A DNA stretch of 64,000 nt from Actinomyces gaoshouyii (GTDB taxonomy: Bacteria; Actinomycetota; Actinomycetes; Actinomycetales; Actinomycetaceae), in the NCBI RefSeq assembly GCF_002072175.1, contig NZ_MVIV01000001.1, forward strand, positions 266,862 to 330,861, read 5' to 3'. The position numbers and the translations under genes were made by a program. The first letter of the stretch is position 1, and every line of letters begins with the position of its first letter. Below, piece after piece: positions 1 to 64,000 of this stretch. Below the pieces are notes generated by a model, which worked only from the letters and a program-made list of their open reading frames with translations, was not told the origin of the DNA and ran no database searches.

Positions 1-27
1 AAAGAGCTCTCCGCGCCCTGGGGGCGG

Positions 28-3984
<3,957 letters not shown>

Positions 3985-4003
3985 AGTTCCTACTTCCGAT
4001 GGG

Positions 4004-7525
<3,522 letters not shown>

Positions 7526-7938
7526 GTGGGGATCCTTCCCTCAGTCCGGGGATCACTCTCGCGTCCGACGGCGTGGCCGGCACCGACTCTCCCCCAGAAC
7601 GACGCTGATCATGGGCTGATCATGGCAGGGCTCGTGGCAGGCCCTGGCCGCGCCGTCCGAGGGGGCCATCGAGGACAGCACGCATACTGGACGCAAAGCG
7701 CTAGCGTACACGGCGGGTTTTTCGCCTTCCACATCGAGACAGGACTCGATCTTGCGATTCCCGCCACAGTCGCGCATACTGCCCCACCGCGAAGGGGGAT
7801 TCCCCACCCGCTGGCGAGGATCGAGGCGGATGGTGGGTGGCTGAGCGGGCGAGTGCGGCATTGGGGGCGGTGACCCGAGCGGCGGGCGGCCCATCCGCCT
7901 CACCGACATCCCCATGGAGTCGCCGTAGAGTCTGCCCC
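7526..7938. promoter_or_regulatory. rpoB leader and aroA upstream region
   Basis: This 413-base space between divergent rpoB and aroA holds no convincing gene. It contains a perfect tandem duplication of GCTGATCATGG (7604-7614 and 7615-7625) and two copies of CGCATACTG (7681-7689 and 7773-7781), each preceded by ACAG and 92 bases apart. On the rpoB strand the latter reads CAGTATGCG. These could belong to tandem rpoB promoters, but I cannot fix a -35/-10 pair by eye. The aroA end has its own -10-like element. Confidence 0.5.
7926..7931 (+). promoter_or_regulatory. Candidate -10 element of aroA, leaderless
   Basis: TAGAGT fits the actinobacterial TAnnnT -10 pattern and ends seven bases before the GTG start of aroA. 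Transcription would therefore begin at or next to the start codon. No Shine-Dalgarno sequence lies in between, which supports a leaderless transcript. Confidence 0.5.
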
Positions 7939-9390
7939 GTGCATGACGAGCCGACCAACGCCCCCGCCTGGGCCGCGCCGCGCGCCATGGGGCCGCTCAA
8001 CGCCGTCGTGGAGCTGCCGGGCTCGAAGTCGCTGACCGCGCGGGCGCTCGTGCTGGCAGCCACCGCGGCCGGGCCCAGCACGCTGGCCGGCGTCCTGCGC
8101 GCTCGCGACACCGATCTCATGATCGCCGCCCTGACCACGCTCGGCGCGCGCTTCGAGGAGGACAGCTCCCCCACGCGCCTGCGCGTCACCCCGGCGCCGA
8201 TCCCGTTCCCCGTCAGCCGGTCCGCGCGCCCGACATCCGAGGCGACCGCCAGCGCCCCCGCGCGCATCGACTGCGGCCTGGCGGGCACCGTCATGCGCTT
8301 CATCGCGCCGCTGGCCGCGCTCGCCGACGCCCCCGTCCTCCTCGACGGCGACAAGGCCGCCCGATCCCGCCCGCTCAGACCACTGCTCGACACCGTCTCC
8401 GCCCTCGGAGCGCGAGTCGACTACCTGGCCGCGCCCGGCTTCCTTCCCGTCCTCATCACCCCGGGGGCCCCGGACAACGCGGTGGTGGGAGCGGGGACCG
8501 GGCCCCGGGACCTCGCCATCGACTCGACCGCCTCCTCCCAGTTCCTCTCCGCGCTCCTGCTCGCCGCCCCCCTGCTGCCCGGCGGCGCGCGGATCACCCC
8601 GACGGGGCACGTGCCCTCCCTGCCGCATGCGGCCATGACCGTGGCCTCGCTGCGGGAGCGGGGAGTACGAGTCGAAGAGCCCGCCGCAGGCATTCCCGAG
8701 GGCGAGCGCACCTGGGCGGTGGCGCCCGGTCGGCCCGCGGGCGCCAGGATCACCATCGAGCCGGACCTGTCCAACGCCGGTCCCTTCCTCGCCGCCGCTC
8801 TCGTGGCGGGCGGGAGCGTGAGCGTGCCCCACTGGCCGGCCCGCACCACCCAGGCCGGCGACGCCTGGCGGAGTCTCCTGCCCCGGCTCGGCGGGACCAC
8901 CCGGCTCATCCGGGACTCGAACGGCGCCCCCGCCCTCGAGGCCGCCGGCACCGGGGAACTGGCGGGTATCGACGCCGATCTCTCCGCCGTCGGTGAGCTC
9001 GCGCCCACCGTCGCGGCCCTGGCCGTCCTCGCCTCCGCCCAGGGCCGCGCCTCACGGCTGAGGGGCATCGCGCACCTGCGCGGGCATGAGACGGACCGAC
9101 TCACCGCGATCGTCGCCGAGGCCCGCAGGCTCGGCGCCCCGGCCCGCGAGACCGCGGACGGCATCGAGGTCGGCGCCATGACCGCCGGAGCCCGGCTGCG
9201 CCCGGCCCTGCTCCACTCCTACGCGGACCACCGCATGGCGACCTTCGCTGCGATCATCGGGCTGGTCGTCCCCGGGGTGCGGCTCGACGACGTCGCCTGC
9301 ACCTCCAAGACCCTCCCGGGCTTCATCGGGCTGTGGGAGCGGATGCTCGCCGGCGCCCCACCGGCCGCCCCCGGGCGGGAGGCGCGCTGA
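7939..9390 (+). CDS. aroA: 3-phosphoshikimate 1-carboxyvinyltransferase (EPSP synthase)
   Basis: Cytosolic enzyme that joins phosphoenolpyruvate to shikimate-3-phosphate, the sixth step of the shikimate pathway to aromatic amino acids. The protein has 483 residues, longer than the typical 430. PGSKSLTARALVLAA near the N-terminus is the family's PGSKS substrate-binding signature. Also visible are the LAGTVMRF segment, the HLRGHETDR segment and the closing DHRMATFAA motif. The GTG start is chosen because it directly follows a -10-like TAGAGT and begins just before the conserved core. The stop overlaps the rsgA start by one base (TGATG), so the two genes are probably translationally coupled. Confidence 0.95.
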   Translation: MHDEPTNAPAWAAPRAMGPLNAVVELPGSKSLTARALVLAATAAGPSTLAGVLRARDTDLMIAALTTLGARFEEDSSPTRLRVTPAPIPFPVSRSARPTSEATASAPARIDCGLAGTVMRFIAPLAALADAPVLLDGDKAARSRPLRPLLDTVSALGARVDYLAAPGFLPVLITPGAPDNAVVGAGTGPRDLAIDSTASSQFLSALLLAAPLLPGGARITPTGHVPSLPHAAMTVASLRERGVRVEEPAAGIPEGERTWAVAPGRPAGARITIEPDLSNAGPFLAAALVAGGSVSVPHWPARTTQAGDAWRSLLPRLGGTTRLIRDSNGAPALEAAGTGELAGIDADLSAVGELAPTVAALAVLASAQGRASRLRGIAHLRGHETDRLTAIVAEARRLGAPARETADGIEVGAMTAGARLRPALLHSYADHRMATFAAIIGLVVPGVRLDDVACTSKTLPGFIGLWERMLAGAPPAAPGREAR

Positions 9391-10517
9391 TGGCCCGCCG
9401 CGACATCGGCACCGACGACCCCCGCGTCCACGTGCGCCCGGGACGGGGATCACGGCCGCGCACCAAGCAGCGCCCGGCCCATGCCGACGCCGCCGAGGGC
9501 ATGGTCACCCGCATCGACCGGGGCCATTACCGCATCCGCCTGGCCGACCCCTCCCCCACACTCGACGCCGCGGGCGATATCACCGCTATGAAGGCCCGCG
9601 AGCTCGGGCGGGGGAAAATCGTCGTCGGGGACCGAGTGGCCGTCGTCGGGGATCTCAGCGGCCGCGACGGCACCCTCGCCCGTCTGGTGCGCATCGAGGA
9701 GCGCCGCACGCTCCTGCGCCGCAGCGCCGACGACGGCGACGCCGTCGGCACCGAGCGTCCCATCGTCGCCAACGCGGACATACTCGTCATCGTCACCGCG
9801 GCGGCCGACCCCGAGCCGCGCCCCCGTATGATCGACCGCTACCTCGTGGCGGCCTACGACGCCGGTATGGAGCCCCTTCTCGTCCTGACGAAATCCGATC
9901 TCGCCGACGCCTCGGCACTGCTCGCCCTCTACGAGCCCCTCGGCGTGCGCTCCCTACCCACCAGCCTCGATGCGGCCTCGCGCGCCGAGGCCTCCTGCGC
10001 CGGAGAGGGCGTGGACGCCGTGCGCGAGGCCATCGAAGGGCGGACCGCCGTGTTCGTCGGCCACTCGGGTGTCGGCAAATCGACTCTCATCAACGCCCTC
10101 GTGCCCGGAGCGCACCGCGCCACCGGGCGCGTCAACGAGGTCACCGGCCGGGGCCGGCACACATCCACGAACCTGCAGGCCCTCGAGCTGCCCGGCAGCG
10201 GCTGGGTCATCGACACCCCCGGGGTGCGCTCCTTCGGCGTCTCGCATGTCTCCAGCGCCGACGTCCTGCGCGGCTTCCCCGACCTGGCCGCCGTGGCCGA
10301 GGACTGCCCCCGCGGCTGCACCCACGAGACCGGCGCCATCGACTGCGCCATCGACGACTGGGCCGCCGGGGAGGCCGACGACGGCCGGGCCCCGACGCAT
10401 GGGGCGCATCAGTACGGGGCCGGACCGGGGACGCGCCCGGCCAGGGTCGACTCCTTCCGCCGTCTCCTGGTCCCCTCCCGCCTGGCCGGGGACCCCGCCA
10501 GGCCGGTGTCGAGATGA
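9390..10517 (+). CDS. rsgA: Ribosome small-subunit biogenesis GTPase RsgA
   Basis: Circularly permuted GTPase that helps late maturation of the 30S subunit; 375 residues. The permuted order is visible: the G4 element (LVLTKSD) comes before the P-loop GHSGVGKST and the G3 element DTPGV. An OB-fold region lies N-terminal. A C-terminal zinc-binding Cys/His cluster (CPRGCTHETGAIDC) completes the family pattern. The ATG at 9390 has GGGAGG upstream and overlaps the aroA stop. Pairing of aroA and rsgA is common in actinobacteria. Confidence 0.95.
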   Translation: MARRDIGTDDPRVHVRPGRGSRPRTKQRPAHADAAEGMVTRIDRGHYRIRLADPSPTLDAAGDITAMKARELGRGKIVVGDRVAVVGDLSGRDGTLARLVRIEERRTLLRRSADDGDAVGTERPIVANADILVIVTAAADPEPRPRMIDRYLVAAYDAGMEPLLVLTKSDLADASALLALYEPLGVRSLPTSLDAASRAEASCAGEGVDAVREAIEGRTAVFVGHSGVGKSTLINALVPGAHRATGRVNEVTGRGRHTSTNLQALELPGSGWVIDTPGVRSFGVSHVSSADVLRGFPDLAAVAEDCPRGCTHETGAIDCAIDDWAAGEADDGRAPTHGAHQYGAGPGTRPARVDSFRRLLVPSRLAGDPARPVSR

Positions 10518-10702
10518 GCGCTGAGGCGAGCACGACGATCTCCTCACCCGCCGACGAGCCCTCCCGGCGATCGACGCCCATCCGCCCCTGGCCCCGTACC
10601 GAGCCATGACTCGCGAGGCCCGCTCCAAAGCCGAATGATGAAGCCCCGTGACAGCGGCACTTCCGGGACCTTGGAGACTGTGTTCCGACCTGCGGCAAGT
10701 CA

Positions 10703-10708
10703 TAGGCT
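10703..10708 (+). promoter_or_regulatory. Candidate -10 element, leaderless regulator gene
   Basis: TAGGCT followed by exactly six bases and the ATG of the regulator gene at 10715, with no ribosome binding site. The preceding bases 10518-10702 hold no recognised gene. Confidence 0.5.
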
Positions 10709-10714
10709 TCCCCC

Positions 10715-11467
10715 ATGCCCGACTCGCCAGCGGCACCAGCCGCTCCTGATCCCACGGCTGAGCTCCTGCCCCGTCCCACTTGGTCGGATCTGTCTGCCCG
10801 AGCCGACCTCACCGTGGCGCGCCGCCGGGTCCTCGAGCTCGTCGAGGCCTCCACCGCCCCCCTGACCGCCGCCGAACTGGCCGACCGACTCGAGCTCCAC
10901 CACAACACGGTCCGCGAGCACCTCGACGCGCTCGTGGAGGCGGGCTTCGTGACGGCCTCGACGCGTCCCACGGGCAGGAGGGGCCGGCCCGCGCTGCTGT
11001 ACACGGCGGTCTCCCCCGACCCGATGATCGTCATCGACTCCTACCTCACCCTCCTCGATGCCATCGTCGAAACCTTCGGAACCGGTCCGGAGGCCCAGAG
11101 CATCGCCCTGCGCGTCGGGCGCCGCTGGGCCGAGATGAGCCCCGCGCCGGCCGGCAACGAGTCCCTGCCGCCGGGCGCCAGCGTCTCGGACCGGCTCGCC
11201 GCGCTCCTCCCCGACCTCGCCCTCATGGGCTTCGCCCCGCAGATCGAGGGCGAGAAGGTCGTCCTCAAGGCCTGCCCGCTCGTCACCCGGTCCCGCGCGC
11301 CCCACCCGCTGGTCTGCGTGATGCACGAGGGATTCCTCAACGCCGTCGCCCGGCGGCAGGGCCTGCTGCCGGCGCTGCCCGAGGAGGAGCCCGACCACGG
11401 GGACCGCCCCCTGCTCGCCGTCTACCCCCTGCTCGACGACGGCTGCCACGCCCGTTTCGAGGACTGA
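10715..11467 (+). CDS. COG2345/SufR-like winged-helix regulator with Cys cluster
   Basis: Predicted transcriptional regulator of 250 residues. A winged helix-turn-helix (RRRVLELVEA...LTAAELADRLELHHNTVREHL...GFV) covers about residues 30-100. The C-terminal half has Cys187, then after 13 residues Cys201 followed by His204, and Cys244 near the end. This resembles the COG2345/SufR-type proteins in which cysteines bind an iron-sulfur cluster. The gene is convergent with nirK and 86 bases from it, so a role in sensing NO or redox state and controlling the nir genes is plausible. That role is inference. A direct metal sensor remains an alternative. Confidence 0.7.
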   Translation: MPDSPAAPAAPDPTAELLPRPTWSDLSARADLTVARRRVLELVEASTAPLTAAELADRLELHHNTVREHLDALVEAGFVTASTRPTGRRGRPALLYTAVSPDPMIVIDSYLTLLDAIVETFGTGPEAQSIALRVGRRWAEMSPAPAGNESLPPGASVSDRLAALLPDLALMGFAPQIEGEKVVLKACPLVTRSRAPHPLVCVMHEGFLNAVARRQGLLPALPEEEPDHGDRPLLAVYPLLDDGCHARFED

Positions 11468-11553
11468 TCCCCCGGGGCTCCCCGAGACCGCCCCCGCGCA
11501 AGACCCGTGGAGGAGGGACCGGCCGCCCACCGGGAGCCTGCCCGGGCCGTCGT

Positions 11554-13029
11554 CTAGTCGCTCGTCTTGAGGATCGCCTTGGCGCCCTTATCCATATCCG
11601 CGAAGGCGTGCGTCACCACCGCGTAGCTACCGGCCGCCGGCACCACGGCCTCCACGAAGCCGCCCTGCGCCGGCTGGAGGCCGAGTGCCTGCGAGCCGCC
11701 CCTCCAGGAGCGGCCGACGCCGTCGGGGCCGCCCAGCTGGTAGGCCCCCTCGAAGAACACCGTGTCGAACTGGAGGCCCACCACGTGGAAGGAGGTGGGC
11801 AGGGAGGGGCCCGCGTCCATCACCCAGAAGCGCACCCGCTCCCCCGCCCGGGCCTGGAGAGGCTGGAGGGCGTACTGGAAGGCGACCCCGTTGAAGCACA
11901 TGAGATCCGGGGTCTTGGCCGACACCTTCGCGGCGTCGGCCTGCCCGCCCTCGGGCCCCAAGTAGATCTCGGATTGGATGAGGACATACTCGCGGTCCAC
12001 GGCATCGAGCCCGTCGGGATCGATGATGACGACGCCGTGCATACCGGAGGCCAGGTGGACGCTCATAGGCGCCGTCGAGCAGTGGTACAGCCAGATGCCG
12101 GCGTGCTCGGCGGTGAAGGAGTAGACGAGCGACTCCCCGGGATTGATGGAGCGCATGACCGCGTCCGGGGAGACGATCCCGGCGTGGAAGTCGATGGAAT
12201 GGCTCATGGAGCCGTTGTTGACCAGCGTGATCTCGAATGCGTCCCCCACCTTGCCGCGCAGAACGGGGCCGGGGGCCGTGCCGTTGAAGGTCCAGCGGGT
12301 CTGGGTGACGCCCGCGCCCACGTAGGCACCGGGCACCTCGGTGACGGTGAAGGTGTGCTGGTGAACGGTCCCTGCGGGCGCGGGAGCGAGGACGGCGTCG
12401 AAGGGGGTGAAGCCGTCGGGCAGGGGCGCCTCGAGGTTCGGGGTGGCGCTCGGGCCATCTGACGCCGAGCCGTGCGCGCCGTGGCCGGTGGCCGCCTGGC
12501 TCGACTGGGCCGTGCCCGTCGCCTGCCCGTCGGCGGTGATGCGCAGGACCATGCCCTGGGCGCGGTGCCCGGCGATGGAGCACCAGCCCTCGACGGGCCC
12601 GGTGATGACACCGGCGTCGACCCGTGCGCTGGCGCCCGCCGCAACGCGCCCGGTGGTGGCGCCGCCGGCCAGGACGAGGTCATGGACCTGGTCGCCGGTG
12701 TTCTCCAGAGTGATGACGAGCCGGTTCCCGCCGGCAACGTCGATCGTGTCGGGCACAAAGCGCATTCCCTCGACGGTGACCGTGACCTCGGTGGTGCGTG
12801 CGGAACCGGTGGCGCCGCCCTGGGAGGCACCGTCCCACGCGTGGATCGCCGTGCCGACGACGGCGGCCGCGCCAGCGGTGGCCACGCCGAGGAGCGCCCC
12901 GCGCCGGTCGAGGGCGCGAGCGGGAAGGGCGCCCGCGGCCTTGGAGGCGCCGGGGACACTCGGCGCACCGGGGGCACTGGTGGCTCCGGGAGCGCTGGGA
13001 GCGCTCGGCTTCTCAGGGACATCGGTCAT
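11554..13029 (-). CDS. nirK: Copper nitrite reductase (NirK/AniA type) with N-terminal cupredoxin domain
   Basis: Predicted to reduce nitrite to NO outside the membrane; 491 residues. An Ala/Pro/Ser-rich head is followed by a Tat-like DRRGALLGVATAG segment (41-53). Next is an extra cupredoxin domain with type 1 copper ligands His116, Cys150, His155 and Met160. The two-domain NirK core follows, with type 1 ligands His277, Cys317, His325 and Met330, type 2 ligands His282, His316 and His415, and catalytic Asp280. The position where the second catalytic His is expected is Gln389 (QYALQPL), which is odd for an active nitrite reductase. The ATG at 13029 has CGGAGAG upstream. The gene overlaps the preceding membrane-protein gene by 17 bases. 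A related multicopper oxidase activity cannot be excluded. Confidence 0.82.
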   Translation of the reverse strand: MTDVPEKPSAPSAPGATSAPGAPSVPGASKAAGALPARALDRRGALLGVATAGAAAVVGTAIHAWDGASQGGATGSARTTEVTVTVEGMRFVPDTIDVAGGNRLVITLENTGDQVHDLVLAGGATTGRVAAGASARVDAGVITGPVEGWCSIAGHRAQGMVLRITADGQATGTAQSSQAATGHGAHGSASDGPSATPNLEAPLPDGFTPFDAVLAPAPAGTVHQHTFTVTEVPGAYVGAGVTQTRWTFNGTAPGPVLRGKVGDAFEITLVNNGSMSHSIDFHAGIVSPDAVMRSINPGESLVYSFTAEHAGIWLYHCSTAPMSVHLASGMHGVVIIDPDGLDAVDREYVLIQSEIYLGPEGGQADAAKVSAKTPDLMCFNGVAFQYALQPLQARAGERVRFWVMDAGPSLPTSFHVVGLQFDTVFFEGAYQLGGPDGVGRSWRGGSQALGLQPAQGGFVEAVVPAAGSYAVVTHAFADMDKGAKAILKTSD

Positions 13030-14488
13030 GGTGCTCTCCGGTGGTGGGGGCGCCCGCGGACGCGGGTCGTGAGGGGATGGGATGGGCGCGGCTGGAGCGA
13101 TGGGGGCCGCGGGCCGGATCACTGGTGCCATGGGGCCGCAGCTCGAGCGCGCATCGCGCCATGCCCACCGGCACAGCGGCCGCGAGCGCGCCCGCCAGCA
13201 GGGCCCCGGACAGGCGCATCGGCGTCGTCAGGACGGGGGCGAGGGCGATGAGCAGCCCGGCGTTGGCGGCGGTGACGCGGTAGGAGGCGGCGCGATCGAG
13301 GATGGCGTTGGTGGCGCGCGTGGCGGCGGGACCACCGCCGAGCATGACGGGCGTGAGATAGGACAGGGCCCCGATCAGCACCTGGAGGGCGAAGCCCGCG
13401 GCCAGGGGGAGGCGCAGGGCGTGGATCGCCTGGCGCACGGCGGCGGCCTGGGAGGCTGCACCGGCGCCTTGCGCACCGTCGGCCAGGGCCTCCACGATCC
13501 CACTGCCGAGCAGGACGACGCCGGCGATGAACCAGCAGATAGCGGCCGCAGTGGAGGCAGTGGCGTAGGAGTTCGGGGGCACGCGCCGGGCGGTGCGCAG
13601 CGCGGGGCCGAGGACGCTCGCGGCGCCCAGCAGGTAGATCGCCACCCCGAGCGCCCCGAGCGGCGCCCATGTGCCGCTGCCGGCGACGAGCGCGGTCCCC
13701 ACCACGAGGACCGGCAGTCCCCGGACCGCCCGGCGCGGGGCGTCGGGCTCCATGCGGGTGCGCAGCATCGTGGGCCACAGGACGGTGAGGGTGCCCAGCA
13801 CCGTGATGCCCACGAAGCCCAGGAGCATCGTCGTCGTATGGGCGATGTAGAGGGCGTCGACCAGGCGCGAGCCGACTGCTCCGACCGCACTGCCGCCTCC
13901 GCCGCGCTCCCCCGCCCAGCTGGTGAGCCAGCCGAGGAGGGCGCCCGTGGCCAGGGCGACGAGGGCGACGGCGTAGTGGAGGGCGAGCGCCCCCATCCGA
14001 GGCGCGACGGCGCGGCGGCGCTGGACGATGATCGCCGCCACGCCCAGCAGAGCCTGGGCGATGACCACTGCGGCACCGGCCAGGGCGAGCCGGTCCAGGC
14101 CCGCGGTGATACCGGTGAGCACGGCGATGGCGCCGAGGCCGTGGGCGACGAGCCGGGCGTCGAGGAGCGCGGCGCCGCCCCAGGCGGGCCGGTGGAGGAG
14201 GGTGTCGGCGAAGTGGGCCGACCAGGTGGTGATCGCCGAGCCGATGCCGCCCAGCAGCAGGATGTGCAGGGGCAGCCACGCCCCCCAGGTGGCCAGCGGG
14301 CCGGCGAGGACGCCCACCGTCACCGCGACCGCCGCGGCGAGCCAGGCCAGGACGACGCCATTGCGGCGCGTCTGGGCGGCGCGTCGGCCCGCGCGCCTTC
14401 CCCCGGCTCCGCCCGCACGCCCGGGGCGGGAGGACGGCCTGCCGGGAGCACGGCCGGAGGGGCCGGGCATGGGGATCGACGGCATCAT
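13013..14488 (-). CDS. Polytopic His-rich membrane protein of nir operon
   Basis: Integral membrane protein of 491 residues with about twelve hydrophobic segments after a basic Pro/Gly-rich head. Histidines lie in or next to membrane segments: PLHILLLGG, WSAHFADTLLH, AHGLGA, LHYAVALVALA and YIAHTTTMLLGF. The pattern recalls haem-ligating helices of haem-copper/NnrS-like proteins and the membrane part of actinobacterial proteins annotated as multicopper oxidases. ATGA overlaps the stop of the upstream gene, and the end overlaps nirK by 17 bases, so the three are probably made together. Electron transfer from quinol to NirK, or NO handling, is a hypothesis. No exact family name is claimed. Confidence 0.65.
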   Translation of the reverse strand: MMPSIPMPGPSGRAPGRPSSRPGRAGGAGGRRAGRRAAQTRRNGVVLAWLAAAVAVTVGVLAGPLATWGAWLPLHILLLGGIGSAITTWSAHFADTLLHRPAWGGAALLDARLVAHGLGAIAVLTGITAGLDRLALAGAAVVIAQALLGVAAIIVQRRRAVAPRMGALALHYAVALVALATGALLGWLTSWAGERGGGGSAVGAVGSRLVDALYIAHTTTMLLGFVGITVLGTLTVLWPTMLRTRMEPDAPRRAVRGLPVLVVGTALVAGSGTWAPLGALGVAIYLLGAASVLGPALRTARRVPPNSYATASTAAAICWFIAGVVLLGSGIVEALADGAQGAGAASQAAAVRQAIHALRLPLAAGFALQVLIGALSYLTPVMLGGGPAATRATNAILDRAASYRVTAANAGLLIALAPVLTTPMRLSGALLAGALAAAVPVGMARCALELRPHGTSDPARGPHRSSRAHPIPSRPASAGAPTTGEHHDRCP

Positions 14489-15654
14489 GGGCGGCTCCCG
14501 ATCCTGCCCGAGGAGACCGCCCGGGTGACGGCGATGAGCATGAAGGCGAGGATCCCGATGATCCCCACCACGCCGCCGACCTGCCATGGCCCCAGGGCCC
14601 CGACCGCGAGCGCGCCCACCCGCAGCGCCAGGCCGCCATGGAGGAGGGCGAACGGCAACCACATGAGGGGGTGGTGGAGCAGTTTCCGGTGGACGACGGC
14701 GGGGATGATCGTGGAAGCGTGGGCCAGGATCATGGAGAAGGCGAAGCCCAGGCAGAGGCAGTGGATGATGATCTCGTAGGCGTTGCCCTCCAGGTCCCGG
14801 ATGGTCCAGACCGCTCCGGCGACCGCGACCCAGAGGTAGCCGGCGAGCATGGAGGCGGCGGAGAAGCGGACGGCGCCGGCGGCCCGGCCCCGGGAGCGGA
14901 TCGTACGGCGCGCCACGTCGTGGTAGACCATGGTCACGGCCAGCCCGAGCAGCGCGGGGCCGATGATGATCGCGGCCCAGTCCCCGGCGGGGTGGAGGCA
15001 GGCTCCCAGCAGGGCGGTGGCGGACAGCGCCGCCACGACCGTCTCGACGACGCCGTCGAGGAAGGCGACGCGGGCGAGCTCGAGACGCTCGCCGACGATC
15101 GTGAGCGTGGGGAGGAGGAGCCACAGGGGGACGCAGTCCTCGATGGGGGCGCCTGCGGCCCACAGCAGGATCCCGAGGATGAGGGCGATGGCGCCCAGGG
15201 CCTCGACGTCACCGGCCACTGAGGGGGCGCGGCGGTGGACGGCGATGTAGATGGCGCCCAGGGCGAGTGCCCCGGCAAGCATGATCAGGCGGCCGGCAGT
15301 CTGCGGCGCGCCGGCTGGGCCAAGGAGCGATCCGAGGGCCAGCCCGGCCGGGGCCAGGAAGGCCCAGGATGTCCTGGCGGCAACGGCCCGCTCCAGGGAG
15401 ATGACCGTGCCGAGGAAGCCCACGAGCATGAGAGGGCCGTGGAGGGAGGCGAGGGATCCCGGGGCGAGCCCCGCGTCGGTGACCGGCGCGGGGAGGCTGA
15501 GCCTGAGGAGGGCGGCGTCGAGGCCGGTGAGCAGACAGGCGCCGGCCATGGCCAGGGCGAGGAGGCGGGGAGCGAGCCCGGGGGTCCGGGCACTCTCCGC
15601 CCCGTCCGCCCTCTCGGGGCGGCTCCGCTCGCCCCGGCCCAGGATTTTAATCAC
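14485..15654 (-). CDS. NnrS-like polytopic membrane protein, first gene of nir operon
   Basis: Membrane protein of 389 residues with about eleven or twelve hydrophobic segments. Conserved-looking histidines occur in SLHGPLMLVGFLGT, in IIHCLCLGFAFSMILAHAS and in VVHRKLLHHPLMWLPF. NnrS-type haem-copper membrane proteins, which take part in responses to NO and nitrite, have comparable His-bearing helices, so this is the best guess without a search. The GTG start at 15654 is preceded by TAGGACC. The codons after it form one arm of an AT-rich inverted repeat. The gene is the first of a three-gene minus-strand operon ending in nirK. Confidence 0.6.
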   Translation of the reverse strand: MIKILGRGERSRPERADGAESARTPGLAPRLLALAMAGACLLTGLDAALLRLSLPAPVTDAGLAPGSLASLHGPLMLVGFLGTVISLERAVAARTSWAFLAPAGLALGSLLGPAGAPQTAGRLIMLAGALALGAIYIAVHRRAPSVAGDVEALGAIALILGILLWAAGAPIEDCVPLWLLLPTLTIVGERLELARVAFLDGVVETVVAALSATALLGACLHPAGDWAAIIIGPALLGLAVTMVYHDVARRTIRSRGRAAGAVRFSAASMLAGYLWVAVAGAVWTIRDLEGNAYEIIIHCLCLGFAFSMILAHASTIIPAVVHRKLLHHPLMWLPFALLHGGLALRVGALAVGALGPWQVGGVVGIIGILAFMLIAVTRAVSSGRIGSRP

Positions 15655-15675
15655 AGGTCCTACCGTATTAAAATC
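15643..15675. promoter_or_regulatory. AT-rich inverted repeat between divergent nir operon and DUF2249 gene
   Basis: GATTTTAAT (15643-15651) and ATTAAAATC (15667-15675) are perfect inverted arms with a 15-base spacer, in a chromosome of otherwise very high GC. The left arm lies in codons 2-4 of the leftward gene. The right arm could supply -10-like sequence to both directions: TAAAAT on the plus strand and TTTAAT on the minus strand. A repressor bound here would block both promoters. The cognate regulator is unknown; the COG2345-type protein at 10715 is one candidate. Confidence 0.6.
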
Positions 15676-15804
15676 GTGAGGAGGCGAGCAATGCCCGCAG
15701 CAGCGGTCCTGCTCACCCGGTGGCCGTCAGGCCGCCGATCACAGCCATTCGGCCGCCGCATGGCCCCTCGGGCCCATCGGCCCACGCGTCCCAAGGAGTA
15801 CCAC

Positions 15805-16107
15805 ATGAGCGAGAACCCGAGCCTCCTGCCGATCGAGGAGAAGAAGTCCGGCGGTTGCGAATGCGGTTGCGGATGCGGCGACGAGCGCCTCTCCCTCGAC
15901 GCCCGCGCGATCCCCCATCGCCTGCGCCACGCCGCCGTCCTGGGAGCGGCGTCGAGCCTGGCGGTCGGCGAGTCCTTCGACCTCCTCGCCCCGCACGTGC
16001 CCACCCCGCTGCTGGCCCAGATCGACCAGCTCGACGGCTCCTTCGCCCATGAGCTGCTCGAGGCCGAGGACGGCTACGCGCGCGTCGAGATCCGCCGCAC
16101 CGCCTGA
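15805..16107 (+). CDS. DUF2249 domain protein with N-terminal Cys cluster
   Basis: Small cytosolic protein of 100 residues. After a short head with Cys18, 20, 22 and 24 (GGCECGCGCGDE), the rest matches the DUF2249 pattern: LDARAIPHRLRHAAVLGA, then LLAPHVPTPLLAQIDQ. DUF2249 proteins often sit with nitrite, NO or cytochrome genes, but no reaction is established that I know of. The ATG at 15805 has AAGGAG upstream. An in-frame ATG at 15691 with a perfect AGGAGG would add 38 residues of unlike composition. I prefer the shorter form, with the longer one possible. The Cys cluster suggests metal or Fe-S binding (inference). Confidence 0.72.
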   Translation: MSENPSLLPIEEKKSGGCECGCGCGDERLSLDARAIPHRLRHAAVLGAASSLAVGESFDLLAPHVPTPLLAQIDQLDGSFAHELLEAEDGYARVEIRRTA

Positions 16108-16168
16108 GCCCCGCGGCACCCCCTCAGGTGGGGGTCGCGGCGGGGCCGTCCCGTCGTGGTCCCCGTAC

Positions 16169-16190
16169 GGGGGGGGGCGCCCCGTATTCT
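16169..16190 (+). promoter_or_regulatory. moaA promoter region with G9 tract and TATTCT -10
   Basis: Nine consecutive G (16169-16177) lie just upstream of TATTCT (16185-16190), a good -10 element. TATTCT ends eight bases before the moaA ATG, with no ribosome binding site between, so the transcript may be leaderless. The G tract falls in the -35/-10 spacer, where slippage would change promoter spacing. Confidence 0.5.
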
Positions 16191-16198
16191 TTGGTTCC

Positions 16199-17422
16199 AT
16201 GATCCCTGCCCCTGCTCTCGCCCCGGGCATCGGCACCGGCAGGACGCCCCTGCCGGTGCCACGGCGCCGCGCGCCCGAGGGACCGGGCGCGGTGGGCCCG
16301 GAAGCAGACGCCGGAGCCGGCGCAGGACCAGTCGCGGGCGGGCCCGGGGTCGCAGCGATCTCCCGGCCGAGCCCTCCGCCGAGCCGACTGACCGACCGCT
16401 ACGGGCGCGTAGTGCGGGACCTGCGCCTGTCGATCACCGATCGCTGCAACCTGCGCTGCTCCTACTGCATGCCCGCGCAGGGCCTGGACTGGCTCGCCTC
16501 CCCCCTCCTGCTCACGGCCGACGAGATCGGCCGCCTCGCCCGCATCGCCGTCACGCGACTGGGGGTGGAGCGAATCCGCATCACCGGCGGGGAGCCGCTC
16601 ATGCGCCGGGACCTTGAGGAGATCATCAGCGCCATCGCCGCCCTGCGCACCCCCGACGGCGCGGTCCCGGACATCGGGTTGACCACCAACGGGCTCGGGC
16701 TGGACAAGCGCGCCGCAGCCCTGCGCGACGCGGGCCTGGCCCGCGTCAACGTCTCGATCGATGCCCTGGACCGCGAGACCTACGCGGCGCTCACCCGTCG
16801 CGACCGGCTCGACGACGCCCTGGCCGGGGCCACCGCCGCGCAGGCCGCGGGCCTGGCGCCCATCAAGATCAACGCCGTCGCCCTGCCGGGCACGTTCGAC
16901 GCGCAGGCGCCCCGTCTGCTCGCCGAGTGCCTGCGGCGCGGGTGGCAGTTGCGCTTCATCGAGCACATGCCCCTGGGTCCGAGCGCGTCCTGGAGCGCCG
17001 ACGACGTCGTCGGCGCCGAGCGGATCCTCGCCGTGCTGGCCGATGCGGGATTCGCGCTGGAGGAGGCCGGGCGCCCGGACCGCCGCCCCGCCGCGCTGTG
17101 GCGCGTGGCCCCCGGTGAGCACGACGGCGCCGCCCATCCCGCCGGGAGCATGGGCATCATCGCCTCGGTGAGCGCCCCATTCTGCGCCGACTGCGACCGC
17201 TCCCGCATCACCGCGGACGGCCGCCTCATGACCTGCCTGTTCTCCACCACCGAGACCGATCTGCGCGCCCCCCTGCGCTCAGGCGCGACAGACGAGGACA
17301 TCATGCGCCTGTGGGCGGCCGCCGCCTGGCGCAAGCCCCTCGCCCACGGGTCGGACGATCCCGGCGCGCTGCCCTCGGGCTTCGAGAGGCCGGGCCGGAC
17401 GATGTCCGCCATCGGCGGATGA
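16199..17422 (+). CDS. moaA: GTP 3',8-cyclase MoaA
   Basis: Radical-SAM enzyme of the first step of molybdopterin synthesis, turning GTP into the cyclic precursor together with MoaC; 407 residues. The radical-SAM cluster is C83-x3-C87-x2-C90 (CNLRCSYC). A second cluster site is formed by CADCDRSRITADGRLMTC near the C-terminus. The protein ends in the required Gly-Gly. About 60 residues of Pro/Gly/Ala-rich sequence precede RLTDRYGRVVRDLRLS, where most MoaA proteins begin. An internal start is possible, but the ATG at 16199 sits right after a -10-like TATTCT. moaD follows 56 bases downstream. Confidence 0.95.
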   Translation: MIPAPALAPGIGTGRTPLPVPRRRAPEGPGAVGPEADAGAGAGPVAGGPGVAAISRPSPPPSRLTDRYGRVVRDLRLSITDRCNLRCSYCMPAQGLDWLASPLLLTADEIGRLARIAVTRLGVERIRITGGEPLMRRDLEEIISAIAALRTPDGAVPDIGLTTNGLGLDKRAAALRDAGLARVNVSIDALDRETYAALTRRDRLDDALAGATAAQAAGLAPIKINAVALPGTFDAQAPRLLAECLRRGWQLRFIEHMPLGPSASWSADDVVGAERILAVLADAGFALEEAGRPDRRPAALWRVAPGEHDGAAHPAGSMGIIASVSAPFCADCDRSRITADGRLMTCLFSTTETDLRAPLRSGATDEDIMRLWAAAAWRKPLAHGSDDPGALPSGFERPGRTMSAIGG

Positions 17423-17478
17423 GGCCCGGACCGCCCGGCGCCCCAGGCGCCCCGCCCCAGCCACACGGAAGGACCACC

Positions 17479-17748
17479 ATGACAGCATCCGCGCACGCCG
17501 TGATCGAGCTGCGCTACTTCGCCGCCGCCGCCCAGGCCGCGGGCCGCGCCGAGGAGCGACTGGAGGCCGCGGGCCCACTCACGCTCGCGGGCCTACGCGA
17601 GCAGCTGGCGGGGCGCGGCGTCGAGATGGCGAGGATCATCAGCATCTCGACCTTCCTCGTCAACGGCCTGTCCACGCCCGCGGACTCCCTGGCCCCGCTG
17701 GCGGACGGCGACCGGGTGGACGTCCTGCCGCCCTTCGCCGGGGGCTGA
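17479..17748 (+). CDS. moaD: Molybdopterin synthase sulfur carrier subunit MoaD
   Basis: Ubiquitin-fold sulfur carrier of 89 residues. Its C-terminal Gly-Gly (PPFAGG) is made into a thiocarboxylate and donates sulfur in molybdopterin synthase. IELRYFAAAAQAAG at the N-terminus and NGLSTPADSLAPLADGDRVDVLPPFAGG at the end are typical, though the latter is weakly conserved. The ATG at 17479 has GGAAGGA upstream. It lies downstream of moaA and faces moaE, its expected partner, on the other strand. Confidence 0.88.
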   Translation: MTASAHAVIELRYFAAAAQAAGRAEERLEAAGPLTLAGLREQLAGRGVEMARIISISTFLVNGLSTPADSLAPLADGDRVDVLPPFAGG

Positions 17749-17758
17749 GCCCGGGCCC

Positions 17759-17789
17759 GCCCGGCCCTGGCCCCCGCCCGAGGCCGGGC
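17759..17789. terminator. Hairpin between convergent moaD and moaE
   Basis: Perfect arms GCCCGGCC and GGCCGGGC enclose a 15-base loop in the 48-base space between the two stops. There is no T-rich tail, so it could act as a two-way terminator or as a transcript-end stabiliser. Confidence 0.45.
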
Positions 17790-17796
17790 GCGCCAG

Positions 17797-18279
17797 TCAG
17801 GCGCAGTTGCTCCACTCGGTGGTGCCGTCGGAGAAGCGCTGGTTCTTCCACACGGGCAGGCGGCGCTTGACCTCCTCGACGGCGTCGCTCACAGCGGCGA
17901 AGGCCTCGGCGCGATGGTCGGCGCTGGCGGCCACCCCCAGCGCGGTGTCCCCGATCGCGAGCTCGCCCGTGCGGTGGGCGATCGCCAGCGCGCGCAGGCC
18001 GGGGCGCGCCGCGATATCCGCGGCGATCCGCTCGATGACCTCCCCCGCGCTCGGATGGGCGCAGTAGGCGATGGACTCCACGGAGCGGCCGTCGTCGTGA
18101 TCGCGGACCATTCCGTCGAAGACGACGACGGCCCCGGCCGCGCGATCGGCGACGGCGCGCGCCAACTCGGCGGCGCTCACGGGGTCCTCGGTCATCTCGG
18201 CGCGCACAATCCGCGCGCCCCCCTGGCCCGTGGCACCGGTAGCCTCGTGCGCAGCGCCGTAGTCCGCCTCGCGCGCCAT
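17797..18279 (-). CDS. moaE: Molybdopterin synthase catalytic subunit MoaE
   Basis: Large subunit of molybdopterin synthase, which inserts two sulfurs into the cyclic precursor using MoaD; 160 residues. Family features are GMVRDHDDGRSVESIAY, the HRTGELAIGDTALGV segment, the ADHRAEAF segment, and the active-site lysine region KRRLPVWKNQRFSDG followed by TTEW. AGGAGGG lies just before the ATG at 18279. The gene is divergent from moeA and convergent with moaD, so subunit balance depends on two promoters. Confidence 0.93.
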   Translation of the reverse strand: MAREADYGAAHEATGATGQGGARIVRAEMTEDPVSAAELARAVADRAAGAVVVFDGMVRDHDDGRSVESIAYCAHPSAGEVIERIAADIAARPGLRALAIAHRTGELAIGDTALGVAASADHRAEAFAAVSDAVEEVKRRLPVWKNQRFSDGTTEWSNCA

Positions 18280-18356
18280 CCCGCCCTCCTCGACTGCATG
18301 ATGGACGCGCCAGACCCTACACCGCCCGCCCCGCCGAAGTGCCCCGAGGAGGAGCC

Positions 18357-19700
18357 ATGCCCAGCCCCGCGATGATCACGCCCGAGCGCTACGTCGACGA
18401 GGCCCTGGCCGCCCTGCGCCCGCTCGGCGCTGTCCCCACACGTCTGGAGGACGCGCATGGGCTGGTCCTGGCCGAGGATGTCACCGCCGCATTGCCGGTA
18501 CCGCCCTGGACGAACTCGGCGATGGACGGATACGCCCTGCGGGCGGAGGACGCCGTCGGCGCCGCCGAGCGGGCGCCCGTCATCCTGCCGGTGGCGGGCG
18601 ATATCCCGGCGGGCAGCCCTCCGGCGCCACTGCCCCCGGGGACCGCGATGCGCATCATGACCGGCGCGATGCTGCCCGAGGGCGCCGACGCCGTCGTGAG
18701 GGTGGAGGACACCGACCAGTCCCCGGGCCCGCGCCCGCTGCCCCGGGAGGTCGCGATCCATGCCGCCCCTGCCGTCGGCCTCCATGTGAGGAGGGCCGGC
18801 GAGGGCTGCGCCGCCGGGGACCCGGTCATGGGCGCGGGGACCCTCCTGGGCGCCACCGCGATCTCCGCGCTCGCCTCGGTGGGCCGCGACGAGGTGCTCG
18901 CCCGCCCGCGTCCGCGCGTGGCGATCGTGTCCACCGGCGCCGAGCTCGTCGAGCCGGGGCAGGGGCTCGCACCGGGAACGATCCCGGACTCGAACTCCCT
19001 GCTGCTGGCCGGCCTCATCCGCGAGCACGGCGCCGCCCTCGCGGGCGCGCGCCGCAGCGCCGATTCCGCCGAGGACCTGGCCCGAGCCCTCCTCGAGGCG
19101 GCCGGGGGCGCGGACCTCGTGGTGACCTCGGGCGGCGTGTCCGCCGGGGCCTTCGACCCGCTCACCATGCTCGCCGCCGGCACCGGGGCGCGGATGCGGC
19201 TCAGTCTCTCCAAGGTCGCCATGCAGCCCGGAAAGCCTCAGGGGCACGGCGCCGTCCTCGCCGACGACGGGCGCGAGGTGCCGCTGCTGTGCCTGCCGGG
19301 CAACCCGGTCAGCGCGCTCGTGTCCTTCGCTCTCATCGTCGCCCCCGCGCTCGCCCTCCTCGCCGGCCGCCCGGGGGCCCCCGCCACTGCGGCGGCCCCC
19401 ACCTCCCACGCGAGGGCCGCCGTCGCGTGGACGGGCCCGGTGGGACGGCGCCAGTACGTCCCGGTGCGAGTCGTCGGCGCACCGGACCCTCTGCCCGAGT
19501 CGCTGCCGGCGCCCCCCGATGGGACGGGGCCGATCCTGCCCTGGGTGGAGCCCATCCATCGGCTCGGCTCGGGCTCGCATCTCGTGTCCTCGCTCGGCAC
19601 CGCCGTGGCCCTCGCCGTCGTCGACGAGGACTCCGCCGGGGCGCGGGGAGGCGACGTCGTCGGCCTCATCCCCCTGCCCTCCTCCGCCCGCCCCTGCTGA
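18357..19700 (+). CDS. moeA: Molybdopterin molybdenumtransferase MoeA
   Basis: Inserts molybdate into adenylated molybdopterin; 447 residues. Visible are the N-terminal core PPWTNSAMDGYALR, the cofactor-binding stretch STGAELVEPGQGLAPG followed by IPDSNS, SGGVSAGAFDPL, PGKPQGHG and LPGNPVSALVSF. A GAGGAGGA ribosome binding site directly precedes the ATG at 18357. A GTG six codons upstream overlaps that site and is rejected. moaC follows 36 bases downstream, across a short tandem repeat. Confidence 0.93.
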   Translation: MPSPAMITPERYVDEALAALRPLGAVPTRLEDAHGLVLAEDVTAALPVPPWTNSAMDGYALRAEDAVGAAERAPVILPVAGDIPAGSPPAPLPPGTAMRIMTGAMLPEGADAVVRVEDTDQSPGPRPLPREVAIHAAPAVGLHVRRAGEGCAAGDPVMGAGTLLGATAISALASVGRDEVLARPRPRVAIVSTGAELVEPGQGLAPGTIPDSNSLLLAGLIREHGAALAGARRSADSAEDLARALLEAAGGADLVVTSGGVSAGAFDPLTMLAAGTGARMRLSLSKVAMQPGKPQGHGAVLADDGREVPLLCLPGNPVSALVSFALIVAPALALLAGRPGAPATAAAPTSHARAAVAWTGPVGRRQYVPVRVVGAPDPLPESLPAPPDGTGPILPWVEPIHRLGSGSHLVSSLGTAVALAVVDEDSAGARGGDVVGLIPLPSSARPC

Positions 19701-19726
19701 ACCACTGCTGAACTATTGCTGAAAGA
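19694..19726 (+). repeat. Three 11-base tandem repeats carrying stop codons
   Basis: Units 19694-19704, 19705-19715 and 19716-19726 share TGCTGAA. The first supplies the moeA stop TGA. Because the unit is 11 bases, the TGA of each later unit falls in a different frame, so together they close all three plus-strand frames just before moaC. Confidence 0.75.
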
Positions 19727-19736
19727 GGAGCCCAAG

Positions 19737-20225
19737 ATGGCTGATCCCGCCCCCATCCGACTGACCCACCTCGACTCTTCGGGCGCCGCCCGCATGGTCG
19801 ATGTCACTGGGAAGGCCCCCACCGCGCGATCGGCCAGCGCCGCGGCCACCGTGCGCTGCTCGCCGGCGATCGTGGAGGCGCTGCGCGCGGGGACCGTCCC
19901 CAAGGGCGACGTGCTGGCCGCGGCGCGCATCGCCGGCATCGCCGCCGCCAAGCGCGTCCCCGAGCTGCTGCCGCTGGCGCATGTCATCGGCGTGCACGGG
20001 GCGAGCGTGGACCTGAGGATCGTCGACGACGGCGTGGAGATCCGCGCCACCGTGCGCACCGCGGACCGCACCGGGGTGGAGATGGAGGCGCTCACCGCCG
20101 CCGCCGTGGCCGGCCTGGCAGTGGTGGACATGGTCAAGGGCGTCGACCGCGACGTCATGCTCACCGACGCCCGCGTCACCGCGAAGTCCGGCGGTCGCAG
20201 CGGGGACTGGACCCGCCCGGAATGA
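19737..20225 (+). CDS. moaC: Cyclic pyranopterin monophosphate synthase MoaC
   Basis: Second enzyme of molybdopterin synthesis, acting on the MoaA product; 162 residues. Recognised by ARMVDVTGK, the A-x-VR-x-s segment, KRVPELLPLAHVIGVHGASV, TADRTGVEMEALTAA and VDMVKGVDRDVMLTDARVTAKSGG. The ATG at 19737 is preceded by AAAGAGGAG. The stop overlaps the next start as ATGA, so mobA is probably translated by the same ribosomes. Confidence 0.94.
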   Translation: MADPAPIRLTHLDSSGAARMVDVTGKAPTARSASAAATVRCSPAIVEALRAGTVPKGDVLAAARIAGIAAAKRVPELLPLAHVIGVHGASVDLRIVDDGVEIRATVRTADRTGVEMEALTAAAVAGLAVVDMVKGVDRDVMLTDARVTAKSGGRSGDWTRPE

Positions 20226-20845
20226 TGGCCGCGCTCGACGCCGTCATCCTCGCCGGCGGGACCGCCCGCCGCCTGGGCGGGGTCTCGAAGCCGGATGTGC
20301 TCCTGGCCGGTCGGCGCCTGCTCGACCACGTCCTGGAGGGGATCGGCGCCCTGCGCGCCGGCGGGGGGATTCCCGCGGGGCGGACCGTCGTCGTCGCCCC
20401 CGAGGGGGTGGCGCTGCCCGCGGGGGCGCTGCGGGCCCTGGAGGACCCGCCGCTGGGCGGGCCGGTGGCGGGGATCGCCGCCGGCCTCGATACCCTGGCC
20501 GCGGGCGGCGGGACAGCCGCGATCGCGCCGGTGACCGCCGTGCTCACCTGCGACGCTCCCGGGGCCCCGGCCGCCCTGCCCGCGCTCCTGAGGGCGCTTC
20601 GGGCAGCGGAGTCCGACGCGGGAGTCGACGGTGCCTGCGCCCGGGCCGGAGATCGCGCGCAGTACCTGCTCGGCGCCTACCGGACCCCCGCACTGCGCGG
20701 GGCGGTGGCGCCGGGGGGCCGACCGCTGCGCGATGTCGCCGTGCGCCGGGCGCTGGGGGCGCTGCGCGTGCGGGAGGTGACCGGCACGGCCGACGCCGCC
20801 GCGGACCTCGACACCTGGGAGCAGGTGCGCGCCTGGCGGGGATGA
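20222..20845 (+). CDS. mobA: Molybdenum cofactor guanylyltransferase-like protein (MobA family)
   Basis: Nucleotidyltransferase of 207 residues that would attach GMP to molybdopterin to make the bis-MGD cofactor needed by NarG. The N-terminal LAGGTARRLGGVSKPDVL is the GGxxxRxGxxK nucleotide-binding signature. TCDAPGAPAAL supplies the metal-binding Asp region, and PLGGPVAGIAAGLD is also family-like. The ATG at 20222 overlaps the moaC stop; a second ATG follows directly. Given the neighbours, MobA is much more likely than a sugar nucleotidyltransferase. Confidence 0.82.
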   Translation: MMAALDAVILAGGTARRLGGVSKPDVLLAGRRLLDHVLEGIGALRAGGGIPAGRTVVVAPEGVALPAGALRALEDPPLGGPVAGIAAGLDTLAAGGGTAAIAPVTAVLTCDAPGAPAALPALLRALRAAESDAGVDGACARAGDRAQYLLGAYRTPALRGAVAPGGRPLRDVAVRRALGALRVREVTGTADAAADLDTWEQVRAWRG

Positions 20846-20865
20846 CCCGGGACCGGAGGTCCCTC

Positions 20866-20894
20866 CCGGTCCCAGCGGTTCCCGCTGGGACCGG
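20866..20894. terminator. Strong hairpin between convergent mobA and mog
   Basis: CCGGTCCCAGCGG (20866-20878) and CCGCTGGGACCGG (20882-20894) form a perfect 13-base-pair stem with the three-base loop TTC. It ends one base before the mog stop codon. It probably stops or insulates transcription from both sides. Confidence 0.75.
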
Positions 20895-20895
20895 C

Positions 20896-21489
20896 TCAGT
20901 GGTCCCCGCCGCCGAGCTGCTCCAGCACATGCGGGATGAGCGGCCCGACGACGGTGATCGAGTCCTTGACCCCGCCCTTGGAGCCAGGGGCGTTGACGAC
21001 GAGGGCGCCGTCGGCGCCGCGCGAGGTGACCCCCACGTATCCCCGTGACAGGCCTGCGAGCGGCGTCTTGGTCAGGCCGTGGGAGCGGATCTGGGCCTCG
21101 ACGCCCTCCAATCGCGCGACCAGGAGCGGGGCGGTGCCCTCGGGGGTCAGGTCCCTGGGGGTGACGCCGGTGCCGCCGGTGGTCAGGATAACGCGGGCGC
21201 CGTCGGCGATGGCCTCCTCGATGGCGGCGCGGACCTCCCGGGCGCCGTCGGGGATGAGGCGGACGGCCTCGACGACGACGCCGTGCTCCGCCAGGAGGCG
21301 CTGCGCGAGGGGGCCGGACTCGTCCGGGCGCGAGCCGGACGCGCAGCGGTCGGAGACGGTGATGACCGCCCCGCGCACGGTGCCGGTCATGGGGGCGAGG
21401 CGCTTCTGAGCGATGGGCTCGTCGGCCGACGCGGGGTCGGGGCGCACAGTGGCGCTGGTGGCGGGAGCTGGGGGCGTCGGAGTGCTCAT
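20896..21489 (-). CDS. mog: Molybdopterin adenylyltransferase-like protein (Mog/MoaB family)
   Basis: Predicted to adenylate molybdopterin before MoeA loads molybdenum; 197 residues. The MoCF fold is shown by GAVITVSDRCASG, the DESGPLAQRLL segment, ILTTGGTGVTPRDLTPE and the NAPGSKGGVKDS segment. About 33 Pro/Ala-rich residues precede MTGTVRGAVITVSDR, which could be an alternative start. TACCGT five bases before the ATG at 21489 resembles a -10 for a leaderless message. Divergent from narK. Confidence 0.88.
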   Translation of the reverse strand: MSTPTPPAPATSATVRPDPASADEPIAQKRLAPMTGTVRGAVITVSDRCASGSRPDESGPLAQRLLAEHGVVVEAVRLIPDGAREVRAAIEEAIADGARVILTTGGTGVTPRDLTPEGTAPLLVARLEGVEAQIRSHGLTKTPLAGLSRGYVGVTSRGADGALVVNAPGSKGGVKDSITVVGPLIPHVLEQLGGGDH

Positions 21490-21562
21490 GGCCCCACGGT
21501 AACGGCGCCGGGACCGGTCTCGGTCCCGTTCTCGACCGGTCTCGCGAGGAGGGGCGAGGCGA

Positions 21563-21587
21563 TTAAGTGACTCATACGTGACCTTAA
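21563..21587. promoter_or_regulatory. Candidate operator upstream of narK (GTGAC repeats)
   Basis: Two GTGAC boxes (21567-21571 and 21578-21582) lie exactly 11 bases apart, one helical turn. They are enclosed by TTAAG and CTTAA in inverted orientation. The spot lies between divergent mog and narK, about 200 bases before narK. The binding protein is unknown. Confidence 0.35.
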
Positions 21588-21725
21588 GGGGAGAGGCGCC
21601 GCTTCGAAGGGCATGCCCCTTCTGCCGCCCCGCCAGCACCTTTCCCTTTACACCGGGCCGTTCCAGCGTATTTCGGGCATCATGTCCGGGCACCCTTCGC
21701 GGGGCCGCTCGCCATGCGCATTCGC

Positions 21726-21739
21726 CGTGAACGATCACG
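21726..21739. promoter_or_regulatory. Candidate CRP/FNR-family site upstream of narK
   Basis: CGTGA-N4-TCACG, 47 bases before the narK start. The four-base spacing is that of FNR sites, while the half-sites look CRP-like. A member of the Crp-Fnr family could control narKGHJI from here. Confidence 0.35.
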
Positions 21740-21785
21740 ATGCGCGCCCGGCGACGACGACGCCGTCCACCTCCCAGGAGACATC

Positions 21786-23111
21786 TTGCCCACGCTCGAC
21801 ACCACCGGCCGAACGCTCACCGGATGGAACCCCGAGGAGCCCGAGAACTGGTCCTCGTCCATCGCCTGGCGCACTCTGGCCATCACCACCTTCTCCCTCA
21901 TGCTCGGCTTCACGGTCTGGTTCCTGCCGAGCGCCATCGCCCCGCGCCTCAACGAGATCGGCTTCGCGCTGAGCAAGAGCCAGCTCTACTGGCTGACCTC
22001 GATGCCCGGCCTGTCCTGCGGCCTACTGCGACTGGTCTACATGTTCCTGCCGGCCACCATCGGCACGCGCAAGATGATCGGCATCTCCTCCCTGCTCTAC
22101 CTGCTGCCGATGCTCGGCTGGTTCTTCGCCGTCCAGAACCCCTCCACCTCCTACGGGGTCCTCCTCGGCCTGGCCTTCGCCTGCGGCATCGGCGCCGCCA
22201 CGTTCTCCGGCTACATGCCCTCCACCGGCTTCTTCTTCCCCAAGCGCCTGTCCGGCACCGCCCTGGGCCTCCAGGGAGGTCTGGGCAACATCGGCGCGGG
22301 CATCATCCAGCTCGCCGCGCCCTTCCTCATGTCCACCTCCCTGTTCGGCCTGACCTGGGTGGAGCGCCATTCCGAGGGCGCCCCCATAGTCGTCAACGCG
22401 ACCGTCTTCTTCCTGCCCTGGTCCGTCCTGGCCGCCCTCCTCGCCTTCGCCTGCCTCAAGGATGTGCCGGTCAAGGCGAACATCAAGGAGCAACTGGACA
22501 TCTTCGGCAATGTCGACACCTGGCTCATGACGATCCTGTACATCATGACCTTCGGCATCTTCTCCGGATTCGCCGCCCAGACGGCCCTCATCATCAACAA
22601 CAACTACGGCGCCGCCTCCGCCCTGGCCGACGCCGGCCTCACCGGCCTGCCCAAGGGCGCCAGCTACGCCTTCCTGGGCACCTTCATCGGCTCGCTGCTG
22701 CGCTTCGCCTGGGGCCCCCTGTGCGACCGCTTCGGCGGAGCCATCTGGACCTTCGTCTCCGCGATCGGCATGGCGGCGACCCTCGGGTTCTGCGGCTGGC
22801 AGCTGACCATGATCGACTCCGCCGGGGACTTCAAGGTCTTCATGGCCGGTCTGCTGGGCATGTTCTTCTTCGCGGGCGTCGGCAATGCCGCCACCTTCAA
22901 GCAGATGCCCATGATCATGCCCAAGCGCCAGGCCGGCGGCGCCATCGGCTTCACCGCCGCCGTCGCCTCCCTGGGTCCCTTCCTCGTCGGCGTGGCGCTG
23001 GCCGCCATGCCGGCCTCGACCTTCTTCCTCGCCTGCGCCGCCTACTGCGCGCTGTGCGCCGTCATCTGCTGGATCCGCTACGCGCGCCCGAACGCCAAGC
23101 GCCCGGGCTGA
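21786..23111 (+). CDS. narK: Nitrate/nitrite transporter NarK (MFS)
   Basis: Inner-membrane porter of 441 residues with about twelve membrane segments. Both nitrate-porter signatures are present: GGLGNIGAGIIQL in the first half and the GVGNAATFKQMPMIMP region in the second. Arginines expected to bind the anion lie in the membrane segments. I chose the TTG at 21786 because AGGAG sits five bases upstream and the usual beginning (LPTLDTTGRTLTGWNPEEPENW) follows. narG begins 109 bases downstream, so the genes form narKGHJI. Whether it imports nitrate, exports nitrite or exchanges them cannot be decided from sequence. Confidence 0.93.
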   Translation: MPTLDTTGRTLTGWNPEEPENWSSSIAWRTLAITTFSLMLGFTVWFLPSAIAPRLNEIGFALSKSQLYWLTSMPGLSCGLLRLVYMFLPATIGTRKMIGISSLLYLLPMLGWFFAVQNPSTSYGVLLGLAFACGIGAATFSGYMPSTGFFFPKRLSGTALGLQGGLGNIGAGIIQLAAPFLMSTSLFGLTWVERHSEGAPIVVNATVFFLPWSVLAALLAFACLKDVPVKANIKEQLDIFGNVDTWLMTILYIMTFGIFSGFAAQTALIINNNYGAASALADAGLTGLPKGASYAFLGTFIGSLLRFAWGPLCDRFGGAIWTFVSAIGMAATLGFCGWQLTMIDSAGDFKVFMAGLLGMFFFAGVGNAATFKQMPMIMPKRQAGGAIGFTAAVASLGPFLVGVALAAMPASTFFLACAAYCALCAVICWIRYARPNAKRPG

Positions 23112-23119
23112 TCCCGACC

Positions 23120-23178
23120 GGCTCCGGCACCCGGAGCCATCCGCGGTGACGGGGCCGCATCGGGCGGCCGCGCCGCCC
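23120..23178. promoter_or_regulatory. Two hairpins in the narK-narG spacer
   Basis: GGCTCCGG/CCGGAGCC with loop CAC (23120-23138) and GGGCGGC/GCCGCCC with loop CGC (23162-23178) are both perfect. They may cause partial termination or mark a processing point that gives narK and narGHJI different mRNA levels. Confidence 0.45.
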
Positions 23179-23220
23179 CTCCCGCCCATCACTCCACCCA
23201 CTCTCACTGAAGGACCCCAG

Positions 23221-26200
23221 ATGACCAGTCCAGCGGACCCGAGGCACCTCGCCCAGCCGAGCGCCCCGATGATCTCCGAGGATGCGGCAGCGGTGGCCGA
23301 GCCCGGCGCGTCCCTGTACAGCCTCGGCTCCTACCTGCGCCGGGGCAAGGCCTCCAACGACGCGCGCAGGCTGTTCCTCGAGGGGGGCCGAGAGGCCGAT
23401 GCCTTCTACCGCCACCGGTGGAGCCACGACAAGATGGTCCACTCCACCCACGGCGTGAACTGCACAGGCTCGTGCGCCTGGGAGGTCTACGTGACCGACG
23501 GCGTCATCACCTGGGAGAAGCAGATCACCAACTACCCGGCCACCCCGGCGGGCATGCCCGACTACGAGCCCCGCGGCTGCCCGCGCGGCGCCGCCTTCTC
23601 CTGGTACACCTACTCCCCCACCCGCATCCGCTACCCCTACGTGCGCTCCGTCCTGCTCGACGCCTTCCGCGCCGCCAAGGAGCGCAACGCCGGCGACGCC
23701 GTCGCCGCCTGGGCGGAGATCACCGACACCCCCGAGATCGCGCGGGCCTACAAGTCGGCCCGGGGCAAGGGCGGCATGGTCAGGGTCGGCTGGGATGATG
23801 CCATGGAGATCATGGCGGCCGCCTACGTCCACACGATCCGCACCTGGGGCCCGGATCGCTGCGCCGGCTTCTCCGTCATCCCCGCCATGTCCATGATCTC
23901 CTACGGGGCGGGAGCCCGCTTCCACGAGCTCATCGGCGCCACGATGCTGTCCTTCTACGACTGGTACGCGGACCTGCCGCCCGCCTCCCCCCAAGTCTTC
24001 GGGGACCAGACGGACGTGCCCGAGGCCGGCGACTGGTACAACTCCGACTTCCTCATCATGTGGGGCTCCAACATCCCCCTCACCCGCACGCCCGACGCGC
24101 ACTTCATGACCGAGGCCCGCTACCACGGCACGAAGATCGTGGCGGTCTCCCCCGACTACACCGACAACACGAAGTTCGCCGACCAGTGGCTGCGCGTGGC
24201 CCCCGGCACCGACGGCGCCGCCGCCATGGCGATGGGGCACGTCATCCTCAAGGAGTTCCACGTAGGGGCGCGCACCCCCTACTTCCTGGACTACATGAGG
24301 AGGTGCACCGATGCCCCCTTCCTCGTCGAGCTCCTGCGCGCCCCCGACGGCACCGGCATGATCCCCGGGCGCTTCCTCACCGCCGACCGGGTGCCGGGCG
24401 TGGCCGAGGGCATGCCGAAGAACGAGTTCCGCCCCCTGGTGTGGGACCGCGCCGGCGGCCCGGCCGATCCGCGCGGCACCCTGGCCGACCGCTTCACCGA
24501 TGAGGGGCTCGGCCACTGGAACCTGCGCATGGACGGCGTCGACCCGGTCATGAGCATCGAGGAGCTGGAGGACGCCGGCCTACGGGTGGAGCCCACTGAG
24601 CTGCTCCTGCCCCGCTTCGACCTGCCCGCCTCGGCCACCCCCTCCGGCACCGTGGGCGGCGGCATCATCCACCGGGGCGTGCCCGCCACCCGCCTGGCCG
24701 ACGGCACACTGGTGACCACCGTCTACGACATCCTCCTGGCCAACTACGCCGTCGAGCGACCGGGGCTACCGGGGGCGTGGCCCGCCGACTACCAGGACGC
24801 CACCGTCCCGGGCACGCCCGCCTGGGCCACCGAGCAGTGCGGCGTCTCCGGACCCGCCCTCATCCGGGCGGCGCGCGACTTCGCCACCAACGCCGCCCAG
24901 ACCCGCGGACGCTCCCAGATCATCATGGGGGCGGGCATCAACCACTACTACCACGCCGACGAGATCTACCGCACGATCCTCGCGCTGACCTCCATGTGCG
25001 GTACCCAGGGCGTCAACGGCGGCGGATGGGCGCACTACGTGGGCCAGGAGAAGGTCCGCCCCATCGGGGGATGGCAGCAGTGGGCCTTCGCCCTGGACTG
25101 GGCGCGCCCCCCGCGCCACATGATCTCCACCGGCTTCTGGTACCTGACCACCAGCCAGTGGCGCTACGACACCACCCGGGCCGAGCGCGTCGCCTCGCCG
25201 CTGGGCCCGGGCACCCTGGCCGGCAAGACCACCACCGACGTCATGGTCGAGGCCATGAAGCGCGGCTGGGTGCCGTCCTACCCCACGTTCAACCGCTCCC
25301 CGCTGCTGCTGGGCCAGCAGGCCGAGGAGGCGGGCATGAGCGCGGCCGACTACGTGGTCTCGCAGCTGACCAGCGGAGAGCTGCGCTTCGCCTGCGAGGA
25401 CCCCGACGCCCCGGAGAACTTCCCGAGGATCCTGGCCAACTGGCGCACCAACCTGCTCGGCTCGTCGGCCAAGGGCACCGAGTTCTTCCTGCGGCACATG
25501 ATCGGCGCCGACAACGACGTCAATGCCCAGGAGACCCCCGAGGCGCTGCGCCCGGCCTCCGTCACCTGGCGCGAGGCCCCCAAGGGCAAGCTCGACCTCA
25601 TGTGGACCGCGGACTTCCGCAACACCTCCACGACCCTGCACTCCGACATCGTCCTGCCCGCGGCCACATGGTACGAGAAGTACGACCTGTCCACCACGGA
25701 CATGCACCCCTTCATCCACTCCTTCAATATGGCGATCGACCCGCCGTGGGAGGCCCGCAGCGATTTCGACATCTACCAGCAGCTCGCGCGCCTGGTCTCG
25801 CAGTGGGCGCCGGCCTACCTGGGCACGCAGACCGACATCGTCGCCGCGCCCATCAACCACGACACCCCCGAGGCCCTCACCATGGCGCACGGGGATATCT
25901 CGGGCCTGCCGGACGGCTGGGTACCGGGGGTGACCATGCCCAAGCTCGTGCCCGTGGAGCGCGACTACACCCAGATCCTCAACAAGTTCAATGCCCTGGG
26001 CCCGCTGGCGGACACGGTCGGCATCCCGGCCAAGGGCATCATGCTCATCCCGGACAAGGAGATGGGCGAGCTCGCCGCCGCCCACGGCACCGGCGCGGGC
26101 GCGGCGCAGGGCCGCCCCCTCGTCGACACCCCCATCCGCGCCGGCGATGGCGTCATGCACATGTCGGGGGCCACCAACGGGCGCCTGGCCACCCAGGGCT

Positions 26201-27009
26201 GGGCGACCCTGTCCAAGCGCACCGGCACCGAGCTCATCGAGCTGAGCCAGGAGGAGGCCGGCAAGCAGGTCACCTTCCAGCAGACCCAGGACGCGCCCGT
26301 CGGCGTCATCACGACCCCGGAGTGGTCCGGTTCCGAGCACGGGGGCAGGCGGTACACGGCCTTCTGCGTCAACGTGGAGCACGACAAGCCGTGGCACACG
26401 GTCACCGGCCGCATGCACTACTACCTCGATCACGACTGGATCATCGACATGGGCGAGTCCCTCCCCCAGTACCGACCCCCACTGGACTTCACCGCCCTGT
26501 ACGGGGAGAAGCCCGTGGGCCACGTGGGGCCCACGGAGGAGGGCGCCGTCGAGGTGGCGGTGCGCTACATCACCGCCCACAACAAGTGGGCGATCCACTC
26601 CCAGTACTACGACAACCTCCACATGCTCACGCTGGGCCGGGGCGGCCAGCAGGTGTGGATGAGCCCCGCCGACGCCGAGAAGATCGGGGTGCGGGACAAC
26701 GAGTGGGTGGAGGCCTACAACCGCAACGGCATCGTGGCGGCCCGGGCGAACGTCTCGCACCGCGTGCCCGAGGGCATGGTCCTCATGCACCACGCGCAGG
26801 AGCGCACGATGAACACCCCGCTCACCGAGCGCTCCGGGCGGCGCGGGGGGACGCACAACTCGCTCACCCGCATCGTCCTCAAGCCCAGCCACTTCACCGG
26901 CGGCTACGGCCAGTTCACCTACGCGTTCAATTACATCGGCCCCACGGGCAACAACCGCGACGAGGTCACTCTGATCCGCCGTCGGACCAATCAGGAGGTG
27001 ACGTTCTGA
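23221..27009 (+). CDS. narG: Respiratory nitrate reductase alpha subunit
   Basis: Catalytic subunit of membrane-bound nitrate reductase, which reduces nitrate to nitrite on the cytoplasmic side with bis-MGD cofactor; 1262 residues. The FS0 cluster ligands are His77, Cys81, Cys85 and Cys120 (HGVNCTGSC ... CPRG), the His-Cys3 type. The molybdenum ligand is the Asp of the conserved SFYDWYADLPPASPQ region, about residue 247. No Tat signal is seen, as usual for NarG. GAAGGA precedes the ATG at 23221. The stop overlaps the narH start by one base. Confidence 0.97.
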   Translation: MTSPADPRHLAQPSAPMISEDAAAVAEPGASLYSLGSYLRRGKASNDARRLFLEGGREADAFYRHRWSHDKMVHSTHGVNCTGSCAWEVYVTDGVITWEKQITNYPATPAGMPDYEPRGCPRGAAFSWYTYSPTRIRYPYVRSVLLDAFRAAKERNAGDAVAAWAEITDTPEIARAYKSARGKGGMVRVGWDDAMEIMAAAYVHTIRTWGPDRCAGFSVIPAMSMISYGAGARFHELIGATMLSFYDWYADLPPASPQVFGDQTDVPEAGDWYNSDFLIMWGSNIPLTRTPDAHFMTEARYHGTKIVAVSPDYTDNTKFADQWLRVAPGTDGAAAMAMGHVILKEFHVGARTPYFLDYMRRCTDAPFLVELLRAPDGTGMIPGRFLTADRVPGVAEGMPKNEFRPLVWDRAGGPADPRGTLADRFTDEGLGHWNLRMDGVDPVMSIEELEDAGLRVEPTELLLPRFDLPASATPSGTVGGGIIHRGVPATRLADGTLVTTVYDILLANYAVERPGLPGAWPADYQDATVPGTPAWATEQCGVSGPALIRAARDFATNAAQTRGRSQIIMGAGINHYYHADEIYRTILALTSMCGTQGVNGGGWAHYVGQEKVRPIGGWQQWAFALDWARPPRHMISTGFWYLTTSQWRYDTTRAERVASPLGPGTLAGKTTTDVMVEAMKRGWVPSYPTFNRSPLLLGQQAEEAGMSAADYVVSQLTSGELRFACEDPDAPENFPRILANWRTNLLGSSAKGTEFFLRHMIGADNDVNAQETPEALRPASVTWREAPKGKLDLMWTADFRNTSTTLHSDIVLPAATWYEKYDLSTTDMHPFIHSFNMAIDPPWEARSDFDIYQQLARLVSQWAPAYLGTQTDIVAAPINHDTPEALTMAHGDISGLPDGWVPGVTMPKLVPVERDYTQILNKFNALGPLADTVGIPAKGIMLIPDKEMGELAAAHGTGAGAAQGRPLVDTPIRAGDGVMHMSGATNGRLATQGWATLSKRTGTELIELSQEEAGKQVTFQQTQDAPVGVITTPEWSGSEHGGRRYTAFCVNVEHDKPWHTVTGRMHYYLDHDWIIDMGESLPQYRPPLDFTALYGEKPVGHVGPTEEGAVEVAVRYITAHNKWAIHSQYYDNLHMLTLGRGGQQVWMSPADAEKIGVRDNEWVEAYNRNGIVAARANVSHRVPEGMVLMHHAQERTMNTPLTERSGRRGGTHNSLTRIVLKPSHFTGGYGQFTYAFNYIGPTGNNRDEVTLIRRRTNQEVTF

Positions 27010-28694
27010 TGAAGGTCATGGCGCAGATCGCCATGGTGATGAACCTGGACAAGTGCATCGGCTGCCACACCTGCTCGGTGACCTGCAAGCAAGCCTGGAC
27101 GAACCGCGAGGGCACCGAGTACATGTGGTTCAACAACGTGGAGACGCGTCCGGGCGTCGGCTACCCGCGCTCCTGGGAGGACCAGGAGCGGTGGAAGGGC
27201 GGGTGGGTGCGCACCCCCGGCGGGCGGCTCAAGCCCCGCTCCGGCGGGCGCCTGCGCAAGCTCGCCACGATCTTCGCCAACCCGGATATGCCGGTGGTCG
27301 AGGACTACTACGAGCCGTGGACCTACGAGTACGACAAGCTCCTGTCGGCCCCCAAGGACTCCCCCGCGCTGCCGGTGGCCCGCGCCAAGTCCCAGCTGAC
27401 CGGCGAGTACATGCCGACGATCTCCTGGGGCCCCAACTGGGATGACAACCTGGGCGGCTCGACCGAGACCATGGCCGAGGACCCGGTGCTCGCGCGCATG
27501 AACGAGCGCGTCTCCACCGAGATCGACCGCACATTCATGTTCTACCTGCCGCGCATCTGCGAGCACTGCCTCAACCCCACCTGCGTGTCGGCCTGCCCGA
27601 GCGGGGCCATGTACAAGCGCGCCGAGGACGGCATCGTGCTCGTGGACCAGGACGCCTGCCGCGGCTGGCGCATGTGCGTGAGCGCCTGCCCCTACAAGAA
27701 GGTCTACTTCAACCACGCCACCGGCAAGGCCGAGAAGTGCACCCTGTGCTACCCGCGCCTGGAGATCGGCATGCCGACCGTGTGCTCCGAGACCTGCGTG
27801 GGGCGCCTGCGCTACCTGGGCGTCCTCCTCTACGACGCCGACCGCGTCTCCCAGGCGGCCGCCGTCGAGGACCCCCGCGACCTCTACATGGCCCAGCGCG
27901 ACATCCTGCTGGACCCCCACGACCCGGCGGTCATCCGGGGCGCCCGTGCCGAGGGCGTCCCGGAGACCTGGATCACCGCGGCGCAGCAGTCGCCGGTGTG
28001 GGACCTCATCTCCGCCTACGAGGTGGCCCTGCCGATCCACCCCGAGTACCGCACCCTGCCGATGGTCTGGTACATCCCACCGCTCTCGCCGATCGTCGAC
28101 GAGGCCGTGGCCGCGGGCCTGGACGGGGAGAACCACAGAGTGCTGCTGACCGCCGTGTCCGAGATGCGCATCCCGCTGGAGTACCTGGCGGGCCTGTTCA
28201 CGGCGGGCGACACCGACGTCGTCGAGAGGGTCCTGCGGCGCCTGGCCGCCATGCGCTCCTACATGCGCGATATTCGCGTGGGGCAGGAGCCCGATGAGGA
28301 GATCGCCGCCGCCGTCGGCATGACCGGCGATGCCCTGAGGAGCATGTACGAGCTGCTGGGAGTCGCCAACTACGACGACCGCTACGTCATCCCCACCGCC
28401 AAGCCGGAGATCCCCCGCGGCATGGCGGCCATGGGCGAGGACGTGCGCATGCTGCTGGGCGACGGCGCGCCGTCAGCCTGCCACTCCGATGCCTCGGGCC
28501 TCCACGGGCAGGCGGGATACGGTCCCGTGACCCTGCCCCTGCCGACCATCCGCCGCTCCCCCGTGCCCGCGGCGGGGCCGGATGCCCTGGGCGCGGCGCA
28601 CCGCCCCGGCATGCCCGTCCTCGGCATGCCCCTGGAGGACGACGACACCCGCCCGGTCCCGGTGGTCGAGCGTCTCGGGAAGGCGCCTCGATGA
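27009..28694 (+). CDS. narH: Respiratory nitrate reductase beta subunit
   Basis: Iron-sulfur electron-transfer subunit linking NarI haems to NarG; 561 residues. Four cysteine clusters are visible: CIGCHTCSVTCKQ, CEHCLNPTCVSACPSG, CRGWRMCVSACP (the Trp replaces one Cys, as in the 3Fe-4S centre) and CTLCYPR with later cysteines. The last 70 or so residues form a Pro/Gly-rich tail beyond the conserved part and are longer than in E. coli NarH. The stop overlaps the narJ start as ATGA. Confidence 0.97.
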   Translation: MKVMAQIAMVMNLDKCIGCHTCSVTCKQAWTNREGTEYMWFNNVETRPGVGYPRSWEDQERWKGGWVRTPGGRLKPRSGGRLRKLATIFANPDMPVVEDYYEPWTYEYDKLLSAPKDSPALPVARAKSQLTGEYMPTISWGPNWDDNLGGSTETMAEDPVLARMNERVSTEIDRTFMFYLPRICEHCLNPTCVSACPSGAMYKRAEDGIVLVDQDACRGWRMCVSACPYKKVYFNHATGKAEKCTLCYPRLEIGMPTVCSETCVGRLRYLGVLLYDADRVSQAAAVEDPRDLYMAQRDILLDPHDPAVIRGARAEGVPETWITAAQQSPVWDLISAYEVALPIHPEYRTLPMVWYIPPLSPIVDEAVAAGLDGENHRVLLTAVSEMRIPLEYLAGLFTAGDTDVVERVLRRLAAMRSYMRDIRVGQEPDEEIAAAVGMTGDALRSMYELLGVANYDDRYVIPTAKPEIPRGMAAMGEDVRMLLGDGAPSACHSDASGLHGQAGYGPVTLPLPTIRRSPVPAAGPDALGAAHRPGMPVLGMPLEDDDTRPVPVVERLGKAPR

Positions 28695-29470
28695 GCGCTC
28701 CCGGCGCCCTGTTCGTGCGCCCGCCCCTGGCGCTGGAGCCCCTGGAAGCGGTGGAAATGACCGCCTCCCAGCGGGCCGCGGCGCATATGTGCGCCTCACT
28801 CCTCCTGGATTACCCCCGCGAGGGGGAGCTGGGCAGGCGCCTGGACGCCGTTGAGGAAGCGCTGGCGGGCGTGCCCGATCCCGTACGGGAGCGCCTGGCC
28901 GGCTTCGTGGCGGATGCCCGCCGGCGAGGCGAGCGCGCCCTGGCCGAGCACTACGTGGACATCTTCGACCGGCGCCGACGCTGCTGCCTGTACCTCACCT
29001 ACTACGCGGTGGGCGACACGCGCCAGCGCGGGGCCGCCCTCGTGGCCTTCAAGCAGGCCCTGGCCGCCTCCGGCTACGAGATGGTCGGCGATGAGCTCCC
29101 CGACTACCTCCCGGTGGTCCTGGAGTTCTCCGCGCGCAGCGTCGAGAGCGGCGACGAGATCGCCGGCGCCCTGCTCGCCTCGCATCGCGAGGGCATCGAG
29201 GTGCTGCGCAGCGCCCTGACGGATATCGGCTCCCCCTACGCCGACCTCATCGAGGCGGTCTGCATGACCCTGGCGCCACTGGACGAGCCCACCGCGGAGA
29301 GGATCCGCCGGCTCGTGGCGGCCGGCCCGCCCACGGAGACCGTGGGCGTCACTGAGGTCCTGCCCTTCCCCTCAGCGCCCCCCTCAGTCCCCATCTCGAT
29401 GCCCGTCGCGGGTCCCTTCCAGCAGTTCCAGAGCGAGGCCGTCCTCGGCGTCGCCCCCGTCCAGGAGTGA
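28691..29470 (+). CDS. narJ: Nitrate reductase assembly chaperone NarJ
   Basis: Cytosolic chaperone needed to load the cofactor into NarG and attach the enzyme to NarI; not part of the final complex. 259 residues, of which about 25-200 match the TorD/NarJ-like helical fold: ASLLLDYPREGELG, HYVDIFDRRRRCCLYLTYY, the DELPDYLPVVLEFSA segment. A Pro-rich C-terminal tail follows. The start overlaps the narH stop (ATGA) and the end overlaps the first possible narI start (GTGA). Confidence 0.93.
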   Translation: MSAPGALFVRPPLALEPLEAVEMTASQRAAAHMCASLLLDYPREGELGRRLDAVEEALAGVPDPVRERLAGFVADARRRGERALAEHYVDIFDRRRRCCLYLTYYAVGDTRQRGAALVAFKQALAASGYEMVGDELPDYLPVVLEFSARSVESGDEIAGALLASHREGIEVLRSALTDIGSPYADLIEAVCMTLAPLDEPTAERIRRLVAAGPPTETVGVTEVLPFPSAPPSVPISMPVAGPFQQFQSEAVLGVAPVQE

Positions 29471-29472
29471 GC

Positions 29473-30264
29473 ATGAGCACCTTCGAGCACTACGTCCTGT
29501 GGGTCGGCCTGCCCTACGCCGCCTTCCTCCTCCTGGCCGTCGGCCTGTGGTGGCGGTGGCGCACGGACCAGTACGGCTGGACCTCCCGCTCCTCGCAGTG
29601 GAATGAGAACCGGATCCTGCGCTGGTCCTCCCCCCTCTTCCACTTCGGGGTGCTCTTCGTGGCACTCGGGCACTTCATGGGTCTCGTGATCCCCAAGTCC
29701 CTCACCGAGGCCATGGGCATCCCGGAGCGCGCCTACCACCTCATGGCGGTCATCCCCGGCACCATCGCCGGCCTGATGACGATCGTCGGGCTGGGGGGCC
29801 TGCTCTACCGGCGCATCGTGGTCAAGTCCGTGCGCCTGGCGACCACGCGCAACGACATGGTCATGTACGTCATGCTGCTCATCCCGATCCTCCTGGGGGC
29901 GTGCGCCACCATCACCACCCAGCTCCTGGGAGGCGAGCACGGCTACGACTACCGTGAGACGATCAGCCCCTGGTTCCGCTCGATCTTCCTGCTGAGCCCC
30001 GAACCGGCCCTCATGGCGGACGTCCCGATGGTCTTCAAGCTGCACATCGTCGCCGGCCTGCTGCTCTTCGCGATCTGGCCCTTCACGCGGCTCGTCCACG
30101 CGGTCTCGGCTCCCGTGGGATACATGTCCCGACCCTACGTCGTCTACCGCTCCCGCGCACCGCGCACCGCGGCCGTCGCCCCCAGGCGCGGCTGGGACCC
30201 GGTGCGCACGCAGGGCACCGGGAATCAGGGCCCCGACGACGTCGCCGCCTCCGAAGGGGCGTAA
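29473..30264 (+). CDS. narI: Respiratory nitrate reductase gamma subunit (cytochrome b)
   Basis: Membrane anchor that oxidises menaquinol and passes electrons through two b haems to NarH; 263 residues, five membrane segments. The four haem ligands are visible as two pairs: the His residues of PLFHFGVLFVALGHFMG and of KLHIVAGLLLFAIWPFTRLVHA. I chose the ATG at 29473, five bases after GGAG. A GTG at 29467 overlapping the narJ stop would add two residues. The tail is basic and cytoplasmic. Confidence 0.95.
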   Translation: MSTFEHYVLWVGLPYAAFLLLAVGLWWRWRTDQYGWTSRSSQWNENRILRWSSPLFHFGVLFVALGHFMGLVIPKSLTEAMGIPERAYHLMAVIPGTIAGLMTIVGLGGLLYRRIVVKSVRLATTRNDMVMYVMLLIPILLGACATITTQLLGGEHGYDYRETISPWFRSIFLLSPEPALMADVPMVFKLHIVAGLLLFAIWPFTRLVHAVSAPVGYMSRPYVVYRSRAPRTAAVAPRRGWDPVRTQGTGNQGPDDVAASEGA

Positions 30265-30268
30265 GAGG

Positions 30269-30274
30269 GATACT
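30269..30274 (+). promoter_or_regulatory. Candidate -10 element of modA
   Basis: GATACT lies exactly six bases before the modA ATG and five bases after the narI stop. It suggests that molybdate uptake can be transcribed separately from narGHJI, as a leaderless message. Confidence 0.4.
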
Positions 30275-30280
30275 GCGCCC

Positions 30281-31108
30281 ATGCGCCTCCGCGATCTCCT
30301 CCCGAGCCGCGCCGTCCTCATCGCGCTCCTCCTCGCGCCCGCCTGCGCGCCCGCAGCGTGCTCCGGGACCCCATCCTCCACGGCCTCCGCACCCATGGCG
30401 GCGACGGGGGCCCCGGCGGGCGCCACCACTGCGGTGGCCGGTCAGCTCACCGTCTTCGCCGCGGCCTCCCTCAAGGAGGCCTTCGAGGAGATCGGGGCCG
30501 CGCTCACCGAGGACAATCCCGGTCTGACGATCACCTACGACTTCCAGGGCTCCCAGGATCTCGTCTCCGCTCTCGCCAACGGCGCGGCGGCCGACGTCCT
30601 GGCCACCGCTGACGAGAGGTCGATCGCCTCGGCAACCGAGCAGTCCCTCGTAACGCGCCCATCCGAGTTCGCCACCAACCGGCTCACCCTCATCGTCCCG
30701 CCGGGCAACCCCGGGGGCATCACCGGCCTGGACTCCTCACTGGCCGGCAAGGACCTCGTCATCTGCGCCGACGCCGTCCCCTGCGGCAATGCCACGGACA
30801 GGCTCGAGGAGGCCCTGGGCGTCGCCCTTTCCCCCTCCTCCGAGGAGCAGAAGGTGACCGACGTGCGCGCCAAGGTGGAGTCGGGCGAGGCCGACGCCGG
30901 CATCGTCTACAGAACCGACGCTGCGGCCTCCGCAGACGCGTCGGATGAGGTCACGATCCCCGACGGCGGCGTCGTCAACCACTACCCGTTGGCGGTGACC
31001 TCATCAGCCGCCAACCCTGCCGCCGCCCAGGCATTCGTCGACTTCGCGCGCGGCAGCGAGGGCCAGGCGATCCTCGCGGCGCACGGCTTCGGCGCCCCCG
31101 ACCAGTGA
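30281..31108 (+). CDS. modA: Molybdate-binding lipoprotein ModA
   Basis: Extracellular substrate-binding protein of the molybdate ABC importer; 275 residues. A signal peptide ends in a lipobox-like LAPAC or APAAC, followed by a Ser/Thr/Ala linker. The mature part has the ModA pattern: LTVFAAASLKEAFEEIG, YDFQGSQDLVSALANGAAADV, VCGN-like CADAVPCGNATD and AGIVYRTDA. The gene lies 16 bases after narI and overlaps the next start as GTGA. Supplying molybdate to the neighbouring nitrate reductase is the obvious job. Confidence 0.92.
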   Translation: MRLRDLLPSRAVLIALLLAPACAPAACSGTPSSTASAPMAATGAPAGATTAVAGQLTVFAAASLKEAFEEIGAALTEDNPGLTITYDFQGSQDLVSALANGAAADVLATADERSIASATEQSLVTRPSEFATNRLTLIVPPGNPGGITGLDSSLAGKDLVICADAVPCGNATDRLEEALGVALSPSSEEQKVTDVRAKVESGEADAGIVYRTDAAASADASDEVTIPDGGVVNHYPLAVTSSAANPAAAQAFVDFARGSEGQAILAAHGFGAPDQ

Positions 31109-33132
31109 CGCTCGCCCGGACGGCACTGTGGCCGCTGCCGCGCCGCTCCCGGGCCGCCCGGGCCCCGCTGCCCCTGACGGTGGCGCTCCTCGGGCTGGCC
31201 GGGGCGGCGCTCATCATCCTGCCGTTGGCGGGCATGGGGACGCGGGTCGCCTGGGGCCGTTTGCCGGAGCTGCTGTCCTCCCCCTCCGCCACGGCGGCGC
31301 TGGGGCTGTCGCTGCGCACCTGCCTCGCCTCCACCACCATCTGCGTGCTGCTCGGGGCGCCGCTGGCGCTGCTGCTGTCCCGGCAGTGGCGCGGAGTGCG
31401 CCTGGCGCGGGTTCTCGCCGTCCTGCCGATGACGATGCCGCCGGTCGTGGCGGGGATCGCGCTGCTGGCGACCCTCGGCAAGAAGGGCGTGCTGGGAGGG
31501 GTCCTGGATGCCTGGGGGATGCGCATCGCCTTCTCGACGACGGCGGTGGTCATCGCGCAGGTCTTCGTCGCCATGCCCTTCCTGGTGGTGACGCTCGAGG
31601 CGGCGCTGCGCTCGCGCGATGAGCGGGCGGAGATGATCGCCCGCACGCTCGGCGCCGGGCCGTGGAGGCTGCTGGTCCGCATCACCCTGCCGATGGTCGG
31701 GCCTGCACTGGCGCGGGGGACGGCGCTGGCACTGGGACGCGGCCTCGGCGAGTTCGGGGCCACCATCGCCTTCGCGGGCTCGAAGGAGGGGGTCACGCGC
31801 ACGATGCCCCTGGCGATCTACCTCCAGCGGGAGGAGGACACGGCCACCGCGCTGGCACTCGCCGTCGTCCTCATCGCCGCCGCCGCCCTGGTCGTGGGGG
31901 CGACGACGGTGCCGTGGGGGACGCTGCTCCAGCGGTGGCTCCTCCCCGCGGGCCGGTCCCCCGCACCTTCGGGCACCGAGCATCCGTCGGCGCTCCCACC
32001 AGTCCCGATGCCCGCGTCACAGGACGAGCCCGCCCTTCCCCACACTCAGCGGAACGCACGCCGCCTGCCGCTCACAATCTCCTTCACTTCCGCCGAGCGC
32101 GACGTGTCGGTCTGCCTGGAGATCGGGGCCGGGCGCAGGCTGGCCCTCATCGGCCCCAATGGATCCGGGAAGTCCACGGCCTGCCTCGTGGCAGCGGGGC
32201 TCCTCGACGCCACCGGCGGCGAGGTCCGGCTCGGGGAACGCGTGCTCGACGGAACCGGCTTCGTGCCCGCGGGCCAGCGCGGTATCGCCCTGCTCTCCCA
32301 GGAGCCGGGGATCTTCGCGCATATGTCCGTGCTGGAGAACGTCGCCTTCGGACCGCGCTGCCAGGGCCTGGGGCGCCGAGCCGCACGGGAGCGGGCCCGG
32401 GCCGAGCTGGTGGCCGTCGGCGCCGAGCACCTCGCCGGACGATCCGGAGGCGCGCTCTCCGGCGGGCAGGCCGCGCGAGTGGCCCTGGCGCGGGCGCTGG
32501 CGACCTCCCCTCGCGCGCTCATCCTCGATGAGCCCATGGCGGCCCTCGATGCGGGGGCCCGTCAGGAGATGCGGTCTCTCGTGACCCGGCGGGCGAGCGA
32601 GGAGGGCCTGACGGTCCTGCTCGTCACCCATGACGTGCTCGACATCGCCTCCTTGGCCGACGACGTCGTCGTCCTGGAGGCGGGGCGAGTGGTCGAGCGC
32701 GGGGAGGCGGCGCGAGTGCTATCGGCTCCGGGCAGTGACTTCACCGCGCGCCTGACCGGCATGTCCATCCTCATGGGCACCGCAGCGGGCAGTCGGGAGG
32801 ACCCCCGCGTCGATCTGGGGGCCGGAATGGTCATCCATGGGCGCCCGGACCAGGAGGTCAGGGAGGGCGAGCCCGCGGCCGCGCTCATCCCCCCGGAGGC
32901 CGTGGCCCTCTATGAGGAGGCCCCCTCGGGCTCGCCGCGCAACGCGCTGCCCGCCGTCGTGCGCACGGTCGAGCGCTCGGGAGCCCTGGTGTCGGTGGGC
33001 CTGGAGAGCGGAGGGCACCGCCTGGCCGCCTCGGTAACGGCAGCCGCCGTCGCCCAACTCGGCATCGCCCCCGACCGCGAGCTCATCGCCATCATCAAGG
33101 CCGTCGAGGTCCGGGTCGTCCCGCGCGGCTGA
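31105..33132 (+). CDS. Molybdate ABC transporter permease-ATPase fusion (ModBC)
   Basis: Single 675-residue protein combining a ModB permease and a ModC ATPase. Residues about 20-275 have five or six membrane segments and the permease loop motif GRGLGEFGATIAFAG. A Pro-rich linker follows. The ATPase (about 325-550) has Walker A GPNGSGKST, Q-loop LLSQEPG, signature LSGGQAARVALARALA, Walker B ALILDEP and the switch His in LLVTHD. A TOBE-like molybdate-binding domain ends the protein. The start GTG overlaps the modA stop. ModB and ModC are separate proteins in most bacteria, so the fusion is worth noting. Confidence 0.92.
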   Translation: MTLARTALWPLPRRSRAARAPLPLTVALLGLAGAALIILPLAGMGTRVAWGRLPELLSSPSATAALGLSLRTCLASTTICVLLGAPLALLLSRQWRGVRLARVLAVLPMTMPPVVAGIALLATLGKKGVLGGVLDAWGMRIAFSTTAVVIAQVFVAMPFLVVTLEAALRSRDERAEMIARTLGAGPWRLLVRITLPMVGPALARGTALALGRGLGEFGATIAFAGSKEGVTRTMPLAIYLQREEDTATALALAVVLIAAAALVVGATTVPWGTLLQRWLLPAGRSPAPSGTEHPSALPPVPMPASQDEPALPHTQRNARRLPLTISFTSAERDVSVCLEIGAGRRLALIGPNGSGKSTACLVAAGLLDATGGEVRLGERVLDGTGFVPAGQRGIALLSQEPGIFAHMSVLENVAFGPRCQGLGRRAARERARAELVAVGAEHLAGRSGGALSGGQAARVALARALATSPRALILDEPMAALDAGARQEMRSLVTRRASEEGLTVLLVTHDVLDIASLADDVVVLEAGRVVERGEAARVLSAPGSDFTARLTGMSILMGTAAGSREDPRVDLGAGMVIHGRPDQEVREGEPAAALIPPEAVALYEEAPSGSPRNALPAVVRTVERSGALVSVGLESGGHRLAASVTAAAVAQLGIAPDRELIAIIKAVEVRVVPRG

Positions 33133-33297
33133 TCCGCCCGCCCGTTGCGGACGAAGTGGCGAGGTTCGAGGATTCCTCCTCATGGCACTGCGCCGCTTCA
33201 GACGATGGCGCGGATCAGGGGGATCGGCATTCGCGCGCGATCCGCCCCCGGCGGCGAATCGCCCGAGCGGTCCTCGAACCCCGCCGCCCTCCATGGG

Positions 33298-34395
33298 TCA
33301 CGGCTCCTCCTTGCGCAGACCCACGAACCACAGCAGATACAGGCCCCCGCAAGCGGCACTGACCAGGCCCACCGGGATCTGGAACGGCGCGAGGAGGCGG
33401 GCGGCGAGGACATCAGCCAGCGCGAGCAGCAGCGCGCCCATCGCGGCTGAGGCCGCCAGGGCGGTGCCGGCCGAGTGCGAGGCGCGGCGCGCCAGTTGGG
33501 GAGCCGCGAGCGCCAGGAAGGCGATGGGCCCGCTCACCGCCACGCAAACGGCCGCCAGGACCACTCCGTAGCCCAGGAGGATGCCCCGGGCCCGCGCAGC
33601 ACTCAGCCCCAGGGCGGTGGCGGCGTCGTCGCCGAGCTCGAGGATCCCGGCGGGTCGGCCGAGCCACGCGATGAGCGGCAGGAGAAGAGCGGCCGCGGCC
33701 AGGAGCGGGCTCACCTGCGCCCAGGTGATCGCGTTGAGGGAGCCGAATTGCCAGGCCTTGGCGGCCTCGGCGCTCTCGATCGTGGCGCGGGTGAGCAGGT
33801 AGTCGTTGCTCGCGGCGAGCATCTGGGACAGGGCGATTCCGACCAGGATGAGGGCATCGCCGCTCGCGCCGCGCCGCAGGGCCGCGAGCACGACGAGCAC
33901 GGCCGTGACGAGGCCTCCCAGAATCGTTCCCAGGGCGATCATCGGCAGGGATGACGCCGTGGACAGGAGGATCACCACCAGTCCCCCGGTGGTGGCGCCC
34001 TTGGTGAAGCCGACGATGTCGGGGCTGCCCAGGGGGTTGCGGGACAGCGATTGGAAGACGGCGCCGGCCACCGCGAGCAGTGCCCCGATGAGCAGGGCGG
34101 CGAGGGCCCGCGGAAGGCGCTGGTCGAGCACGATGAACCTGTCCAGATCACTGCCGGAGCCGGCGAGGACCGCCAGCGCGTCGGCGGCGGAGAGCCGGTA
34201 GGCACCGGTGAGAAGGGCACCGGTGCTCACGATCAGCGCTGCCAGGAGGAGGATGAGGGTGATTGCCAGGGCGCGCCGGTGGAGCAGGATCGAGCGCCCC
34301 CGTCCCAGGGGGACGGCGAACTGCGCCCTCGGGGTTCCCAGGCATGCGGAGGGGCGAGCCGCGCCGGCCGCCTCAGCTCCGTCCCGCCGACTCAC
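33298..34395 (-). CDS. FecCD-type iron-siderophore ABC permease, second copy
   Basis: Inner-membrane permease of 365 residues with about ten segments. The FecCD pattern is clear: RLPRALAALLIGALLAVAGAVFQSLSRNPLGSPDIVGFTKGA is matched piecewise, and GPIAFLALAAPQLAR is the ATPase-coupling region. It would form the channel with the permease encoded just upstream, whose stop it overlaps as GTGA. A basic cytoplasmic head of about 35 residues precedes the first segment. The end faces modBC with a 165-base gap that has no gene; GGATCG/CGATCC there may form a weak hairpin. Confidence 0.92.
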   Translation of the reverse strand: MSRRDGAEAAGAARPSACLGTPRAQFAVPLGRGRSILLHRRALAITLILLLAALIVSTGALLTGAYRLSAADALAVLAGSGSDLDRFIVLDQRLPRALAALLIGALLAVAGAVFQSLSRNPLGSPDIVGFTKGATTGGLVVILLSTASSLPMIALGTILGGLVTAVLVVLAALRRGASGDALILVGIALSQMLAASNDYLLTRATIESAEAAKAWQFGSLNAITWAQVSPLLAAAALLLPLIAWLGRPAGILELGDDAATALGLSAARARGILLGYGVVLAAVCVAVSGPIAFLALAAPQLARRASHSAGTALAASAAMGALLLALADVLAARLLAPFQIPVGLVSAACGGLYLLWFVGLRKEEP

Positions 34396-35441
34396 GCGCG
34401 CCGCCTCGGGCGGGCGAGCACGAGGCCGATGAGGACGGGACCCCCGAGGAAGGCGGTCACCACGCCCGCCTCCAGCTCATCGGGCCAGATGAGGCGCCGC
34501 CCGACGACGTCGGCGAGCAGCAGCAGCGCGGGCCCGGCGATGAGGGAGGCCGCGAGGATGCGCCGCTGATCTGCGCCCAGGAGGAGGCGCAGCGCATGGG
34601 GGACCATGAGGCCGACGAAGGAGATCGGGCCGATGGCCGCCGTGGTCGCCCCGCACAGGAGTGTGATGGTGACGAGCGCCAGGGCCCGCACCGCGCCGAC
34701 GCGCGCCCCGAGCGCGCTGGCCTGCTCCTGCCCCAGGGCGAGCGCGTTGAGGGCGTGGCCCAAGGCCATCGCCAGGAGCAGGCCGACCAGGAGGAAGGGC
34801 GCGACCCAGGCCAGGACCTCCGCGCCGCGCCCCTCCAGGGACCCCACCACCCAGAAGCGGTAGGAGTCGAAGGCCTGCGTGTCGCGCATGGTGATGGTCC
34901 CCGTGATCGCGCCCAGGGAGGCTCCCAGGGCGACCCCGGCGAGGACGAGGCGCGTCGGCCCGGCGCGGCCGGAGCGGCCCGCCATGAGGTGGACGAGCCC
35001 GGCGGCGGCCGCGGCCCCGGCGAAGGCGAACCAGAGGTATTCCGTCACGCCGGTGAGCCCCAGCAGGCAGATCGACAGGACGACGGCGAGCGCCGCTCCC
35101 GCGTTGACGCCCAGGATGCCGGGCTCGGCGAGGGGGTTGCGGGTGAGGGCCTGCATGACGACGCCGGCCGCGGCGAGTCCGGCGCCGGCCCCGATGGCCA
35201 GGAGGGTGCGCGGCATGCGCAGCTGCCAGACGATGATGGAGGGGACGCTGCGATCACGGGCGAGCAGGCCATGCACCGTCTCACCCGCTCCGAGCGGTCG
35301 CGAGCCGATGGCCAGGCTCAGCACCACGAGGAGGGCGAGGATCACGGCCCCCACCGCGGCCAGGAGCAGGAGGCGCGCCGCGGGGGCATTGCCGGGCCCG
35401 GGGGCGCGCCCGTTCCTCGCGCTCGTATGGGCAAATCGCAT
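34392..35441 (-). CDS. FecCD-type iron-siderophore ABC permease, first copy
   Basis: Permease of 349 residues with about ten membrane segments. Typical stretches are RMPRTLLAIGAGAGLAAAG, the ALTRNPLAEPGILGVNAGA segment, and GPISFVGLMVPHALRLLLG near the end, which contacts the ATPase. It is the first gene of the leftward half of a divergent transporter locus. The ATG at 35441 lies 23 bases from the divergent binding-protein gene, with an IdeR-like box between. Iron repression is therefore likely. Confidence 0.92.
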   Translation of the reverse strand: MRFAHTSARNGRAPGPGNAPAARLLLLAAVGAVILALLVVLSLAIGSRPLGAGETVHGLLARDRSVPSIIVWQLRMPRTLLAIGAGAGLAAAGVVMQALTRNPLAEPGILGVNAGAALAVVLSICLLGLTGVTEYLWFAFAGAAAAAGLVHLMAGRSGRAGPTRLVLAGVALGASLGAITGTITMRDTQAFDSYRFWVVGSLEGRGAEVLAWVAPFLLVGLLLAMALGHALNALALGQEQASALGARVGAVRALALVTITLLCGATTAAIGPISFVGLMVPHALRLLLGADQRRILAASLIAGPALLLLADVVGRRLIWPDELEAGVVTAFLGGPVLIGLVLARPRRRA

Positions 35442-35445
35442 GCAA

Positions 35446-35464
35446 TGAGGTTAGCCTACCCACA
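35446..35464. promoter_or_regulatory. IdeR/DtxR-like iron box between divergent transporter genes
   Basis: TGAGGTTAGCCTACCCACA matches 15 of 19 positions of the known IdeR/DtxR consensus TTAGGTTAGCCTAACCTAA. TAGCCT (plus, 35452-35457) is six bases from the rightward ATG. TAGGCT (minus, 35458-35453) can serve the leftward gene. One bound repressor dimer pair would cover both -10 elements. Confidence 0.75.
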
Positions 35465-36522
35465 TGGCTCATCTCCACAGTCGACGCACCGTGCTCTCCG
35501 CCGCCGCCCTCGCCTCAGCGCTGCCCATCCTCGTCGCCTGCTCCTCGTCCGGCGACAACGCCTCCTCCGCCTCGGGCGGAGCCGCCACCGGCGAGTCCTC
35601 GGCCGCCCCCGGCGCCCCGACCCCCACATCCTCCATCCCCACCACGATCCCCGAGGGCATGGGATCGGGGCAGGGCGACGGCATCTTCCCCCGGACGGTC
35701 GGCCATTTCCAGGGCTCGACGACGATCCAGGCGCCCCCCAGCAAGGTCGTCATCATCTCCACCGGCCAGCTCGACGCCGCTCTCACGCTCGGGGTCGTAC
35801 CGGTGGGCGCGGCCGCCGGCGACGGGGCGAAGGCCGTCCCCGACTACCTGGCCAGGGCCTTCCCGGAGCAGGCCGGCGCACTGGGGGCGATCACCGAGGT
35901 CGGCTCGCGGAAGGAGCCGAACGTGGAGGCGATCTCCGATCTCGCCCCGGACCTCATCCTCGTCAACAACACGGGCAAGGATCCGGCGGCCCTCTACACG
36001 ACCCTGTCCAACATCGCGCCCACCGTCGTCACGCAGGGCACGGGCCAGTACTGGAAGCAGGACTTCCTCCTCCTCGCGGACGCCCTGGGGAAGGTCGACG
36101 CGGCCCGCACCTGGCTGGACATCTTCCACTCCGACGCCGCCGCGGCCGGGAAGCCGATCGACGGCGCCGGCACCGTCTCCCTGCTGCGCAAGAACGGCGA
36201 CCGCACGCGGATCTTCGGGGCGATCTCCTTCGCCGGATCCGTCCTGGCGGATATGGGCGTGGCCCGCCCGCAGACCCAGTCCTTCACCGAGGACACCTCC
36301 CACGACATCTCCGCAGAGCAGCTCGACCAGGCCGATGCCTCCTGGATCCTCTACGGCGTGCAGGGCGATGCCTCCGCCCTGACCTCGGCGGCACTGTGGC
36401 CCACGCTCGGGGCCGTCACCGCCGGCCGGGCGATCCAGGTGGAGGACGACCCCTTCTACCTCAACGCCGGGCCCACGGCCGCCCGCTTCGTCCTGACGAC
36501 TGTCTCGACGACGGTCAAGTGA
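35464..36522 (+). CDS. Iron-siderophore ABC transporter substrate-binding lipoprotein
   Basis: Extracellular binding protein of 352 residues of the FepB/FecB class. The head has twin Arg, a hydrophobic stretch and the lipobox LVACSSS, followed by a Ser/Gly/Ala linker to about residue 65. The mature domain has STGQLDAALTLGVVPVGAA, then VEAISDLAPDLILVNN, a usual feature of helical-backbone metal receptors. The start codon is six bases after a -10-like TAGCCT with no ribosome binding site, so the mRNA may be leaderless. The stop overlaps the ATPase start as GTGA. The ligand is unknown. Confidence 0.9.
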   Translation: MAHLHSRRTVLSAAALASALPILVACSSSGDNASSASGGAATGESSAAPGAPTPTSSIPTTIPEGMGSGQGDGIFPRTVGHFQGSTTIQAPPSKVVIISTGQLDAALTLGVVPVGAAAGDGAKAVPDYLARAFPEQAGALGAITEVGSRKEPNVEAISDLAPDLILVNNTGKDPAALYTTLSNIAPTVVTQGTGQYWKQDFLLLADALGKVDAARTWLDIFHSDAAAAGKPIDGAGTVSLLRKNGDRTRIFGAISFAGSVLADMGVARPQTQSFTEDTSHDISAEQLDQADASWILYGVQGDASALTSAALWPTLGAVTAGRAIQVEDDPFYLNAGPTAARFVLTTVSTTVK

Positions 36523-37364
36523 GGCGGGGCCTCCACCGCCATCGGGCGCCCGCCCCCGATTTCACGCCCGATGGCGCACCGGGCCTGGCCGCCGAGGCGG
36601 TCACGCTCTCCTACCAGCCCCTCCATCCGGTGGTCGAGGACCTCTCGGTGAGCATCGCCCCCGGGGAGGTGACGATGATCGTGGGTCCCAACGCCTGCGG
36701 GAAGTCGACGCTCCTGCGCGCGCTGAGCCGTGTCCTGACTCCCGACAGCGGTGGCGTCGTCCTCGATGGCAGGCCGGTCGCCCGGATGCGCCCCAAGGCC
36801 TTCGCCCGGCGGGTGGGTCTCCTCGCCCAGTCGTCGCTCGCCCCCGAGGGGATCACCGTCCACGAGCTCGTGGCCCGGGGGCGCTACCCCCACCAGTCGG
36901 TTCTGCGCCAGTGGTCGCCCGAGGACGACGAGGCCGTCAGCGAGGCCATGGAGCGCGCCGATGTGACGGGGCTGGCGGGCCGCCGCGTCTCCTCGCTGTC
37001 CGGCGGACAGCGCCAACGGGCGTGGATCGCCATGGCGCTGGCCCAGCGCACGGACATCCTGCTGCTCGATGAGCCCACGACCTTCCTCGACCTGGCCCAC
37101 CAGGTGGAGGTCCTCGAGCTGTGCCGCGAGCTCAACGCCTCCCTCGGCACGACGATCGTGGCGGTACTGCACGACCTCAACCAGGCCTGCCGTTACGCCG
37201 ATCGCGTGATCGCCATGCGCTCGGGGCGGATTCTCGCCCATGGGGCGCCGTCGGAGGTCATCACGGAGGAGGTCGTCGAGGAGGCATTCGGGCTGCCCGT
37301 GCGGGTCATGAGCGACCCGCTGACGGGCACGCCCATGGTGCTGCCCCTGCCCCGCCGGCCCTGA
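36519..37364 (+). CDS. Iron-siderophore ABC transporter ATPase
   Basis: Cytosolic ATPase of 281 residues driving the importer made by the two FecCD permeases. Walker A GPNACGKST, Q-loop region LLAQSS, signature LSGGQRQRAWIAMALAQ, Walker B ILLLDEPTTFLD and the switch His in VLHDLNQACRYADR are all in place. The GTG start overlaps the binding-protein stop. About 25 residues precede the conserved VTLSYQPLHPVVEDLSV. Together with 33298-35464 it forms a complete FepBDGC-like set. Confidence 0.93.
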   Translation: MRRGLHRHRAPAPDFTPDGAPGLAAEAVTLSYQPLHPVVEDLSVSIAPGEVTMIVGPNACGKSTLLRALSRVLTPDSGGVVLDGRPVARMRPKAFARRVGLLAQSSLAPEGITVHELVARGRYPHQSVLRQWSPEDDEAVSEAMERADVTGLAGRRVSSLSGGQRQRAWIAMALAQRTDILLLDEPTTFLDLAHQVEVLELCRELNASLGTTIVAVLHDLNQACRYADRVIAMRSGRILAHGAPSEVITEEVVEEAFGLPVRVMSDPLTGTPMVLPLPRRP

Positions 37365-37434
37365 CGCCCGCCCGGCGGCGGGCCATTCCTGGCACTGAGA
37401 GGGCCTGGCTGCGAGTGCGGCGGCTTCCGTAGGC

Positions 37435-37462
37435 TCTGACGAATCGACCGATTCTTATCAGA
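37435..37462. promoter_or_regulatory. Extended dyad before the zinc alcohol dehydrogenase
   Basis: A perfect GAATCG-AC-CGATTC core (37441-37454) is flanked by TCTGA (37435-37439) and TCAGA (37458-37462), one base off exact symmetry. It lies 12 bases before the start codon and overlaps the expected promoter, so an operator is likely. No regulator gene sits nearby. Confidence 0.5.
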
Positions 37463-37473
37463 GAGGCCCCGCC

Positions 37474-38535
37474 ATGAGCACCACCCCACCGACAGCCCCC
37501 GCCCTGCCCGCCACCATGCGCGCAGTCGTCATGAACGCACCCGGCGACGTCGCCGTGGAGACCATCGAGACACCGCGCGTGGCGGGGCCCGGCGACGTCG
37601 TCATCAAGCTCGCCGCCGCCTGCGTGTGCGGCTCCGACCTGTGGCCCTACCGGGGCGCCCAGCCCGTCGACCACCAGTACATGGGCCACGAGTACGTCGG
37701 CACCATCGTGGAGAAGGGCGAGGATGTCCGCACCCTGGAGCTCGGGGACTTCGTCATCGGCTCCTTCATGCTCTCCGACGGCACCTGCGAGATCTGCCGG
37801 GCCGGTTACCCCTCGCGCTGCGCCAACGCCGGGCACTACACCGGCAGCCAGGCCGAGTACATGCGCGTCGAGCTCGCCGACGGCTCCCTGGTGAAGGTCC
37901 CCGGCGGCGAGCCGGACGACCCCGAGCGCCTCGCCGACTACCTCGCAGCCTCGGACGTCCTGGGCACCGGCTGGTACGCCGCCGTCGCCGCGAACGCCGG
38001 TCCGGGCAAGACGATCGCCGTCGTGGGCGACGGCGCCGTGGGGCTCTCGGCGGTCCTGGCCGCCAAGGCGCTGGGGGCCGAGCGGGTCATCGCCTTCTCC
38101 CGCCACGAGGACCGCGCGGCACTGGCCCGCGAGTTCGGGGCCGACGTCGTCATCGCCGAACGCGGCGAGGAGGGCGCGGCGAAGGTCAAGGAGCTGACGA
38201 ACGGCTACGGTGCGCACGGCGTGTGCGAGGCCGTGGGCTCCCAGGAGTCCATGGACCAGGCGCTGGCCTCATGCCGTCCCGGCGGCTACATCGGCTTCGT
38301 CGGCGTCTCGCACGACCAGACGATCGACGGCTTCAACCTGTTCTTCCGCGAGGTCCACCTCGAGGGCGGGCCCGCCCCCGTGCGCCGCTTCCTGCCCGAC
38401 CTCATCAAGCGCATCGACGCCGGGGAGATCCACCCCGGCCGCGTCTTCACCAAGCGCCTGCCGCTGGACGAGGCCGCCGAGGCCTACAGGGCCATGGATG
38501 AGCGCCGCGAGATCAAGGTTCTCCTGGAGGTCTGA
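37474..38535 (+). CDS. Zinc-dependent alcohol dehydrogenase family protein
   Basis: Medium-chain dehydrogenase of 353 residues using NAD(P). Catalytic zinc ligands are the Cys of CVCGSDLWPY and the His-Glu of GHEYVG. The structural zinc loop CEICRAGYPSRC shows only three of the usual four cysteines. The nucleotide fold is VVGDGAVGLSAVLAAKALGAE, seen in pieces, and DQTIDGFNLFFREV resembles sorbitol/threonine dehydrogenase relatives. AGAGAGG precedes the ATG at 37474. Substrate unknown. The gene stands alone and is convergent with the next. Confidence 0.88.
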   Translation: MSTTPPTAPALPATMRAVVMNAPGDVAVETIETPRVAGPGDVVIKLAAACVCGSDLWPYRGAQPVDHQYMGHEYVGTIVEKGEDVRTLELGDFVIGSFMLSDGTCEICRAGYPSRCANAGHYTGSQAEYMRVELADGSLVKVPGGEPDDPERLADYLAASDVLGTGWYAAVAANAGPGKTIAVVGDGAVGLSAVLAAKALGAERVIAFSRHEDRAALAREFGADVVIAERGEEGAAKVKELTNGYGAHGVCEAVGSQESMDQALASCRPGGYIGFVGVSHDQTIDGFNLFFREVHLEGGPAPVRRFLPDLIKRIDAGEIHPGRVFTKRLPLDEAAEAYRAMDERREIKVLLEV

Positions 38536-38547
38536 GCCCGTGGCCCC

Positions 38548-38579
38548 CGTTCCCGGCGGCGCCGCGCACCCCGGGAACG
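38548..38579. terminator. Hairpin between convergent dehydrogenase and flavodoxin-fold genes
   Basis: Perfect arms CGTTCCCGG and CCGGGAACG enclose a GC-rich 14-base loop in the 63-base space between the two stop codons. There is no T run. Confidence 0.5.
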
Positions 38580-38598
38580 AGGGCTGCGCCGCCCCGGC

Positions 38599-39141
38599 CT
38601 ACTCCAGGCGCCCGAGGATGGGGCGGTTCGTGGAGGTCAGGACGCTGCGGTACTCGGCGCAGCGCGCCATGAGATCCGTCTCCATCATGCCCAGACAGCC
38701 CATGACGATGAAGGGGACGAGGTAGGTCATGGAGCAGGTGGCGGCCGAGGCCTGGAAGGGGCGCAGGAGCTCGGTGAGCGAGTAGCCCACCATGCGCTGT
38801 CGGCCGTATTCCGCGGCGCCCGCGGTGGTGGCGATCATGAGCTCCTTGCCGAGCAGGGCGACGCCGTCGGGCCCGTGGGCCCACCCGAAGGTCAGGACGT
38901 CGTCGAGCCATTGCTGGACCAGCGGCGGGGCGGAGAACCAGTGCAGGGGGAACTGGATGACGATGCGGTCCGCGCCATCCATGGCGGCCTGCTCCGCCGC
39001 GACGTTGATGACGCCATCGGGATAGAGGTCGTACATCCGGCGCACGGTCACACCCGACACGCCCTCCGCCTCCGCGGCCAGGGCGCGATTCACCACGGAG
39101 GAGGTCATGTCAGGGTGGAAGACGAGAACCAGGGTGTTCAC
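38599..39141 (-). CDS. NAD(P)H:quinone oxidoreductase-like flavodoxin-fold protein
   Basis: Predicted FMN- or FAD-binding reductase of 180 residues of the KefF/MdaB/NQO type. LVLVFHPDMTSSVVNRAL is the phosphate-binding opening. DRIVIQFPLHWFSAPPLVQQWLDDVLTFGWAHG is the family's most conserved stretch, and IATTAGAAEYG follows. AAGGAG lies five bases before the GTG start at 39141. TAGGCT at 39203-39208 on the minus strand is a candidate -10. It may protect against quinones or electrophiles; the physiological substrate is unknown. Confidence 0.85.
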   Translation of the reverse strand: MNTLVLVFHPDMTSSVVNRALAAEAEGVSGVTVRRMYDLYPDGVINVAAEQAAMDGADRIVIQFPLHWFSAPPLVQQWLDDVLTFGWAHGPDGVALLGKELMIATTAGAAEYGRQRMVGYSLTELLRPFQASAATCSMTYLVPFIVMGCLGMMETDLMARCAEYRSVLTSTNRPILGRLE

Positions 39142-39450
39142 GACTGCTCCTTCAGTTGTCCATGAGACCGGGCCGGACCAGGGGCCGGGTCATCCTGGTT
39201 CGAGCCTATCGGGAGCCCACCCCGCATGAGAGCCCGGCGTGATACAAGGTGAGCAGGCCCACCCCGACTCGCCGCCACGGCTCATCGCCTCCCGGCGCTC
39301 TCCGACGGCGCCGCGCAGCCCGTTGGGCCCATCGGCGGAGAGGCAGCAGCGGTATGGGGGCGCGGGCGGAGCCGCGCTGGGCCGACGCAGTGGCGCCTCA
39401 GCAGGGCCGGTCTTCCCACCCGAGCGTCCCACGGGCGCTACCGTGGTGCC
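39142..39450. promoter_or_regulatory. Divergent promoter region, flavodoxin-fold gene and hisN
   Basis: This 309-base stretch has no gene I can support. It holds a minus-strand -10-like TAGGCT (39203-39208) about 60 bases before the leftward start. A plus-strand TACCGT (39439-39444) lies exactly six bases before the hisN ATG, suggesting a leaderless hisN message. Confidence 0.45.
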
Positions 39451-40263
39451 ATGAGCGCCCCCATCTCGCCCGAGCGCCGCTGGCGCGACGACCTGCACCT
39501 GGCCCACACCATCGCGGATCAGGCGGACGCCCTCACGCTGCCCCGTTTCGAGGCCCAGGACTTCAACGTCGAGACCAAGCCCGACCTGACCCCCGTCACC
39601 GAGGTCGATCGCACCGCCGAGAAGCTGGTGCGCGACTACCTCGCGCGCGCCCGCGGACGCGACTCGGTCCTCGGCGAGGAGCTGCCGCCCACCGGCCACG
39701 CCCCCCGGCAGTGGGTCATCGATCCGATCGACGGCACGAAGAACTTCGTGCGGGGCGTGCCGGTGTGGGCCACGCTCATCGGGCTCGTCGAGGACGGGCA
39801 GGTCGTCGTCGGGCTGGTGAGCGCGCCGGCACTGGGCAAGCGCTGGTGGGCGGTGACCGGCGGCGGCACCTGGACCGGGCGGTCCCTATCCTCCGCCAAG
39901 CGCCTGGGAGTCTCCAGCGTCGGCTCGCTCGGGGACGCCTCGCTGTCCTACTCCTCCCTGTCCGGATGGGCCGAGCGCCATCGCCTGCGCGGGATGCTCT
40001 CGCTCATGCAGTCCTGCTGGCGCACGCGCGCCTACGGCGATTTCTGGTCCTACATGCTCTTGGCCGAGGGGGCCGTGGATCTGGCGGCCGAACCGGAGCT
40101 GGAGCTCTACGACATGGCGGCCCTCGTGCCCATCGTCACCGAGGCGGGCGGCGCCTTTACCTCGCTCGACGGTGAAGCGGGGCCCTGGGGAGGCAGCGCT
40201 GTCGCCTCCAACGGGCGCCTTCACAAGGCGATCATGAAGCACCTCGGCTCCGAGACCGACTGA
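39451..40263 (+). CDS. hisN: Inositol-monophosphatase-family phosphatase, probable histidinol-phosphatase
   Basis: Magnesium-dependent phosphatase of 270 residues. Metal-binding motifs are GEE in SVLGEELPP, WVIDPIDGTKNFVRG, and the AEPELELYDMAAL region with its conserved Asp. DFWSYMLLAEGAVDL precedes the last motif, as in actinobacterial HisN. That enzyme hydrolyses histidinol phosphate in histidine synthesis. Inositol or another sugar phosphate as substrate remains possible, since the family is hard to split by eye. No his genes adjoin. Confidence 0.8.
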   Translation: MSAPISPERRWRDDLHLAHTIADQADALTLPRFEAQDFNVETKPDLTPVTEVDRTAEKLVRDYLARARGRDSVLGEELPPTGHAPRQWVIDPIDGTKNFVRGVPVWATLIGLVEDGQVVVGLVSAPALGKRWWAVTGGGTWTGRSLSSAKRLGVSSVGSLGDASLSYSSLSGWAERHRLRGMLSLMQSCWRTRAYGDFWSYMLLAEGAVDLAAEPELELYDMAALVPIVTEAGGAFTSLDGEAGPWGGSAVASNGRLHKAIMKHLGSETD

Positions 40264-40268
40264 TATCC

Positions 40269-40345
40269 GCACCGATCGGTGCCGTTTCCACCGAGAGGTG
40301 CGCCCTGCCCGCACCAGTGGGCGGGAACCGCACCAGTCAGTGCGG
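40269..40345. promoter_or_regulatory. Palindromic CCGCACC elements between hisN and uppP
   Basis: CCGCACC occurs at 40267, 40309 and 40328. The first continues as the perfect 14-base palindrome GCACCGATCGGTGC (40269-40282). The third forms CCGCAC-N6-GTGCGG (40328-40345). They could be transcript-end hairpins of hisN or operators of uppP. Confidence 0.45.
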
Positions 40346-40429
40346 ATGGCGCCGAGGGCTCGACGCCGGTAGCCTTCCCGAAGCATCACGGAGGCACCGG
40401 CCCCGTCATCGTTCCTTGATCGGAGTCCC

Positions 40430-41269
40430 ATGAACTGGCTGCACGCCGTCCTGCTCGGCATCGTCGAGGGCATCACCGAGTTCCTTCCGGTGTCCTCGAC
40501 CGGGCACCTCAACATCGTCGAGAAGCTACTGGGCTACGACATCGACTCGGTGGGCATGACGGCCTTCACCGCGGTCATCCAGGTCGGCGCGATCCTGGCC
40601 GCCGTCGTCTACTTCTGGCGCGACATCGTGCGGATCGTGACCGCCTGGTGCAGGGGATTGGTGAACGAGGAGGCCCGCCGCGACCCCGACTGCACGCTGG
40701 GCTGGGGCGTCATCCTCGGCTCCATCCCGGTGGCGGTCATCGGGCTGCTCTTCAAGGACTTCATCGAGGTCACGGCGCGATCCCTGTGGATCATCGCGGC
40801 CGCCCTCGTCATCTGGTCGGCGGTCATGTGGATGGCCGACACCCGCACGGACCTTGATAAGGGCATGCGGGATGTGTCCATCAAGGACGCCCTCATCATC
40901 GGAGTCTTCCAGGCGCTCGCCCCGGTCTTCCCCGGCATCTCCCGCTCGGGTGCGACCATCTCCGCGGGACTCTTCCTGCGCTTCGACCGGGTGACGGCCA
41001 CGCGCCTGTCCTTCTTCCTGGGCATCCCCGCCCTGCTCGCGGCCGGCGCGCTCGAGGCCGTGACGGCCTTCGACCACATCTCGGACCCGAGCATCGGCTG
41101 GAGCGCGACGATCATCGCCACGGTCGTCTCCGGCATCGTGGCCTACGCAACCATCGCCTGGCTGCTCAAGTTCGTCTCCTCCAACAAGTTCACGGGCTTC
41201 CTCGTCTACCGCGTGGCGCTCGGCGGCGTCATCGCGGCCCTCGCGGCCACGGGCGCCGTCGCGGCCTGA
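40430..41269 (+). CDS. uppP: Undecaprenyl-diphosphatase UppP/BacA
   Basis: Integral membrane phosphatase of 279 residues that recycles undecaprenyl pyrophosphate to the lipid carrier for cell-wall synthesis; extra copies give bacitracin tolerance. The two active-site motifs are GIVEGITEFLPVSSTGH at the N-terminus and PGISRSGATIS in the second half. About eight membrane segments are visible. GGAG lies four bases before the ATG. A weak terminator follows. Confidence 0.96.
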   Translation: MNWLHAVLLGIVEGITEFLPVSSTGHLNIVEKLLGYDIDSVGMTAFTAVIQVGAILAAVVYFWRDIVRIVTAWCRGLVNEEARRDPDCTLGWGVILGSIPVAVIGLLFKDFIEVTARSLWIIAAALVIWSAVMWMADTRTDLDKGMRDVSIKDALIIGVFQALAPVFPGISRSGATISAGLFLRFDRVTATRLSFFLGIPALLAAGALEAVTAFDHISDPSIGWSATIIATVVSGIVAYATIAWLLKFVSSNKFTGFLVYRVALGGVIAALAATGAVAA

Positions 41270-41288
41270 TCGCTCCGGCGACGGCGCC

Positions 41289-41307
41289 AAGGGGTATCCG
41301 GCCCCTT
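41289..41307 (+). terminator. Short hairpin after uppP
   Basis: AAGGGG and CCCCTT flank a seven-base loop about 20 bases after the uppP stop. The stem is short and the tail not T-rich, so termination strength is uncertain. Confidence 0.35.
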
Positions 41308-41350
41308 AACGCCTCTCATTCGCGTCAGCGCCCCGTGAGACAGTGTGCCC

Positions 41351-42706
41351 ATGCGGATCCTGCACACCTCCGACTGGCACCTGGGGCGGACCTTCCACGG
41401 ACGCGCGCTCGACGACGCCCACGCGGCCTTCGCCGACCACCTCGTCGGGCTCGTGCGCACCGAGCGCGTCGACGCCGTCCTCGTGGCCGGGGACGTCTAC
41501 GACCGGGCGGTGCCGCCCACGGACTCGGTGCGCCTGCTCGACGAGACGCTGCGGCGCCTGAGTGAGCGCACCCGCGTCGTCCTGACCCCCGGCAACCACG
41601 ACTCCGCCCGCCGCCTGGGCTTCGCCGCGGAGCTCATGGGCGAGGGCCTCGTCATCCGGGCGCGCACCGACGCCGTCCACCACGCCGTCGTGCTACCCGA
41701 CGCCGACGGCGGCCCGGGCGCGCTCGTCTATGCCCTGCCCTACCTCGACCCGGACGCCGCCCGGGCCACCCTGCCGCGTCTGCTCGCCGAGCAGCTCGGT
41801 GAGCGCAGTGAGGACGACGGCCCGGCTGCGGGTGACGGCGAGCCGCAGCCGCCCAGACTGGCGCGCTCCCACGAGGCCGTCGTCAGCGGCGCCCTGCGGC
41901 TCGTCGCCGCGGACCTTGCGGCACGCAGGGCCGCCTCGCCGGTGCGCACGCCCGCCCTCGTCATGGCGCACGCCTTCGTCGCGCCCGCGCGCACGAGCGA
42001 GGACGGCTCGCTGTCCCCCGCTAAGGACGCCCCGGCGACGACACAGTCCGAGCGGGACATCAGGGTCGGAGGCGTGGACCTCGTCCCCTCCCAGGTCTTT
42101 GTCACGCTTGGCGGCTCGCCCCTGGCAGCGCAGGCGGGCGGCCTCGACTACGTCGCCCTGGGCCACCTCCACCGCCCCCAGGCCGTCCACCTGCCCGAGG
42201 CCCTGCACGCGCAGGCCCGGCCCGTCGACACCGTCCTGCCGGTGCTGCGCTACTGCGGCTCACCGCTGCCCTTCTCCTTCTCCGAGGCGCCCTGCGCCAA
42301 GTCCTCGGTGCTCATCGACGTCGGCGCCTGCGGCGTCAGCAGCACCGAGCTCGTCCCTGCCCCCGCGCCCCACCGGATCGAGACCGTGCGCGCCACGATG
42401 GCCGAGCTGCTCTCACCGCGCTACGACGAGCTCACCGACGCCTGGCTGCGCGTCGAGCTCACCGGGGAACTGCCCCACGGCGCTCTCGCCCGTCTCAAGC
42501 AGCGCTTCACCCACATGCTCTCCTTCAGCCGGATCGCCCCCACCGCCCGTCCGCATGAACGGGTCGTTATCACACGTCAGGCCGACCCCGTGAAGGTCAG
42601 CGAGCAGTTCCTCGCCGAGGTCGGGGGCAGGGAGCCCAGCCCGGCCGAGTCCGCCGTCCTCAGCGAGGCCTACGAGGCCGTCCGCGCCGCCGAGAGGAGC
42701 CTGTGA
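41351..42706 (+). CDS. sbcD: Exonuclease SbcD (Mre11-like nuclease)
   Basis: Nuclease subunit of the SbcCD complex that cleaves DNA hairpins and protein-blocked ends; 451 residues. Metallophosphoesterase motifs are intact: HTSDWHLG, GDVYDRA, TPGNHDSARR, and GHLHRPQ. A C-terminal capping domain follows. The ATG at 41351 begins the standard MRILHTSDWHLG. GACAGT lies exactly six bases upstream, suggesting a leaderless transcript. The stop overlaps the sbcC start by one base. Confidence 0.96.
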   Translation: MRILHTSDWHLGRTFHGRALDDAHAAFADHLVGLVRTERVDAVLVAGDVYDRAVPPTDSVRLLDETLRRLSERTRVVLTPGNHDSARRLGFAAELMGEGLVIRARTDAVHHAVVLPDADGGPGALVYALPYLDPDAARATLPRLLAEQLGERSEDDGPAAGDGEPQPPRLARSHEAVVSGALRLVAADLAARRAASPVRTPALVMAHAFVAPARTSEDGSLSPAKDAPATTQSERDIRVGGVDLVPSQVFVTLGGSPLAAQAGGLDYVALGHLHRPQAVHLPEALHAQARPVDTVLPVLRYCGSPLPFSFSEAPCAKSSVLIDVGACGVSSTELVPAPAPHRIETVRATMAELLSPRYDELTDAWLRVELTGELPHGALARLKQRFTHMLSFSRIAPTARPHERVVITRQADPVKVSEQFLAEVGGREPSPAESAVLSEAYEAVRAAERSL

Positions 42707-45700
42707 TGCGTATTCACCGCCTGACGATGACGGCCGTCGGTCCCTACGCGGGCACCGAGACGATCGACTTCGACCGCTTCGCCGACTCGGGCCGCTTCCT
42801 CCTCACCGGCCCGACCGGCTCGGGCAAGACGACGATCATCGACGCGATCGTCTTCGCCCTGTACGGCGAGGTCGCCGACGCCTCGGACTCCTCTAAGGAC
42901 CGCATCCGCTCGCGCTACGCGTCCCCCGAGCAGCCGACCGTCGTCGAGATGGTGTTCTCCACCGGTGCCGGAGTGTTCAAGGTGCGGCGCACGCCCGAGT
43001 ACGAGCGGCCCAAGAAGCGTGGGGCCGGCAGGACGACGCAGAAGGCGAGCGCCCACCTGTGGCGGCTGACCTCCCTGGACGAGCAGGCCGTCGAGGAGCC
43101 GGGCGAGGAGCCCGTCGTCGGCCCGCGCGAGGTCGGCCCGGAAATCACACGGGTCGTCGGGCTCACCCGCGAGCAGCTCACCCAGACCGTCGTCCTGCCC
43201 CAGGGCAAGTTCGCCCGCTTCCTGCGCGCCTCCTCCCAGGAGCGTCATGTGCTGCTGCGTGACGTGTTCGGCACGGGTCTCTACGACCGGATCCAGGACG
43301 AGCTCGCTAACCGCTCGCGTGACGCCCGCCGCCGCACCGAGGAGGCCCGCACGGCACTGACCGGGGCGCTCACGCGCCTCATCACCCTTCTGGGCCAGGG
43401 GCTGGGGGCGGGTGGCGCAGCGCCGGGTGGCAGCCCCGGGGACGCCGGTTGCGTACGCCCGCACGCGCTGTCCGGGGCCGACGCCGAGGCCGCGTCGGGC
43501 ACGGCGGAGCAGCTGGAGGCCGCCCTCATCCAGCCTGTTGTCGACGACGAGGCCCTCACCCGCACCATCGACAGTGCGCTGGCTCGCTCCCACGGCCACG
43601 TGCGGGCCCGCGAGGACGCCCTGGCACGCGCCGCCGAGCAGCGCGACACCGCCGCCCGCAGCCTCCGGGACACTCGGGACCTCGCCGCCCTCATCGACCG
43701 GCGCACGAGGCTCCTGGCCGAGCAGGACCGCCTGGCGCTCTCGGCCGAGGCTGATGACGCCGACGCCGAGCGCCTCACCCTGGCTGAGAGGGCCGCACGC
43801 GTCTCCTCCCCCGCTGCTGTGGCGCAGCGCCACGCCCGCACCGCCCTTGGGGCGCTCGATGCGCTGGAGCCGGCACTGAGCGCATGCGCCCAGGCGGCGT
43901 CGGACCACACGTCCACCCCCGCGGATCCAGCGGAATCAGGGGCGTCCGGTGCGCCTGGGCCCCCGGGCACACCGCTGCCCCTCACCGCTGTGCGCGGCGC
44001 ACGCGCCCTGGAGGCGCTAAGGCCTGTGCTTGTGCAGTCCGCCGACCCCACGGCCTCCACCGCTGCGGACGGCCACGACGTCGGGGACCTCGCACCCGCA
44101 GACCTCGACGCCCTCACCACCGCGTCCAGGGCCAGCGCCAAGGACCTGGAGGCGGCAGCCGACCGCGAGAGGCTCGACGCCGGAGCCCTGCAGGCCCTCG
44201 TCGAGTCCGAAGCCTCCCTGCCCTCCCGTCGTGACGCCCTCGCCCGAACGCGCACGGATCACGCCGCCGAGATCGTTGCGATCACGCAGGAGCGCGACGC
44301 CCTGGCTGAGCGACCCGCCCACCACGCTCAGCTTCAGGCGTCGCTCGCCGCCGCCCGCGCCGCCGAGTCGCTCGTCCCGACGCTTGTGGCCTCACGCGAC
44401 GCCGCCCGCGCCCGGCATGAGGCCGCCCTGCGCGTCGCCCGGCTCACCGAGCAGGTTCTCGCCGCCCAGGAGGCGACCGACGCCGCACGGCGCGCGGCCG
44501 AGCAGGCGGCGGACACGCTCCACACCCGACGTCGTGCCTGGATCGCCCTGACTGCCGGCAGTCTCTCCGCCGACTTGCGCACCGGTGAGCCCTGCCCCGT
44601 GTGCGGCTCGACCGAGCACCCCCGTCCCGCCCCGGTCGAGGATGGCACCGTCACCCGCGCCGACGTCGAGTCCGCCGACGCTGCCGAGAAGCAGGCCGCC
44701 GCGCTACTGGCCGAGCGGGCCGGGGACCTCGACTCCCTCAAGCGGCAGCGCGCCGACGCCGAGGAGCAGGCCGGCGGGCTCGATGTGCGCGCCGCAGCCG
44801 ACGCCCTCACGACCACCGAGGCCGCGCTCTCGCAGCACCAGGCGCTGGCCGCAGGCGTCGAGGCCCTCTCCGCCGAGCTCGAGGGCTTCGCCCAGCAGAC
44901 CTCCGCGCTCACGGAGGCCCTGGCCGCGCGCCAGGCCGCCGCCACCACCCAGGCGCAGCACCTGGCGGACACCGAGCGCCAGCTGGACGCCGAGGCCGAG
45001 CGCCTGACGCAGGCGCGCGGAGCTGAAGCCTCCGTCAGCGCCCGCGCGAGCGCGATGACGGCTCGCGCTGACGCTCTCGCTTCGGCCGCCCGCGCCGTGC
45101 ACGGTGCCGTCGATGCCGTACACGCGACCGTGCAGGCACACGCCGACCTGCGCACCGCCCTGGCCGACGCCGGCTTCGGTTCGCTCGAGGCGGTCCACCA
45201 GGCCTCCCTGGCCCCAGCCGAACTCGACGCGCTGCGTGCGCGTGTCACCGCCGTCGCCGCCGACCGCGAGCGCGTGAGGCAGGGACTCGCCGAGGAGGCG
45301 GTCGCCTCCCTCACAGGTCAGGAGCAGACCGACGTCGAGGCCGCAACCGCCGCCCACGCCGACGCGGACGCCGCCCACACGCAGGCGGTGCGCGCCGTCG
45401 AGCAGGCACGTGCCGCCCACGCGGCCCTCGATGAGGCCGCCCGGGCCGTGCGCGAGGCCGCCCGGACCCTCAGCCGCACGAGCGCGGACCAGCAGGCCCT
45501 GCTGCGCGTCGCCGAGCTCGCCGGCGGGACGAACGACCGGGCGACGCCGCTGGCGACCTGGGTCCTCGTCGAACGGTTCGCCGAGGTCCTCACCTTCGCC
45601 AACCAGCGCCTGGAGGAGATGTCCGACGGACGCTTCAGCCTGGCCAGCACCACCGAGGAGGCAGGCTCCGCGCGGCGCAAGGACCGCGGCCTGGGCCTGG

Positions 45701-46041
45701 CCGTTATCGACCACGACGCCGGGGACGACCCGCGCGACCCCCGGACCCTGTCCGGTGGTGAGACCTTCTACGTCTCCCTCTCCCTCGCCCTGGCACTGGC
45801 CGACGTCGTCACCGCCGAGGCCGGCGGCACCACCCTGGAGACGTTGTTCATCGACGAGGGCTTCGGCACGCTCGACCCGCAGGCGCTCGACAACGTCATG
45901 GGTGAGCTCTCCCGGCTCCAGGCCGGCGGGCGCACCGTCGGCATCGTCTCGCACGTTGAGGAGCTCCGGCGCCAGGTCCCCGACCGGGTGGAGGTGCGCC
46001 GTGCTGGCGTCGGCTCCACGCTCACCCTGCGCGCCCGATGA
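42706..46041 (+). CDS. sbcC: Exonuclease SbcC (Rad50-like ATPase)
   Basis: SMC-like ATPase partner of SbcD; 1111 residues. Walker A is GPTGSGKTTIIDA near residue 35. Long Ala/Glu/Arg-rich coiled coils follow, broken at residues 630-633 by the zinc-hook CPVC that dimerises two molecules. The C-terminal head has the signature LSGGETFYVSLSLALA and Walker B TLFIDEGFGTLD. AGGAG is six bases before the ATG at 42706. A GTG three bases earlier is less well spaced. Confidence 0.96.
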   Translation: MRIHRLTMTAVGPYAGTETIDFDRFADSGRFLLTGPTGSGKTTIIDAIVFALYGEVADASDSSKDRIRSRYASPEQPTVVEMVFSTGAGVFKVRRTPEYERPKKRGAGRTTQKASAHLWRLTSLDEQAVEEPGEEPVVGPREVGPEITRVVGLTREQLTQTVVLPQGKFARFLRASSQERHVLLRDVFGTGLYDRIQDELANRSRDARRRTEEARTALTGALTRLITLLGQGLGAGGAAPGGSPGDAGCVRPHALSGADAEAASGTAEQLEAALIQPVVDDEALTRTIDSALARSHGHVRAREDALARAAEQRDTAARSLRDTRDLAALIDRRTRLLAEQDRLALSAEADDADAERLTLAERAARVSSPAAVAQRHARTALGALDALEPALSACAQAASDHTSTPADPAESGASGAPGPPGTPLPLTAVRGARALEALRPVLVQSADPTASTAADGHDVGDLAPADLDALTTASRASAKDLEAAADRERLDAGALQALVESEASLPSRRDALARTRTDHAAEIVAITQERDALAERPAHHAQLQASLAAARAAESLVPTLVASRDAARARHEAALRVARLTEQVLAAQEATDAARRAAEQAADTLHTRRRAWIALTAGSLSADLRTGEPCPVCGSTEHPRPAPVEDGTVTRADVESADAAEKQAAALLAERAGDLDSLKRQRADAEEQAGGLDVRAAADALTTTEAALSQHQALAAGVEALSAELEGFAQQTSALTEALAARQAAATTQAQHLADTERQLDAEAERLTQARGAEASVSARASAMTARADALASAARAVHGAVDAVHATVQAHADLRTALADAGFGSLEAVHQASLAPAELDALRARVTAVAADRERVRQGLAEEAVASLTGQEQTDVEAATAAHADADAAHTQAVRAVEQARAAHAALDEAARAVREAARTLSRTSADQQALLRVAELAGGTNDRATPLATWVLVERFAEVLTFANQRLEEMSDGRFSLASTTEEAGSARRKDRGLGLAVIDHDAGDDPRDPRTLSGGETFYVSLSLALALADVVTAEAGGTTLETLFIDEGFGTLDPQALDNVMGELSRLQAGGRTVGIVSHVEELRRQVPDRVEVRRAGVGSTLTLRAR

Positions 46042-46093
46042 GTGCGGGCCCGCGCACCGCCGGCCACGGGCCGGGCGGCGCGCCTGAGGGCGC

Positions 46094-46561
46094 TCAGCCG
46101 AGCTCGGCGGCCAGCGCCCGCCTCTCCGAGACGTCGAACCACAGCAGGTCCGCCTGCGCCGCCCGCTCGAAGGCCTCCTCGTCACCCGTGCGGGCGGCGG
46201 CGACGTCGGCCCGTGCCTCCGGCTCGTCCACGAGCAGCGCAGCGACGTCGTCCCACGCCACCGGTGCGAGCAGCTCGACCGTGCCGGGCAGGACCTCGTC
46301 ACCGACCTCGAGCTCGCGCACCACCGAGGCGTCCACGTCCGCGGCGATGACCACGCGGCGGTCCGCCAGGCCGCTCGCGCCCGGCTCGGAGAGCAGCAGG
46401 ACGGAGGCGTCGGCGGCGCACAGGCTCGCCGAGACCTCCAGGCCCTCCTCGTCCTCATCGGGCAGGGCGGCGGCCAGGGAATCCGTCGCGGCATGGGCCC
46501 GGCGGGCGGTGATGGGATCAGCGGCGAGGTCGGCGGCCGTGGCGGGCAGGTAGATGCGCAT
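46094..46561 (-). CDS. DUF6912 family protein
   Basis: Actinobacterial protein of unknown function, 155 residues, acidic, no membrane segment. The opening MRIYLPATAADL and the later RRVVIAADVDASVVRELEVGDEVLPG match what I know of DUF6912. It ends a minus-strand series with the MinD-like ATPase and SAF-domain genes, only four bases separating it from the ATPase stop. CACACT (minus strand, 46573-46568) lies exactly six bases before the ATG, so it may also have its own leaderless promoter. Role unknown. Confidence 0.7.
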   Translation of the reverse strand: MRIYLPATAADLAADPITARRAHAATDSLAAALPDEDEEGLEVSASLCAADASVLLLSEPGASGLADRRVVIAADVDASVVRELEVGDEVLPGTVELLAPVAWDDVAALLVDEPEARADVAAARTGDEEAFERAAQADLLWFDVSERRALAAELG

Positions 46562-46565
46562 GGGC

Positions 46566-47975
46566 CTAGTGTGCCCGTCGGCGGCCGTGGCGGCCGTCCC
46601 CGGCGGCTCGCGTGTTCCCGCGCCGAGAGCGGGAGCGGGCGGGCCGCGAGCAGCCGGCGGATGGATCGAGGGCGTCCACCAGCCCGGCCAGGGCCCGCCC
46701 CAGCGCCGATCCGGGGCACAGGTCGAGAACGGCGCGGGCCTCCAGGACGCAGCGGTCGGCCGCCTGGGGATCCTCGGGCAGCAGGATCGGATCGGCGACG
46801 CCGCCGAACCTGCCCAGGGACTCCCGCACCGCCCGTGCCGGTGAGGGCCCGGCCGCGGAGGCCCGCACCCGGTTGACGACGACGCGCGGCGCTCGCCCTG
46901 CCCCCGGGGCCTCCTCGCAGTCGGTGAGCAGCTGGAGGAGGCGGCGCACCCCGATCGGATCCCCCGCGCCCACGAGCAGGACCTCGTCGGCCTGGCGCAG
47001 CAGTTCGGAGGCCATGGCCCCACGGCCGGGCTCGAGGGAGTACTCGTCGACGGCGTCGTCGATCGGGCCGCCCGCCAGGTCCACCACCGTCCAGGCGGCC
47101 GCGCGGCGCGCCCGCCCCCAGACGGCCTCCATCGCCACCGGCGGCAGCTCTCGCCAGCGCCCCGGCCTGCCGAGCCCGGACAGGAGCCCGACACCCGCGC
47201 CGATCGGCACGACGAGCCGGGCGAGCTCCGCATCGTCCAGGCGCCCATGGGCTGCCAGGCGCGCGGCCGTGGCCAGTGAGGAGGAGTCCTCAGGAACACC
47301 GAGGAGCTCCACGAGGCTCGGGGCCTCGATATCGGCGTCGACCAGCAGCGCACCGCCGGAGGGGGCCAGACCGTGGGCGAGGCTGGCAGCGATCGTGCTG
47401 CGGCCGGGGGCACCGTGGGGCCCCCACACCGCCACGATCCTCCCCCGCCGACCAGCTGCCGGCGCCCCTGGTGGAGGCGGTGCCGCCTCCACCGCCTCTT
47501 CGGACCGCGCCATCGGCTCGCCCGGGACAGGCGCACTGCCGATGGTCGCCCGGGCCCCCTGCGGAGCCGAGCCGGTCGTCATGGCAGCGGTGCCCCAGCC
47601 CCCGGCGGGAGGCGGGGGCACCGCCCGGCGGGCCAGCGCCTGGAGGGCGCCGCGCACCTCAGCGGGCCGGGCTGCGGCGCTCAGAACGATCCAGCCGGGC
47701 ATGGACCACTGGGCCTCCTCACCATCGGGAACGAGGAGCACGCCGACGGCACCGCAGCGGGTGATCCGGTCGATGATGGCGCGATCGACGTCGTCGAAGG
47801 CCGTCTCGAGGACGACGAGCGAGGCGAGCCCGGCCATGGCCGCGCCCACGAGGTCGGTGAGGTCCGCGCACCGGCGCACCACCCGCAGCCCTGATCCCTG
47901 GTCGTCGATGGCCCGCAGCGTCTCCGCGTCCGAGCCGGCCAGACCCAGGAGGACCCCGCTCGCTGGCGCCGCCAT
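46566..47975 (-). CDS. MinD/CpaE-like P-loop ATPase
   Basis: ATPase of 469 residues of the ParA/MinD superfamily, like CpaE/TadZ proteins of pilus loci. Residues 1-115 form an atypical receiver-like region, followed by a Pro/Ala linker. The P-loop at about 185-194 is GPHGAPGRST, with Arg instead of the usual Lys. LLVDADIEAPSLVELLGV is the switch region. A basic tail ends the protein. The ATG at 47975 begins two bases after the SAF gene stop. No pilin, TadA or secretin gene is near, so a pilus role is not supported; polar localisation or septum placement is a guess. Confidence 0.7.
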   Translation of the reverse strand: MAAPASGVLLGLAGSDAETLRAIDDQGSGLRVVRRCADLTDLVGAAMAGLASLVVLETAFDDVDRAIIDRITRCGAVGVLLVPDGEEAQWSMPGWIVLSAAARPAEVRGALQALARRAVPPPPAGGWGTAAMTTGSAPQGARATIGSAPVPGEPMARSEEAVEAAPPPPGAPAAGRRGRIVAVWGPHGAPGRSTIAASLAHGLAPSGGALLVDADIEAPSLVELLGVPEDSSSLATAARLAAHGRLDDAELARLVVPIGAGVGLLSGLGRPGRWRELPPVAMEAVWGRARRAAAWTVVDLAGGPIDDAVDEYSLEPGRGAMASELLRQADEVLLVGAGDPIGVRRLLQLLTDCEEAPGAGRAPRVVVNRVRASAAGPSPARAVRESLGRFGGVADPILLPEDPQAADRCVLEARAVLDLCPGSALGRALAGLVDALDPSAGCSRPARSRSRRGNTRAAGDGRHGRRRAH

Positions 47976-47976
47976 G

Positions 47977-48747
47977 TCAGGAGCCCTGCCCGGTGGGCAC
48001 GAGCACGAGCGGCCGCCCCGATCCGACGGCGGTGAGGACGTCGGCCACGGATCCCTCGGGCACGAGCACCTCCACCGTTGTGGTCCCGGTGGACACGAGA
48101 CTGGTGCGCTCCTGGTTGACGGCGCGGATGACGAGGCCCTGGGCCACGACCCGCGCCCGACCGGCGCCCTCCTGAGACTCCTGGGAGGAGTCACCCGCCG
48201 GCCCGGTGCCGACCGAGGGCTGGGCCGTCACCGCACTCGCCACGGGGGCTGCCGCTCCGGCGGATCGCGGGGCCTGGCCGTCTGGCAGCTGCCACAGGTC
48301 AACGCCGTCGCCGGCGCCTGTGCCCTTGGGCAGTCCGAGGGATGCCTCGATGACGATGGAGCGCTGGGAGGCGGCCGAGGCGGGGGCGACGGCGGCCGTG
48401 GGCAGCAATTCGCCCTTGCCCAGGGAACGGGTCGCGATCGCGTCGCCGGGCAGGCTCCCCGCCGGGATGTAGGCGCCCGAGCCGGGGCGGGAGTCGACGA
48501 GGGCGAGCACGCCGTCGGCGGTGAGGTCCGTGCCGGGGGCGACGTCGCGGGTGAGGATGTAGACCTCCTGGGTGCCCGCGGCGGAGTCGACCGCCCATGC
48601 GCCCAGGGCGACGGCGCCGCCGATGAGGGCGAGTCCGCCCGCCAGGCGCGGGTCCCGCCAGCCCGGGCGCCGCCACCTGGCGGGGGCCGGGGATGAGGGG
48701 GAGAGGTGCGCGGGAAGCGGGGCCTGGGAGCGCTGGGCGGCTGGCAC
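47977..48747 (-). CDS. SAF-domain (CpaB/RcpC-like) membrane protein
   Basis: Protein of 256 residues with a Pro-rich cytoplasmic head, one membrane segment (about 37-53, LAGGLALIGGAVALGAW) and an extracellular SAF-like domain: ILTRDVAPGTDLTADGVLALVDSRPGS followed by GDAIATRSLGKGELL, given in pieces. A low-complexity linker and a second beta-rich part ending in LVLVPTG follow. AAGGAGG is six bases before the GTG start. Pairs with the MinD-like ATPase. SAF/CpaB proteins in Tad systems contact peptidoglycan or the secretin; here the rest of such a system is absent. Confidence 0.7.
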   Translation of the reverse strand: MPAAQRSQAPLPAHLSPSSPAPARWRRPGWRDPRLAGGLALIGGAVALGAWAVDSAAGTQEVYILTRDVAPGTDLTADGVLALVDSRPGSGAYIPAGSLPGDAIATRSLGKGELLPTAAVAPASAASQRSIVIEASLGLPKGTGAGDGVDLWQLPDGQAPRSAGAAAPVASAVTAQPSVGTGPAGDSSQESQEGAGRARVVAQGLVIRAVNQERTSLVSTGTTTVEVLVPEGSVADVLTAVGSGRPLVLVPTGQGS

Positions 48748-48801
48748 GAGATCCTCCTTGATGATTCGCAGCCGATCCTGACGATCGTTGATGACTTTTC
48801 G

Positions 48802-48810
48802 TTATCCACA
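48802..48810. promoter_or_regulatory. DnaA-box-like sequence in a divergent promoter region
   Basis: TTATCCACA is identical to the strict DnaA-box consensus. It lies between the divergent SAF and small HTH genes. It stands alone, so it is not an origin but could bind DnaA as a regulator. Confidence 0.4.
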
Positions 48811-48861
48811 GGGATGCCCGAGGGGTAGCGCGCCCAGGGTGCGCGGTGAGACCATCGTGCC

Positions 48862-49083
48862 ATGCCCAGACGCTTCTTGACCATCGCCGATGTGGCCGAC
48901 CAGCTCCAGCTCTCGGCGCAGGGCGTGCGCGCACTCATCCAGTCCGGCGATCTGCCCGCCATCCAGGTGGGCGCCCGGCACCTGTGGCGGATCGAGGAGG
49001 CGGCGCTGGACGAATACATCGACCGCCAGCTCGACGCGACCAGGGAGATGATCGCCTCCGGCCGGGTGACGAGCGGGTCCTGA
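48862..49083 (+). CDS. Small excisionase/BldC-like helix-turn-helix protein
   Basis: DNA-binding protein of 73 residues. FLTIADVADQLQLSAQGVRALIQSGDLPAIQVGARHLWRI, in segments, is the MerR-type/excisionase winged helix (HTH_17), followed by a short helical tail ALDEYIDRQLD. There is no phage or integrase nearby, so it is more likely a chromosomal regulator than an excisionase. GACCAT lies exactly six bases before the ATG, a leaderless pattern. The stop is six bases from that of the convergent next gene. Confidence 0.82.
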   Translation: MPRRFLTIADVADQLQLSAQGVRALIQSGDLPAIQVGARHLWRIEEAALDEYIDRQLDATREMIASGRVTSGS

Positions 49084-49089
49084 GCGCCC

Positions 49090-49620
49090 CTACCTGCTCC
49101 GGACCAGGTCGATGGCGTCGAAGGCGATGCTGATCCTGGTCGGCCGCTCCGCAGCGGCCTCCAGGAGATCGACATGGTCGGCACCCACGCGCACGATCCG
49201 CCCCACGACGTCGCCCGCGGGCATGAGCAGGCGGGTCCGCGAGCCCCTGCGCCCCAGCTCCCGGAGCACGGTGGCCAGGGTCGCGCGCGAGGGGCGCCGC
49301 GGTTGCGGGGCCGCCGCCACGAGCCCGACCACCACCGCGATCGAGGGGAGCGGAGCAACGGCCTGGAGGCCATCGGGCTCATCGATGAGCACGATCCCAT
49401 CCCCCATCTGGGTCAGAACGCCGTCGACGTCGTTGCCGCCACGGGTGCGCAGCCGGACCTGCTGGCCGACGCGGCCTCGGAGCCGATCGACGAGGCGGAT
49501 GAGCGCGGCGTCGGCGGCGGCGCTCTCGACGCTCTGAGCGGCGACCTGCGCCCGCCGCTCGGCGTCGAAGCGATTCTCCAGGTCGTCCAGCATCCGGCTC
49601 CAGCCCGCGCCTGCGTCCAT
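49090..49620 (-). CDS. Conserved actinobacterial hypothetical protein
   Basis: Protein of 176 residues that I do not recognise beyond its position between an HTH gene and a LysM gene, an arrangement I associate with actinobacteria. An N-terminal helix (LDDLENRFDAERRAQVAAQSV) could be coiled coil. The middle (RGRVGQQVRLRTRGGNDVDGVLTQMGDGIVLIDE, in pieces) and the end (AGDVVGRIVRVGADHVDLLEA) look like two small beta-barrel repeats, possibly Sm/PRC-like. No membrane segment. The ATG at 49620 is preferred over an upstream start that would add a Cys-rich head running into the promoter region. Confidence 0.6.
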   Translation of the reverse strand: MDAGAGWSRMLDDLENRFDAERRAQVAAQSVESAAADAALIRLVDRLRGRVGQQVRLRTRGGNDVDGVLTQMGDGIVLIDEPDGLQAVAPLPSIAVVVGLVAAAPQPRRPSRATLATVLRELGRRGSRTRLLMPAGDVVGRIVRVGADHVDLLEAAAERPTRISIAFDAIDLVRSR

Positions 49621-49711
49621 GGGCGTAGCCCACCACGGCTCAAGCGGCGGGACAAGACCGGCGAGACAGCAGATCGGATCGACGAGACCCCACATCACCC
49701 CCTTGACGCAT

Positions 49712-49755
49712 ATCAAACAATCATGCATCCTTAAACATCATCAAACACGATCATG
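49712..49755. promoter_or_regulatory. AT-rich direct repeats before the LysM gene
   Basis: ATCAAACA (49712-49719) followed directly by ATCATG, and ATCAAACA (49740-49747) followed after CG by ATCATG (49750-49755), form a direct repeat of about 28 bases. The whole stretch 49700-49756 is strikingly AT-rich for this genome. TTGACG at 49703-49708 could be a -35 element. Confidence 0.45.
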
Positions 49756-49768
49756 AAGGGATGAGGGC

Positions 49769-50644
49769 ATGACTGTCGCACACCGCCTCCTTCTCATGGC
49801 CGCCGTGAGCGCCGCTGTCACCCTCGCTCTCGCCCTGGCCAGCGCGGACGCCGTGGGCGTCCTGGTGCGCGCCGATCCCTCCCGGTGGGGCCGCGCCGAG
49901 CTCAGCGCCGCCCTGGTGGCGGCTCTGGGCGGCCTCGGATCGCTCGGAGCCTCCTGGCATCTGATCTCCGCGGCGGTCGCGATCGCCGCGACCCGGACTC
50001 CCAGGGGCGGACTCGCCCGCACTGCCGTGGAGCGCTGGGGCGCGCCGCTGGTCCGCAGGATCGCTGTCGGCGCGCTGCTGGCCGGCGCGGCCGCGCCGGC
50101 GGCGGCAGCACAACCGCCCGGCCCGGATGCGCCGTATCTGGGCTGGCGGCCCACGAGCAGCCAGACCGGGCCCACGGCGACCCCGGCGTCCTCGGACTCG
50201 CCCGCAACGGACCCCTCGGCGCCATCGGCCGCGCCCGATCCGGGAGCGGGCTCGACGCCCGAGTCGTCGTCGGCGCCGCTCGCCCCGGAGCCACCCGGAG
50301 GGGGCGCCGCCACCGGCGACCCGGAGCCACCCAGCGGGGGCGGCGGGCAGGGGGCCGGGAGTCCACGGCCCCGGCAGGACGCCGCCGGTTCCACGCGGGA
50401 CGCGGGCAGCGCCCCTTCGCCCGGAACCGGGGAGGAGGCCGCGCTCGTCGTCGAGCCCGGCCAGAGCCTGTGGTCGATCAGCGCCGCGAGGCTCGGCCCC
50501 CGGGCATCCGCGGCGGATATCGCCCGAGCCTGGCCCCGCCTCTACCGGGCCAATGAGGGGACCATCGGCTCCGAGCCCGGCCTCATCCGCCCCGGCCAGA
50601 GGCTCACCGTGCCCGAGGACCTCGCTCCCCCGGAGCGGGACTGA
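49769..50644 (+). CDS. Membrane-anchored LysM-domain protein
   Basis: Cell-envelope protein of 291 residues. Two or three hydrophobic segments lie in the first 110 residues, then a Pro/Ser/Gly linker of about 115 residues. A C-terminal LysM domain follows (VVEPGQSLWSISAARLG ... WPRLYRANEGTIGSEPGLIRPGQRLTVP, in pieces), which binds peptidoglycan. AAGGGATGAGGG precedes the ATG. It is followed by the Rv3235-like gene, 94 bases on. AT-rich repeats just upstream suggest regulation. Confidence 0.82.
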   Translation: MTVAHRLLLMAAVSAAVTLALALASADAVGVLVRADPSRWGRAELSAALVAALGGLGSLGASWHLISAAVAIAATRTPRGGLARTAVERWGAPLVRRIAVGALLAGAAAPAAAAQPPGPDAPYLGWRPTSSQTGPTATPASSDSPATDPSAPSAAPDPGAGSTPESSSAPLAPEPPGGGAATGDPEPPSGGGGQGAGSPRPRQDAAGSTRDAGSAPSPGTGEEAALVVEPGQSLWSISAARLGPRASAADIARAWPRLYRANEGTIGSEPGLIRPGQRLTVPEDLAPPERD

Positions 50645-50738
50645 TCACGCCGCCCGCTCCCCCACTTGCCCTCCCCGCTCCCCCGCGAAGCCCTGACACG
50701 CGTATCCATCCATCACCGACGATGAAACGGAGCCCGTC

Positions 50739-51263
50739 ATGAGCGCCCTCCTCGAAGCCCCCGCCCCGTCCCTCGATTTGCGCCAGACCCAGGCCCTGAC
50801 CTCCATGCTCGCTCCCGCGAGGGCGGCGCGCCGCATCGTCAACGGTGCGGAGAGGCCGTCTCTCCCCTCGCCGACCCACTCATCGAGCAGCGCCTCAGCG
50901 CCCTCCCGGTCGGCGAGTGGGGATCGCACGGACGCGAGCGCCGATGCCGCCCGCGCGGCCCGTGTCCTCATCACCGCGGCCGTCGAAGTGCTCCTCGGCC
51001 TGCGGGCGCCGAACCAGCTCGATCGCTGGACAGAGCCGGATCTCATGGACGCCCTCATGCGGCGCGCGGGGCTCGCCCAGCGCCGTTCGGGCGCGGCCCG
51101 CAGGCGCGGGCCCATCGTCCGCTCCGTCCACACTCAGCCCACCGCCAACGGGGACTGCGAGGCCGCAGTGCTCCTCGACTGCGGGGACCGGGTCCGGGCG
51201 GCGGCCGCCCGCCTCGTCCCGCGCCGGGAGAAGTGGGTGCTGGCGAGCCTGGAGGTGATCTGA
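50739..51263 (+). CDS. Rv3235-family (DUF6459-like) protein
   Basis: Small actinobacterial protein of unknown function, 174 residues. The second half has the recognisable pattern: RVLITAAVEVLLGLRAPNQLDRW, then VHTQPTANGDCEAAVLLDCGDRVRAAAARLVPR and WVLASLEV, given piecewise. The first 70 residues are Ser/Ala-rich and probably disordered. GGAG lies five bases before the ATG. Its position next to secA matches that of Rv3235-like genes near secA in related genomes. Convergent with secA. Confidence 0.75.
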   Translation: MSALLEAPAPSLDLRQTQALTSMLAPARAARRIVNGAERPSLPSPTHSSSSASAPSRSASGDRTDASADAARAARVLITAAVEVLLGLRAPNQLDRWTEPDLMDALMRRAGLAQRRSGAARRRGPIVRSVHTQPTANGDCEAAVLLDCGDRVRAAAARLVPRREKWVLASLEVI

Positions 51264-51350
51264 GTCCCGCGCCCCCAAGAAGTCGGGGGCACGGGCCTCA
51301 ACCCTGCTATCGCACTGCCACGGAGCTCGCCGCCGGGGCAGTGGCACGCG

Positions 51351-54182
<2,832 letters not shown>

Positions 54183-54457
54183 GCTGCTTACTCCCTTGGA
54201 CGTGGATGGGCCGCCCAGCCCCGAGGCGCTGGATGAGTCCAGATGGGCCGGGGGCGCGGGCCTTGCACATGCTAGTGGACCCCCGCCCCGCTCCCCAAGG
54301 TGATCGGGGACTCCTCTCCAAACCGAGACCCGGCGCGGTCGGCCCGGCGGCCCCACGGGCCCTGCCGCCGGCGGCCCGCGGGGAACCACAGAGCGCACAG
54401 CGCCGCCCTCCCGGCGCGTCTCGTGGGAGCGCCCCATCCGCGGCGCGCCCGCACGTC

Positions 54458-54463
54458 GAGACT
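54458..54463 (+). promoter_or_regulatory. Candidate -10 element of the comF gene
   Basis: GAGACT sits exactly six bases before the ATG at 54470, without a ribosome binding site. The rest of the secA-comF space (54183-54457) holds GC-rich sequence in which I recognise nothing definite. Confidence 0.35.
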
Positions 54464-54469
54464 GGCGCC

Positions 54470-55345
54470 ATGACACCACTGGCACGACCGGCATCACCGG
54501 CATCACCACCGCGCCCAGGGCCGTGGGCATGGCTCGCCGCCCTCCCCACGGCCCTGGGCCTCGCGCTGCCCGAGGCCTGCGCGGGTTGCGGCCGCTGGGA
54601 GACGGCGCTGTGCCCCGGCTGCGCCGCGCTCCTGGACGCGCCCCTGGCCGAGGTCACGAGCGCGGCGGCGGAACTGCGCGTCCACGCCGTCCTGGCCTAC
54701 GCCGGCCCCGGCCGCGCCCTCATCCTGAATTGGAAGAACGGGGCCCGGGAGGACCTCGCACCGGTGATGGCCGCCGTCGGGGCCCGCGCGGGCGAGCGGT
54801 GGGCCGCGCTCTCCGGCTGGCCGGGTGACCGGCGCGACGCCGGGGCGCTCGATCCTCCGCGACTCATCGTGGTCCCCGCCCCCTCCGGGATCGCGCGCCG
54901 GGCACGCGGCAGGCTCGTGGCGGCATCCCTGGCCGACGCTATCGCGCGGGCGCCGGCGCCCCCTCCTGGCGGGGCGGGCGGCCCCGGCCCTCTCATCGTC
55001 AGCGCGGACATCCTGCGGCGGGAGAACGGCCGCGCCTTCCGCGGCGCGCACCAGGCCGGTCTGTCAGCCGCGCAGCGCCGCCGCAACCGCCAACCCCCTC
55101 CCCGGGTCCTGGCGGATGCCGGCGGCTGGGACGCGCTCATCGTCGACGACGTCGTGACCACGGGCTCCACGCTGCGCTCCTGCGCCGCAGCGCTGAGAGG
55201 CGCTGGCGCCCGGCCGCTCGGGGCCCTCGTCCTGGCGGCGACGCCGCCCCCGGCCCGCACTGCCGCGCGGCTTCCCGGCCCCGCCCCCGCGGGGCTGCCG
55301 GGCGGAGGCGAGCGGAGGAGGCGCGCAGCCGCGAAGAGGTTCTGA
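54470..55345 (+). CDS. ComF family phosphoribosyltransferase-like protein
   Basis: Protein of 291 residues. An N-terminal zinc-ribbon [15 protein letters not shown] is followed by a phosphoribosyltransferase fold with the PRPP loop [17 protein letters not shown]. ComF acts in DNA uptake in naturally competent bacteria; in actinobacteria the role of the homologue is not established. The C-terminal 40 residues are Pro/Arg-rich. Lies in the conserved secA-comF-hpf-lpqB-mtrBA neighbourhood, between divergent secA and the hpf leader. Confidence 0.87.
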
Positions 55346-55407
55346 TCCGCTCCGTCCGCCCGGGGCGATCGCGGGCATGGACTGCCTCAGGCGCGCACCC
55401 TCATGGT

Positions 55408-55605
55408 GTAAGTTATGTGTCACAAGGCACATGGGGTGCAAGGGTCCGCCGGCGGATCCGCTCCGCCGGCGAGGACGTCGCGGGGCACTCCCCGCGACGC
55501 GCAGGAGGTGAGACCACCGCTCCAGAGCCCGCCGCGAGGCGCGGCGGGTGCCCATCGCATCGGGTCCCGGTTCCCGGGCCGCCCAGGTTCCAGAAAGGTT
55601 CCACC
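55408..55605 (+). promoter_or_regulatory. Structured leader of hpf with three consecutive hairpins
   Basis: After a -10-like TAAGTT (55408-55413) come three stems. The first is 10 bp, CGCCGGCGGA/TCCGCCGGCG with a five-base loop (55447-55471). The second is 10 bp, CGTCGCGGGG/CCCCGCGACG with a four-base loop (55476-55499). The third is 9 bp, CCCGCCGCG/CGCGGCGGG with a three-base loop (55528-55548). A full Shine-Dalgarno AGGAGGTGA (55503-55511) lies between stems two and three without a suitable start codon. The hpf ATG is at 55606. Confidence 0.65.
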
Positions 55606-56244
55606 ATGGACATCACCGTCGTCGGCCGCAACGCTGAGATCAGTTCCCGCCTGCGCGACTACATCGAGGAGAAGGCCACCAAGGTCGAGCAGTTCGATCC
55701 CCGCGTCCAGCGCGTCGAGGTCGAGGTCACCCACGAGCGCAACCCGCGCCAGGCGGACACCGCCGAGCGCGTGGAGATCACCGTCATCTCCAAGGGCCCG
55801 GTCATCCGCGCCGAGGCCAGCTCCTCCGATCGATTCGCCGCCTTCGACATCGCCATGGGGAAGCTGACCGAGAGACTGCGCCGCGCCCGCGACCGCAAGA
55901 AGGACCACCACCGCACCGACACGGTTCCGGCCCCCAAGGACCTCCCCGTGGCGGAGGAGACGGCCGAGGTCGCCGATGAGGCCGAGAAGGTCGACGAGGC
56001 CCCGAGAGTGCCCACGGAGAAGGGGGTCGCCGTCGAGTCCCAGCTGGGCGACTCACCCGTCGTCGTGCGCCAGAAGCTCCACGACGCCACGCCGATGACC
56101 GTCGAGGAGGCCCTGGACCACATGGAGCTCGTCGGCCACCCGTTCTACGTGTTCATCGAGAAGTCCACCAGGCAGCCCTGCGCGGTCTACCACCGCCACG
56201 GCTGGACCTACGGCGTCATCCGCCTCGACGCCCAGGTGCTCTAG
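55606..56244 (+). CDS. hpf: Long-form ribosome hibernation promoting factor
   Basis: Binds 30S subunits in resting cells and joins two ribosomes into inactive 100S dimers; 212 residues. The N-terminal S30AE domain begins MDITVVGRNAEISSRLRDYIEEKATK. An acidic linker (about 110-150) follows. The C-terminal domain TPMTVEEALDHMELVGHPFYVF and TYGVIRLDAQ mediates dimerisation in long-form HPF. GAAAGG is upstream of the ATG. The unusually structured leader suggests post-transcriptional control. Confidence 0.95.
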   Translation: MDITVVGRNAEISSRLRDYIEEKATKVEQFDPRVQRVEVEVTHERNPRQADTAERVEITVISKGPVIRAEASSSDRFAAFDIAMGKLTERLRRARDRKKDHHRTDTVPAPKDLPVAEETAEVADEAEKVDEAPRVPTEKGVAVESQLGDSPVVVRQKLHDATPMTVEEALDHMELVGHPFYVFIEKSTRQPCAVYHRHGWTYGVIRLDAQVL

Positions 56245-56254
56245 GAGCGCCGGG

Positions 56255-56291
56255 CCCGGGCCCGTCCTCCCCTCGGGAGGGCGGGCCCGGG
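56255..56291. terminator. Very strong hairpin between convergent hpf and lpqB
   Basis: Arms 56255-56271 and 56275-56291 pair over 17 bases with one G-U pair and the three-base loop CTC. It occupies most of the 68-base space between the two stop codons and probably ends transcripts from both sides. Confidence 0.8.
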
Positions 56292-56312
56292 GCATTCCCG
56301 GTCAGGGCACCG

Positions 56313-58058
56313 TCACACGATGGGGTAGCCGGCGTCCGTGACGGTGGTCGAGATGACGCGCCATGTCCCCGAGGCCCTGCCCCACAACTGGCCGTCGGAG
56401 TCCGAGAGCAGCATGGTCTGATCGAGGCGGTTGGCGGCGATTCCGGAGGCGGTGGGCGGGCCCGGGGACCGCGAGGCCTCCAAACCTCCCAAGGAGGCGA
56501 TCACGAGGCTCGCAGTGCCCTGGCCGTCCTGGGACGGTTCGATGGTGATGAGCTCGGTGCCCGAGTACCAGGCGAGCTCATGGGCGCCCTGCCCCGTCAG
56601 GCCGGCCACAGGGTACGGATCGCCCAGGCGCGTGGGACGCCCCTCCCCGTCGCGGATGATCGCCGCGACATCCACTCGCTCGCCGGACTGGTTGGAGGGA
56701 TCGGCGGCATCGCGATGGCGCACGGCGATCCGATCCGACTCCGCCGAGATATCCATGCTGATCACGCCGCGGCCATCGAGCCAGGCGGCGACCACCTCCG
56801 CCCGCACGCCCCGCGCGTCGACGACGATGAGCCTGCCCTGGCTGGCCGTCCATATCCAGCGGTGCCTGTCCTGGCGGGGAGGGAGGAGGTCGGCGGCGTC
56901 CGCGGGCGAGTCGCCGACGGACAGGATCGAGGCGGCCTGGGTCCCACCGGGCCCGACCCTCAGGATGCTGGGACCCGAGACGACGCACACGCCCCCATCG
57001 ACTCCCAGGGAGGGGTGTCGGGCGCCCGTGGTGCCCAGCGTCGAGGGCTGCATGAGCACGGCGCGGGTCGTGCTCGTGCCGCGCACCACCGCGCCGCCGC
57101 TCATCCCCACGACCGCGCCCGGTTCCGCGGCGGCGTCGAGAGGGGTGACCTGCGCGGCGAGCCGCTGATCCCCGGCCATGACGATGACGGTGTCGATCCC
57201 GCTCACCTCCTTCATAGTGGCGGTGATCTGAGCGACGACGAGCGCCTGGACCTCGGAGTCCCAGGAGGAGGCATCCGCGTGCAGGCGCACGGTGGCCGCT
57301 CGGTCCACGACCTTGACGTCCTGGAGTCTCGTCCCGCTGGGGATCGCGGTGGTCGCCACGTCCTTCAACCAGGCGGCGGGCCCCATGAGGAGTGCCTCGA
57401 GGGCGGCCTCCTCCAAGCGCTTGCGCGACAGCCAGCGGGGGTCGGGGATGGGGCGGTCGTGCGCGGCGTTGAGGAACCTGATGCTCTGCTGGGTGAAGGC
57501 GGTGCGCAGCACGGAGCCCGGCACGACGGCGCCCGGCGGTGGCGAGGCGATCCGCCACTGCCTCCGCGCCGCGGTGACGAGCGTGAGCGTCTCGGAGTAG
57601 TCGAGACCCTGAGCACTCAGCACGCCGGTGGAGTCGAGGCTGCCCTCCAGCCTCCCGGAAATGGAGACCCCGCCGTCATCCGCGCGGCGCACGGTCAGTG
57701 GCTCGGTGCCGGAGGCGAGCAGAAGGGGGGTCATGGGCTGCCAGGAGTCGGCCGCGCTATCGACGAGGAACTCGCGCGCGGTGGCGAAGCCGTCGGAGAG
57801 CCCGGCGGTGCAGGCCCGCAGGAATCCCTCGACGATCGCCACGGGGTCCGCGCCGTCGACGGGGCCGGGAGCCGTCTGGACGAGGACGTCACTGCCCTCG
57901 TCGACGGCGTTGGACTGGAAGACGTCCCCTTCCATGGGGAGGCTGGAGCATGCCGCGAGGGAGCCCGCTCCCCCGACGGCGAGCATCGCGATGGCCGCGC
58001 GCCGGCTCGGGAGGCGCGTGGGAGGGGGCGAGTCGTGAGTGCCGCGCGGCGCGCTCAC
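56313..58058 (-). CDS. lpqB: Lipoprotein LpqB
   Basis: Accessory protein of the MtrAB two-component system, thought to act with the MtrB sensor at the cell surface; 581 residues. Signal peptide SRRAAIAMLAVGG with lipobox LAACSS, followed by a GerMN-type domain (about 150-330) and a C-terminal beta-propeller-like region rich in short hydrophobic strands. The GTG at 58058 overlaps the mtrB stop (GTGA). Gene order mtrA-mtrB-lpqB is the standard actinobacterial one. Confidence 0.93.
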   Translation of the reverse strand: MSAPRGTHDSPPPTRLPSRRAAIAMLAVGGAGSLAACSSLPMEGDVFQSNAVDEGSDVLVQTAPGPVDGADPVAIVEGFLRACTAGLSDGFATAREFLVDSAADSWQPMTPLLLASGTEPLTVRRADDGGVSISGRLEGSLDSTGVLSAQGLDYSETLTLVTAARRQWRIASPPPGAVVPGSVLRTAFTQQSIRFLNAAHDRPIPDPRWLSRKRLEEAALEALLMGPAAWLKDVATTAIPSGTRLQDVKVVDRAATVRLHADASSWDSEVQALVVAQITATMKEVSGIDTVIVMAGDQRLAAQVTPLDAAAEPGAVVGMSGGAVVRGTSTTRAVLMQPSTLGTTGARHPSLGVDGGVCVVSGPSILRVGPGGTQAASILSVGDSPADAADLLPPRQDRHRWIWTASQGRLIVVDARGVRAEVVAAWLDGRGVISMDISAESDRIAVRHRDAADPSNQSGERVDVAAIIRDGEGRPTRLGDPYPVAGLTGQGAHELAWYSGTELITIEPSQDGQGTASLVIASLGGLEASRSPGPPTASGIAANRLDQTMLLSDSDGQLWGRASGTWRVISTTVTDAGYPIV

Positions 58059-59866
58059 GACGGCCTCCCGCCGGACACCTCCGGGGTTCGGGCCGTGGGC
58101 GCCTGGCCGGGGGCGATGACGGTGACGTGCCCCGGGGCGACGGGGGCGTCGGCGACGGCCAGGGGCACCTCCCCATCCCCGTGGGGGCGCGCCGAGCGGC
58201 GCGAGACGGGCCCGGGTCCGAGGACGGTCCCGGTGACGGCCTCGGGGGCTCGGCGGGGCTTGACACGCGCGACGGCGGGGGCGTCGTCGGGGATGCAGGG
58301 CAGGGGGCCGGGCTCGGAGTAATGGCCGGGGGTCCCGCCCTCGCCGAGCTCGCGCGGGAGGGTGAGGAGGAAGGAGGCGCCGTCGGCGGGCCACCCCCAG
58401 GCCTGGAGGGAGCCCCCGTGGAGATGGGCATCCTCGGCGGAGATCGACAGGCCGAGCCCCGTGCCCCCCAGGGTGCGCTTGCGGGAGGGATCAGCGCGGT
58501 AGAAGCGGTCGAAGACGCGCCCGACCACGTCAGGGCTCATGCCTACGCCGTGGTCGCGCACGCGCACGGCGACGGCGTCGTCGTTGACCGCCATGGTGAT
58601 ATCGATCGGGTTGGACTCGGCGTGCTCGATCGCGTTGAGGATGAGGTTGCGCAGGATCCGCTGGACGCGCACGGAGTCGACCTCCGCCGTGGCGGGCTCA
58701 TCGGGGGCCTGGAGGCGGATCTCGCAGCCCGAGGACTGGATGTGCACCTCATTGTCCTCCAGGACGCCGGACAGCAGGTCGCGCAAGTCCACCTCATCCG
58801 AGCGCAGCGTGACCCGCCCGGAGTCGATCCTGGAGATCTCGAGCAGGTCGGTGAGCATCGTCTGGAAGCGGTCGACCTGGCCGTGCAGCAGCACCGCGGC
58901 GCGGCGCACGAGGGGGTCCTCGATCTCCTCGCGCAGCTCGAAGATGTGCTCTGCCGCCATCTTGATCGTGGTCAGCGGGGTGCGCAGCTCATGGGAGACG
59001 TCGGAGACGAACAGCTGCTGGGAGACGGACATGGCGTTGAGCCGGTCGATCTGGGACTGGATGGACTCCGCCATCGTGTTGAAGGACGTGGCCAGAGCCG
59101 CGAGCTCGTCCTCCCCGTTGACGGCCAGGGGCTTATCGAGGCGCCCCTCCGCCAGGCGCTTGGCGGCCAGGGAGGTCCGCCGCACGGGGATGAGGACGCG
59201 CCAGGTGAAGACCGCCACCGCCAGGATGATGATGAGGAGGAAGCCGACGCCTGTGAGGACCACGGAGCGCTTGACCGTGTCCACCACCTGCTGCTGGGAC
59301 TCCAGGGAGTAGACGATGTAGAGCTCGTAGTCCCCGGCCAGCGGCATGGAGACGCGCGATCCGACCACCATCCCGGACACGGTTCCGGCGCGCTCCCCGG
59401 GAACGCTCACGGACTGCCAGTACTGCCGGCCGATCCGGCCATTGCGGACCTCGCGCTCCATGCGATCCGTGATGAGATCGGTCAGGCGGTCATCGGTGGC
59501 CAGAGTGTTGATGGCCACCGATGACGACTCCCCGCTGCCCTGGACGACGGCTCCGATCGCCCCGGCGCCCGACGCGGAGTCGCTGATCCCCGACAACTCG
59601 GCTTGAATCGCCGCGGAGACCTCCTCGGAGGTGGAGGCCACCGTCGTCGCCAGGGCGGCCTGGGCGGCGACGATGCGCTGATGAGCGTTGGCCAGGATCG
59701 CGTCGCGCCGGTCGTTGAAAACGTTCTGGTGGATGGTGACGTTGACGATGCTCAACAGGATGGCGGTGGCCAGGGCCCCGATGATGACCGCGCCCAGGGT
59801 CATCCTGGCGACCAGGCTGTGCCGGAAGAGGAGGATCGGGCGCCATCGGGCGCGCCGGGAGCGCAC
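58055..59866 (-). CDS. mtrB: Sensor histidine kinase MtrB
   Basis: Membrane sensor for cell division and envelope state; 603 residues. Two membrane segments (about 20-42 and 206-226) flank an extracellular domain. A HAMP domain follows, then the H-box VSDVSHELRTPLTTIK, N-box LRNLILNAIEH and the ATP lid DHGVGMSPD ... GTGLGLSIS. Beyond the kinase core is a tail of about 85 Pro/Ala/Arg-rich residues. The GTG start lies three bases after the mtrA stop. Confidence 0.95.
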   Translation of the reverse strand: MRSRRARWRPILLFRHSLVARMTLGAVIIGALATAILLSIVNVTIHQNVFNDRRDAILANAHQRIVAAQAALATTVASTSEEVSAAIQAELSGISDSASGAGAIGAVVQGSGESSSVAINTLATDDRLTDLITDRMEREVRNGRIGRQYWQSVSVPGERAGTVSGMVVGSRVSMPLAGDYELYIVYSLESQQQVVDTVKRSVVLTGVGFLLIIILAVAVFTWRVLIPVRRTSLAAKRLAEGRLDKPLAVNGEDELAALATSFNTMAESIQSQIDRLNAMSVSQQLFVSDVSHELRTPLTTIKMAAEHIFELREEIEDPLVRRAAVLLHGQVDRFQTMLTDLLEISRIDSGRVTLRSDEVDLRDLLSGVLEDNEVHIQSSGCEIRLQAPDEPATAEVDSVRVQRILRNLILNAIEHAESNPIDITMAVNDDAVAVRVRDHGVGMSPDVVGRVFDRFYRADPSRKRTLGGTGLGLSISAEDAHLHGGSLQAWGWPADGASFLLTLPRELGEGGTPGHYSEPGPLPCIPDDAPAVARVKPRRAPEAVTGTVLGPGPVSRRSARPHGDGEVPLAVADAPVAPGHVTVIAPGQAPTARTPEVSGGRPS

Positions 59867-59869
59867 GGG

Positions 59870-60550
59870 TCAGCGGGCGTCGCCGGCGCGGTACCCGACG
59901 CCGCGGACTGTCAGAACGATGGTCGGGTGCTCGGGATCCTGTTCGATCTTGGCGCGCAGGCGCTGGACGTGGACATTGACGAGCCGGGTGTCCGCGGTGT
60001 GCCGGTAGCCCCAGACCTTCTCCAGGAGCTCCTCGCGGGTGAAGACCTTCCAGGGGGTGCGGGCGAGGGCCAGGAGCAGGTCGAACTCGAGGGGGGTGAG
60101 GGCGATGCGCTGATCGCCACGGCGGACCTCGTGCCCGGCGACGTCGATATCGAGGTCGCCGGCGCGCACGTGCTCGGCCACGGGGTCGACGCCCCGGCGC
60201 AGGCGGGTGCGGATGCGGGCGAGGAGCTCCTTGGAGCGGAAGGGCTTGGTGACGTAGTCATCGGCGCCGGCCTCCAGCCCGGCCACGACATCCATCGTGT
60301 CGGTGCGGGCTGTCAGCATGATGATGGGGACGTCGGACTCGGCGCGGATGAGGCGGCAGACCTCGACGCCGTCGAGGCCGGGGAGCATGAGGTCGAGAAG
60401 CACCAGGTCTGGCGTGTTCTCGCGGAAGGCCTCGAGCGCCCGCGAGCCGTCCGTGCAGAACGACGGCGTGCACTCCTCAGCCTCGAGCATGATCCCGATC
60501 ATCTCGGCCAGGGCGGTGTCGTCATCCACGACGAGGATATTGGTGCTCAT
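59870..60550 (-). CDS. mtrA: Response regulator MtrA
   Basis: OmpR-family regulator of 226 residues, essential in several actinobacteria, controlling cell-wall and division genes. The receiver has the phosphoacceptor Asp53 (LLDLMLPG), the acidic pair at 10-11 and Lys102 (VTKPF). The winged helix ends with RLVNVHVQRLRAKIEQDP and VRGVGYRAG. The ATG at 60550 begins the standard MSTNILVVDDD. An in-frame upstream extension is not protein-like and is rejected. Confidence 0.97.
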   Translation of the reverse strand: MSTNILVVDDDTALAEMIGIMLEAEECTPSFCTDGSRALEAFRENTPDLVLLDLMLPGLDGVEVCRLIRAESDVPIIMLTARTDTMDVVAGLEAGADDYVTKPFRSKELLARIRTRLRRGVDPVAEHVRAGDLDIDVAGHEVRRGDQRIALTPLEFDLLLALARTPWKVFTREELLEKVWGYRHTADTRLVNVHVQRLRAKIEQDPEHPTIVLTVRGVGYRAGDAR

Positions 60551-60601
60551 GGGGCGTATCTTGGCACGACCATCCCACCTGGGAACACGCTGACACCCCG
60601 A

Positions 60602-60698
60602 CTGATTCCTCCTTGTGATATGCGGGGCGCCTCCCGGGCCCGCTGAGGGCACGGTCTCCTCTGGGTCGCCCATGGGCCGAGACCCCCTGATTCCTCCT
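60602..60698. repeat. Two copies of CTGATTCCTCCT in the mtrA upstream region
   Basis: Perfect 12-base copies at 60602-60613 and 60687-60698, 85 bases apart, each preceded by a run of C. They lie between divergent mtrA and the next gene and could be binding sites for one regulator. Confidence 0.5.
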
Positions 60699-60742
60699 CT
60701 GGATGGAGGAGAGCGCTGCGCCGCGCGTGACAGCATGGGGGC

Positions 60743-61939
60743 ATGAGCAATGACAGCAGTCACTGGCTGCCCCCCTCTCAGCCCGATACCGAGGACCCTA
60801 AGGGCATCGGTACCGGCGGCGAGCGGCCGGCACCGGACTCGCCGGGCGCGAGCGGCACTCCCGCGCGGCCCGCCTATGGCGCCTACGGGACCCCGCCCGC
60901 CGGTCAGGCGCCGTCGGCCGAGGGCATGGTCGGCGATCCCCACTGGGGCGCGCAGGGCTTCTTCGTGGCCCCCAAGCCGGGCGTCATCCCCCTGCGGCCA
61001 CTGGGCATCGGGGACATCATCTCCGGCGCCTTCGAGTCGATGCGCGCCAATCCCAGGGCGATGTTCATCCCGGCACTGCTGACCATGGCGGTCGTCGGCG
61101 CGATCAACGCCGTCGGCAGCTACTCCCTGGGGAACTCCCTGCTGACCATCATCCCGGACCCGGGAACGAGGGAAGCGCTCACCCCCGAGGAGGCTGTGGC
61201 GCAGCTGCCCGCCCTCCTGCTCGGCCTGGCGTCCCAGCTGGGCTCGCTGGTCCTGACTTTCCTGGCGACGACCGTGCTGTCCGGACTGCTCATCATGACC
61301 GTCTCCCGCTCCGTCCTGGGCAGGGTCGTGAGCGCGAGCGAGGTATGGGGCCGGGTCAGGGGTCGGATGTGGGCCCTCATCGGGCAGGCGGCGCTCATCA
61401 GCCTCATCTCCTTCGCCACCGTCGCGGTCCTCGGGGGACTGGCCCTCCTGGCGGTCTACGGCATCATCAGGGATGCGAGCTCATCCCTCCCACCGGTCCT
61501 GGCCCTGCTCGTCATCCTGACCGCCTTCGCGGTCGCGATCCTGGCCATCGCGCTGTCCGGAGTGTTCCTGGTCCGTTTCACCTGCGCCCCCAGCGCGCTC
61601 ATCCTGGAGGATATCGGGATCATCGAGTCGCTCAAGCGCTCCTGGCGCCTGAGCCGGGGCTCCTTCTGGCGGGTACTCGGCACCTTCCTGCTGGCCATGC
61701 TCATCACCCAGATCGCCTCGAGCCTGGCGACGCTCCCGATCTCCCTACTGGCCTCCGCCAACGTGCTCGTCGGGAGCAGCACTCTCCCCCTCATGGCGGC
61801 CCTGCAGGTCTTCTTGGCCAATCTCGTCCAGGCGATCATCCTGCCGTTCAGCGCCGCGGTGTCCGCCTTGATCTACATCGACCTGCGCATGCGGGGCGAG
61901 GGCCTCGACGTCGAGCTGCGCCGCGCGGCCCAGGCCTGA
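60743..61939 (+). CDS. GPDPase-type membrane-domain protein
   Basis: Membrane protein of 398 residues with a Pro/Gly-rich cytoplasmic head of about 75 residues and six or more membrane segments. IPLRPLGIGDIISGAFESMRANPRAMF and the later FTCAPSALILEDIGIIESLKRSWRLSRGSFWRVLG, in pieces, fit the membrane domain found next to glycerophosphodiester phosphodiesterases. No catalytic domain is present. CAGCAT lies six bases before the ATG. It leads an operon with the DUF4129 and DUF4350 genes. Function unknown. Confidence 0.75.
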   Translation: MSNDSSHWLPPSQPDTEDPKGIGTGGERPAPDSPGASGTPARPAYGAYGTPPAGQAPSAEGMVGDPHWGAQGFFVAPKPGVIPLRPLGIGDIISGAFESMRANPRAMFIPALLTMAVVGAINAVGSYSLGNSLLTIIPDPGTREALTPEEAVAQLPALLLGLASQLGSLVLTFLATTVLSGLLIMTVSRSVLGRVVSASEVWGRVRGRMWALIGQAALISLISFATVAVLGGLALLAVYGIIRDASSSLPPVLALLVILTAFAVAILAIALSGVFLVRFTCAPSALILEDIGIIESLKRSWRLSRGSFWRVLGTFLLAMLITQIASSLATLPISLLASANVLVGSSTLPLMAALQVFLANLVQAIILPFSAAVSALIYIDLRMRGEGLDVELRRAAQA

Positions 61940-61968
61940 ACCATGGCGGAGCGGTGGCGGGATCACGC

Positions 61969-62703
61969 ATGATCGCATTGGAGACGGCGGCCTTCCAGGA
62001 CTGGGGCGCGCCGGGAGGGCTCGCCCGCGCGGGGGGCCCGCCGGCGACGCCGGATGCCTCGCAGGCCGGCGAGGCGGCCCGGCGCGAGCTGGCGAAGCCC
62101 GCCTACGCCGAGAGGACCGACCCGCTGACGGCGATCTGGCAATGGCTCCAGCACCATATCGATCTCGGCTCGGTCATCCCCGGCATCCCGCCGTGGGCCT
62201 CCGTGACGATCGTGGTCCTCGCGCTGACGGCCCTCATCGTCATCATCGGCGCGATGGCGAGGCGGGTCACGATCGCCAGGCTCAGCGGCGACGTCCGCGG
62301 CCCGCTGTTCGAGGACGACCGCGACGCGGCCGCCCTGACCAGCACCGCGGACCTCGCCGCTAATCGGGGCGACTTCGCCACCGCGGTCGTCGACCGCTTC
62401 CGGGCGATCATCCGCTTCCTCGATGAGCTCTCCATCCTCGAGGACTACCCGGGGTTGACCTCCCACGAGGCGGCCGCGCTCGCCGCGAGCGCGCTGCCCG
62501 AGCTGTCCGCCGACCTCCACACCGGCGCCCGCCTCTTCGACGCCGTTCGCTACGGGGACGTGGTGGCCAGCCCGGATGAGGACGCCTGGATGCGGGCCCT
62601 GGCTGGCGACGTCGAGGCCCAGGCGGGCCGCGCGCAGCCGGGCGCCAGGGCCCGCGCCGGACGCCCCGCTGGCGCTCCGACCGCGAGCGGGGCACGCCGG
62701 TGA
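61969..62703 (+). CDS. DUF4129 domain protein
   Basis: Protein of 244 residues with one membrane segment (about 77-98) and a cytoplasmic DUF4129 domain: DLAANRGDFATAVVDRFRAIIRFLDE ... YPGLTSHEAAALAASALPEL, in pieces. DUF4129 proteins are often found with transglutaminase-like, MoxR and DUF58 genes; the role is unclear. The start could be this ATG or a GTG at 61954. The stop overlaps the next start as GTGA. Confidence 0.8.
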   Translation: MIALETAAFQDWGAPGGLARAGGPPATPDASQAGEAARRELAKPAYAERTDPLTAIWQWLQHHIDLGSVIPGIPPWASVTIVVLALTALIVIIGAMARRVTIARLSGDVRGPLFEDDRDAAALTSTADLAANRGDFATAVVDRFRAIIRFLDELSILEDYPGLTSHEAAALAASALPELSADLHTGARLFDAVRYGDVVASPDEDAWMRALAGDVEAQAGRAQPGARARAGRPAGAPTASGARR

Positions 62704-63920
62704 CCCCCATTGGGGCGCGCCCCGGGACCGCGCCCCTCGTCCCAGTGCCCCCGGAGCCAGGGCCGGCGGGCGCGGGTGGGGGCCAGGTCATCGGCGCGAC
62801 CATCCATCAGCGCCTGCGCTCCTGGAGGCCAGGGCTCCTCGCGCTGCTCGCCCTGCTCGTCCTGGTCATCCTCGCCCAGGCCCTCAAGCCCCCTGAGTCG
62901 ACCGAGCCGCTGGCCATCGACAACCCGCACTCGAATGGGGCAAAGGCCCTCACGGCCCTCGTGGGCGAGTGGGGCGTCGAGGTCGATGCCGTCTCGACCG
63001 CGCGCGCCGCGCGCGAGGCCTCAGCCGAGGGCGCGACCGTCGTCCTCATCAACGCCGGGCGCCTCAGCGACGAGGAACGGGAGCGGCTCGCCTCGGCCGG
63101 CGGCGACGTCGTCGTCCTCGGCGCCCTCGACAACAACCTCGGGGGGCTCACCGAGCTCACGCCCAGCGGCGTCAGCGCCGCCCCCGGCGCCACTGTCAGC
63201 GCCCAGTGCGGCGACGTCGACGCCCAGGCCGCGGGGACCATCCCGGCCGGGCGCGGTTCGGTGGGACTGGGCGGCGCGGAGGGGGCCACGGGCTGCTTCC
63301 CCGTCGCCGACGGCATGTACGGCTACGCCACGGCGCCGCTCCCCTCGGGCGGGACTCTGCGCGTCCTGGCCTGGCCCGACACCGCGATGAACTCCCAGCT
63401 GACCAATCAGGGGAACGCGGCGCTGGCGATCCGCGCGATCGGCGTCTCCAAGCGCGTCGTGTGGTACGACGCCGCTCAGGCGCGGAGCCGGAGCATCTGG
63501 GACGAACCATCGATGCCCCGCTTCCTGCCGGTCGTCCTGGTGCAGTTGACCATCGCGGCGCTCGCCCTGGCCATCGTCCAGGGCCGCCGGTTCGGACGCG
63601 TCGTCGTCGAGGATCTGCCCGCCGTCGTGCGCTCCACGGAGACCACGATCGGCAGGGGCCGCCTCTACCGGCGAGCCCGGGACCGCGGCCGTGCCGCCAC
63701 CGCCCTGCGCGCGGGGACGGCCCTGCGCCTCGGCAAGCGCCTCGGGCTGCCCACGGGCGCCGGGCGAGGCGAGCTCATCGACGCCCTGTGCCGTGACGGG
63801 CGCCTGCGGCCGGCCGACGTCGACCGCATCCTCTACGGCCCCACGCCCCCCGACGACCGGTCCCTCTCGGACCTGGCCGCCCAGCTCGACCGACTCGAGA
63901 GCGAGGTCCACTCATCATGA
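62700..63920 (+). CDS. DUF4350 domain protein
   Basis: Membrane protein of 406 residues: a basic head, one membrane segment (about 45-62), an extracellular DUF4350 domain (IDNPHSNGAKALTALVGEWGVEVD ... VVLINAGRLSDEERERLA, in pieces; a divergent GATase-like fold), a second membrane segment (about 277-295) and a cytoplasmic helical tail. The GTG start overlaps the DUF4129 stop, and the end overlaps the next start as ATGA. The function is unknown; the set is often linked to a MoxR ATPase. Confidence 0.8.
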   Translation: MTPIGARPGTAPLVPVPPEPGPAGAGGGQVIGATIHQRLRSWRPGLLALLALLVLVILAQALKPPESTEPLAIDNPHSNGAKALTALVGEWGVEVDAVSTARAAREASAEGATVVLINAGRLSDEERERLASAGGDVVVLGALDNNLGGLTELTPSGVSAAPGATVSAQCGDVDAQAAGTIPAGRGSVGLGGAEGATGCFPVADGMYGYATAPLPSGGTLRVLAWPDTAMNSQLTNQGNAALAIRAIGVSKRVVWYDAAQARSRSIWDEPSMPRFLPVVLVQLTIAALALAIVQGRRFGRVVVEDLPAVVRSTETTIGRGRLYRRARDRGRAATALRAGTALRLGKRLGLPTGAGRGELIDALCRDGRLRPADVDRILYGPTPPDDRSLSDLAAQLDRLESEVHSS

Positions 63921-64000
63921 GCACCACTGACACCGGCCGACCCGATCAGGCCGATCGCTCCCCCGCGGCGCCGGCCCCGCCTGGAAGCCCGAGCGCTTCC
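63917..64000 (+). CDS. Start of next gene in the operon, possibly MoxR-type ATPase (partial)
   Basis: Only the first 28 codons are in the window (MSTTDTGRPDQADRSPAAPA...), a Pro/Ser-rich head without any domain. The ATG overlaps the DUF4350 stop (ATGA). In related genomes a MoxR-family AAA ATPase usually follows DUF4350, so that is the expectation, resting on gene order only. Confidence 0.5.
   Translation, partial: MSTTDTGRPDQADRSPAAPAPPGSPSAS

Follow-up and report, generated by a model that had tools for sequence, protein, structure and literature searches.

For the question of where NirK of Gram-positive bacteria takes its electrons from, one locus of Actinomyces gaoshouyii offers candidates both for the proteins and for their haem ligands, together with fusions that occur in nature, so that a direct test becomes possible. 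The locus lies within a 64,000-nt stretch of DNA (the window, to which all coordinates refer unless a locus number precedes them). A reading made from the letters alone (the sequence-only reading) had proposed that three overlapping genes, encoding two polytopic membrane proteins (here A and B) and a NirK with an extra cupredoxin domain, form a membrane-coupled nitrite-reducing system. The coordinates of the open reading frames confirmed both overlaps, and the three genes, their parts, and their neighbours are arranged as follows.

15805-16107 (+): DUF2249 gene, divergent from A and kept beside the module in many actinobacteria
15654-14485 (−): gene A, 389 aa, GTG start with AGGA just upstream; 12-helix membrane protein with a predicted haem-copper-oxidase/NnrS-like fold
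14485..14488 (−): overlap of the A stop and the B start, ATGA, 4 bases
14488-13013 (−): gene B, 491 aa, ATG start; predicted 12-helix membrane protein
13013..13029 (−): overlap of the B 3′ end and the NirK 5′ end, 17 bases
13029-11554 (−): nirK, 491 aa, ATG start with GGAGAG upstream; anchor, extra cupredoxin, and two-domain core
12841..12906 (−): twin-arginine/hydrophobic anchor of the split NirK, RRGALLGVATAGAAAVVGTAI, ~residues 42–63; its counterpart in the fused protein is a 13th helix
12529..12792 (−): N-terminal cupredoxin, ~residues 80–167, with a complete type-1 copper site
11557..12432 (−): NirK catalytic core, ~residues 200–491, bearing the ligands of type-1 and type-2 copper
10715-11467 (+): winged-helix regulator with C-terminal cysteines, downstream of NirK and a conserved neighbour of the module

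A longer NirK frame starting at 13131 was rejected as a mechanical extension only. An inverted repeat, GATTTTAAT...ATTAAAATC (15643-15675), overlaps the start region of A and was absent from the relatives checked. Divergent from A lie the DUF2249 gene and moaA, and beyond them genes for molybdopterin and nitrate functions, narK, narG, narJ, and narI among them. The locus is thus a nitrate-to-nitrite-to-NO island. In many of the other actinobacterial loci compared, the DUF2249 gene and a similar winged-helix regulator recur next to the module; the regulator possibly functions in Fe-S or NO sensing. Elsewhere in the window, modB (molybdate permease) and modC (ATPase) are fused as one ORF (31105-33132, +) that adjoins modA and the nar operon, and two adjacent genes for FecCD-type metal-chelate permeases (33298-35441, −) lie near the nitrate region.

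Judged by its ligands and structure, the nirK product is a divergent NirK with predicted nitrite-to-NO activity. It falls outside the TIGR02376 equivalog, scoring 139.8 bits against the NCBIfam cut-off of 296.3 bits. Its closest PDB relatives are NirKs (E ~2e-43), and its soluble part is best matched in structure by the three-domain NirK of Hyphomicrobium (2dv6, 6tfo). The ligands of the core and the active-site Asp and His are all present and conserved (H277, D280, H282, H316, C317, H325, M330, H415, and H474), with copper-ligand roles assigned as established for NirK. A Pfam search confirmed the extra cupredoxin (PF13473, E 1.4e-8), which precedes the two-domain core and carries every one of its copper ligands (H116/C150/H155/M160).

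The association of A, B, and NirK is not a matter of chance, because the genes fuse and because their order persists both within Actinomyces and outside it. Actinomyces species keep the order A-B-NirK, although some of them lack A; window B is ~90% identical to B of A. denticolens and ~81% identical to that of A. timonensis. In A. vulturis and outside the genus, a single frame encodes B and cupredoxin-NirK, usually with A directly upstream. A and B form a single frame in A. urogenitalis and its relatives (L059, L062), and Georgenia sp. SYP-B2076 has A::B::cupredoxin::NirK as one continuous frame (L078:3642-7583). In a further frame of 859 aa, from a class-wide sample (L132:3458-6037), A is joined straight to cupredoxin-NirK and no B was found; in the related L133, A and NirK are separate, and the region examined likewise yielded no B. 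Another A::NirK frame (L156:3344-6126) has a reading-frame break inside A, reflecting either a sequencing error or decay. A and B look partly interchangeable. In the NirK tree, the split form falls within one Actinomyces clade and the fused A. vulturis protein outside it (the long branches L099 and L156 are unreliable), a grouping that makes a single gene split in Actinomyces likely.

Co-occurrence of the three genes, which the sequence-only reading had named as a check, held for NirK and its membrane partners but not for A as an obligatory member. Among 98 genomes drawn evenly and without selection across the class, 14 encode a strong NirK and 10 encode A, which in one of them is just a fragment where the contig ends. 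Every genome with A also has a strong NirK (10 of the 14; Fisher p 7e-11), and every one of the 14 carries A and/or B. Among 59 relatives, B occurs in 35, A in 25, and both in 24 (p 4.5e-7). A is absent from 11 of the 35 relatives having B (~one third) and is therefore accessory and cannot be essential. In 80 loci brought in by B (a sample chosen for B), NirK is missing only where the contig stops.

A and B matched no family in Pfam or NCBIfam, PF00115 was not hit in profile searches with either protein, and searches of PDB sequences with A and B, singly and as profiles, gave no useful match. AlphaFold2, run on the natural A::B fusion of L062 with an 82-row alignment, produced a model with 12 helices per protein (pLDDT 90.0, pTM 0.62). 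When this model was compared with the PDB by Foldseek, the top 20 matches were all haem-copper oxidases or NO reductases (probability 0.99–1.00), the best being the NO reductase cNOR (4xyd), with cbb3 oxidases among the others. The best E was 0.0078 and none fell below 0.001, target TM-scores were mostly 0.40–0.60, and the matches were not resolved to the A or the B half. On the strength of the model, A and B look as if they fold like respiratory haem-copper oxidases. Profile comparisons gave weaker signals: hhalign aligned B with oxidases at p 0.0083, which is suggestive only, given p values of 0.46 and 0.67 for controls against FecCD transporters. Comparison with oxidases and NnrS reached a best p of 0.0014, also weak, for proteobacterial homologues of A. 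A and B aligned weakly with each other (p 0.026), helices 10–12 of A matching B from helix 2 onward.

Loop charges (positive in the inner loops but not in the outer ones) place the N-termini of both A and B inside. In a model of the B::NirK fusion (L071, pLDDT 83.7), a further helix stands ahead of the cupredoxin, with pLDDT <50 at that helix. Given the N-in topology of B and this low-confidence helix, the cupredoxin and NirK are predicted to lie outside the membrane. With this topology, the fusions of NirK to B, to A, and to both, and the strict co-occurrence, the proposed coupling of NirK to the membrane proteins is well supported.

Several of the membrane histidines, which had drawn attention in the sequence-only reading, proved to be conserved across 62 homologues. 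A H72, H298, H312, and H339 and B H75 and H217 are invariant or nearly so, and B H92 is kept in 56 of the 62. They sit on helices 2, 10 (two, 14 residues apart), and 11 of A and on helices 2 (two) and 6 of B. Both proteins have a fully conserved histidine in the outer part of helix 2 and a second one on the outer side, on helix 10 of A (61/62) and on helix 6 of B (62/62). These four positions are candidate haem ligands.

15439..15441 (−): A His72 codon, helix 2, outer side; candidate haem ligand
14761..14763 (−): A His298 codon, helix 10, outer side; candidate haem ligand
14264..14266 (−): B His75 codon, helix 2, outer side; candidate haem ligand
13838..13840 (−): B His217 codon, helix 6, outer side; candidate haem ligand

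The low-spin haem of oxidases takes its ligands from helix 2 and helix 10. The full set of six invariant oxidase histidines (helices 2, 6, 7, and 10) is absent in A and B, and neither the second-metal histidines of oxidases (helix 6/7) nor the paired helix-10 histidines of NO reductases are conserved in either protein. Because the fold resembles that of haem-copper oxidases and NO reductases and each protein has two outer-side histidines, it is plausible that A and B bind haem, predicted to be haem b. The locus also suggests the reuse of an oxidase fold that no longer has its catalytic centre.

The genome of A. gaoshouyii (completeness 99.99%) yielded no match to cytochrome c (PF00034) or bc1 cytochrome b (PF13631), for both of which the Corynebacterium glutamicum control was positive. 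The usual donors of NirK are therefore missing, which favours a built-in quinol route. The same genome gave no match to the oxidase/NOR family (PF00115), a weak result since the family was also missed in C. glutamicum, which has an aa3 oxidase. Quinol-fed NarGHJI is encoded in the window. In Bacillus azotoformans, NirK with menaquinol as the donor has been reported, with the route left unclear (PMC3475470).

The explanation that we find best is that the three genes encode a nitrite-to-NO reductase that is anchored in the membrane and has an electron inlet of its own. A and B would have a haem-copper-oxidase/NnrS-like fold that has lost its oxygen- or NO-reducing centre, and their histidine pairs near the outer face (helices 2 and 10 of A, helices 2 and 6 of B) would hold haem b. 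Menaquinol would be oxidized in this membrane module, and electrons would travel by way of haem to the extra cupredoxin, entering at its type-1 copper, and on to the NirK core outside the membrane, which would reduce nitrite to NO. B would be the usual core partner, with A as an additional subunit that can be dispensed with and that takes the place of B in a few lineages. We give roughly an even chance to the proposal that an A/B haem-b module passes electrons from menaquinol to an outside NirK, in which we infer the haem, the quinol oxidation, the direction of flow, and the contact between A and B. Slightly short of that stands the stronger suggestion that A and B represent a novel type of cytochrome b, based on a haem-copper-oxidase fold that has degenerated, which forms with fused or coupled cupredoxin-NirK a menaquinol:nitrite oxidoreductase ("qNir," cf. 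qNOR). If it is true, "qNir" would enable bacteria that have no cytochrome c to use nitrite as a respiratory acceptor, with NO as the product. A published point speaks against the cupredoxin relay: according to PMC4770552, the extra cupredoxin of the Hyphomicrobium enzyme is too distant from the core to transfer electrons effectively. The oral genera listed as nitrate reducers include Actinomyces (PMC12998184), so an A/B-NirK enzyme could add to the NO that is formed in the mouth.

The main alternative is that A, and perhaps B, handle NO in the manner of NnrS, binding or disposing of the NO made by NirK or shielding metal centres, with no electron feed. NnrS is a polytopic haem-copper membrane protein of NO regulons. 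Homologues of A are encoded on proteobacterial plasmids of Jiella, Paraburkholderia, Variovorax, and Cupriavidus (profile match E 1e-70). They keep the helix-2 and helix-10 histidines and lie beside genes for DUF2249, an Fe-S assembly factor, NnrS, hemerythrin, Rrf2 regulators, and Hmp or NO reductase; no NirK was found near them in the stretches examined. Several such relatives are annotated as "hypothetical protein" (L149:6899-8056, L150:6869-7978, L152:7314-8606, and L153:6500-7654, with FeS_assembly_P nearby). The proteobacterial relatives of A are apparently an unnamed family of NO-response membrane proteins. DUF2249, which we take to be COG4309, is conserved at the Actinomyces locus as well. 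NO regulons include NnrS and COG4309 (Rodionov et al., PMC1274295). The best homologue of A also matches the NnrS family (PF05940) weakly over nearly its full length, at 13.4 bits (E 0.051). NO might, moreover, accumulate in A. gaoshouyii, in whose genome the oxidase/NOR family was not found (with the weak control noted above); a search of that genome for the NnrS family gave no match, and no control matched either.

Several observations run counter to NnrS-like handling. That homologue stays below the PF05940 gathering score of 28 bits, window A does not match the family, and the NnrS signature residues are not shared. The NnrS motifs WHxHEMxFGF (helix 2) and GHTGR are absent in A, whose helix 2 reads HGPLMxxGFxGT. 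Wherever the contig is long enough to tell, B occurs with NirK and in most cases fused to it, an arrangement for which a general NO scavenger would have no need, and a plasmid search with B gave no matches. Taken as a whole, we regard this alternative as the main rival but as less likely than the electron-feeding reading. The two readings can nevertheless both be partly true: because proteobacterial A stands in NO-response clusters, A may act in NO handling and B as the partner of NirK. NO sensing or handling had been left as a second option in the sequence-only reading; these clusters lend the handling part support.

It is improbable that A and B serve only in assembly or anchoring, by loading copper or haem or by tethering NirK to the membrane. 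NirK does need copper, and membrane partners would hold it at the membrane, but two 12-helix proteins with buried conserved histidines exceed what an anchor needs, and the split NirK already bears an anchor of its own. That the pair is an NO reductase converting the NO of NirK to N2O, making the whole a nitrite-to-N2O enzyme, is very improbable: cNOR and cbb3 oxidases are among its top structural matches, but the helix-6/7 and paired helix-10 histidines are not conserved.

The preferred reading, an electron-feeding membrane module for NirK, has partial precedents. The earlier statement that no complex of this composition had been described needs correction: Decleyre et al. 2016 (PMC4770552) describe in Propionibacterium acnes a NirK of ~900 aa that combines a cupredoxin with a transmembrane domain of ~400 aa, whose function they give as unknown. 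The membrane domain, the cupredoxin, and the NirK core come in the same order as here, and the domain is very probably the fused form of B. In the window, by contrast, this architecture, joined in relatives as B::NirK, is divided between separate overlapping genes, and a second membrane protein, A, stands ahead; the accessible text mentions no partner gene. The paper also states that the transmembrane domain is not found in all actinobacterial NirKs and is lacking in ~500-aa forms; in Actinomyces, the reason is that B has a gene of its own next to nirK. A membrane domain fused to actinobacterial NirK is thus already published in PMC4770552. The split form, the second protein A, the fold, the fusion series, and the proteobacterial context are new; for gene A, the fold, and the fusion series, no earlier description was found in the open-access literature. 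The three-domain NirK of Hyphomicrobium (2dv6, 6tfo) shares the N-terminal cupredoxin and the two-domain copper core but is without a 12-helix membrane module. NnrS (PF05940) resembles A in being polytopic, in sharing gene neighbourhoods with homologues of A, and in its weak near-full-length similarity; it differs in the motifs WHxHEM and GHTGR, missing in A, and was never fused to NirK in the loci examined. Haem-copper oxidases and NO reductases (CcoN, NorB, and qNOR) have the 12 helices and the inside N-terminus that are predicted for A and B, supply the top fold matches, and share with A the histidines of helices 2 and 10 near the outer face. They differ in having the active-site histidines and the PF00115 match that A and B lack, and in the system described here catalysis would instead be placed in NirK.
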